From contig JAUICJ010000029.1 of the NCBI GenBank assembly GCA_030427925.1, positions 1 through 33,884 on the forward strand: DNA of 33,884 nucleotides, in the 5' to 3' direction. A program made the translations under genes and the position numbers. A model generated the notes under the pieces. That model was given only the letters and a program-made list of their open reading frames with translations. It did no database searches and was not told where the DNA came from. This document shows, piece after piece, positions 1 through 33,884 of the stretch (positions are counted from its first letter, which is position 1; every line of letters begins with the position of its first letter). This DNA comes from Bacteroidia bacterium. Lineage in GTDB: Bacteria; Bacteroidota; Bacteroidia; Flavobacteriales_D; Sanyastnellaceae.

Positions 1-235
1 CCTCCAACACCGAACCGTCGCCACCGATGACCACCATCAAATCGCACGCCGCGACTTCTTCCGGGGTCGTGTACTCGCGCAAGTGCTCGGCCGCATCCAT
101 CCGCTCAAGCAGCTCTTCCCGAAAGGGGCCGTTCACGCACGGCGACGGATCGAATTCCAGCACTCGCCGCAGGACGTGCTTCACGGCATCGTCGTACGCC
201 GCATCGAATCGCTTTCCAAAGAGGGCAATTTTCAT
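1..235 (-). CDS. nadK: NAD kinase, N-terminal part (cut by window edge)
   Basis: The gene reads leftward from an ATG at 235-233 and runs off the window after about 78 codons. NAD kinase phosphorylates NAD to NADP in the cytoplasm. The visible protein starts MKIALFGKRF, and near the cut shows a hydrophobic strand followed by VVIGGDGSVLE. GGDG is the signature ATP/NAD-binding motif of the family, with the Asp as the catalytic base. The stretch between (about 60 residues, with NGPFREELLERM) fits the variable N-terminal region seen in Bacteroidetes NAD kinases. It starts only 3 nt after the stop of the upstream CBS-domain gene, so the two are almost certainly co-transcribed. No defect is visible in the part present; the C-terminal beta-sandwich domain lies outside the window. 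Confidence 0.9.
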   Translation of the reverse strand, partial: MKIALFGKRFDAAYDDAVKHVLRRVLEFDPSPCVNGPFREELLERMDAAEHLREYTTPEEVAACDLMVVIGGDGSVLE

Positions 236-238
236 GAC

Positions 239-889
239 TCAAGCATTGAGGTACCGCATGAACGCCTCGAAGCGCTCGCGCATTTCCTCCTCCAGCTCCG
301 GGCTGTGGAAGAACGTTTGGATGGTGTAACCGAAGCGCTGCAGGGCGTCGAGCAGCGGCTCCACGTCTTGCGTATTGAGCTTGAAAGTCACTTCGACCAG
401 CTGGTTCTCGGGTTTGGCCACCAAGTTGTAGGCCAAAACCCGCGCCCCATTCGACTCCACAATCCGCGCCAATTCCGACAAGCTCACGTCCACCTCCGGG
501 ACCTCCACCACCACCGTCCCCCCGGGATGCCCCCACCCGGCGTGATCGGTGAGGAACGCGAGAATGGCCGCGCGGTTCACCGCCCCGAGGTACTTCCCCT
601 CCTTCACCACGGGCATCACGTCGACTTCGCCCTTGACCATCGCCGACACCACGTCGTACAGGTGCAAGTGCGGTGCCGCGAAGACCGGCTGACCGACGAG
701 CAGCGCCATCGGGGTCGTCTCTTCCGCCTCCAGCAAGTCGTCCTCGTAGACCAAACCAACAAACTCCTCGCCATCGACGAGCGGGAGCTGGCGGACCTTG
801 TATTCGTCCATCAACTCCAGCACCCGGACCACCGGATCGTCCGGTCGTGCGGTGGGCAAGTCGCGGCTCAGGATGCGTTGTGCGTACAT
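239..889 (-). CDS. CBS-pair protein with C-terminal ACT-like domain
   Basis: The 216-residue protein begins MYAQRILSRDLP at the ATG at 889-887. A longer in-frame extension upstream is possible but would lie antisense to pdxJ and has no protein-like character. Residues about 1-55 and 70-125 form two CBS motifs (typical 'RQLPLVDGEEFVGLVYEDDL' and 'DVMPVVKEGKYLGAV' segments), a pair that usually binds adenine nucleotides. Residues about 135-205 (TVVVEVPEVD ... LVEVTFKLN) look like an ACT-type beta-alpha-beta fold. The overall layout resembles AcuB-like proteins. It is cytoplasmic and has no membrane segment. The arrangement with nadK just downstream and pdxJ divergent is one I associate with Bacteroidetes. 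Ligand and target are unknown; sensing of nucleotide or NAD(P) status is an inference from the neighbours. Confidence 0.8.
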   Translation of the reverse strand: MYAQRILSRDLPTARPDDPVVRVLELMDEYKVRQLPLVDGEEFVGLVYEDDLLEAEETTPMALLVGQPVFAAPHLHLYDVVSAMVKGEVDVMPVVKEGKYLGAVNRAAILAFLTDHAGWGHPGGTVVVEVPEVDVSLSELARIVESNGARVLAYNLVAKPENQLVEVTFKLNTQDVEPLLDALQRFGYTIQTFFHSPELEEEMRERFEAFMRYLNA

Positions 890-904
890 GGGCGGAATGT
901 GGTG

Positions 905-912
905 TAATTTTG
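905..912 (+). promoter_or_regulatory. Candidate pdxJ promoter (-7 box)
   Basis: TAATTTTG matches the Bacteroidetes -7 consensus TAnnTTTG exactly. A TTG at 878-880 could be the -33 element, although the 24-nt spacer is slightly long. The box sits in the 63-nt gap between the divergent CBS gene and pdxJ, 40 nt upstream of the pdxJ ATG. Confidence 0.5.
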
Positions 913-952
913 GCCACCGGTCAGGAGCCGGTTTCAAACCCGAAAGGTACGG

Positions 953-1669
953 ATGACACGTCTGAGCGTCAATGTGAATAAAATCGCCACCCTCCGCAAC
1001 GCACGCGGAGGAGGAGTGCCGGACGTGGTGGAAGCCGCGGTGCGCATTCAAGAGTTTGGTGCTCATGGGATTACGGTTCATCCGAGACCGGATGCGCGGC
1101 ACATCACGTACGGTGACGTGCGGGCGTTGCGGCCCGTGGTGTACACCGAATTCAACGTGGAAGGCTATCCTTCGCGGGATTTTTTGGACCTGGTGCTCGA
1201 GGTCCGGCCCGACCAGGTGACGCTGGTTCCGGATCCGCCGGACGCGCTGACGAGCAACGCGGGGTGGGACACCGTTCGGCATGCGGCGTTCTTGCAGGAG
1301 GTGGTGATGGAATTGCGGGCTGGCGGGATGCGCGTTTCCTTGTTCCTCGAGACCGCGCCGCGGTTGGCGGATGCGGCGGCGGCTGTGGGGGCGGACCGGA
1401 TTGAACTCTACACCGAGCCGTTCGCGCAGGGCTTCCCAGATCCGCAGGCGGTGGTGCCGTTTGCGGAGGCGGCGGCCTATGCCCACGCGCAGGGATTGGG
1501 GGTGAATGCCGGGCACGACCTGAATTCCGCGAACTTGCCGGCGTTTGTGCACGCGGTCCCGCATTTGGCGGAAGTGAGCATCGGGCACGCGCTGATTTCC
1601 GAGGCGTTGTACGACGGGCTGGAAGCCACGGTGGCGCGGTACTTGGCTTGCCTGCAGCCGCGGGGTTGA
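953..1669 (+). CDS. pdxJ: Pyridoxine 5'-phosphate synthase
   Basis: PdxJ condenses 3-amino-2-oxopropyl phosphate (1-amino-acetone-3-phosphate) with 1-deoxy-D-xylulose 5-phosphate to give pyridoxine 5'-phosphate, the ring-closing step of DXP-dependent vitamin B6 synthesis. The 238-residue protein has the family length and signatures in order: LSVNVNKIATLRNARG at the N-terminus, HPRPDARHI near residue 43, LYTEP near 140, NAGHDLN near 176 and EVSIGHALISEAL near 205 (phosphate-binding loop). It is a cytoplasmic TIM barrel. The ATG at 953 is supported because the conserved motif begins two residues later. An alpha/beta hydrolase gene follows after 34 nt on the same strand, so the two probably share a transcript. 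Confidence 0.96.
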   Translation: MTRLSVNVNKIATLRNARGGGVPDVVEAAVRIQEFGAHGITVHPRPDARHITYGDVRALRPVVYTEFNVEGYPSRDFLDLVLEVRPDQVTLVPDPPDALTSNAGWDTVRHAAFLQEVVMELRAGGMRVSLFLETAPRLADAAAAVGADRIELYTEPFAQGFPDPQAVVPFAEAAAYAHAQGLGVNAGHDLNSANLPAFVHAVPHLAEVSIGHALISEALYDGLEATVARYLACLQPRG

Positions 1670-1680
1670 GTCGGCGGGGG

Positions 1681-1705
1681 ATTTGGCCGAGATTTGTGGC
1701 CAAAT
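1681..1705. repeat. Perfect 8-bp dyad ATTTGGCC-N9-GGCCAAAT at hydrolase start
   Basis: The left arm is 1681-1688 and the right arm 1698-1705, with a 9-nt spacer. The hydrolase ATG (1704-1706) overlaps the end of the right arm. It lies in the short pdxJ-hydrolase gap and could be an operator or a small RNA hairpin that sequesters the start codon; neither is proven. Confidence 0.45.
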
Positions 1706-2474
1706 GGCCCTCTCCCTTTTCCACCGCATCATCGGCGATGCCCACCGCCCGCCCCTCCTGATCCTGCACGGCCTGCTCGGCTCTTCCGACAACTGGCAAA
1801 CGCTGGCGAAACGCTACGCGGACACCCACGCCGTTCACCTGCTCGACGCCCGCAACCACGGCCGCAGCCCGCACGACCCCGTTCATTCCTATGCGGCGAT
1901 GGTCGAGGACGTCATCGGATACCTCGACGGGGCTGGGTTGGAAAAGGCGAGCGTCCTCGGACACAGCATGGGCGGAAAAACCGCACTGATGCTCGGACTT
2001 GAGCACCCCGAACGGGTGGAGAAACTCGTCGTCGCGGACATGGCCGCTCGGGCCTATCCCATTCACCACCAGCCCATTTTCGATGCGCTGCTGTCGGTGG
2101 ACGTCGCAAGCGTGCAAGACCGTTCGGTCGTGGAGGCGCACTTGGCCAGTCGGTTGGGCGATGCGTCCATCGTGGCGTTTTTGATGAAAGGACTGCGGCG
2201 ATTGAAGGATGGGGGGTACGCTTGGCGGGCGAACTTGCCGGTCTTGAATCGTGCCCTCGCCGAAGTGGTGGGCAGCGTGGAGCTCAGCGTGAATACGCTG
2301 CCCATGCTTGCGATTTATGGCAAGCGCTCGTCGTATGTGAGCGCCGACGACCTCGCTGCCTTTGACCGGTCGTTTTTGCAGTTCGAATCGCACGGCATCG
2401 AAGGGGCTGGGCATTGGCTGCACGCCGAGCGTCCGGAGGAGTTTTTCGAGGTAACGGCAGATTTTTTGACCTGA
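1704..2474 (+). CDS. Alpha/beta hydrolase, YbfF-type esterase
   Basis: This 256-residue protein is a single alpha/beta-hydrolase domain. Visible features are an oxyanion-hole motif LILHGLLGSSDNW (residues about 19-31), DARNHGRSP (48-56), the nucleophile elbow GHSMGGK with Ser88, the IYGKRSSYVS segment that in YbfF-like esterases follows strand 7, and the catalytic His near 237 in GAGHWLHAERP. The family hydrolyses short acyl (thio)esters; the true substrate cannot be told from sequence. It is cytoplasmic, with no signal peptide. I chose the ATG at 1704 over a TTG at 1683 because the family starts with this strand and the ATG sits on an unusual dyad. It lies downstream of pdxJ and 83 nt upstream of a SecB-like gene. 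Confidence 0.85.
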   Translation: MALSLFHRIIGDAHRPPLLILHGLLGSSDNWQTLAKRYADTHAVHLLDARNHGRSPHDPVHSYAAMVEDVIGYLDGAGLEKASVLGHSMGGKTALMLGLEHPERVEKLVVADMAARAYPIHHQPIFDALLSVDVASVQDRSVVEAHLASRLGDASIVAFLMKGLRRLKDGGYAWRANLPVLNRALAEVVGSVELSVNTLPMLAIYGKRSSYVSADDLAAFDRSFLQFESHGIEGAGHWLHAERPEEFFEVTADFLT

Positions 2475-2557
2475 GGATCAAGGCCTTCGCGCAACGGACA
2501 AAACCTTTCGCTCCCTGTTCCGTAGAACCGACCACACGATTTCAAAACCCCATAGCT

Positions 2558-2992
2558 ATGACTGCACCCGAGAACGCCCTGAACTACCGCATTGGCGGCA
2601 TGGATTTGATCAGCTGCCACTTGAACGAGCCCAGCCCCAACTTCGCGCCGGACCAAAAACTCAACTTCAACCTGCAGATGAAGCACCAAATCCTCGAAAA
2701 GGAAAGTGCTTTAGCGGTGATTTGCACCATCCGAACCACCGACGAAGCCGGAACGGAAATGGCCAACTTCACCGGGCGCATGACGTTCGCCGTGGATCAA
2801 CTGAGCCAGGTGTTGAAGAAAAACGACGACGGCCAGGTCGGGATTCCGAAGGAACTCATCAACAACCTCAACGGCGTGACGATTTCCACGTTGCGCGGGG
2901 TGATGTGGGCGACCTTCAAAGGAACGTATTTGCACCGAGCGTTGCTGCCCATCGTGAACCCGGAAGGATTCAAAGCGGGCCAGCAGGCTTAA
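2558..2992 (+). CDS. Small protein with SecB-like features
   Basis: This is a 144-residue soluble protein without signal peptide or membrane helix. I do not recognise it by name, but its layout follows SecB. An N-terminal strand (NYRIGGMDLISCHLNEP) is followed by alternating hydrophobic strands (LNFNLQMKHQIL, SALAVICTIRT, EMANFTGRMTFAV). A helix near residue 110 then leads to ISTLRGVMWATFKGTYLH and ALLPIVNPEGF. The last two mimic the SecB C-terminal pattern 'RGTF...L.PVNF'. A role as an export or general holdase chaperone is therefore an inference. The ATG at 2558 is the first in frame after the hydrolase gene. The gene converges on the chloride-channel gene, and the two stop codons share the bases TTAA (2989-2992). 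Confidence 0.6.
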   Translation: MTAPENALNYRIGGMDLISCHLNEPSPNFAPDQKLNFNLQMKHQILEKESALAVICTIRTTDEAGTEMANFTGRMTFAVDQLSQVLKKNDDGQVGIPKELINNLNGVTISTLRGVMWATFKGTYLHRALLPIVNPEGFKAGQQA

Positions 2993-4767
2993 TCTTGGTG
3001 GGTTTCCCGAAGCCAGCGGCGGTATGCGCTGAAGAGGCGTGACCGGGAAACGAAGCCGACGTACTTGCCCTGAGCGACCACGGGGAGGTTCCACGCCTTC
3101 GTCCGTTCGAATTGCGCCATGACATCGTCCATGCGCGCGTGCACTTCGAGCGTGGCAAGGGGAGCCGCCATCAACTCGTGGACGCTCAGGGTTTCGTATT
3201 GCTCGCGATCGAACATGATTTGGCGGATGTCCTGCAGGTCGATGATGCCGAGCAGTTGGCCGTCGGGGTCGAGGACCGGGTGGAGGTTGCGCGAGGAACG
3301 GGCGATGATTTGGACCAAATCCCCCAACGTCATCTCCGGACGCACCGCCACAAAATCGCTTTCCACCTCATCCTTCAGGGACATCAACGTGAGCACCGCT
3401 TGGTCCTTGTCGTGCGAGAGCAAATCCCCGCTCTCCGCAAGTTCCTTGGTGTAAATCGAGTGCTTCAGCCAACGACGGGCCAGCTGAAAACTCAGGGCCG
3501 ACGTGAGCATCACGGGCACGAACAAGTCGTACCCCCCGCTCACTTCGGCCGCTAGAAACACCGCCGTCAACGGAGCGTGCAACACGCCCGCAAGCATGCC
3601 GCCCAAGCCCGCCAACACCGCGTTTCCCACCGGCATCGCTTCCGTCCCGAAGAACAGGTTGACGGCGATGGCGAACAAGTAGCCCAACACCGCGCCGCCG
3701 AACAGCACGGGAGCGAACACGCCCGCGACCCCGCCCGCTCCGACCGTGAATCCGGTCAGGACGGGCTTGAGGCCCCACGCCACAAACAGCACCGCGATCA
3801 ACAGGAGGCCTTCGGGCGCAAACAAGTGAATGGCCATGTCTTCGGCAAGTCCCGTCGACTCCCCATCGAACAAGCCGTTGATGACTTCATAGCCCTCTCC
3901 GTACAGGCTGGGAAACAGCAGGATGGCACCGGCCATGAGGGTCCCCGCGAGGCCGATGCGGAGGGCCTTGCCTTGGATTTGGCGCATCCAACCGCTCGAC
4001 CACAAATACAACCGGGAAAACGCCACCGAACCCGCGCCCGTCGCCAGGCCCAGCAGACCATAGAACGGCAGGCGCTCCACGGCAAATGCCGCCAAATCCG
4101 GCGCCGCAAGCACGTCCTCCCCCTCGAGCAAGAACCACGCGGTCAACAGCGAACTGAGCGACGCCAACAACAACGGCACCAAGCTCCCCGCCGTCAAGTC
4201 GATCATGATCACCTCCACCGCAAAGATGATCGCCGCCACGGGGGCCTTGAACGTCGCCGCCAACGAAGCCGCCGCCGCGCACGCAATCAACAAGACCCGC
4301 CGATTGAAATTCCGGCGCGTCGCCGTAGCCACCTCCGACCCAAACGCCGCGCTCGCCTGCAACGCCGGCGCCTCCAATCCTCCCGAACCCCCCAGCCCCA
4401 CGGTCAACCAGCTCGCCACCAAAGGCGAGTACAGCCACCGCCGCTTCAACCGCCCCTGCCGACGACTGAGCGCATGCAGCGTGGCCGGCACCCCCGGCCC
4501 CGGGTGGTCCCCCTTCGCCCCGCGCTTCACAAACCAAGCCGTCGCCACCAACCCGAGCACCGGCCCCAACGCCAGCACCCCATCCCACCCCGCTATTTCA
4601 GCCGCCCCGAACAGCCCGCGACGCAACAACGCCACCCCATTCTTCAACAGCACCGTCATCCCCCCAGCCACCATCCCGATGACCACAGCCCAGGCCAGCA
4701 ACGACTGCTCGCTGCGCCCCCAAGTCCGCAAATAAGGAGCCAAGGTTTGCCAACCGGTTCGCCACAT
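2989..4767 (-). CDS. CLC-family chloride channel with C-terminal CBS pair
   Basis: The 592-residue inner-membrane protein has about 10-12 hydrophobic segments over residues 20-430 and a CBS pair at about 465-585. CLC landmarks are visible. The first filter loop reads GPGVPATL, where the usual GSGIPEV or GHGVPEV is expected. The second, GGSGGLEAPAL, keeps the gating glutamate. GVAGVFAPVLFGGA is the third conserved loop, and GGYDLFVP carries the Tyr that lines the anion site. The helix-H motif reads FAVEV, so the residue matching the internal proton glutamate of E. coli ClcA is Val, as in CLC channels rather than H+/Cl- exchangers. The start ATG (4767-4765) is the only plausible one, and a perfect TACCTTTG box lies only 4 nt upstream of it. 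The gene is divergent from the stress-protein gene. Confidence 0.92.
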   Translation of the reverse strand: MWRTGWQTLAPYLRTWGRSEQSLLAWAVVIGMVAGGMTVLLKNGVALLRRGLFGAAEIAGWDGVLALGPVLGLVATAWFVKRGAKGDHPGPGVPATLHALSRRQGRLKRRWLYSPLVASWLTVGLGGSGGLEAPALQASAAFGSEVATATRRNFNRRVLLIACAAAASLAATFKAPVAAIIFAVEVIMIDLTAGSLVPLLLASLSSLLTAWFLLEGEDVLAAPDLAAFAVERLPFYGLLGLATGAGSVAFSRLYLWSSGWMRQIQGKALRIGLAGTLMAGAILLFPSLYGEGYEVINGLFDGESTGLAEDMAIHLFAPEGLLLIAVLFVAWGLKPVLTGFTVGAGGVAGVFAPVLFGGAVLGYLFAIAVNLFFGTEAMPVGNAVLAGLGGMLAGVLHAPLTAVFLAAEVSGGYDLFVPVMLTSALSFQLARRWLKHSIYTKELAESGDLLSHDKDQAVLTLMSLKDEVESDFVAVRPEMTLGDLVQIIARSSRNLHPVLDPDGQLLGIIDLQDIRQIMFDREQYETLSVHELMAAPLATLEVHARMDDVMAQFERTKAWNLPVVAQGKYVGFVSRSRLFSAYRRWLRETHQD

Positions 4768-4830
4768 GCCGCAAAGGTATCAGCTAAAAAAACGCCTCCG
4801 CGCAGTACCTTCGCGTCAAACTGCAAAAAC
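4768..4830. promoter_or_regulatory. Divergent promoter region, clcA-like / usp
   Basis: Two facing -7-like boxes lie in the 63-nt gap. TACCTTTG is on the minus strand (bases 4772-4779), reading toward the channel gene and ending 4 nt before its ATG. TACCTTCG is on the plus strand (4806-4813), 17 nt before the stress-protein ATG. No clear TTG -33 element is visible for either. Confidence 0.45.
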
Positions 4831-5667
4831 ATGCCGAACCACCGCATCCTCGTTCCGTTCGACTTCACGCCGGTGAGCGAAGTTTCCATCGAACACGCCT
4901 TCGTCGTAGGCAAGGCCATTGACAGCGAAATCATATTGCTCCACGTGGTGGGCAACAAGAAGGACTTTCCCGAAGCCCGGGAGCGCATGGAAGCGTTGCT
5001 CGAACGCTGCAAGCACAAATACCCGCACAACATCCGCTACACCATCCGCATCGGATCCATTTTCGAAGAAATCGACGACGCGAGCGTGGAAGAGTTGGCG
5101 AACCTCATCATCATGGGAACGCATGGCATGCGGGGCATGCAATTCATCACCGGCGGCCGCGCGCTGCGCATTGTGACGAACTGCTCGGTGCCGGTCATCA
5201 TCACACAAGAAAAAGGCATCCGCGAATCCGGTTACGACGACATTGTGGTGCCACTGGATTTGCACCAAGACACGAAGCAAAAGCTGAACATCGTGGCGGA
5301 AATGGCCACCTACTTCAAGGGTCGGGTGCACCTCATTTCTCCCGGAGAGGACGACGAATTCTTGCGCAACCAATTGGACCGCAACATCAATTACGCAAAG
5401 GAATTCTTCGACGAGCAAGGCATCGAACACACGGCCACCATTTCGGAGCACAGCTCCGGTGCCTTCGTCAAGGACGTCATCCGGTTCGCGGCCTCGGTGG
5501 ATGCGGATTTGATCAGCATCATGAACCTGCACGAGAAATCGTTGATGGGCATCTTGGGCCAAACCTATGAGCAACAAGTCATCACGAACGAAGCGGAAAT
5601 CCCCGTGCTGATCCTCAATCCGAAGGAGACCCGCGTCATCCGCAACTCGGTGTTCGCTCGGAACTGA
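4831..5667 (+). CDS. Tandem universal stress protein (two Usp domains)
   Basis: The 278-residue cytoplasmic protein contains two Usp domains, about residues 1-130 (RILVPFDFTPVSEVSIEHA ... VPVIITQE) and 138-270 (DDIVVPLDLHQDT ... IPVLILNPKE). The first has the Usp core IIMGTHGMRGM followed by GGRALRIV, where ATP-binding members have a G-S/T after nine residues; the Ser/Thr is missing, so nucleotide binding is doubtful. The second domain is more degenerate (IMNLHEKSLMGILGQTYE). Tandem Usp proteins are common in Bacteroidetes and are usually induced by stress; the partner is unknown. The ATG at 4831 starts directly at the first beta strand, so longer in-frame extensions upstream are antisense artefacts of the channel gene. 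A bidirectional terminator follows. Confidence 0.9.
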   Translation: MPNHRILVPFDFTPVSEVSIEHAFVVGKAIDSEIILLHVVGNKKDFPEARERMEALLERCKHKYPHNIRYTIRIGSIFEEIDDASVEELANLIIMGTHGMRGMQFITGGRALRIVTNCSVPVIITQEKGIRESGYDDIVVPLDLHQDTKQKLNIVAEMATYFKGRVHLISPGEDDEFLRNQLDRNINYAKEFFDEQGIEHTATISEHSSGAFVKDVIRFAASVDADLISIMNLHEKSLMGILGQTYEQQVITNEAEIPVLILNPKETRVIRNSVFARN

Positions 5668-5683
5668 ATTTCAATGCGATTTG

Positions 5684-5717
5684 AAAAAGCCGGAGTGCTG
5701 AGGCGTTCCGGCTTTTT
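5684..5717. terminator. Bidirectional rho-independent terminator
   Basis: An 11-bp stem (AAAAAGCCGGA at 5684-5694 with TCCGGCTTTTT at 5707-5717) has a 12-nt loop and T runs on both strands. It separates the convergent stress-protein and phosphatase genes and can end both. Confidence 0.88.
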
Positions 5718-5724
5718 TATGCGG

Positions 5725-7662
5725 TCAAACGCGGACCGCAATGACGAGCACGTCGTCCACCTGTTCCTCGTTGCCTTTCCATTTGTCGAAGGCCCGTTCG
5801 AGCGTGCGTTCCACCTCGTCCATCGGCTGGGAGGCCAGTTCCGCGATGAGCTCGCGGAAGCGCCGGCGCATGAACTTCTTGCCCAGCGGACCGCCGAATT
5901 GATCGACGTACCCGTCCGTGGCGGCCACGATGAAGTCGCCCGGTTCCAACTTGAACTCGGTATTCGTGTAGTGCTTGGATTCAGGGAGGAATGAAGCGAT
6001 GGCGAATTTATCGGGCTTGAGTTCGTGCACTTCGCGGCGGCGCACGATGTACAGCGGGCTGTTCGCGCCGCTGTATTGCAACCGCATGTTCTCCATGTCG
6101 ATGCTCACCATGGCCAAATCCATGCCGTCCTGAATTCCCGCGTACTCTGCTGCCTCCGCATCGTCCCAATCCGCGCCCCCCGCATTTGCCCGTACGCGGC
6201 TGTACTGCTGTTGGCTCAACAATTCCCAGGCCATCCGATTCAAGTGGACGAGCATTTTATCCGGTTGGGTGTACACCTTCGATACCCGCTCCAGTGCGTT
6301 GTGCCCGATGAGGCTCATGAACGCTCCCGGAACGCCGTGACCCGTGCAATCGATGGCCGAAAACATCCGCGAACGGCCCGCGGTTTTGAACCAAAAGAAG
6401 TCCCCAGAAACCACATCGCGTGGCCGATAAAACACCGCGTTTTCATGGAAAACCTGCTTCCGCTCCTCCACCGTAGGCAGGATGGCTTTCTGAATCCGCT
6501 CCGCGTAGTCGATGCTGTCACGCAAGTCCGTGTAGAGGGATACGATGCGCTCGTTTTGCTCCTCCACCTCCGCCGTCCGCATGCGCACCTTGCGCTCGAG
6601 CACGCTTTCGTTTTCGGCCAAATCATCGCGCATCTTGAGCAACGCGTGCCCCAGCGCATCGTCCTCGCTGAGGGGAATGTACTCGGCCTCGAAGTTCCCC
6701 TTACCGACTTCGAGCGAGAACCGCCGCGTCCGCTTCAGCCCCTCCGCCAAGCGGTTCACGGCATTCGCCATTTCCCCGATTTCATCCGGACTCACTTTCA
6801 CCGGTGCTTCTGGTTGAACCCCGCGCCCCATGTACAACAACGTGCGCTTCAAATCGCGCACGGGGACCAAAATCGACCGCGTCACCAAGTACGCGATGAC
6901 GATGCCCAACATCAGGACCCCAATGGCCACGTTCCCCGCGTACAGGCGCAACCGCGAACTGAGTTGGTCCATGCGCTCCATCGACTCGCGCGTCAACTCG
7001 CGGTTGGCCTCGCTCAACGCCAACAACGAGGCATCAATGGCTTCGTAAACCCCGGGCAACCCATCGTCGTTCCGCTGCTGGTTCGCGAACGAACGCAGCT
7101 GATACACCAACGACGCGTTGTTGTACGATTCGAAATCCGACAGGGACCTTTCAATGTTCTCGTAAAGCACCAGCATGTGCCCCATGTGGTACTTCAAGTC
7201 ACTCCATTCTTCGCGCATTGCTGGACTCCAATGCTCGGAGAAAGCTTCGATGCGCATTTTTTGGGCGGGAATTACGCTGTCCTGCAATGCCAACAACCGC
7301 TGCCGCTGAGGGATGTCCGAATTCGCCTGTTGGTAAAGCCACTGCATGATGTGGGTCTTCGACTCCGCAATGGTCAATTCCAACTCGTGCAAGGCTTCCA
7401 AACTCGGCGCGTGCACTTCGTCCACTTGAGCACTCAGTCGGCCGTTCTCCACCAGTGTGTTTCGAGTCAAAATGAATTGAACCGAAACCGCTACGCCAAA
7501 CAATCCGAAACCAATGCCCATGCGCCACCCCACGGGGAACCGCATCCCGTGTCGGTTGGGCGAAGAAATGCGCACTCCCGGACGGTCGCTCGAACCGCTG
7601 CGTTCCGCGCGAGAAGCGAAATCCTGACGATCGCGTCCAATGGAACCTGACTTGCGCATCAT
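5725..7662 (-). CDS. Membrane HAMP-SpoIIE (PP2C-type) phosphatase
   Basis: This 645-residue receptor-like Ser/Thr phosphatase has a basic, disordered N-terminus (1-44), a first membrane helix at about 46-66, a predicted helical periplasmic domain of about 170 residues, and a second membrane helix at about 237-260. A HAMP region follows (about 262-320), then a coiled coil (about 340-385) ending in AERIQKAILP. The SpoIIE/PP2C domain runs from about 400 to the end. Metal-binding motifs are visible: RDVVSGDFFW, DCTGHGVPGAFMS and ATDGYVDQFGG. Such proteins dephosphorylate anti-sigma-antagonist-type or similar targets in response to an envelope signal. Two adjacent ATGs (7662, 7659) are possible starts. 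It lies 84 nt downstream of the TPR gene and probably shares its transcript, with a possible extra promoter in the gap. Confidence 0.92.
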   Translation of the reverse strand: MMRKSGSIGRDRQDFASRAERSGSSDRPGVRISSPNRHGMRFPVGWRMGIGFGLFGVAVSVQFILTRNTLVENGRLSAQVDEVHAPSLEALHELELTIAESKTHIMQWLYQQANSDIPQRQRLLALQDSVIPAQKMRIEAFSEHWSPAMREEWSDLKYHMGHMLVLYENIERSLSDFESYNNASLVYQLRSFANQQRNDDGLPGVYEAIDASLLALSEANRELTRESMERMDQLSSRLRLYAGNVAIGVLMLGIVIAYLVTRSILVPVRDLKRTLLYMGRGVQPEAPVKVSPDEIGEMANAVNRLAEGLKRTRRFSLEVGKGNFEAEYIPLSEDDALGHALLKMRDDLAENESVLERKVRMRTAEVEEQNERIVSLYTDLRDSIDYAERIQKAILPTVEERKQVFHENAVFYRPRDVVSGDFFWFKTAGRSRMFSAIDCTGHGVPGAFMSLIGHNALERVSKVYTQPDKMLVHLNRMAWELLSQQQYSRVRANAGGADWDDAEAAEYAGIQDGMDLAMVSIDMENMRLQYSGANSPLYIVRRREVHELKPDKFAIASFLPESKHYTNTEFKLEPGDFIVAATDGYVDQFGGPLGKKFMRRRFRELIAELASQPMDEVERTLERAFDKWKGNEEQVDDVLVIAVRV

Positions 7663-7723
7663 GAGGTCAATTTATGCTGAAAGCCGGTCGCTCAACCGCC
7701 TGATAAAAAAAGGCGTGAACCAT

Positions 7724-7750
7724 GCAATGTAAATAACCCGAACCCGTCAA
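7724..7750 (-). promoter_or_regulatory. Possible internal promoter for the SpoIIE phosphatase
   Basis: On the minus strand TTG (bases 7748-7750, overlapping the TPR gene stop) is followed after 16 nt by TACATTGC (7724-7731), a near match to TAnnTTTG. The rest of the 84-nt gap has no strong terminator; only a weak GCC/GGC pairing near 7697-7714 is seen. Confidence 0.35.
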
Positions 7751-8643
7751 TCGCGGTCCTTCAGCGCCTCCAATTCGGCCTTGAATCGGGTGCTTTCCTC
7801 TTGGTGATCCAACGCGCGGTGGATGATCATCAAACCATTCAGGTTGCGCGGTTCCATCGAACTCAGCGCGTAGGCCGACTCCATGTAGCCCAAAGCGCGA
7901 TTGAAATACCCCACGCACTCCGCCTGAATCCGCATGAGCTCGGTCAACGTGACTTGCCGGTTGATGGCCCGGATTTTTCGCACGCCTTCGTTGTACCAAC
8001 TCACCGCCAAATTGTAAAACGGACGGTCGTCGTCCGGCACCACCTTCCCCGCCTCCTCGTAGTGCGCCACAACGTGCTCAAACACCTCTTGCCGCACCGG
8101 TTCTTCAATGCCCAATTCGGGATCGAGCAACGCGCTGTTTGCTTGGGCTAGGCGAAGAAACAGGTCAAATTCCAGGTCCGCGAAGTCCGCCTCCGGGTGC
8201 AGATCCGACCAAGCGGCTTCGTACCGCCGCATGAGCGCGAGCGCCACCTCGTCGTCTCCGGGTTTGAACTGAAGGGTGCGCGCAAAAGCCTCCTGGTAAA
8301 AGCTCTTCGCAAGGGCTTCCAACGAGCTCATGGCATCCTGTGCGTCTTCCGGATTCGGACCGAGTTGAAGGCACCGCTGGAAGGCCTGCATGCTGGCCAA
8401 ACGCGCGGCGTCTTCGGGTTCCCCCGTTCGCAATTCGTAGTACCTCGCCTTCTGCGCAAATCCCAGGATGCACCACGCATGCGGATTCTCCCGATGAACA
8501 CCGGACATCCCGGGCGTCAACACCTCAACGGCCGCTTCCGGCTGGCCTTGGTGGATGAGGAGCGCAGCGCGCTCGACCGGAGACTGAGCCCAGGCCGCTC
8601 CACAGACCGCCCAAGCAATCAGTACCAAGCGTATGGCTTTCAT
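7747..8643 (-). CDS. Secreted/periplasmic TPR-like protein
   Basis: The 298-residue protein starts MKAIRLVLIAWAV and has a signal peptide ending around AWA-Q (residue 19). The mature part is all-helical with TPR-like repeats (for example HAWCILGFAQKARYYE near 55, NLAVSWYNEGVRKI near 205, YFNRALGYMESAYAL near 240). I do not recognise a specific family. I chose the ATG at 8643 rather than the one 9 nt upstream because it forms a classic ATGA overlap with the preceding YfiR-like gene, implying translational coupling. The protein is probably a periplasmic scaffold or sensor component acting with the YfiR-like protein and the downstream HAMP phosphatase; that link rests on gene order only. Confidence 0.82.
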   Translation of the reverse strand: MKAIRLVLIAWAVCGAAWAQSPVERAALLIHQGQPEAAVEVLTPGMSGVHRENPHAWCILGFAQKARYYELRTGEPEDAARLASMQAFQRCLQLGPNPEDAQDAMSSLEALAKSFYQEAFARTLQFKPGDDEVALALMRRYEAAWSDLHPEADFADLEFDLFLRLAQANSALLDPELGIEEPVRQEVFEHVVAHYEEAGKVVPDDDRPFYNLAVSWYNEGVRKIRAINRQVTLTELMRIQAECVGYFNRALGYMESAYALSSMEPRNLNGLMIIHRALDHQEESTRFKAELEALKDRD

Positions 8644-9203
8644 TGACCCCATGATTTCAGTTCATTACCAATTGAAATCTTCAGCTTTGCCGCCCGTTCC
8701 AAATCCATCATGACCTCCGTCCGGCCCCCGACGTTCTTCAAATTCACCACGGCGCCTTCCGGCACCCCCGATGCATTCAGGGTCACGATCAAGGTGGGGG
8801 CATCGCCCGCGTAGGCCTTCCACGCGTCCGACTCCACATCCCCAACGCACAAAATGTGATAAAACACATCCGGAGAAGCATCGGAAACCCCCGACACTTC
8901 CACGGTTTGGTTGCCGATTTGGTTCATGTGGCAATTGCTCATCAGGAACTTGAGCAACTCCGGGTGGTCCATGACACCAATTCGGAACGTCCCCGTTCTG
9001 GCCGACTCCGGCCAATCGCACCCCTCGGCGATTCCGTAGACGTACCACGAATTCATCGTCGCCGTGGTGTTCAAGTCGTCAATGACTTCCTGCTGCACCC
9101 CCACGGCATCATGCTCCAACGTTCGCCACACGGTTCCCGCGATGAGCGAGCCCGCCAAAGCAAACGCCCCGAAGGACAACAACGCTCGGATGCGCGAATT
9201 CAT
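8640..9203 (-). CDS. YfiR/DUF4154-like periplasmic protein
   Basis: The 187-residue protein has an N-terminal hydrophobic anchor or signal (about 7-25) and a small alpha/beta domain. GCDWPESARTGTFRIGV (61-77) corresponds to the 'F.WP......FRIGV' entry of the YfiR (DUF4154) family. VFYHILCVGD (113-122) matches its central strand, and GGRTEVMMDLERAAKLKIS (159-177) matches the family's C-terminal 'GG.V.FEIN...A....L.IS' motif. YfiR in Pseudomonas is a periplasmic repressor of the HAMP-containing diguanylate cyclase YfiN and senses redox through cysteines; here Cys62, Cys91 and Cys119 are present. The start (9203) overlaps the ferritin stop as ATGA, and its stop overlaps the TPR gene start in the same way. 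I infer that it controls the HAMP phosphatase downstream. Confidence 0.72.
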   Translation of the reverse strand: MNSRIRALLSFGAFALAGSLIAGTVWRTLEHDAVGVQQEVIDDLNTTATMNSWYVYGIAEGCDWPESARTGTFRIGVMDHPELLKFLMSNCHMNQIGNQTVEVSGVSDASPDVFYHILCVGDVESDAWKAYAGDAPTLIVTLNASGVPEGAVVNLKNVGGRTEVMMDLERAAKLKISIGNELKSWGQ

Positions 9204-9712
9204 GCAGTCGGCCCTTCCGCTTCGGCTTCCATGGTGGTGATGTCGCGATCGAAGTGATAGAGCGCACCCGAGGCATCGCCTGCGAGCGCCAACCGATCCA
9301 AAATGCGACGCGCCAATCCCTCCTCTTCGAGCTGCTCCGCCACGTACCATTGCATGAAATTGTACGTCGGATAATCCTTCACCTTCAGGCACAAATCCAC
9401 CACCTCGTTGATGCTTTGGGTCACCCGGGTTTCGTGTTCAAGCACGGACTCGAACGCTTGCTTCAGTCCCGTGAACGCCGGACTGGGGGCAACGAGCGCT
9501 GGAACCACCGCATTGCTTCCCCGCTCGTTGATGAAGCGAATGAGCTTCAACATGTGCACGCGTTCTTCCTCCGCATGCCGATAGAAAAACGTCGCCGTGC
9601 CATCGTACCCCGACGTTTCCGCCCAAACCGCCATCGCCAGGTAAGCGTGCGAACTTTGGGCTTCCAATTGGACTTGATTGTTCAAGGCTTCTGCGATTTC
9701 TGGATTCAGCAT
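9200..9712 (-). CDS. Non-haem ferritin
   Basis: The 170-residue cytoplasmic iron-storage protein aligns without gaps to E. coli FtnA over its active site. Ferroxidase ligands Glu17, Glu50, His53, Glu94 and Gln127 are all present, as are Tyr24 and the third-site residues Glu49, Glu126 and Glu130. It oxidises Fe(II) and stores the mineral in a 24-mer. I chose the ATG at 9712 (MLNPEIAEALNNQ) because it matches the family start; an upstream in-frame ATG at 9748 would add 12 unsupported residues and run through the candidate promoter. A TTG-N16-TAATTTCG promoter lies just upstream. The stop overlaps the YfiR-like gene start (ATGA), tying iron storage to the putative signalling genes. Confidence 0.95.
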   Translation of the reverse strand: MLNPEIAEALNNQVQLEAQSSHAYLAMAVWAETSGYDGTATFFYRHAEEERVHMLKLIRFINERGSNAVVPALVAPSPAFTGLKQAFESVLEHETRVTQSINEVVDLCLKVKDYPTYNFMQWYVAEQLEEEGLARRILDRLALAGDASGALYHFDRDITTMEAEAEGPTA

Positions 9713-9729
9713 GGCATAGGGATTTGGTT

Positions 9730-9756
9730 CGAAATTAGGGCGAATCAACCTACCAA
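9730..9756 (-). promoter_or_regulatory. Candidate ferritin promoter
   Basis: On the minus strand TTG (bases 9754-9756) is followed after 16 nt by TAATTTCG (9730-9737), one base off the TAnnTTTG box, 17 nt before the ferritin ATG. It lies in the 64-nt gap after the GbsR/MarR-like gene and suggests that ferritin begins its own transcription unit. Confidence 0.5.
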
Positions 9757-9776
9757 TGAAGCGGATTTAAGCCAAA

Positions 9777-10373
9777 TCATGCACGGCTTATCCACCGCTT
9801 CAACAGGCGTTTCCACCCCTTCTCATCCTGAACCGTGAATTCCGAAAGGAAGCCATCCACCTGCTTTGCCATGCGGATGAAGGGTCCGAGGGTGGCGGCA
9901 AAAACGGCCGCATCATCCCCTTCGCGCAACGCCGGTGGACCCGGGACATCGGGCAGTTCGGCCAAGAGCGCTTGCAGCTCCAACAACGGCTCGAGCTCCT
10001 TCGCTCGCCGCTCGCGCAGCACCGCCAATGCCACCTGCCAAGCGTCCCGTTCCACCAAGTACCGCACCTTCCGCACCCCATGCCGGTGTTCCTCGTGAAC
10101 CAGCCCCATGGACAACAACCGGCGCAACACCGCATGCACCGTGCCTTGGCTCAACCCGGTTGCGTCTTGGACCTCGTCCATTGCAAGCGCCTCCTTCTGA
10201 GAGAGCAGGTGCCCGTGGATGGTGCCCATCGCCTTCGGAAACCCCCATTGAACCATCAAGAGGGACCAGCGGTCCAAAAACCGCTCCCGCACCTCTGCGT
10301 AAGCCTGTTCATCCATCTTCGGCACGGCAACCGGCGCCGCATCTTTCTTCTTCTTCTTTGCTCCCTTTGCCAT
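9777..10373 (-). CDS. GbsR/MarR-type transcriptional regulator
   Basis: The 198-residue protein has a lysine-rich N-terminus (MAKGAKKKKKD) and a winged helix-turn-helix at about 40-110. FLDRWSLLMVQWGFPKAMGTIHGHLL is followed by EVQDATGLSQGTVHAVLRRLLSMGLV (the recognition helix region) and the wing GVRKVRYLV. This is the pattern of the GbsR-like subset of MarR regulators, which act as dimers. The C-terminal helices (about 115-198) would form the dimer/effector part. The gene follows the FAD oxidoreductase after 10 nt, so it belongs to the kbl operon, and sits just upstream of the ferritin promoter. Whether it regulates the operon, ferritin or something elsewhere cannot be told. Confidence 0.82.
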   Translation of the reverse strand: MAKGAKKKKKDAAPVAVPKMDEQAYAEVRERFLDRWSLLMVQWGFPKAMGTIHGHLLSQKEALAMDEVQDATGLSQGTVHAVLRRLLSMGLVHEEHRHGVRKVRYLVERDAWQVALAVLRERRAKELEPLLELQALLAELPDVPGPPALREGDDAAVFAATLGPFIRMAKQVDGFLSEFTVQDEKGWKRLLKRWISRA

Positions 10374-10383
10374 GTGCTCTCCT

Positions 10384-11421
10384 TCAGATTTCGTTGAAAC
10401 TACGAAATCGCGCAGGATTGGTCAAATCGCGTGGAGGAGCGTCGGTCAGCAATTGACGAACGAGGTCTTGCGCTGCACGTGGTCCCACCAGCACCCCCCT
10501 CGTGCCCAAGCCATTCAAAATGCAGTACCATCGGTGGCGCTCACTGAGCCGCCCCACGAAGGGTCGCCGATCAGGTGAAGCAGGGCGCAGCCCCGCCCGA
10601 TGCTCCGCAACATCCTCCTCATTCAATCCCGGTTGAAGCACGTCATCGAACGCTGAGAGCAAGGAAGGCAAGGTCGCAGGAAGCGTCCGTTCATCTGCGA
10701 TGTTCCAGGCATACGTAGCCCCGAGGCGCGCGCCGCCGTCGGGCTGAGGCAGCAGCCATTTGTTCACGTTCAAGGTGAACGGCTGGGACCAACTCCCGGG
10801 CCTGAGTGTGAGCACTTCGCCGTGATTCGGATTGATTTGAATCCCCCATTTGGCCAAATCCGCAACCGCCCCCACCCCCCTTGCATCCACCACCCCATCC
10901 ACGCCCACGGGCAACCCATCGGCCCACGACCACGTGCCCTCCTCCCACTGCAACCGCTCCGCCCCCGAACGGCACCACGCCGCCCAATCATCCAGCAACG
11001 CCGGCACATCCACCCACCCCGATCCATTCACCCGGCCCGCCCCATGCGGCGCCCTCAATCCGTCCACTTCTACCAGTTCAATCCATTTTGAAACGGCATG
11101 CCCCTCGTTCAAACGTCCCTGCCAATCCGCCGCGTACGCAGCATTCGGGAACACGCGCACCACCGGCACCTCGTGCCAATACCGCCCGCCCAGCAACGCC
11201 TCAAACCGCCGGTACGTCCGCTCGGCCACCTCCCGATGCTCCGCCGCGTCCCAAACCTCCACAATCCGCCGAAACGACACCGGGTTGAACATCCCCGCAG
11301 CCACGCGGGACGCACCCGGCTTGCCTGCATCCCGCTGCACGACCTCCTCCCCGGCTCGCCACAAGGCCTCCGCGGCCAGCGTGCCCGCGAGCCCCCCACC
11401 GACGACCAACCAACGCGCCAC
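10384..11421 (-). CDS. DAO-family FAD-dependent oxidoreductase (GTG start)
   Basis: The 345-residue protein starts with GTG at 11421 (VARWLVVGGG), so the Rossmann FAD-binding motif GGGLAGTLAAEAL lies at residues about 8-20. A second landmark is SRVAAGMFNPVSFRR (about 43-57). The C-terminal GLRPASPDRRPFVGRL and NGLGTRGVLVGPRAAQ resemble the end of the glycine oxidase/MnmC C-terminal oxidase fold, which also contacts FAD. It is cytoplasmic, and the substrate is probably an amine or amino acid. No ATG lies near the Rossmann strand; the long in-frame upstream extension is antisense-type sequence overlapping kbl. One nucleotide separates the kbl stop from this GTG, which strongly implies coupling. 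A glycine-oxidising role is possible because Kbl makes glycine, but this is inference. Confidence 0.8.
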   Translation of the reverse strand: MARWLVVGGGLAGTLAAEALWRAGEEVVQRDAGKPGASRVAAGMFNPVSFRRIVEVWDAAEHREVAERTYRRFEALLGGRYWHEVPVVRVFPNAAYAADWQGRLNEGHAVSKWIELVEVDGLRAPHGAGRVNGSGWVDVPALLDDWAAWCRSGAERLQWEEGTWSWADGLPVGVDGVVDARGVGAVADLAKWGIQINPNHGEVLTLRPGSWSQPFTLNVNKWLLPQPDGGARLGATYAWNIADERTLPATLPSLLSAFDDVLQPGLNEEDVAEHRAGLRPASPDRRPFVGRLSERHRWYCILNGLGTRGVLVGPRAAQDLVRQLLTDAPPRDLTNPARFRSFNEI

Positions 11422-11422
11422 T

Positions 11423-12622
11423 TCAGCCTTCGATGACGCCCAATTCACGGGCCACGTCCGCAAACGCCTCGATCGCCTGATCGAGGTGGGCCGTGGTGTG
11501 CGCCGCGGAGAGTTGAACCCGAATGCGGGCTTGCTCCTTGGGCACGACGGGGTAGAAGAATCCGATGACGTAAATGCCACGCTCCAAGAGCTTGTCGGCC
11601 ATGACTTGGGACAACCGTGCATCGCCCAGCATCACCGGCACGATGGCGCTCTCGCCGTCCTTGATGGGCAGGCCTACCCGGCGCATGCCCGCCTTGAAGG
11701 TTGCGGTGTTGGCTTCGAGGCGATCCCGGAGTTCCGTCGACTCGCTCAACATCTTGAACGCCTCGATGCTCGCCCCCACGATCGACGGCGCCAACGAGTT
11801 GGAAAACAGGTAAGGACGGCTGCGTTGGCGCAACAGTTCGATGATTTCCTTCCGTCCAGTTGTGAACCCGCCCATCGCACCGCCCATGGCCTTGCCGAGG
11901 GTGCCGGTGATGATGTCGACGCGCCCCATCGCATCGCGCAATTCGATGCTGCCGCGGCCGGTGGCGCCGATGAAGCCCGTGGCGTGGCATTCGTCCACCA
12001 TCACCAAGGCGTCGTAGGTGTCCGCGAGGTCGCAGATTTTGTCGATTTGGGCCACGTAACCGTCCATCGAGAACACGCCGTCGGTCACGATGATTTTGAA
12101 CCGGTGGCCCGCCTCGGAAGCCGCTTTGAGCTGCGCTTCAAGGTCGGCCATGTCGTTGTTCGCATAGCGGTAGCGCGCCGCCTTGCACAGCCGCACGCCG
12201 TCGATGATGGACGCGTGGTTGAGGCTGTCGGAAATGATGGCATCCGCGGCGTCGAACAGGGGCTCGAACACGCCCCCGTTGGCGTCGAATGCCGCCGCAT
12301 ACAAGATGGTGTCATCGGTCTCGTGGAAGTCGGCAATCGCCTGTTCCAATTCTTTATGAATGTCCTGGGTGCCGCAAATGAAGCGCACGGAAGACATGCC
12401 AAATCCATGGCTGTCAATCGCCCGCTTGGCAGCTTCCAAGATGCGCGGGTGGTTGCTCAGTCCGAGGTAGTTGTTCGCACAAAAATTGAGCACCTTCGAA
12501 CCGTCTGCCAACGTGATTTCCGCGTCTTGCGCACTGGCGATGATGCGTTCGCGCTTGAACAGGCCCGCGGCTTCGATATCTTTCAGTTCGTTTTGAAGAT
12601 GGGCTTGGAGCTTTCCGTACAT
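11423..12622 (-). CDS. kbl: 2-amino-3-ketobutyrate CoA ligase (glycine C-acetyltransferase)
   Basis: The 399-residue PLP enzyme is collinear with E. coli Kbl (398 residues). It converts 2-amino-3-oxobutanoate plus CoA to glycine and acetyl-CoA, the second step of threonine degradation. Visible motifs are [13 protein letters not shown] (47-59), [17 protein letters not shown] (77-93), [14 protein letters not shown] (132-145), [13 protein letters not shown] (207-219) and TLGKAMGG with the PLP lysine at Lys244, the same number as in E. coli. Other members of this alpha-oxoamine synthase family (BioF, Spt) are less likely given the length and the Kbl-specific N-terminus. No threonine dehydrogenase gene is visible nearby. 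A good promoter lies just upstream, and the FAD oxidoreductase and GbsR-like regulator follow as an operon. Confidence 0.95.
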
Positions 12623-12640
12623 GGCTTCTGATTTGAAGGC

Positions 12641-12669
12641 CAAATGTACTTCACCCCCCGTCATCCCAA
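12641..12669 (-). promoter_or_regulatory. kbl promoter
   Basis: On the minus strand TTG (bases 12667-12669) is followed after 18 nt by TACATTTG (12641-12648), a perfect match to the Bacteroidetes -33/-7 arrangement, ending 18 nt before the kbl ATG. The -33 part lies inside the last codons of the upstream LD-carboxypeptidase gene. Confidence 0.7.
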
Positions 12670-13506
12670 CACCACCGGCCGGTTTTCTCGGCCGTGACCC
12701 ACCGGGACGTTCCGGACGATGGGCTTCCCGGCGGGGACGTGCTCTCGGAGCATGTCGTCGAGGTCCCGACCGAAGGGGTTGTCGGAGATTTGGCCAAACG
12801 CCCGGGTGTTGTCGCGCAGGTCCAAGAACTCGCCCACAACCAACCCGTGCATGCGGTCCAGGACCCCTGCCAACTTGAAACTGTTCCACATGCGATCCAG
12901 GTGGTACACGTACTCGTCCAGGTCTTCAACTAGCAGCCAAGCACCGTCGACGTTGGGAAACCAAGGGGAGCCGAGGAGGCTGAACAGGACGCTCAAGTTG
13001 CCTCCCACGACCGGTCGCTCATCGGGCAGGCCCAGGCAGCGCCCCGCTGCGAACGGCTCCGGATTCCGCAGCGCGGACCAGAGCAGCTCTGCATCGGCGG
13101 TCCTCGCCTGCGTCCCCGCCACCGCGGCGTGCAGGCTTGCCACACCGTGGTGCCCGGCCCACGCGTGCAGAGCGGAGATGTCGGAAAACCCGATGATCCA
13201 CGTCGGGTCGGCGCGCAACGCCGCTCCATCGAGCAAGGGCAGCAACCGGGCAGACCCGTAACCGCCCCGCATCGCCCAAACCGCTCGAATCGAGGGGTCC
13301 CGGAACGCCGCATTCAGTTCTTCCGCCCGGTGGGCGTCGGTGCCGCCAAATTGGCCGTCGCGCGCAATCAGCCCGGGCGGAACGACCGGCTCGAATCCCG
13401 CGGCGGAGATGGCTTCGGCCGCTTCGGCGGCGGCTTCCGTGGTCGTAAAACGAGCGGGGGCGACCAGCGCAATGCGGTCGCCGGAGGAAAGGGGGCGGGG
13501 CTGCAT
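12661..13506 (-). CDS. ldcA: Muramoyltetrapeptide (LD-) carboxypeptidase
   Basis: The 281-residue S66-family peptidase removes the terminal D-Ala from tetrapeptide muropeptides during peptidoglycan recycling in the cytoplasm. Family landmarks are IALVAPAR near the start, [15 protein letters not shown] (79-93), the nucleophile Ser108 in [11 protein letters not shown], the acidic segment [15 protein letters not shown] (192-206) with the catalytic Glu most likely at 194, and the catalytic His271 in VPVGHGREN. No signal peptide is present, consistent with a cytosolic enzyme. The ATG at 13506 fits the family start; the longer in-frame extension upstream is antisense to metG and is not real. The gene is divergent from metG across 81 nt and is followed by kbl, whose promoter lies in its 3' end. 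Confidence 0.93.
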
Positions 13507-13587
13507 GGACGCAAGATGCAACGCGGAAATGGAATCTCGAACGTGAGGGGGAATGTGCGAAATTTGGCCCTTCAAAAACGACTTGCC

Positions 13588-15630
13588 ATGCCCCGCGTGC
13601 TCATGACCTCCGCCCTGCCGTATGCGAACGGTCCGATTCACATCGGCCACATCGCCGGCGCCTACCTGCCCGCCGACATCCACGCCCGCTGGCGGCGGAG
13701 TGCGGGCCACGACGTGCTGTGGGTCTGCGGCTCCGACGAGCACGGCGCGGCCATCACGCTGCGGGCAAAAAAGGACGGCGTCACCCCCCGCGAAATCGTG
13801 GACACGTACCACGAGGAAATGCAAGCCGCCTTCCGCAGCCTGGACATTTCGTTCGATCACTACAGCCGAACGAGCAGTGCGAAGCACCACCACGTGGCGC
13901 AGGAGTTTTTCCTGAGGCTCCTCGAGAAGGGGGCGTTCGAGGTGAAGACGGAGGCGCAATTTTTCGACCCGGAGGCGCAGCAGTTCCTCGCGGATCGGTA
14001 CATCACGGGGACGTGCCCGAAGTGCGAGGCACCGGGGGCGTACGGGGACCAGTGCGAGAAGTGCGGGAGCGCGTTGTCGCCGACCGACCTCATCGACCCG
14101 AAATCGACGCTCAGTGGCGCCTCGCCCGTGTTGAAGGACACGACGCTGTGGTACCTGCCGATGGACCGGCATGAGGGGTGGCTCCGGGAGTACATCGAGG
14201 AGGGGCGGCTCGACGGTGCGCCGCACCACGCCGCTTCGGCTTGGAAGGCGCACGTCGTCGGGCAGTGCAAGAGCTGGATTGACGGGGGGTTGCAGGCGCG
14301 GGCGATGACGCGGGATTTGGACTGGGGGGTGCCCGTGCCGGTGGAAGGGGCGGACGGCAAGGTGCTCTACGTGTGGCTGGATGCGCCGATCGGGTACATC
14401 ACGAGCACGATGGAGTGGTGCGAGGCGAATGGGCAGGATTGGCGCGCGTGGTGGCAGTCGGCGGAGGCGGATTTGGTCCACTTCATCGGCAAGGACAACA
14501 TCGTGTTCCACTGCCTGATTTTCCCGATTCTGCTGAAGGAACATGGCGGTTACAACCTGCCGGTGAATGTGCCCGCGAACGCCTTCATGAACTTGGAAGG
14601 CCAAAAAATTTCCACCTCGCGCAACTGGGCGGTCTGGGTGAAGGACTTCCTGGAAGAATTCCCGGATCGGAGCGAAGAGCTGCGCTACGTGCTCGCTTCG
14701 ATCATGCCGGAACAAAAGGACAGCGAGTTCACCTGGCACGACTTCCGGGAGCGGGTGAACAACGAATTGGCGGACGTGCTCGGGAACTTCGTGAACCGGG
14801 TGCTCGTGCTCAACCGGAAGTTCCACGAGAGCCGCGTGCCGGAGGCGGGCGCGTTCACGGCCGAGGACGAAGCGGTGCTCTCGGCGTTGAATGCGGCTCC
14901 TGGGCGCATCGGTGATTTCATCGAGCGGCACCGGTACCGGGATGCGCTGCAAGAGGCAATGGGCGTGGCGCGGCTCGGCAACAAGTACATGACCGAAACG
15001 GAGCCTTGGAAGGTGGCGAAAACCGACCCCGCGCGGGCGGCCACCCTCCTGCACGTGTGCACCCAAATCACGGCGAACCTCGGCATCCTCCTGGCGCCCT
15101 TCCTGCCCCGCACGGCTTCGAAGCTCGCAGAAGCCTTCGGCGTGGCGGGCTTGCGTTGGTCGGATGCCCGAGCAGACCTCGTGTCGGCGGGCGCGGCATT
15201 GGGCGACCTGCCCATCCTGTTCGCCAAAGTCGATGCAGAGTGGGCCGAAATGATGCGCGCCCGCCTCGAGCAGCCGGTCGAACGCGCGGTGGAGCCGTTG
15301 AAGGACACCTGCACCTTCGACGACTTCATGAAGCTCGACCTGCGGGTGGGGGAAGTAACGGCGTGCGTGCCCGTTCCGAAAGCGAAGAAGCTGCTCCAGT
15401 TGACCATCCAAACCGGCCTCGACGAGCGCACGGTGGTTTCGGGCATCGCCGAGCACTTCACACCCGAAGAGGTCGTGGGGCGGCGCGTCTGCGTCCTCGT
15501 CAACCTCGCACCGCGGAAGCTGCGCGGAGTAGAAAGCCAAGGCATGGTGCTCATGGCCTCCACAGCCGATGGCGGCTTGCGCTTCGTGACGCCGGAAGAA
15601 GGCACCGCGGCGGGCGACGTCATCGCGTGA
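13588..15630 (+). CDS. metG: Methionyl-tRNA synthetase
   Basis: The 680-residue class I synthetase charges tRNA-Met. The HIGH motif is at 18-21 (GPIHIGHIAGAY). The zinc knuckle CPKCEAPGAYGDQCEKCG begins near residue 143. The KMSKS loop appears as KISTSRN near 338, and the C-terminal EMAP/Trbp111-type tRNA-binding domain occupies about 574-680 (DDFMKLDLRVGEV ... SQGMVLMAS). This is the long, dimerising MetG type. The ATG at 13588 puts the first strand (RVLMTSALPYANG) at the family position; a much longer in-frame upstream extension is antisense to ldcA and is rejected. Upstream, GAAATTTG (13559-13566) resembles the -7 box with G in the first position. Downstream lies the structured repeat region. 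Confidence 0.97.
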   Translation: MPRVLMTSALPYANGPIHIGHIAGAYLPADIHARWRRSAGHDVLWVCGSDEHGAAITLRAKKDGVTPREIVDTYHEEMQAAFRSLDISFDHYSRTSSAKHHHVAQEFFLRLLEKGAFEVKTEAQFFDPEAQQFLADRYITGTCPKCEAPGAYGDQCEKCGSALSPTDLIDPKSTLSGASPVLKDTTLWYLPMDRHEGWLREYIEEGRLDGAPHHAASAWKAHVVGQCKSWIDGGLQARAMTRDLDWGVPVPVEGADGKVLYVWLDAPIGYITSTMEWCEANGQDWRAWWQSAEADLVHFIGKDNIVFHCLIFPILLKEHGGYNLPVNVPANAFMNLEGQKISTSRNWAVWVKDFLEEFPDRSEELRYVLASIMPEQKDSEFTWHDFRERVNNELADVLGNFVNRVLVLNRKFHESRVPEAGAFTAEDEAVLSALNAAPGRIGDFIERHRYRDALQEAMGVARLGNKYMTETEPWKVAKTDPARAATLLHVCTQITANLGILLAPFLPRTASKLAEAFGVAGLRWSDARADLVSAGAALGDLPILFAKVDAEWAEMMRARLEQPVERAVEPLKDTCTFDDFMKLDLRVGEVTACVPVPKAKKLLQLTIQTGLDERTVVSGIAEHFTPEEVVGRRVCVLVNLAPRKLRGVESQGMVLMASTADGGLRFVTPEEGTAAGDVIA

Positions 15631-15660
15631 CCCTCCGATCAGATTGCAACCGAACACATG

Positions 15661-15800
15661 ACGTCCTCGCGTGTGCCTTCGCTGGAGTTGAAATCCCCAG
15701 TTTTTCGAAAAACCGGGGATTTCAATCATAGCGGCGTATAAAAAAAAGGAGCCCCAGCCCCCCCTTTTCGCATTGCCGCAGATGAGAAGTTCATCCTGAG
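15661..15800. repeat. Structured repeat unit A (shorter, relic-bearing copy)
   Basis: This is one of two homologous units between metG and the first receptor gene. It contains, left to right, a shared lead (CCTTCGCTGGAG), an almost uninterrupted hairpin at 15688-15725 (11-bp arms TTGAAATCCCC / GGGGATTTCAA, then one A-C mismatch and a GTTTTTCGAAAAAC core), GCGGCG, an A8 tract, a decayed GC-rich terminator-like stretch (15748-15766) and GATGA-gaagt-TCATC (15781-15795). The last part resembles the 3' end of the receptor gene in unit B. No ORF explains it. Confidence 0.75.
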
Positions 15801-15865
15801 CTGCCAAATCCCTAACGACCTCGTGTTCGCCTTCGCTGGAGTTGAAATCCCCACTTTACCGAAAA

Positions 15866-15887
15866 AAGGCGGCCTTACAGCCGCCTT
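15866..15887. terminator. GC-rich hairpin inside unit B
   Basis: AAGGCGGC (15866-15873) pairs with GCCGCCTT (15880-15887) around a 6-nt loop. An A6 run (15862-15867) precedes it and gives a T run on the minus strand. It could be a second terminator for leftward transcripts, or part of the repeat's structure. Confidence 0.5.
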
Positions 15888-15961
15888 CTCCCGGTCCTAT
15901 CCGCGCACCACTGGCACACCCCCTCTCAAAGTGGGGATTTCAATCACAGCGGCGCAAAAAA

Positions 15962-15985
15962 AAAGGGGACCCGCAGGTCCCCTTT
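15962..15985 (-). terminator. Rho-independent terminator of first TonB-dependent receptor
   Basis: A 10-bp stem (AAAGGGGACC at 15962-15971 with GGTCCCCTTT at 15976-15985) with loop CGCA is followed on the minus strand by a long T run from the A9 tract at 15956-15964. It begins 14 nt after the receptor stop codon. Confidence 0.85.
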
Positions 15986-15999
15986 CGCAATTCCGCAGA

Positions 16000-18765
16000 T
16001 CAGAAGTTGATCTTCAATGTTGCGTTCCACGTGCGGCCGAAACCGAACCACACGAAGTTGCTCTTGTCGATGCCGTTCCACAGCTCCTCTTCAGAAGCGT
16101 CGGCTGAAGCGTGGATGTTCGTGTTCGATTCCGCGATGTACACTGTGTCGAACAGGTTGTTCACGTTCACGCGGAAGCTGGCATTGGTTCCGAGGAAGTC
16201 AAAGCGCGAGGTCAAACCCAAGTCCACCAAAGCGTACGAAGGCAATTGCAGCGCTCCCGCATTGTCCGGGTTCAAGAAGTCCCCGTTGATGGAGTAGTCC
16301 GCGTACAAACCATCCACGTAACGCGCCGTCAAATCCGCATTGAACGTGCGGTTGATGCGGTAGTCCACGCCCAAGAAACCGGTCAACTGAGCCGCATCGC
16401 CCACTTTCGCACCTTCCGTGTAAAGGGTGGCTGTACCCAGTTCGTTTTGGTTCTCATCAAAAATGGTGGCGTCGAAGTTCTTCGTGTACGTCCAATCGCC
16501 AAGCGACAACATACCCGTCACCTTCAATCCATTCACCGGGTAGTAGTTCGCCTCCACCTCGATGCCGTTGTGCTGGACATCGACGTCGCGGAACTGGGCA
16601 ATGCCCTCCTGCATGGTCGAATCGTTCACCACCACATCCACCGACTGGGTCACGAAGCGGTTGCCCCAGGTCGTGGCGTACGCGTTGACGTTGACCGTCA
16701 AGTTCTCACTGCGGTAACCGTAACCGATTTCAAAGGACGTGATTTGCTCGTTCTGCAGGTCGTCGTTCACGAAGTTCGCGTAGTTCGGGAACACCGCATC
16801 GAAGTTTGGCTGACGGGAAATGACGCCAGCGTTGAAGAACACGTTCGACGATTCGCTCATGTTGTAGTTCGCACCGCCTTTCACGTAGCCGCCGTTGATG
16901 TTCGCGACATCCGAAATCGGCAAGTTGGGCTGATCGAAGTAATCCTCACGCTGGTAAGACTGGATCGAGAAACCGGCTTGTACCACCGCAGTCAGGTCGT
17001 CTTGGTTGTTGTACTCAACGAGTCCGTTGAAACCTGCCCACTTCACCAAACCGATGTTGTAGTAATCCATCTTCGGACCGTTGAGGCCCGTGTTGCGGAA
17101 AGGATCGGCGTCGATGGTCGTGTTGATGACTTGGCCCATGCTGTTTTGGTTCCCCGTTGAGTAGTAGCCGTCGAGGCCCATGAGGTTGTTCAACACGCGG
17201 TAGTGGTAGCCCTTGTAGTTCCGGAGGTCCAAACCAACCGACGCCCGCAAGTTGTCCTTGTTGTATTCCAAATTCGAGATCACGCCGACCCAGTCGTGCG
17301 AGTTCATCGAAGCGCGGCGCACCTCAACAGCGCGGTTCACGTCCTCCCCGTTGTAGCCGTTCGAACCGATGAGTTGGTTGTAGAACGGGCTCGACGTCAA
17401 CGAATCGCTCGTGCCGTAGCCGGTGGTCGTGGCGATGTTCGCGGCGACCACCGCATCGAAGTCGATGAAGCCGTCCGCATCGCGCGAACCGAGGCTGTCC
17501 TCGAGGTAGTGCTGGGTCAAGTCCGCATTGTACGGGTGGTTGTTGATGTCGCCGTTGCGGAAGTACGCACCGCGTGGGCCCGTTCCACCACCGCGACCTG
17601 CTGAACCGTAAATCGACGTGTTCAACGTCAAGTTCTCCGTAATCGTCCAATCCCAGTTGAACGTCGCGAGCGGCTTGTTGTAGAAGTTGCGGCGCATGTT
17701 GAACTCCTGGCGCTCGTTGTCGATGGTCATGAAACCCGCGTCGGTGTTCCAACGGCGGTCGATGCCTTCTTCACCGAAATTCTCGTAGTCGCGGATGGAC
17801 ACCCACGCATCGCGCTGGTGGTGCCATTGGCCGGCGCCCAAGAACGACAAATTCAACGCGTGCTTCGAGCCGTCGGGCTGGTAGCCGATGGCACCGAAGT
17901 AGGTGGTTCCTGCACCGGCCGTGCCGTAGACGTAGCCGTCGCCTGACCACTGGCTCAAGAGGAACGAAGAGGCCCAGCCGTTTTCGTTTTTGCCTGAGCT
18001 GTAGCTCACCGAGGTCTTCATGAAGCCATCGTTACCGATGGTCTCGGCAATCGAACCGCCGCGCTCCATTTGGGCCGCCTTCGTGAAGATGGAGACCGTA
18101 CCGCCCACTGAAGGAACGGCGAGGCGAGAAGCTCCGAGGCCGCGCTGGATTTGGATGCCGGAAGCCACGTCCGTCAAACCCTGCCAGTTCGACCAGTACA
18201 CCCAACCGTTCTCCATGTCATTGACCGGCTGGCCGTTGATGAGGAACGAGGTGTTGCGCTGGTCGAAACCACGCAACGAAATGCGGGAGTCACCGTAGCC
18301 ACCGCCCTGCTTCGTGGCGTAAACACCCGGCGTGCGGTTCATGATTTCCGGGAACTCTTGGTTACCGACTTTCAACGCAATTTCAGCGGGAGAAATCGTT
18401 GAAACCGCCACCGGAGTTTCGCGCTCCTTCGCCACGTCCACCACGTTCGTGATGATGGTCGCTGCGGCCAAACCGAGTGCCGTCGGCTCCAATGAAATCA
18501 CCCCCATGTCCGCCTTCGCAGCGAGCAGGGCCGTTTCGTATCCGATGAAGGAAACGGTGATGTTGCCCGTGGGTTGGGCGTTCAACGAGAACGTACCATC
18601 TGCTGCGGCAGCAACGCCTGAGGTGGCACCTTCGACCATGACGGTAGCACCGGGAAGTGCACCTCCAGTAGAGGCATCCGTCACCTTACCAACAATCTGC
18701 GCCATCGACACGGAGGTCAACGCACAGAAGAGGCCCAGGAGGGCGAATCGAAACATTTGAGACAT
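16000..18765 (-). CDS. TonB-dependent outer-membrane receptor, paralog 1
   Basis: The 921-residue outer-membrane receptor has a signal peptide (residues 1-22, ending SVSMA), a carboxypeptidase-regulatory-like domain at about 24-100 (GKVTDASTGGALPGATVMVEG) and a plug domain at about 115-230. The plug shows TPVAVSTISPAEI, TPGVYATKQGGGYGDSRISL and INGQPVNDMENGWVYWSNW. A 22-strand-type beta barrel ends in TWNATLKINF, with the terminal Phe expected for BAM insertion. No SusD partner is adjacent, so it is not a SusCD pair; the substrate is unknown. The ATG at 18765 is chosen because it starts the signal peptide; 30 in-frame codons upstream have no protein character. It is paralogous to the receptor at 20311-23160. 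A strong terminator follows, embedded in the structured repeat. Confidence 0.92.
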   Translation of the reverse strand: MSQMFRFALLGLFCALTSVSMAQIVGKVTDASTGGALPGATVMVEGATSGVAAAADGTFSLNAQPTGNITVSFIGYETALLAAKADMGVISLEPTALGLAAATIITNVVDVAKERETPVAVSTISPAEIALKVGNQEFPEIMNRTPGVYATKQGGGYGDSRISLRGFDQRNTSFLINGQPVNDMENGWVYWSNWQGLTDVASGIQIQRGLGASRLAVPSVGGTVSIFTKAAQMERGGSIAETIGNDGFMKTSVSYSSGKNENGWASSFLLSQWSGDGYVYGTAGAGTTYFGAIGYQPDGSKHALNLSFLGAGQWHHQRDAWVSIRDYENFGEEGIDRRWNTDAGFMTIDNERQEFNMRRNFYNKPLATFNWDWTITENLTLNTSIYGSAGRGGGTGPRGAYFRNGDINNHPYNADLTQHYLEDSLGSRDADGFIDFDAVVAANIATTTGYGTSDSLTSSPFYNQLIGSNGYNGEDVNRAVEVRRASMNSHDWVGVISNLEYNKDNLRASVGLDLRNYKGYHYRVLNNLMGLDGYYSTGNQNSMGQVINTTIDADPFRNTGLNGPKMDYYNIGLVKWAGFNGLVEYNNQDDLTAVVQAGFSIQSYQREDYFDQPNLPISDVANINGGYVKGGANYNMSESSNVFFNAGVISRQPNFDAVFPNYANFVNDDLQNEQITSFEIGYGYRSENLTVNVNAYATTWGNRFVTQSVDVVVNDSTMQEGIAQFRDVDVQHNGIEVEANYYPVNGLKVTGMLSLGDWTYTKNFDATIFDENQNELGTATLYTEGAKVGDAAQLTGFLGVDYRINRTFNADLTARYVDGLYADYSINGDFLNPDNAGALQLPSYALVDLGLTSRFDFLGTNASFRVNVNNLFDTVYIAESNTNIHASADASEEELWNGIDKSNFVWFGFGRTWNATLKINF

Positions 18766-19022
18766 GTTCAACGGTGTTGAGGGGTTAGTTTTCGGCTGCG
18801 AAATTCCCTTTTTTCCTTTCAAATCGGACGGACCCAAGTCACGCAGCCCCACCAAAGGAAGAAGTTTAAGTTTGCGAAAATTGGCAAAACCCGCGAATCC
18901 ACAACCGATTCAAACGTGACCACATGCCTTTGTCCAGCCCAACCGCCACGTAAAATTTCACATTCCCTTAACATTCAGGGGAGCGAACGAATGGGTTAGT
19001 TTTGGGACTCAATCGGCTCGAA
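18766..19022. promoter_or_regulatory. Divergent intergenic region, receptor 1 / response regulator
   Basis: The 257-nt gap is comparatively AT-rich and holds the leaders of both genes. On the plus strand TAGTTTTG (18997-19004) matches the -7 consensus 18 nt before the response-regulator ATG, but no TTG is seen at the right distance. I find no convincing box for the leftward receptor gene and no small gene. Confidence 0.45.
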
Positions 19023-19565
19023 ATGACCTTGCAAGATTTCGTGGTGTTGTACGTCGACGATGAACCGGCGAACCTGTTTGCTTTCCGGGCGGCGTTCCGG
19101 AAGGAGGTGACGGTGTTGACGGCTGCGTCGATGAACGAAGGGCTGATGGTGTTGGCAGATCAGCCCGTGGACTTGCTCATCACCGACCAAATCATGCCCG
19201 AGGGCACCGGCCTCGAATTCCTCCAGCGCACCTTGCAGGACTTCCCTGATTTGCAGCGCATTTTGATCACGGCTTATGGGCATTTGGATTTGGTTCGCCA
19301 AGCGCTCAATGATGGGAAAATCCACTGTTACCTCGAAAAACCGTGGGACGAAGCGCAGCTGCTCGGCATCATCCGCCAAGCGTTCACCGAAATCACGGAC
19401 CGGGACCACCGCCGGGATCAAATCAACGCGCTCGCACGGCAGTTGTTCCAAAGCCGGCAACGCGTGGCGAGTTTGCTCGAACACCTGCACCAAGTGGGCG
19501 ACCTCGAAGGCTCGGTCATCGCGCAATCCATCCTCCAATTGATGGATCGCTCCGAAAAAGGCTAG
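19023..19565 (+). CDS. Response regulator with receiver domain and helical tail
   Basis: The 180-residue protein has a receiver domain (about 6-122): acidic pair Asp12/Asp13 in VDDEP, phospho-acceptor Asp55 in LLITDQIMP, switch Thr83 in ITAYG and Lys106 in EKPW. The remaining about 55 residues (DQINALARQLFQSRQRVASLLEHL) look like an amphipathic helix or coiled coil, with no DNA-binding or enzymatic output domain. The EKPW signature resembles receivers of HD-GYP-type regulators. The ATG at 19023 starts the first strand; a TTG 21 nt upstream would place the start inside the -7 box. No histidine kinase is adjacent, so it is probably an orphan acting through protein contacts. tRNA-Thr follows. 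Confidence 0.9.
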   Translation: MTLQDFVVLYVDDEPANLFAFRAAFRKEVTVLTAASMNEGLMVLADQPVDLLITDQIMPEGTGLEFLQRTLQDFPDLQRILITAYGHLDLVRQALNDGKIHCYLEKPWDEAQLLGIIRQAFTEITDRDHRRDQINALARQLFQSRQRVASLLEHLHQVGDLEGSVIAQSILQLMDRSEKG

Positions 19566-19592
19566 CGGATTCGAAATTTTTTCAGGCCGAAG

Positions 19593-19626
19593 TTGAAACC
19601 CTTGGGTGAAATCTTGCGTATCTTTG
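19593..19626 (+). promoter_or_regulatory. tRNA-Thr promoter
   Basis: TTG (19593-19595) and TATCTTTG (19619-19626) are separated by 23 nt. The -7 box is a perfect match to TAnnTTTG and ends 13 nt before the first base of the tRNA. Confidence 0.7.
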
Positions 19627-19639
19627 CCGTCGCGTTTTT

Positions 19640-19715
<76 letters not shown>

Positions 19716-19726
19716 CGAAATGAAAA

Positions 19727-19753
19727 GGCCGCCCCATCGAGGGCGGCCTTTTT
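19727..19753. terminator. Bidirectional terminator between tRNA-Thr and lipoprotein gene
   Basis: An 8-bp perfect stem (GGCCGCCC at 19727-19734, GGGCGGCC at 19741-19748), loop CATCGA, T5 after it on the plus strand and four A's before it (a T run on the minus strand). It can end both the tRNA and the leftward lipoprotein transcript. Confidence 0.9.
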
Positions 19754-19775
19754 CGTTGTTTGATTTCATTGCGCT

Positions 19776-20222
19776 TTAAAGCGTCAATTCCACGGCCAAG
19801 CACGTGTTCGCTTCAAAGTTCAAGACACCCGACCACCACGTATCGCCCCAGTCGTCCACGACCTCATACGTTGCTGCCAATGCGGTCGCCTTCCCCATGT
19901 CCTTGGTGATGGTGATGGAAGCATTGGCTCCACAATCGGGGGCACTGGTCCAGTATTGGTTGGTTGCGGTAGAACCGACGATTTGGCCGTCCACATAAAA
20001 GTTGAGGCTTGCGCTCTGCCAATCTTGCAATTCCGCGCTAGCGGCTTGGCCATACCACAATACGATTTCACCTTCGTATTCGCAGGATCCATCAAAATTG
20101 TCCGCAGCAGGATCGTAATTCACCGCGTCCGCATCCGTGCACCCATCGACCTGACAACCCGCGAAAGACAGGGCAGAAACCACCAACGCCACCCCCCAAA
20201 AAGCCGTGTTAAACTTGCTCAT
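19776..20222 (-). CDS. Small secreted lipoprotein with CTD...NYDP motif
   Basis: The 148-residue protein has a signal peptide and a lipobox-like SFAGC, giving a probable lipidated Cys23. Immediately after comes GCTDADAVNYDPAADNFDGSCEYEG (from residue 27), the Cys-bounded acidic repeat common in secreted Bacteroidetes proteins and suggestive of calcium binding. The remaining about 95 residues form a beta-rich domain (EIVLWYGQAAS, SLNFYVDGQIVGS, SITITKDMGKA, WWSGVLNFEA) with a possible disulphide between the two remaining cysteines. I do not recognise a named family for it. It follows the second TonB-dependent receptor after 88 nt on the same strand and may be co-transcribed with it, as a surface accessory protein; that role is inference. 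Confidence 0.8.
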   Translation of the reverse strand: MSKFNTAFWGVALVVSALSFAGCQVDGCTDADAVNYDPAADNFDGSCEYEGEIVLWYGQAASAELQDWQSASLNFYVDGQIVGSTATNQYWTSAPDCGANASITITKDMGKATALAATYEVVDDWGDTWWSGVLNFEANTCLAVELTL

Positions 20223-20310
20223 TTTGTTTTGAATTTTAAACGAAGAGCAAGATATGTCCCTGCCCGCATGCAGGATGTTAAATTCAAAATAAACCCTTCA
20301 AATTAACACG

Positions 20311-23160
20311 TTAAACTTCGACTTTAACGGACAAGCTGAAGGTGCGGCCATAGGACCAGTAGCCCTCGAGGCGGCCATTGCCGACGGTGCCTTGGAGCTT
20401 GTCGCCGGTGAACGGATCGGTGAAGAAGGTCTCGTCCGCCTCGTTCATGTAGATGTTGTCGAGGGCGTTTTGGACGTTGATGCCAACGCGGCAGTTCCAG
20501 CCGTCGAGTCGGAATACCTTGCTGGCGCGGACGTCGAGGTAACCATAGGCCGGCAGTTCGACCGGTTGCAGGCCCGCGTAGTCCGGGTTCGTGCGGTCGG
20601 AATCGACGTTGAATTGGGCGAACAGGTTCCAGTTGTAGACGTAGGAGGCGCCGAGGCGGATGCCGGAGGGGAGCGTGGTGTTGGCGAGGAATCCGATTTG
20701 GCTTTGAGGCGCATCGCTCACCTTCAACCCCGCGGAGTAGATGTAGAGTGAATCGATGACGGCGCCGCCTTCCTCGGCGGTGATGGCGGCCTCCACGTTG
20801 TTTTCCCAGCGCCAATTGCCGAAGGACGCCATGCCGCCGACTTCGAGCCAACGGGTGGGCTGGCTGCGGACTTCGAGCTCGATGCCGTCGTGGGTTTGGG
20901 TGAGGCCGCGGATGAAGGCGCGGTATTCCGTGCCGTCGGGGCGGAGCAAGGGGGCGGACAGGATGGTCTTGTCGCGCCATTGCGTGTGGTAGGCGTTGAC
21001 GTCCACGGCGAGTTTGCGGAAGCGGACGCGGTAGCCGAGTTCCCCGGCCAGCACCTTTTCGTTCGTGAGCTGCTCGGCGGTGAGGATGTTGGAAAAGTTC
21101 GTGAAGACGTAGGGAAGGAACGGCGCGCGCGAGTAGTAGCCCGCGTTGACGTACGCGTTGCTGCGTTCACCGATTTCGATGCTGCCGCCCGCCTTCGCGT
21201 TGTAGCCGATGCTGCCCGCGCGCTCGCTTTTGATTCCATAGACGAACTCATCAGCCGTGGTGGCAACGCCGGTCAACGGGTCGACGGTGGTGACCGGCTG
21301 AACGCCCGTTTCCTCGTAGCGGAAGTACTTGTAGGGGTCGATGCGGCGGTAGGTCGTGTAGCTGAGGGTGGCGGCGGCGAAGGCGGAGATGCCGTTGTGG
21401 TGGTATTCGATTTGGCCAAATCCACCCGCGTAGCCCACGCGCCCCACGTCGTCGTAATCCACCACATCCCCCGGCCGCGCCATCAGCGCATAGTCCGGAT
21501 TCACGCCGTAACCATCCGTGCTGCTGAACGACTGCAAATAAAAATCCCCGCCCAGCAGGTTGTCCACGGTCGTGTAGTGCTTGCCGCTGTAAAACCGCGC
21601 GTCGATGCCCGCGATCAGGTTCACCTTCTCGTTCCGCTCCGAATGCAAGGTCGACAGCACCCCGGTCCAAAAATGATCGTTGTGCGCGCGCTCCAAGCTG
21701 CTCCGTGTGCGCCCGCCGACCACCGGCTGGCCATCCACCGTGACGGGATCTCCCGCCATGTGCAGGGTGTCGGACCACGCGCCCACCGCCTCATCGTAGG
21801 CGATTTGATTCGCCGCATACGTCACGGGCAGGGTGTTCGTGCTGTTCGATTGGTACAGGTAATCCCAATTCAGCGTGGTCTTCACCGTGCGCAACTCGGC
21901 GTCACCGTACTCGTCCAGCGTCACCAGCGTTTCGCTCAAACGCGGATTGCTCGTGCCGTCGTAGCGCGACCCCCAACCGCGTCCAAAACTGGCGTACGCA
22001 CTGGTCGCAAGGTGCGTGCGGTCGCTGACCTGCCAGTAGTGATTCAACGCCAACTGCGGCTTGTGGTAGTGGTTGACGCGTGCATTCAAGACCTCCCCGT
22101 TGAGCAGGCCCCAATCGTCGTTCCAGCGGTGCGCCTCGTAGCCGAGGGCTTGCAAATCGTTGAAGCGCTCGACCGTCAAATTGCCGCGGCGCTGGCCGTG
22201 GGTTTGCGGAGCGCCGATGGCCGTAAACACGAGGCGCTGCCCGCCGAAATCCTTCGCAGCGGTGAGGAAGTAGCTCCACGCGTCGATGAAGGTCGCGTCG
22301 ACGTAGGCGTTGCCGCTCGTGCGGCTGCCGACGGCGCTCACCGCCCAGCCGTTTTCCATCACGCCCGTGCTCAGGCTGAGCATGGTTTTGTAGCGGCCGT
22401 AGTCGGTGACGCTTTGGACCAAACTCGCCCCGCGCTCCACATCCGTGGCCTTCGTGATGATGTTCAACGTGCCGCCCACGGAGTTGATGGCGAGCTTCGA
22501 AGCGCCCAATCCGCGCTGCACCTGCATCGTGCTGACGGCATCGCCCAGCCCGGCCCAATTCGACCAGTACACCCAGCCGTTTTCCATGTCGTTCACCGGA
22601 ATGCCGTTGATGAGCACCGCGACGTTTCGCTGGTCAAAGCCCCGGATGTTGATGCGGCTGTCGCCAAAACCGCCCCCGCCCTTGGTCGCGTACACCCCCG
22701 GCGTGATGTTCAGGGTCTCCACGAGCTCGCGGTCCCCCTGCACCTCCTCGATGGTGCGCGCGTCGAGGGTCGACACGGCCACGGGCGTCGCGCGGTCGAG
22801 GGCGACGGACGCGATGACTTGGGCTTCCTCGAGGCCGATGGTCATGGAGGCCAATGCGATTTCGCCGAGGTCGCGGCGTTCGGAGCCGGAAGCGGGGAGG
22901 GTGACCCGAACGGACTGTTGGGCGTAGCCGATCATTTGGAACTCGATGCCGAGTTCACCGGTGCCGCGGACCGTCATTTGGAACGCACCATCGAGGTCGG
23001 TGAACGCGCCGGCTGAGGTGCCGGGAGCGAAGACCGCCACTCCGATGAGGGGCTGGTTCGTCCCCTGCTCCAAGCAGCGGCCGGTCAAGGTCAAGGACTG
23101 GCCCCAACCCGTTGTGGTCAAGGCGATCAGGGCGAGGAGGAGGAAACGGGGTGCAAGCAT
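20311..23160 (-). CDS. TonB-dependent outer-membrane receptor, paralog 2
   Basis: The 949-residue receptor has a signal peptide (MLAPRFLLLALIALTTTGWG), a carboxypeptidase-regulatory-like domain at about 25-105 (GRCLEQGTNQPLIGVAVFAPG), a plug with TPVAVSTLDARTI, TPGVYATKGGGGFGDSRINI and INGIPVNDMENGWVYWSNW, and a barrel ending in RTFSLSVKVEV. It shares architecture and plug sequence with the receptor at 16000-18765, while the barrels are clearly diverged, so the two probably take different ligands. No SusD-like gene is near. A good promoter lies in the 45-nt gap after asd. It ends without an obvious terminator and is followed by the small lipoprotein gene. Its last residue is Val rather than the more usual Phe/Trp. 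Confidence 0.92.
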   Translation of the reverse strand: MLAPRFLLLALIALTTTGWGQSLTLTGRCLEQGTNQPLIGVAVFAPGTSAGAFTDLDGAFQMTVRGTGELGIEFQMIGYAQQSVRVTLPASGSERRDLGEIALASMTIGLEEAQVIASVALDRATPVAVSTLDARTIEEVQGDRELVETLNITPGVYATKGGGGFGDSRINIRGFDQRNVAVLINGIPVNDMENGWVYWSNWAGLGDAVSTMQVQRGLGASKLAINSVGGTLNIITKATDVERGASLVQSVTDYGRYKTMLSLSTGVMENGWAVSAVGSRTSGNAYVDATFIDAWSYFLTAAKDFGGQRLVFTAIGAPQTHGQRRGNLTVERFNDLQALGYEAHRWNDDWGLLNGEVLNARVNHYHKPQLALNHYWQVSDRTHLATSAYASFGRGWGSRYDGTSNPRLSETLVTLDEYGDAELRTVKTTLNWDYLYQSNSTNTLPVTYAANQIAYDEAVGAWSDTLHMAGDPVTVDGQPVVGGRTRSSLERAHNDHFWTGVLSTLHSERNEKVNLIAGIDARFYSGKHYTTVDNLLGGDFYLQSFSSTDGYGVNPDYALMARPGDVVDYDDVGRVGYAGGFGQIEYHHNGISAFAAATLSYTTYRRIDPYKYFRYEETGVQPVTTVDPLTGVATTADEFVYGIKSERAGSIGYNAKAGGSIEIGERSNAYVNAGYYSRAPFLPYVFTNFSNILTAEQLTNEKVLAGELGYRVRFRKLAVDVNAYHTQWRDKTILSAPLLRPDGTEYRAFIRGLTQTHDGIELEVRSQPTRWLEVGGMASFGNWRWENNVEAAITAEEGGAVIDSLYIYSAGLKVSDAPQSQIGFLANTTLPSGIRLGASYVYNWNLFAQFNVDSDRTNPDYAGLQPVELPAYGYLDVRASKVFRLDGWNCRVGINVQNALDNIYMNEADETFFTDPFTGDKLQGTVGNGRLEGYWSYGRTFSLSVKVEV

Positions 23161-23179
23161 GGTGCGCGGTTTTCGGCCC

Positions 23180-23209
23180 GAAAGATAGCCGCCGCGCGCA
23201 CGTGGTCAA
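23180..23209 (-). promoter_or_regulatory. Candidate promoter of second TonB-dependent receptor
   Basis: On the minus strand TTG (bases 23207-23209) is followed after 19 nt by TATCTTTC (23180-23187), one base off TAnnTTTG, 19 nt before the receptor ATG. The -33 element overlaps the asd stop codon, so the receptor can be expressed independently of asd. Confidence 0.55.
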
Positions 23210-24228
23210 GCCCAGCGGCCGGAGCGGTGGAGGTGGGCAGCGATTTGGACCGTATTCGTGGCCGCCCCTTTGCGCAAGTTGTCCGCCACAATCCACAGGT
23301 GCAGCCCGCGCGGATGGGACAAATCCCGGCGCAACCGCCCCACGAACACCTCATCGCGTCCGGCCGCCGTGACGGGCATCGGATACGCGTTTCGGGCCGG
23401 ATCGTCCTGGACCACCACCCCGGGAAACGCCTCCAACGCAGCGCGCACCTCATTCAATTCGAACGCGCGCGCAAGCTCGAGGTACACCGACTCGCTGTGA
23501 CCGCCCACCACGGGCACCCGAACGGCGGTGCAACTCAGCGCTACCTTCGGGTCGTCGAGGATCTTCTTGGTCTCGTTCCACACCTTCATCTCCTCCTTCG
23601 TGTAGCCGTTTTCCGTGAACACGTCGCAATGCGGAATGCAGTTCTTGTCGATGGGATGCGGGTACACGCACTCCACGTTCTCCGCTCCAGCACGCTCGGC
23701 TTCCAGTTGCGCCACCGCGGCGACGCCGGTGCCGGTGACGCTCTGATACGTGCTCACCACGCCCCGCTCGATGCCCCACCGATCATGGATCGGTTTCAAG
23801 GCCATGACGAGTTGCATGGTCGTGCAGTTCGGGTTGCCGATGATGAGGTGGTCGTCTCCGATGGCGTGTCCGTTGACTTCGGGCACCACGAGCGGGCAAT
23901 TGGGGTCCATGCGCCAAGCGCTGCTGTTGTCGATGACGGTGGTGCCGCGCTCGGCAAATCGCGGTGCCCACTCCAGTGAAGTGGCGCCGCCCGCACTGAA
24001 CAACGCCACATCCGGTGCCCATTCAACGGCCGCCTCCAACCCCACCACTTCCCGCTCCATCCCTTGAACGGTCAGGCGCTTGCCCGCGCTCCGGGCGCTC
24101 GCCACAGGCAACCAATCCGCCAACGGCAGCTGCTGCTCTTCGAGCACTCGCAACATCGTCTCCCCCACCATGCCGGTGGCACCCACAACCGCCAATCGCA
24201 GCGGCCGGTTCGTTTTTTCTTGGTTCAT
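23206..24228 (-). CDS. asd: Aspartate-semialdehyde dehydrogenase
   Basis: The 340-residue cytoplasmic enzyme reduces aspartyl-4-phosphate to aspartate semialdehyde with NADPH, on the shared route to lysine/diaminopimelate, threonine and methionine. The N-terminal dinucleotide fold carries AVVGATGMVG (13-22). The active-site Cys135 lies in GNPNCTT, and substrate-binding Arg237 and general-base His244 lie in VRVPVVGGHSESV. Length and motifs fit the bacterial Asd of Gram-positive/Bacteroidetes type. The ATG at 24228 gives a short polar lead before the first strand, as usual. It reads leftward, divergent from the lamin-tail gene across about 100 nt, with the second TonB receptor 45 nt downstream. 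Confidence 0.96.
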   Translation of the reverse strand: MNQEKTNRPLRLAVVGATGMVGETMLRVLEEQQLPLADWLPVASARSAGKRLTVQGMEREVVGLEAAVEWAPDVALFSAGGATSLEWAPRFAERGTTVIDNSSAWRMDPNCPLVVPEVNGHAIGDDHLIIGNPNCTTMQLVMALKPIHDRWGIERGVVSTYQSVTGTGVAAVAQLEAERAGAENVECVYPHPIDKNCIPHCDVFTENGYTKEEMKVWNETKKILDDPKVALSCTAVRVPVVGGHSESVYLELARAFELNEVRAALEAFPGVVVQDDPARNAYPMPVTAAGRDEVFVGRLRRDLSHPRGLHLWIVADNLRKGAATNTVQIAAHLHRSGRWA

Positions 24229-24272
24229 CGACCTGAAATTTATGCGCGTTTGCCCGGAGTTTACGAACGTCG

Positions 24273-24303
24273 TTGCTGCACGGTTTCACTTGGGCGAACT
24301 TTG
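24273..24303 (+). promoter_or_regulatory. Candidate promoter of lamin-tail protein gene
   Basis: TTG (24273-24275) and GAACTTTG (24296-24303) are separated by 20 nt. The second is the -7 consensus except for G in place of the first T. It lies 22 nt before the chosen ATG at 24326 and is a main reason for choosing that start. Confidence 0.45.
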
Positions 24304-24325
24304 CGGCGGACGAACGAAAGAGGCG

Positions 24326-27300
24326 ATGGAATGGAAAGCGATTGGGCGGCTGGTGCAAGCCGCGTGGTGGGGAGCGCATGCCTTCGGGGCATCGGGCCAA
24401 ATCCCCTTTTGGCAAGGCGACACCACCCAGTGGCATTGCACGGCTACCGCAGCGACACTCAACGCGCCGGAGGCGGGTTCAGCCAGCATCCGAAGGTGCC
24501 TCGACCCGCCCACCGGGAGCGGCCTCGACCTGCGTTGGCGTTGGGAGCAGCACCTCGCGGGTTCGAGCGCAAACCGCAGTGCGTTGACGGCCTATGCCCT
24601 CGAACCGGACAGCACGGCGTGGCTGACCCTGGAACTCGGGGCAGTGGGCGCAGACGACCCCTTGGAAGCGACGCATTGGCAAAACGAGGTCGCGGGCTCC
24701 ACTTCGCTCGTGCCCGGTCAGTTTGCCCAAGGATTGGACGCTGAATTTCGGTGGCTCGTCCTTCCCGATGCTGCGCATGGGATGCTGTACATCCGACCCG
24801 ATGGAGAACCGTTCTTCTCTCCGCTTCTGGTGGTGGAGGGAATGCCGCGCTGCCTGGCGCTTTCCGCGGAATTCACTGCGAGCCACACCCAAGACTTCCG
24901 GCTTGAAGTGGTCCCGGAATGCACTTACGAACCGGACACGTTGGCCCCGTTCATCGTGCAGGCAGAGGTGCTGGCGGACGGGAGGTGCCGCGTTCAATTT
25001 TCGGAGGTCTTGGGGGGGACTCCGGTGGGGTTCTGGCCGGGTGAGGTGGGGGCGCTTTGCGCTATGGAGTCGCCAGGTTGCCTTGAGTGCCTTCCGCCGC
25101 CCACAGGCCTTCCCGCCGGTCTGCCGGTTCCGCTCCGGTTGGAGGGGGTGCAGGACACGTCGGGCAATGCCGTGGAAGGGTTGGCCGCGATGGCCCTGTG
25201 GCTGCCTGATGACTTGGCTCGGCCGGGGGATTTGGCCTTCACTGAAATCATGGCCGACCCGACGCCGAGTGCGGGGCTACCGGAGACGGAATGGGTAGAA
25301 ATCACCAACTTCAGTACCACCATTCAACACGTGGATCACCTGATCCTTCGCGAAGGGTCGACCCTTTCCCCATTGGTACCACTCCCTCCGTGGGACGGCG
25401 TCCTCGAACCCGGTGGTCGGTTCGTGGCATCGTCGGACACCACGCGGATTGCCCCTTCCGTGCGTCAAGCCCATGCGCCGTTGTGCGGTGCACTGACCGA
25501 TTCGGGGGAACGCCTCAGCCTCCTGCGCAGCGACGGATTGACCCTGGATGACTTGACCTATGCGCGTTCGTGGTGGCAAGGTGTTGGCGGGGGGCACTCT
25601 GTCGCCCTTCAACAGCGCGGGGCGTGCGGCATTGCCTCGCATTGGGGTCCGTCCTCGCCGGCTTCGCCTGGAACGGGAAATGAAGCCCCGCAACCCGATG
25701 CGCTGCCGCTGCGCGTGCAAGCCTTTCGGCCACTGACCCCAGGGCAAGGCGCCATCGCGTTCAATCAGCCGATTGCACCCCAAGCGCTCGGCGCTTTGTC
25801 ATGGCGTCACCCCCCAGAGGCCATTCCGTTGGTCCCCACGGCAGATGCGGTGGCCACGTGGTCCGGGGCCGTACCACGCTCAGGTCCCTATGTCCTTTCG
25901 GACTTGCGCACCTGCGATGCGCCCTGGGATTCCCTTCCTCCACTGCTCGTCCTCGATTCCCTTGCTGCATTTCCCGAACCGGGCGACTTGACGACCACCG
26001 AAATCGCCGTGCGCCCGCCGCCAAGTTGGCCTGGGATGCCCGCCTTTGTGGAATGGACGAACCGCTCAACGCAGGCCATCGAAGCGGCAGGCGTTCGCGT
26101 CAACGGGGTGTCCACATCCGTGCGAAGGGTGGAGCCGGGGAGCTCGGTGGTGGTTGCCATTGACCTGCCCAACACAGAAGGCCGCATCACGCTGACGGAT
26201 GCGGACGGAAGGGTACTCGAATCGTTCCGGTACACAAACTGTTGGCACGCACAGCGCAACGAGGAGGACGAGGGGATGAGTTTGGAGCGACGCGACCTCA
26301 ATGGTCCCGTTTCCGATGGCCGGAACTGGGAAACGTGCCAACAAGGCTGCACGCCGGGTTGGTTTGAAGCGGGACCGGATTGGGTGGACGATGAGCCCCC
26401 AGCGTTGCAGGCCATCGTGGAACGGGAAGAAGGCGTTGTGCGGTGGTTCTCAGAACCGGTGGCAGCGCCGGAGAGCGCGATGGAAGTCGACGTTGAAGAT
26501 TGGGGTTCTGGCGTGGAATCCGGTCGAGCGTGGTGGTGGCCCGATGCGGCGGTTCCGTTTGCGGTGGAGGACGCGGCGGGCAACCGTTCGGATTTTGAGG
26601 GGGCTTCACCCCTGTATTCCGAAGGAACGTGGCGGCTGAATGAGTGCTTCGGGTGGGTTGGAAGTGCCGATGAACCGTTCCTCGAAACGGTCGCCGTAGG
26701 GGAAGGTTGGGCGCGTTCGGACGGGATGCACTGGAGCACGGACGACGCTCCGGGACCTTCCGATTGGGTCGCTTTGGGGACGGTTCAATGGGCCGTTCCC
26801 GCAGGACAGCCCGTAGCATGGGCGCGGTGCCCGCAGCGGCATGTTGGGGGCATCGTCCTCCCGACGGAGTTGCCTTCGTTGCACGGTGACCGGCGCGTTT
26901 CGCTGGCCCAATGGTCGGGCATGGAATGGCACATCGTGGACACGGTGTGGTCCGCTCGAGAACGCTTCGACCCGCTGGATCGGTTGATGGAAGGGACGAG
27001 TTGGGAACGGTTCCATCCCGATCCTGGGGCTTGGGCGCCGTCGATTTGGGGGCCAACGCCCGGCCGCACAAATGGACGCACGGCGCACGATCCCGCCGGC
27101 CCCAACGACCTCCGCATCGCGCCCCAAACGTGCATACCCTTCGACGCAACGTGGGGACAAATCCGCATCGAGGGCCACCGACAGGTGGATGAGTTCTGCA
27201 TCTTCGATTCCTCCGGAAACTGCATTCGGCGGACCGAGACGGTTTCCTCGACGGGGTCGGTGACCACGTGGTTTTGGGACGGCACCCGCGGCGATGGGAT

Positions 27301-27394
27301 GCCCGCCGCACCCGGACCGCATTGGGTCGTGGCGCTTTCGGAAGGCCAAATTTGGGGACGCCATCCCATTGCGGTAGCGCCTCAACGAGATTGA
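24326..27394 (+). CDS. Large secreted lamin-tail-domain protein
   Basis: From the ATG at 24326 this is a 1022-residue exported protein. The N-terminus MEWKAIGRLVQAAWWGAHAF is a plausible signal peptide. In order I see a beta-rich N-terminal part, an Ig-like segment near 210-295 (AEVLADGRCRVQFSEV) and a lamin-tail domain at about 300-450 (GDLAFTEIMADPTPS, TEWVEITNFS, LEPGGRFVASSD). A degenerate second copy follows at about 550-690 (GDLTTTEIAVRPPPS), then another Ig-like segment near 710, and a C-terminal FlgD-like repeat (IFDSSGNCIRR ... WDGTRGDGMPAAPGPHWVV). Such proteins are surface or secreted adhesin-like proteins in Bacteroidetes; the function is unknown. Earlier in-frame ATGs (24242 and inside asd) would run through the promoter or antisense to asd. 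It stands alone, with DUF4271 13 nt downstream. Confidence 0.82.
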   Translation: MEWKAIGRLVQAAWWGAHAFGASGQIPFWQGDTTQWHCTATAATLNAPEAGSASIRRCLDPPTGSGLDLRWRWEQHLAGSSANRSALTAYALEPDSTAWLTLELGAVGADDPLEATHWQNEVAGSTSLVPGQFAQGLDAEFRWLVLPDAAHGMLYIRPDGEPFFSPLLVVEGMPRCLALSAEFTASHTQDFRLEVVPECTYEPDTLAPFIVQAEVLADGRCRVQFSEVLGGTPVGFWPGEVGALCAMESPGCLECLPPPTGLPAGLPVPLRLEGVQDTSGNAVEGLAAMALWLPDDLARPGDLAFTEIMADPTPSAGLPETEWVEITNFSTTIQHVDHLILREGSTLSPLVPLPPWDGVLEPGGRFVASSDTTRIAPSVRQAHAPLCGALTDSGERLSLLRSDGLTLDDLTYARSWWQGVGGGHSVALQQRGACGIASHWGPSSPASPGTGNEAPQPDALPLRVQAFRPLTPGQGAIAFNQPIAPQALGALSWRHPPEAIPLVPTADAVATWSGAVPRSGPYVLSDLRTCDAPWDSLPPLLVLDSLAAFPEPGDLTTTEIAVRPPPSWPGMPAFVEWTNRSTQAIEAAGVRVNGVSTSVRRVEPGSSVVVAIDLPNTEGRITLTDADGRVLESFRYTNCWHAQRNEEDEGMSLERRDLNGPVSDGRNWETCQQGCTPGWFEAGPDWVDDEPPALQAIVEREEGVVRWFSEPVAAPESAMEVDVEDWGSGVESGRAWWWPDAAVPFAVEDAAGNRSDFEGASPLYSEGTWRLNECFGWVGSADEPFLETVAVGEGWARSDGMHWSTDDAPGPSDWVALGTVQWAVPAGQPVAWARCPQRHVGGIVLPTELPSLHGDRRVSLAQWSGMEWHIVDTVWSARERFDPLDRLMEGTSWERFHPDPGAWAPSIWGPTPGRTNGRTAHDPAGPNDLRIAPQTCIPFDATWGQIRIEGHRQVDEFCIFDSSGNCIRRTETVSSTGSVTTWFWDGTRGDGMPAAPGPHWVVALSEGQIWGRHPIAVAPQRD

Positions 27395-27403
27395 CGAACT
27401 TTG
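27369..27403 (+). promoter_or_regulatory. Possible promoter for DUF4271-hemD operon
   Basis: TTG (27369-27371) and GAACTTTG (27396-27403) are separated by 24 nt. The box ends only 4 nt before the DUF4271 ATG at 27408, so a transcript starting here would have almost no leader. The -33 part lies inside the upstream gene. Confidence 0.35.
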
Positions 27404-27407
27404 CACC

Positions 27408-28133
27408 ATGTTCGATGGGACGCTCCTTCCGACCCCTCCTTGGGATGCCCTGTTGCCCGCTTTGGTCGCCATGACACTGGGCACGGCGGCTTTGGCTGCC
27501 TTGCGCGTGTTGCACGCGGGGGAGTGGGAACTTACCTGGAACGGCCTGATCAATCCGCGAGCCATGTGGTTGGGGCGGCACGTTGAAGGAGGGCGCACCA
27601 TCGGTGTGGTGCTGAGCCACTTGGTGGGCCTGTGCGGGTGGGCGATCCTGGGTTGGGCCACTGGGATGGGGAACTGGGAGGGTCCAGCGATGCGCGATTT
27701 ACCGACGGAACTGCAACTGCCTGGGGCGTCTCCGACGGAACGCGCTTTGTGGGGAGCGTTGATCGGACTCGCCACGTTGCCCGTGCGCTGGGTCGCGAGG
27801 CGAGCAGTGGGTTGGATCGCCGAGGCGTCTGAAGCGACGTGGCAGCACGGGGAAACGGATCGCTTGTTGCGCACGGCTTGGGTCGCGATTGCTGTGGGAT
27901 TGGTCCTGCTGACTGCAGTCCGGAGCCGCGTGGTGGAGGACCTGGTTTCAGGCGTGAACCTCGTGCTCGGCTCGTACTTCATTTTCATCGGTTGGCGCAG
28001 CTTTCGGCTTTTGCAATTGATGCGACTCAACTCCCTTTCAATTGGTTGGGGATTTGCGTACCTTTGCACCCTCGAACTCATTCCCTCTTGGGTGCTGATT
28101 TCAGTGCTCTTAGGTGGTGGGGGAGGGCATTGA
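27408..28133 (+). CDS. DUF4271 integral membrane protein
   Basis: The 241-residue inner-membrane protein has about six hydrophobic helices: near residues 15-36, 64-85, 111-130, 155-173, 183-203 and 210-235. The last two, with VNLVLGSYFIFIGWRSFRLLQ and a C-terminal TLELIPSWVLISVLL, match the pattern of the Bacteroidetes DUF4271 family. No function has been assigned to that family as far as I know. The identification is supported by position: DUF4271 genes are typically found directly upstream of hemD in this phylum, as here (14-nt gap). It may therefore serve haem or envelope metabolism, but this is guilt by association only. An internal TACCTTTG (28059-28066) could be an extra promoter for hemD. 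Confidence 0.82.
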   Translation: MFDGTLLPTPPWDALLPALVAMTLGTAALAALRVLHAGEWELTWNGLINPRAMWLGRHVEGGRTIGVVLSHLVGLCGWAILGWATGMGNWEGPAMRDLPTELQLPGASPTERALWGALIGLATLPVRWVARRAVGWIAEASEATWQHGETDRLLRTAWVAIAVGLVLLTAVRSRVVEDLVSGVNLVLGSYFIFIGWRSFRLLQLMRLNSLSIGWGFAYLCTLELIPSWVLISVLLGGGGGH

Positions 28134-28147
28134 ACGACCACCTTTCT

Positions 28148-28891
28148 ATGGCAAAAAAGATCAAGACCATCCTGATCTCGCAGCCCAAACCGACCACGGA
28201 GAAATCTCCGTATTTCGATTTGGCCGAACGTCAGAAACTGACCATCGATTTCCGCCCGTTCATCCACGTGGAGGGCATCGATGCACACGAATTCCGGCAG
28301 CAACGCATCGATTTGGCTTCGCACACTGCGGTGATTTTGACTTCGCGCAATGCAGCAGATCACTACTTCAGGTTGGCGGAAGACCTCCGATTCGAAGTGC
28401 CCGAAACCATGAAGTACTTCTGCATCAGCGAGTCGACCGCCTTCTACTTGCAGAAATACGTGACGTACCGAAAGCGCCGGATTTTCCACGGAAAGCAACG
28501 GTTCCAGGATTTGGTCGACAGCTTGAAGAAGCACAAAAAGGAGAGATTCCTCTTGCCGTGCAGCGACTTGCTCAAGCCGTCCATCCCCCAGTTGCTCGAT
28601 GAAATCAAGGTCGTCTATTCGAAGGCCATGATGTACCGGACGGTGTGTTCGGACCTCAGCGACTTGAGCGATGTGAAGTACGACATGCTGGTGTTCTACA
28701 GCCCCAGCGGCATCGAGAGCCTGTTCAAAAACTTCCCGGATTTTGTGCAAGGAGAAACGCGCATCGCGACGTTCGGAAGCACCACGGCACAAGCCGCAGA
28801 GCAAGCGAAGCTCCGCGTGGACATTGCCGCACCCCTTCCTCAAGCCCCTTCGATGACCATGGCCATCGAGCAGTACATCAACCAAAAATAA
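28148..28891 (+). CDS. hemD: Uroporphyrinogen-III synthase
   Basis: The 247-residue cytoplasmic enzyme closes hydroxymethylbilane to uroporphyrinogen III with inversion of ring D, in haem/sirohaem synthesis. HemD sequences diverge strongly, but the two-lobe layout is visible. Lobe one has ILISQPKPTTEKSPYFDLA at the N-terminus and VILTSRNAADHYF near residue 60. The inter-lobe region contains KQRFQDLVDSL, and lobe two has MLVFYSPSGIESLFKNFP near 180 and IATFGSTTAQAAEQA near 205. The last two correspond to the conserved 'ftS.s.v..l' and 'aiG..Ta.al' motifs. The start MAKKIKTILISQ at 28148 is preceded by an A/T-rich short leader. Position between DUF4271 and rnpA is the usual Bacteroidetes order. 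Confidence 0.92.
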   Translation: MAKKIKTILISQPKPTTEKSPYFDLAERQKLTIDFRPFIHVEGIDAHEFRQQRIDLASHTAVILTSRNAADHYFRLAEDLRFEVPETMKYFCISESTAFYLQKYVTYRKRRIFHGKQRFQDLVDSLKKHKKERFLLPCSDLLKPSIPQLLDEIKVVYSKAMMYRTVCSDLSDLSDVKYDMLVFYSPSGIESLFKNFPDFVQGETRIATFGSTTAQAAEQAKLRVDIAAPLPQAPSMTMAIEQYINQK

Positions 28892-28895
28892 GGAC

Positions 28896-29321
28896 TTGGG
28901 GACGCGGCCATTCGGGTTCCCCAAACCCCAGCACCTCAAGTCGCGCATCCTCATCGATCAAGCGTTCGAGGCGGGCTCGGTCGTGAAGTCCTTTCCATTT
29001 TTGGTTCGTTGCCTGTCGGTGGAATTGCCCCAACCCGTTTCGTCGCAGCTGATGATCAGCGTACCGAAACGCAAGTTCAAGCGGGCGGTCGACCGGAATC
29101 GGGTGAAGCGCTGGGTGCGAGAAGCGTGGCGCATCGAACGGGGTCCCCTTGAACAACTCGTCGAAAAACGGGGCGAACAATGGGCCATCGTGCTCATCTT
29201 TGTGGGAAAGGAGATGCCCGATTGGACCGTTTGCCAAACCGCGATGAAGAAGTTGATTCGCCGGCTCGAAGCGCACGTGGCCCAGCACGGCACCGAATCG
29301 AAACCGGAGAATCATGCATGA
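28896..29321 (+). CDS. rnpA: Ribonuclease P protein component (TTG start)
   Basis: The 141-residue basic protein is the protein subunit of RNase P, which removes tRNA 5' leaders. The RNR signature is clear: AVDRNRVKRWVREAWR near residue 64-79, preceded by ISVPKRKFKR. N-terminal FPKPQHLKSRILIDQAFEAG is the family's first helix region and argues for a start just upstream. The only suitable initiation codon is TTG at 28896, 4 nt after the hemD stop; no in-frame ATG or GTG lies between the hemD stop and the conserved region. AAGGA (28890-28894) sits very close to it, which makes hemD-coupled initiation likely. The end overlaps the S41 protease start by 8 nt. rpmH is not adjacent, unlike in many other phyla. 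Confidence 0.9.
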   Translation: MGTRPFGFPKPQHLKSRILIDQAFEAGSVVKSFPFLVRCLSVELPQPVSSQLMISVPKRKFKRAVDRNRVKRWVREAWRIERGPLEQLVEKRGEQWAIVLIFVGKEMPDWTVCQTAMKKLIRRLEAHVAQHGTESKPENHA

Positions 29322-30984
29322 AGGAAGGACGGGCAAACCATTGAGCGCCAAGCATTGGGTCTGGATTGCGTTGCTGGGCGCCGCGGGATGGGCATTCACC
29401 GTGCCCGTGCGCGAGAACTACTTTGAAATCTCAAAGCAACTCGAGATCCTCAACGCGCTGTTTCGCGAGCTGAACATCCACTACGTCGATGAAATCCAAC
29501 CCGGCGCTCTGATGGAGACCGGCATCGAATCCATGGTGTCCAGCTTGGACCCCTATACGGTTTACTACCCCGAATCGCGGGTGGAGGATTTGCGTTTCAT
29601 GACCACCGGCGAGTACGGAGGCGTCGGCGCCACGATTTATGAAATCAACGGCGCGCTGACCGTGACCGACATGCTGCCCGGCTACCCCGCAGAGCGCGGT
29701 GGATTGCGCATCGGAGACGTCATCACCTTTGTGGACGGTCGCGACATTCGGGAATTGGACGAACAGTTTGCGTTGGACTTGCTTGACGGGGCCACGGGGT
29801 CGACGTTGACGCTTCGCGTGGAGCGATTTGGCCAAACCGAGCCCCTCGACTTCACCTTCACCCGCGAAAAAATCGAAGTGCCCGCAGTTCCCTATTCGGG
29901 ACTTGTGGCGGACAGCGTCGGATACATTGCGTTTTCACGCTTCACCCGGGGCGGGGCGGCGGAAGTGCGCCTCGCGTACAAGCAACTCAAGGACTCCCTG
30001 GGAATCAAGGCACTCGTCCTCGATCTGCGGAGCAACGGGGGCGGCTTGCTCCACGAAGCCGTTGCACTCGTGAACCTGTTCATCGACAAGGACCTGCCGG
30101 TCGTGGACACCCGCGGGAAGGACCCCGGTCGCGACCAGCACTACAAGACCATGGGACCGGCCTTTGACGGGGAGATTCCGCTCGCCGTCCTCATCGACGG
30201 CCAGTCCGCATCGGCCAGCGAAATCGTCGCGGGGACGCTGCAGGATTATGACCGCGCCGTCATCGTTGGACAACAAAGCTTCGGAAAAGGCTTGGTGCAA
30301 CAGACCAAGGATTTGGCCTATGGAACCCGGCTGAAAGTCACAGTCAGCAAGTATTACACGCCGAGCGGACGCTGCATTCAACGGCTTGATTACGGGGCCG
30401 GCGACGACCACGGACAAGCCATTCCCGATTCGCTCATCAAGACCTTCACCACCCGCAACGGTCGGACGGTGCGCGACGGACAGGGCATCGATCCCGATGT
30501 CGAGGTCCCGTTGGAGGAAATGAGCTACGTGCACCTCGGGCTGCTCGATGAAGGCATTTTCTTTGACTTCGGCACGCAATGGGCGGCCACCCACGACACG
30601 CTCGTGCTGGACGGTTGGGAGTTGAGCGAGGCGGATTGGGAGGCGTTCGTTGCGTTTGCGGAGGAACGGCCGTTGGCGTACCGATCGGAGACCCAGGAAC
30701 GGTTTGAAGCGTTGAAGGAGGAGGCGCGAAAGGAGCGGCTGTTCGACGCGGATTCGACGGCCTTTGTGGCCTTGGAGCGGTTGGTAAAGCCTGATGTGCG
30801 GCGGGATTTGGAGCGGTTCAAGGACGAACTGGTCGAGAGCTTGGAGCATGAATTGGTCAGCCGCATGCAGCCCATGGAGGTGTACTACCGCTGGTCGCAA
30901 CAGGAGGATGCGGAATTGAACCAAGCGTTGGAACTGCTGCAAACGGGAGCGTACGAAGCGGTGCTCGCGGGCCCGGGGAAGTGA
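29314..30984 (+). CDS. C-terminal processing peptidase (S41 family)
   Basis: The 556-residue periplasmic protease has an N-terminal membrane anchor/signal (about 13-31), a helical lead, a PDZ domain at about 95-180 (GVGATIYEINGALTVTDML, GLRIGDVITFVDGRDI) and the S41 core. The catalytic dyad Ser300 (DGQSASASE) and Lys325 (SFGKGLVQQ), with Gln329, keeps the 25-residue Ser-Lys spacing of E. coli Prc. LDLRSNGGGLL near 237-246 is the conserved strand. A further about 160 residues after the core are largely helical (ERFEALKEEARKE, RRDLERFKDELVESLEHEL). It trims C-termini of envelope proteins. The ATG at 29314 overlaps rnpA by 8 nt, and its stop TGA shares one base with the next ATG (TGATG), so all these genes form one operon. 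Confidence 0.95.
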   Translation: MHEGRTGKPLSAKHWVWIALLGAAGWAFTVPVRENYFEISKQLEILNALFRELNIHYVDEIQPGALMETGIESMVSSLDPYTVYYPESRVEDLRFMTTGEYGGVGATIYEINGALTVTDMLPGYPAERGGLRIGDVITFVDGRDIRELDEQFALDLLDGATGSTLTLRVERFGQTEPLDFTFTREKIEVPAVPYSGLVADSVGYIAFSRFTRGGAAEVRLAYKQLKDSLGIKALVLDLRSNGGGLLHEAVALVNLFIDKDLPVVDTRGKDPGRDQHYKTMGPAFDGEIPLAVLIDGQSASASEIVAGTLQDYDRAVIVGQQSFGKGLVQQTKDLAYGTRLKVTVSKYYTPSGRCIQRLDYGAGDDHGQAIPDSLIKTFTTRNGRTVRDGQGIDPDVEVPLEEMSYVHLGLLDEGIFFDFGTQWAATHDTLVLDGWELSEADWEAFVAFAEERPLAYRSETQERFEALKEEARKERLFDADSTAFVALERLVKPDVRRDLERFKDELVESLEHELVSRMQPMEVYYRWSQQEDAELNQALELLQTGAYEAVLAGPGK

Positions 30985-32528
30985 TGGCGGCGAAGGAATG
31001 GGTGCAGCGCCTGTATGCAGCGGGCATCGGGGTGACGTTGTTGGGCCTTCCTTTTTCGAACTGGTTGATGTCCCAAGGGGCGTTTTTATGTGCGTTGGCC
31101 TGGGGGGTGGACCGGGCGGTCAATGGGCCGTTGTTTCGCGGGAGAGCGTGGCGCTTTTATCGCCTGCAAGCCCCGTTGCTCGCCACCGTGGCGCTTTGGG
31201 CGTGGCATGCCCTCGGCGTGTTGTGGTCGGAGGATGTTGCCGAAGGGCTGAACGTGTTGCGCATCAAAGCCCCACTGCTCGTGTTTCCGTTGGTGCTCAT
31301 CACCGGACGTTGGGAGCGCGAGCGCGTGTTCCGGTGGTTGCCGTGGGCGTGGTGGGCCGCACTCGTGGCTGGAAGCCTCGCCGTGTTGGGGCAGGGACTC
31401 CGCAGCGAGGGCACGTTGGCGCCGCGGGATTGGTCGCCGTATACGTCGCACATTCGGCTGAGCTTGTTCCTCGCATTTGGCATCGCTTGGAGCTGGGGCC
31501 AAACCCTGCAACGCCGAGCCCCGCTGCTTCCCGCCTTCCTCTTGCTCGGCTTGGGGGCCGCGGTGATCTGGAAAACGGCGGCGCTGACGGGGGCGCTGTT
31601 GCTTCCCGTTGTGGGGCTGCTGCTCGCGTTTTGGGTGGGGTTCGAGCGGTTTGGGGTGCCGTTGGTTTGGTCCCGGCGCGGGGCGGCCGGAGCGGTGGCG
31701 GTCGGGCTCGTCTTGGCGGTGGTGGGCGCGTGGAACCTGCGGGGCGTGACGCCGGTTGAGGCGGATTTGCCAACGCATTCGGAAGCGGGTACGCCTTACG
31801 CGCACTACCCCGACCGGACGCTGCGGGAAGGCGATGAATTCGTGTGGGTGAAGTTGGCGGAACGCGAGATGCGGGCGGAGTGGAATGCGCGGAGTGCGCT
31901 GGCGTTTGATGGGGCGGATGGCCGCGGGCAGGAGCTGAAGATGACCCTGATCCGGTACTTGACTTCGCTGGGGTTGCCGAAGGACTCGGCGGGGGTTGCG
32001 GCGCTTTCTCCAGCCCAAATCGCGCACGTCGAAGCCGGAATTCCCACCCGATTTGAGCTCGAGCACACCGGCCTGCGGAGGCGTTGGGACGTGCTGAAAT
32101 TCGAGGTCATGAACGCCCGCGATGGGGGCAATCCGTCCGGGCACAGCGTGGTGCAGCGCCTCCACTTCATGGAAGCGGCGGGCTGGATTCAACGGCGGGC
32201 ACCGGTTTGGGGCGTCGGCACCGGGGACCTGAACCGGGAGTTCGCTGCGGCCTATGCGGACTTGGACTCGCCGCTCGCGCCGGAATTCCAGCTTCGAGCG
32301 CACAACCAATACGTGTCGTTTTTGCTCGCAGGCGGCCCCATGGCCCTCGTCCTGTGGGTGGCCGTGCTCGTCCTCAGCGCTCGCGGGTTGCCGCCCGAAC
32401 AGCGCATCCCGGCTTGGATGTTCCTGACCATCCTCGCCCTGTCTTGCCTGACCGAAGACACCTTGGAAACCCAAGCCGGTGTGACCTTCGCGGGGTTGTT
32501 CCTGGGATTATTTGGCCTGCGCAGCTGA
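30984..32528 (+). CDS. O-antigen ligase/polymerase-like membrane protein
   Basis: The 514-residue polytopic inner-membrane protein has about ten hydrophobic helices (for example 10-30, 60-80, 95-110, 118-135, 180-225, 235-255, and 445-510 at the end). A large periplasmic loop at about 260-410 contains a Wzy_C-type signature: RAPVWGVGTGDLNREF, then RAHNQYVSFLLAGGPMALV. This fits the WaaL/Wzy family, which ligates or polymerises O-antigen or other undecaprenyl-linked glycans. Which of the two it does cannot be read from sequence. The ATG at 30984 overlaps the protease stop by one base. Its 3' end overlaps the convergent glycosyltransferase gene by 21 nt, and both encode cell-envelope glycan enzymes. 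Confidence 0.85.
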   Translation: MAAKEWVQRLYAAGIGVTLLGLPFSNWLMSQGAFLCALAWGVDRAVNGPLFRGRAWRFYRLQAPLLATVALWAWHALGVLWSEDVAEGLNVLRIKAPLLVFPLVLITGRWERERVFRWLPWAWWAALVAGSLAVLGQGLRSEGTLAPRDWSPYTSHIRLSLFLAFGIAWSWGQTLQRRAPLLPAFLLLGLGAAVIWKTAALTGALLLPVVGLLLAFWVGFERFGVPLVWSRRGAAGAVAVGLVLAVVGAWNLRGVTPVEADLPTHSEAGTPYAHYPDRTLREGDEFVWVKLAEREMRAEWNARSALAFDGADGRGQELKMTLIRYLTSLGLPKDSAGVAALSPAQIAHVEAGIPTRFELEHTGLRRRWDVLKFEVMNARDGGNPSGHSVVQRLHFMEAAGWIQRRAPVWGVGTGDLNREFAAAYADLDSPLAPEFQLRAHNQYVSFLLAGGPMALVLWVAVLVLSARGLPPEQRIPAWMFLTILALSCLTEDTLETQAGVTFAGLFLGLFGLRS

Positions 32529-33884
32529 AACCACCTCGTCCACGGGAACGTCCAAACCACCATCCGCGGCCAGCTGCGAAGCCGTGAGCACCGTGACGTG
32601 CGCGCCCAGCGGACGCCAGCGCTCCGGCCAAACCGGCGCTTCCTTCCCATACAATCCGACCACCCGCGTCCCCAGAGCCGCCGCCAAATGCAGCGGCCCC
32701 GTGCTGCTCGCCACCACGCAATCCACCGCGCTGAGCAAGGCCAGCAACTCATCCAACGTGCACCGCCCGGTCGCATCCACCACCGCGGTGCCTTCCAACT
32801 CGGACCACAACGGTCCCATCTGCTCACCCTCGGCCTGGGTGCCGGTAACGAGCACGTGGTGCGTGGCGGACAAGGTTTGGGCCAACAACGCATACCGCGT
32901 CCACGACCAATTGTTCGCACTCCCACGCGAACCCGGATGCACCACCACCACGGGCCGTCCATCGGTGGGCAAAAGCCCGTCCGGCACCCGCGCCCGCGCC
33001 TCCAACCGAACAAGCGGTGCCAGCACCTCCGGGCGATCATCCGGAAAACGACGACCCGGCCGGGCCAATCCGGGCACCAACCGCACGGGCTCCAACAACC
33101 GCAACCCGTGCCACGCCTCGTGGTGCCCCGAGCGCTTGCGTCCTTCCCAAACCCGATGCGTCATCGCCGCCACCACGTGCCACCGCCGACCCGTCCCGAC
33201 CCGCACCGGCACCCGCCCCCGCAACGCCGCCACCACCTCCCGATCCGGGAACGCAAACACCGCCACCTCGCATTCCGCCGCCTCCTCCACCCAACCGGCC
33301 GCCCCCTTCACCACCACCCGGTCCACATCCGGACACGCCCGCGCCACCGACTCCGCATAGCCCGCCACACACATCACCACCTCCACCCCCGGCGCCTCCC
33401 GCTTCAACCACCCCGCCATCGCCAACGTCACCACCACATCCCCCAAGGCATCCGTCCGCACCACGAGCACCCGCTCCACACGCCCCGCCGGCAAGCGCCG
33501 CACCGCCCGCCCCCGATTGCGCGCCTTCCGGTACTTCTCCCACGTCGCAAAGGCACTCCACCGCGCAATCTCCCAACCGGCCTTCCCGTCCCGCCATCCC
33601 CCGCGCAGCAAATAGTTCTTCCCCCACTGAAACGCCACCTTCCCGAGGATGATCGGCCAACTCAACACCCGAGCAGCCGGAGCGGCGATGTCGGAGAAAA
33701 ACTGGATTTGGTCCAAATGATCCTGACGCGTGTAATACGAATAGTGGAGCAGGTCCCCCGTCAGCCGGTCCACGCGACCCTGCGCCTCCAAGCGATCGTG
33801 CGGATTCTCACCCGCCCACGTCCCCTGCCCCGCGCGCCAAAGCCGCACCTTGCGATCCGGGTACCACCCCGAATGCCGCACCCA
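32508..33884 (-). CDS. Glycosyltransferase fusion: GT2 (WaaE-like) C-terminus plus GT9 (heptosyltransferase-like); cut by window edge
   Basis: The reading frame is open to the right edge; about 458 residues are visible. The first about 130 match the C-terminal end of WaaE/KdtX-like family 2 glycosyltransferases: GWYPDRKVRLWRAGQG, then GDLLHYSYYTRQDHLDQ, YLLRGGWRDGKAGWEIA and SAFATWEKYRKA. Without a break, a complete family 9 glycosyltransferase follows: VLVVRTDALGDVVVTL, VVVVHPGSRGSANNWSW and SSTGPLHLAAALGTRVVGLYG (the nucleotide-sugar site). Both families build LPS core or similar glycans at the cytoplasmic face. The Met at 33881 is probably internal, since the GT2 catalytic half must lie upstream. 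The codons are GC-rich like the neighbours, with no sign of transfer. A sequencing frameshift joining two adjacent genes remains possible. Confidence 0.85.
   Translation of the reverse strand, partial: WVRHSGWYPDRKVRLWRAGQGTWAGENPHDRLEAQGRVDRLTGDLLHYSYYTRQDHLDQIQFFSDIAAPAARVLSWPIILGKVAFQWGKNYLLRGGWRDGKAGWEIARWSAFATWEKYRKARNRGRAVRRLPAGRVERVLVVRTDALGDVVVTLAMAGWLKREAPGVEVVMCVAGYAESVARACPDVDRVVVKGAAGWVEEAAECEVAVFAFPDREVVAALRGRVPVRVGTGRRWHVVAAMTHRVWEGRKRSGHHEAWHGLRLLEPVRLVPGLARPGRRFPDDRPEVLAPLVRLEARARVPDGLLPTDGRPVVVVHPGSRGSANNWSWTRYALLAQTLSATHHVLVTGTQAEGEQMGPLWSELEGTAVVDATGRCTLDELLALLSAVDCVVASSTGPLHLAAALGTRVVGLYGKEAPVWPERWRPLGAHVTVLTASQLAADGGLDVPVDEVVSAAQAK

Follow-up and report, generated by a model that had tools for sequence, protein, structure and literature searches.

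The two homologous units that separate metG from a TonB-dependent receptor gene are members of a family of inverted repeats, dispersed over short intergenic clusters of this genome and mostly placed next to the 3' ends of genes. This family is probably a lineage-specific population of REPIN-like extragenic repeats, whose ends would be recognised by a putative protein. The initial annotation, made from the letters of the window (the whole stretch of 33,884 nucleotides that was analysed), had read compensatory changes between the two units as a sign that structure rather than plain sequence is preserved. It had left the choice between a structured RNA, a REP/MITE-like palindromic family and a complex terminator to a covariation test and to searches of this genome and related ones. 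It is the dispersed palindromic family that the whole-genome search bears out, with the feature recurring at 15 other loci.

The half-site of the repeat spans 37 nt and is made of an A/T-rich tract, CGCT, four variable bases, TTGAAATCCCC and either ACTTT or AAATT (in short form, CGCT-N4-TTGAAATCCCC-A(C/A)TTT). The 2.95-Mb genome holds 47 half-sites of at least 16 bits, all of them within 16 short intergenic clusters, and the next-best two matches of the model have 13.6 and 9.5 bits. The sequence-only model of 37 positions (R1) was built from these same 47 half-sites, so that their recovery is by construction; its contribution is that no additional site of that strength occurs among the 150 of 1626 candidates scored in this genome. 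The 354-base region containing both units gives 78 matches in its own genome, many of which are arms on other contigs. Furthermore, the 12-mer TTGAAATCCCCA is found 29 times exactly and 67 times with at most one mismatch, against a single match for its reversed control.

Conservation of the half-site was examined in 41 copies selected by their 11-mer core, whose constancy in this set is therefore no evidence. Outside the selected part, each position of CGCT is kept in 39-41 of the 41 half-sites, and A at +11 and T at +14 are each found in 40, while the 4-nt spacer that follows CGCT is less conserved. An A-rich tract lies about 14-20 nt outside the core, with A in 20-30 of the 41 at four positions; in the table of these half-sites, the repeat has no sharp outer border. 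Half-sites mostly occur as inverted pairs around a loop of about 0-110 nt, and the 18 pairs that were compared account for 36 of the 47. Loops of different loci are unrelated, with a mean score of 12.8 against 12.6 after shuffling and a best score of 23, below the 28 reached after shuffling (117 between-locus pairs of 16 loops of at least 14 nt). Four clusters carry two of the 18 hairpins each, and the two loops of such a pair are near-identical in C48:21k, similar in C24:101k and unrelated in C48:39k.

The left and right ends of the pairs also seem to differ in sequence. The best polarity score, 256, exceeds the 218 reached at most in 60 null trials, a comparison that somewhat favours the observed value (200 restarts against 15 for the null), and swapping per contig gave P 0.04. 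Such a difference would agree with an element whose two ends are defined. A link between this polarity and the replication strand was considered and rejected, the signs of local GC skew disagreeing among contigs of the same polarity.

In the window, the metG ORF for methionyl-tRNA synthetase (13129-15630, plus strand) and the ORF of the TonB-dependent receptor (16000-18855, minus strand) are convergent. The homology of the two units between them is real: the alignment of A (15661-15795) to B (15815-16012) reaches a local score of 117, whereas 200 shuffled versions of B give at most 27. Unit A contains a left half-site at 15668-15704 (plus strand; core TTGAAATCCCC at 15688-15698) and a right half-site at 15709-15745 (minus strand; core at 15715-15725). 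In the same way, unit B contains a left half-site at 15822-15858 (plus; core at 15842-15852) and a right one at 15927-15963 (minus; core at 15933-15943). The long inverted arms noticed by the initial annotation are confirmed, TTGAAATCCCC/GGGGATTTCAA being exact in both units and unit B pairing over 16 bp without interruption (15842-15857/15928-15943). The extra hairpin that had been described in the loop of unit B is also present, as a separate GC-rich hairpin, AAGGCGGC/GCCGCCTT, at 15866-15887 (from sequence and folding). With at most one mismatch, the 11-mer core occurs five times in the window (four of them exact), for 0.84 expected.

A final 5-bp stem, GATGA/TCATC in unit A and GATCA/TGATC in unit B, had been taken for a paired swap, hence for a structural signal. 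That of unit B actually corresponds to the last codons and the stop of the TonB ORF (C-terminus ...LKINF*), and the GATGA/TCATC stretch of unit A is a decayed stub of these codons. The alignment of A with B places a decayed copy of the TonB terminator, followed by this stub of the gene's 3' end, at 15746-15795. Thus, the pair is best read, as far as the sequence goes, as a tandem duplication of the 3' end of the TonB gene, its terminator and the repeat, which would have occurred locally.

For the paired swap reported in the large hairpin, the bases are as stated, G15700-C15713 in unit A and C15854-G15931 in unit B, but the adjacent A15699 and C15714 of unit A are mismatched. This double change at +12 is the sole one within a hairpin and fits a structural constraint. 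The two C48:21k hairpins, duplicates of each other, nevertheless carry the same C-to-G change at +12 in their right arms without compensation.

Covariation was tested over 18 hairpins by pairing each left arm either with its own right arm or, in 20000 permutations, with that of another hairpin. Single half-sites were left out, as were three hairpins, from C24:80k, C49 and C7, in which one arm is strongly degenerate; one C7 pairing was kept though ambiguous, and at the tip of the C50 hairpin the two arms overlap. Over all 36 positions, own partners pair at 0.715 and random partners at 0.722 (P 0.77). No part of the arms shows an advantage of the own partner: the values for own and random partners are 0.486 and 0.482 in the outer part, 1.000 and 1.000 in CGCT, 0.472 and 0.517 in the spacer, 0.919 and 0.925 in the core, and 0.778 and 0.797 in the inner part. 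The picture is unchanged when one hairpin per cluster is kept (14 hairpins). Variant arms point in the same direction. The partner arm never matches TTGTAATC, found in four hairpins, nor CCCCAAAT, found in five when the overlapping C50 pair is left out, and copies in C48, C36, C3, C24, C49 and C11 carry uncompensated variants. As own-partner pairing does not exceed random pairing, the arms pair since both match one consensus, and not through joint change.

This largely refutes the proposal that the repeat is a structured RNA or a regulatory hairpin whose base pairing is the conserved feature, a reading that is now highly improbable in spite of the inverted pairing of 36 of the 47 half-sites and of the one compensated swap (C-G to G-C) that distinguishes unit A from unit B. 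It is true that the predicted folds are often strong. The RNA of 15631-15999 reaches z -7.1 and -7.8 on the two strands (each against 100 shuffles), and 7 of 10 stretches folded give strong structures; the three others, L038, L037:1676-1763 and L041, fold weakly, with respectively 56, 8 and 5 of 200 shuffles being as good. In Rfam, the only match at the gathering level is a tRNA elsewhere in the window, and at an E-value threshold the region gives three matches of chance level (E 0.3-0.5). The covariation argument of the initial annotation finds no support among the 18 hairpins. More generally, what looks like compensation when two copies are compared can be deceptive: once 18 hairpins of this genome are taken together, no pairing signal is left and the conservation of the sequence stays.

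At least one gene 3' end borders 15 of the 16 clusters, and 10-115 nt separate a stop codon from the closest half-site core (median 30.5 over 22 gene ends). Seven clusters lie between convergent genes, eight between co-directional genes and one between divergent genes, whereas the other gaps of at least 100 bp in the fetched regions are 6 convergent, 19 co-directional and 23 divergent (Fisher test, P 0.002). Genes were called with an own codon-score script, which by itself gave 8/6/1 (P 0.003); it had missed the C11 cluster, whose cores carry mismatches, and had taken C48:39.6k as convergent, which is co-directional owing to an adjoining DUF4143 gene.

Such positions after stop codons would be expected of bidirectional intrinsic terminators, in which a long hairpin preceded by an A tract and followed by a T tract would serve both convergent genes. 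The A-rich tract mentioned above agrees with this idea, as does the terminator-like site of the TonB receptor gene (15961-15986, minus strand), which directly adjoins unit B. For this site, the complex terminator of the initial annotation seems right: although a scan called one site for 0.8 in shuffled sequences, a count that proves nothing, the argument is carried by its 11-bp stem and T run. The interpretation does not extend to the rest of the units. Terminators have no need for a sequence shared across loci, yet the half-sites have one, and the A-rich tract is some 15 nt away from the core stem, on its outer side. The scan called none of the repeats, but it considered loops of 3-8 nt only and most repeats lie outside what it can judge. 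It is therefore doubtful, and strongly so, that termination is the function of the family. Read-through transcripts would carry strong stem-loops that may affect 3' ends, which would not be what conserves the sequence.

Among the genomes searched, the family is restricted to this one. Related genomes, to which the initial annotation had looked for conserved loci, provided none: no comparable family was found in 113 other genomes of the same taxonomic family, with 59 candidates scored per genome. Among these, 51 give one to three matches at E up to 0.1, the best with 22.1 bits (E 2.8e-4), and the only other genome of the genus (87% complete) gives one match of 16.4 bits. Samples of the order (398 genomes) and of the class (394 genomes), which share genomes with each other and with the family, give none at E 1e-4 with 17 candidates scored per genome, a depth at which 17 of the 47 half-sites are listed in their own genome and families elsewhere could escape. 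With at most one mismatch, a 15-mer gives 47 matches in 34 of the 113 same-family genomes (at most 4 each) and 12 for the reversed control; from this excess, faint relatives of the repeat may exist within the taxonomic family. In five relatives (L077-L080 and L082), the gene after metG is orthologous to the second TonB gene of the window (68-69% identity). Inspection by eye shows a tRNA in between in four of them, and no copy of the repeat in the interval downstream of metG. A distant blastn search of phage and plasmid collections gave no match at E 1e-5, and exact patterns (the palindrome with a loop of 2-32 nt, and the half-site) gave none in viral contigs. Among the papers listed by literature queries, made with terms other than the sequence of the repeat, none describes it as far as title and abstract opening tell.

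This distribution bears on a further explanation, in which pairs of half-sites would be binding sites of a host protein (a regulator, a nucleoid protein or a terminator protein) at convergent or post-stop positions, with no mobility involved. Several properties agree with it: two conserved blocks at a fixed distance with a freer 4-nt spacer, unrelated loops, arms without covariation and the placement at gene 3' ends. Regulatory sites are usually common to relatives, however, and no comparable family was found in the 113 same-family genomes, genus mate included. The scan of 30 neighbouring ORFs moreover shows mixed functions, such as ribosomal protein L20, a GH20 enzyme, aminotransferases, a sulfate permease and a mechanosensitive channel, and two clusters show local tandem duplication. 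Fixed host sites are thus a possible but unlikely explanation. The restriction to this genome among those searched suggests a recent spread, which favours a REPIN-like population.

Under the REPIN-like reading, the conserved blocks, the freer spacer, the unrelated loops and the lack of covariation together suggest that the ends are read as sequence by a protein. This trans-acting protein, a transposase or recombinase that would be absent or unrecognised, may have spread the repeats, and copies would be tolerated after stop codons, where they spare promoters. Against this scenario, recently copied whole doublets would share their loops, and the loops differ between loci; the low copy number and the double change of unit A also count against it.

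Two transposase families were searched genome-wide. The Y1 transposase domain (RAYT; PF01797) has no match in this genome, which is 99.5% complete, and is found in 5 of 14 control genomes; DDE_Tnp_1 (PF01609) likewise has no match in the genome. Three ORFs resemble tyrosine recombinases, as do ORFs in all 14 control genomes. The integron integrase model TIGR02249 matches five stretches in these three ORFs, none over the cut-off, and all 14 controls also give matches with none over it, so that this model is without a positive control. Among the 30 neighbouring ORFs, one has a marginal match to HTH_Tnp_1 (24.8 bits for a cut-off of 24.1). This protein, which has two HTH regions and lies beside the C24:101-kb cluster, was considered as a transposase and rejected, its GerE and HTH_23 matches outscoring HTH_Tnp_1; it is probably an ordinary TPR/LuxR-type regulator.

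The same features could also be those of a new type of orphan system of mobile repeats, with CGCT-N4-TTGAAATCCCCA site pairs, distinguishable ends and a free loop, placed preferentially just after stops and spread within one lineage by a recombinase that would require the ends only, possibly folded as single-stranded DNA. This is less probable still than fixed host sites, and can be put forward only tentatively.

Comparison with known systems places the repeats close to several of them. MITEs have terminal inverted repeats and a short interior without a recognised gene. The pairs described here share both characteristics, but their interior is not common to loci and no parent element with these ends was found. 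Integron attC sites have inverted boxes (RYYYAAC/GTTRRRY), a poorly paired spacer and a loop of variable length, and the three traits have their counterparts here. By eye, however, these boxes are absent from the half-site consensus; the neighbours are ordinary chromosomal genes and the integrase matches remain below the cut-off.

The closest likeness is with REPINs, described in the relevant part of PMC3116915 as extragenic, hairpin-forming REP doublets in inverted orientation with a spacer, which may occur as ordered tandem clusters including their flanks. In the same way, the present family has inverted pairs of a short conserved sequence, a spacer, an extragenic location, singlets and tandem clusters that include flanks (compare PMC3116915). 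It differs by the lack of any Y1/RAYT domain match in the genome, by a half-site that is not itself a clear palindrome (by eye) and by loops unrelated between loci. Its copy number is low for a REP family, with 47 half-sites for the usual number of over 100 REPs per genome given in the section concerned of PMC2817692. According to the corresponding passages of PMC3733652, REPs lie mostly between convergent or unidirectional ORFs, a placement shared by the repeats described here, and CGTC REPs, which occur in Bacteroidetes among other phyla, apparently have no dedicated transposase. Unlike GTAG and CGTC REPs, the consensus of 41 half-sites has neither tag, its outer block being CGCT, and the visible unit is a doublet and not a single palindrome of 20-40 bp as outlined there (PMC3733652). 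TnpA subclasses are frequent in Bacteroidetes, one of them with atypical flanking structures, in the portion of PMC6006769 that deals with them; this genome has no such domain among its matches. The family thus resembles a REPIN population anatomically, as a short sequence repeated extragenically and arranged in inverted hairpin doublets, and it is not filed as a REPIN because the two defining tests, the GTAG/CGTC tag (41 half-sites) and the Y1/RAYT domain (PF01797), are negative. As a small REPIN-like population without a recognised RAYT, in a genome that its closest named metG relatives place in the Flavobacteriales or their kin, it offers a case for studying what spreads or holds such repeats when the known enzyme is missing.

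Among the 16 intergenic clusters of the repeat in the source genome, only the one at L036:1617-1747 (80.6 kb on contig C24), which contains the perfect short palindrome CCCCAAATTTGGGG, lies at a divergent, promoter-side location. The cluster on contig C7 (L031:2080-2480) is compound: it comprises two left and two right half-sites, the conserved 37-nt units, together with an additional degenerate arm. The variant CTAATCCCC is found in its right arms, and this cluster possibly consists of nested hairpins.

Within the window, the metG ORF carries about 155 residues (13129-13600) ahead of the synthetase domain, the Pfam match beginning at residue 157. This N-terminal extension may be real, since a weakly similar stretch is encoded upstream of the metG match in L077 and L079, two of the five related records. 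On the other side of metG, in the interval 15631-20310, the gene for a TonB receptor and an ORF resembling a response regulator (19002-19565, recognised by eye) separate metG from the tRNA-Thr and second TonB genes. Compared with L077-L080 and L082, where metG is followed by the orthologue of this second TonB gene, the extra genes would be either an insertion specific to this lineage or genes that these five relatives have lost.
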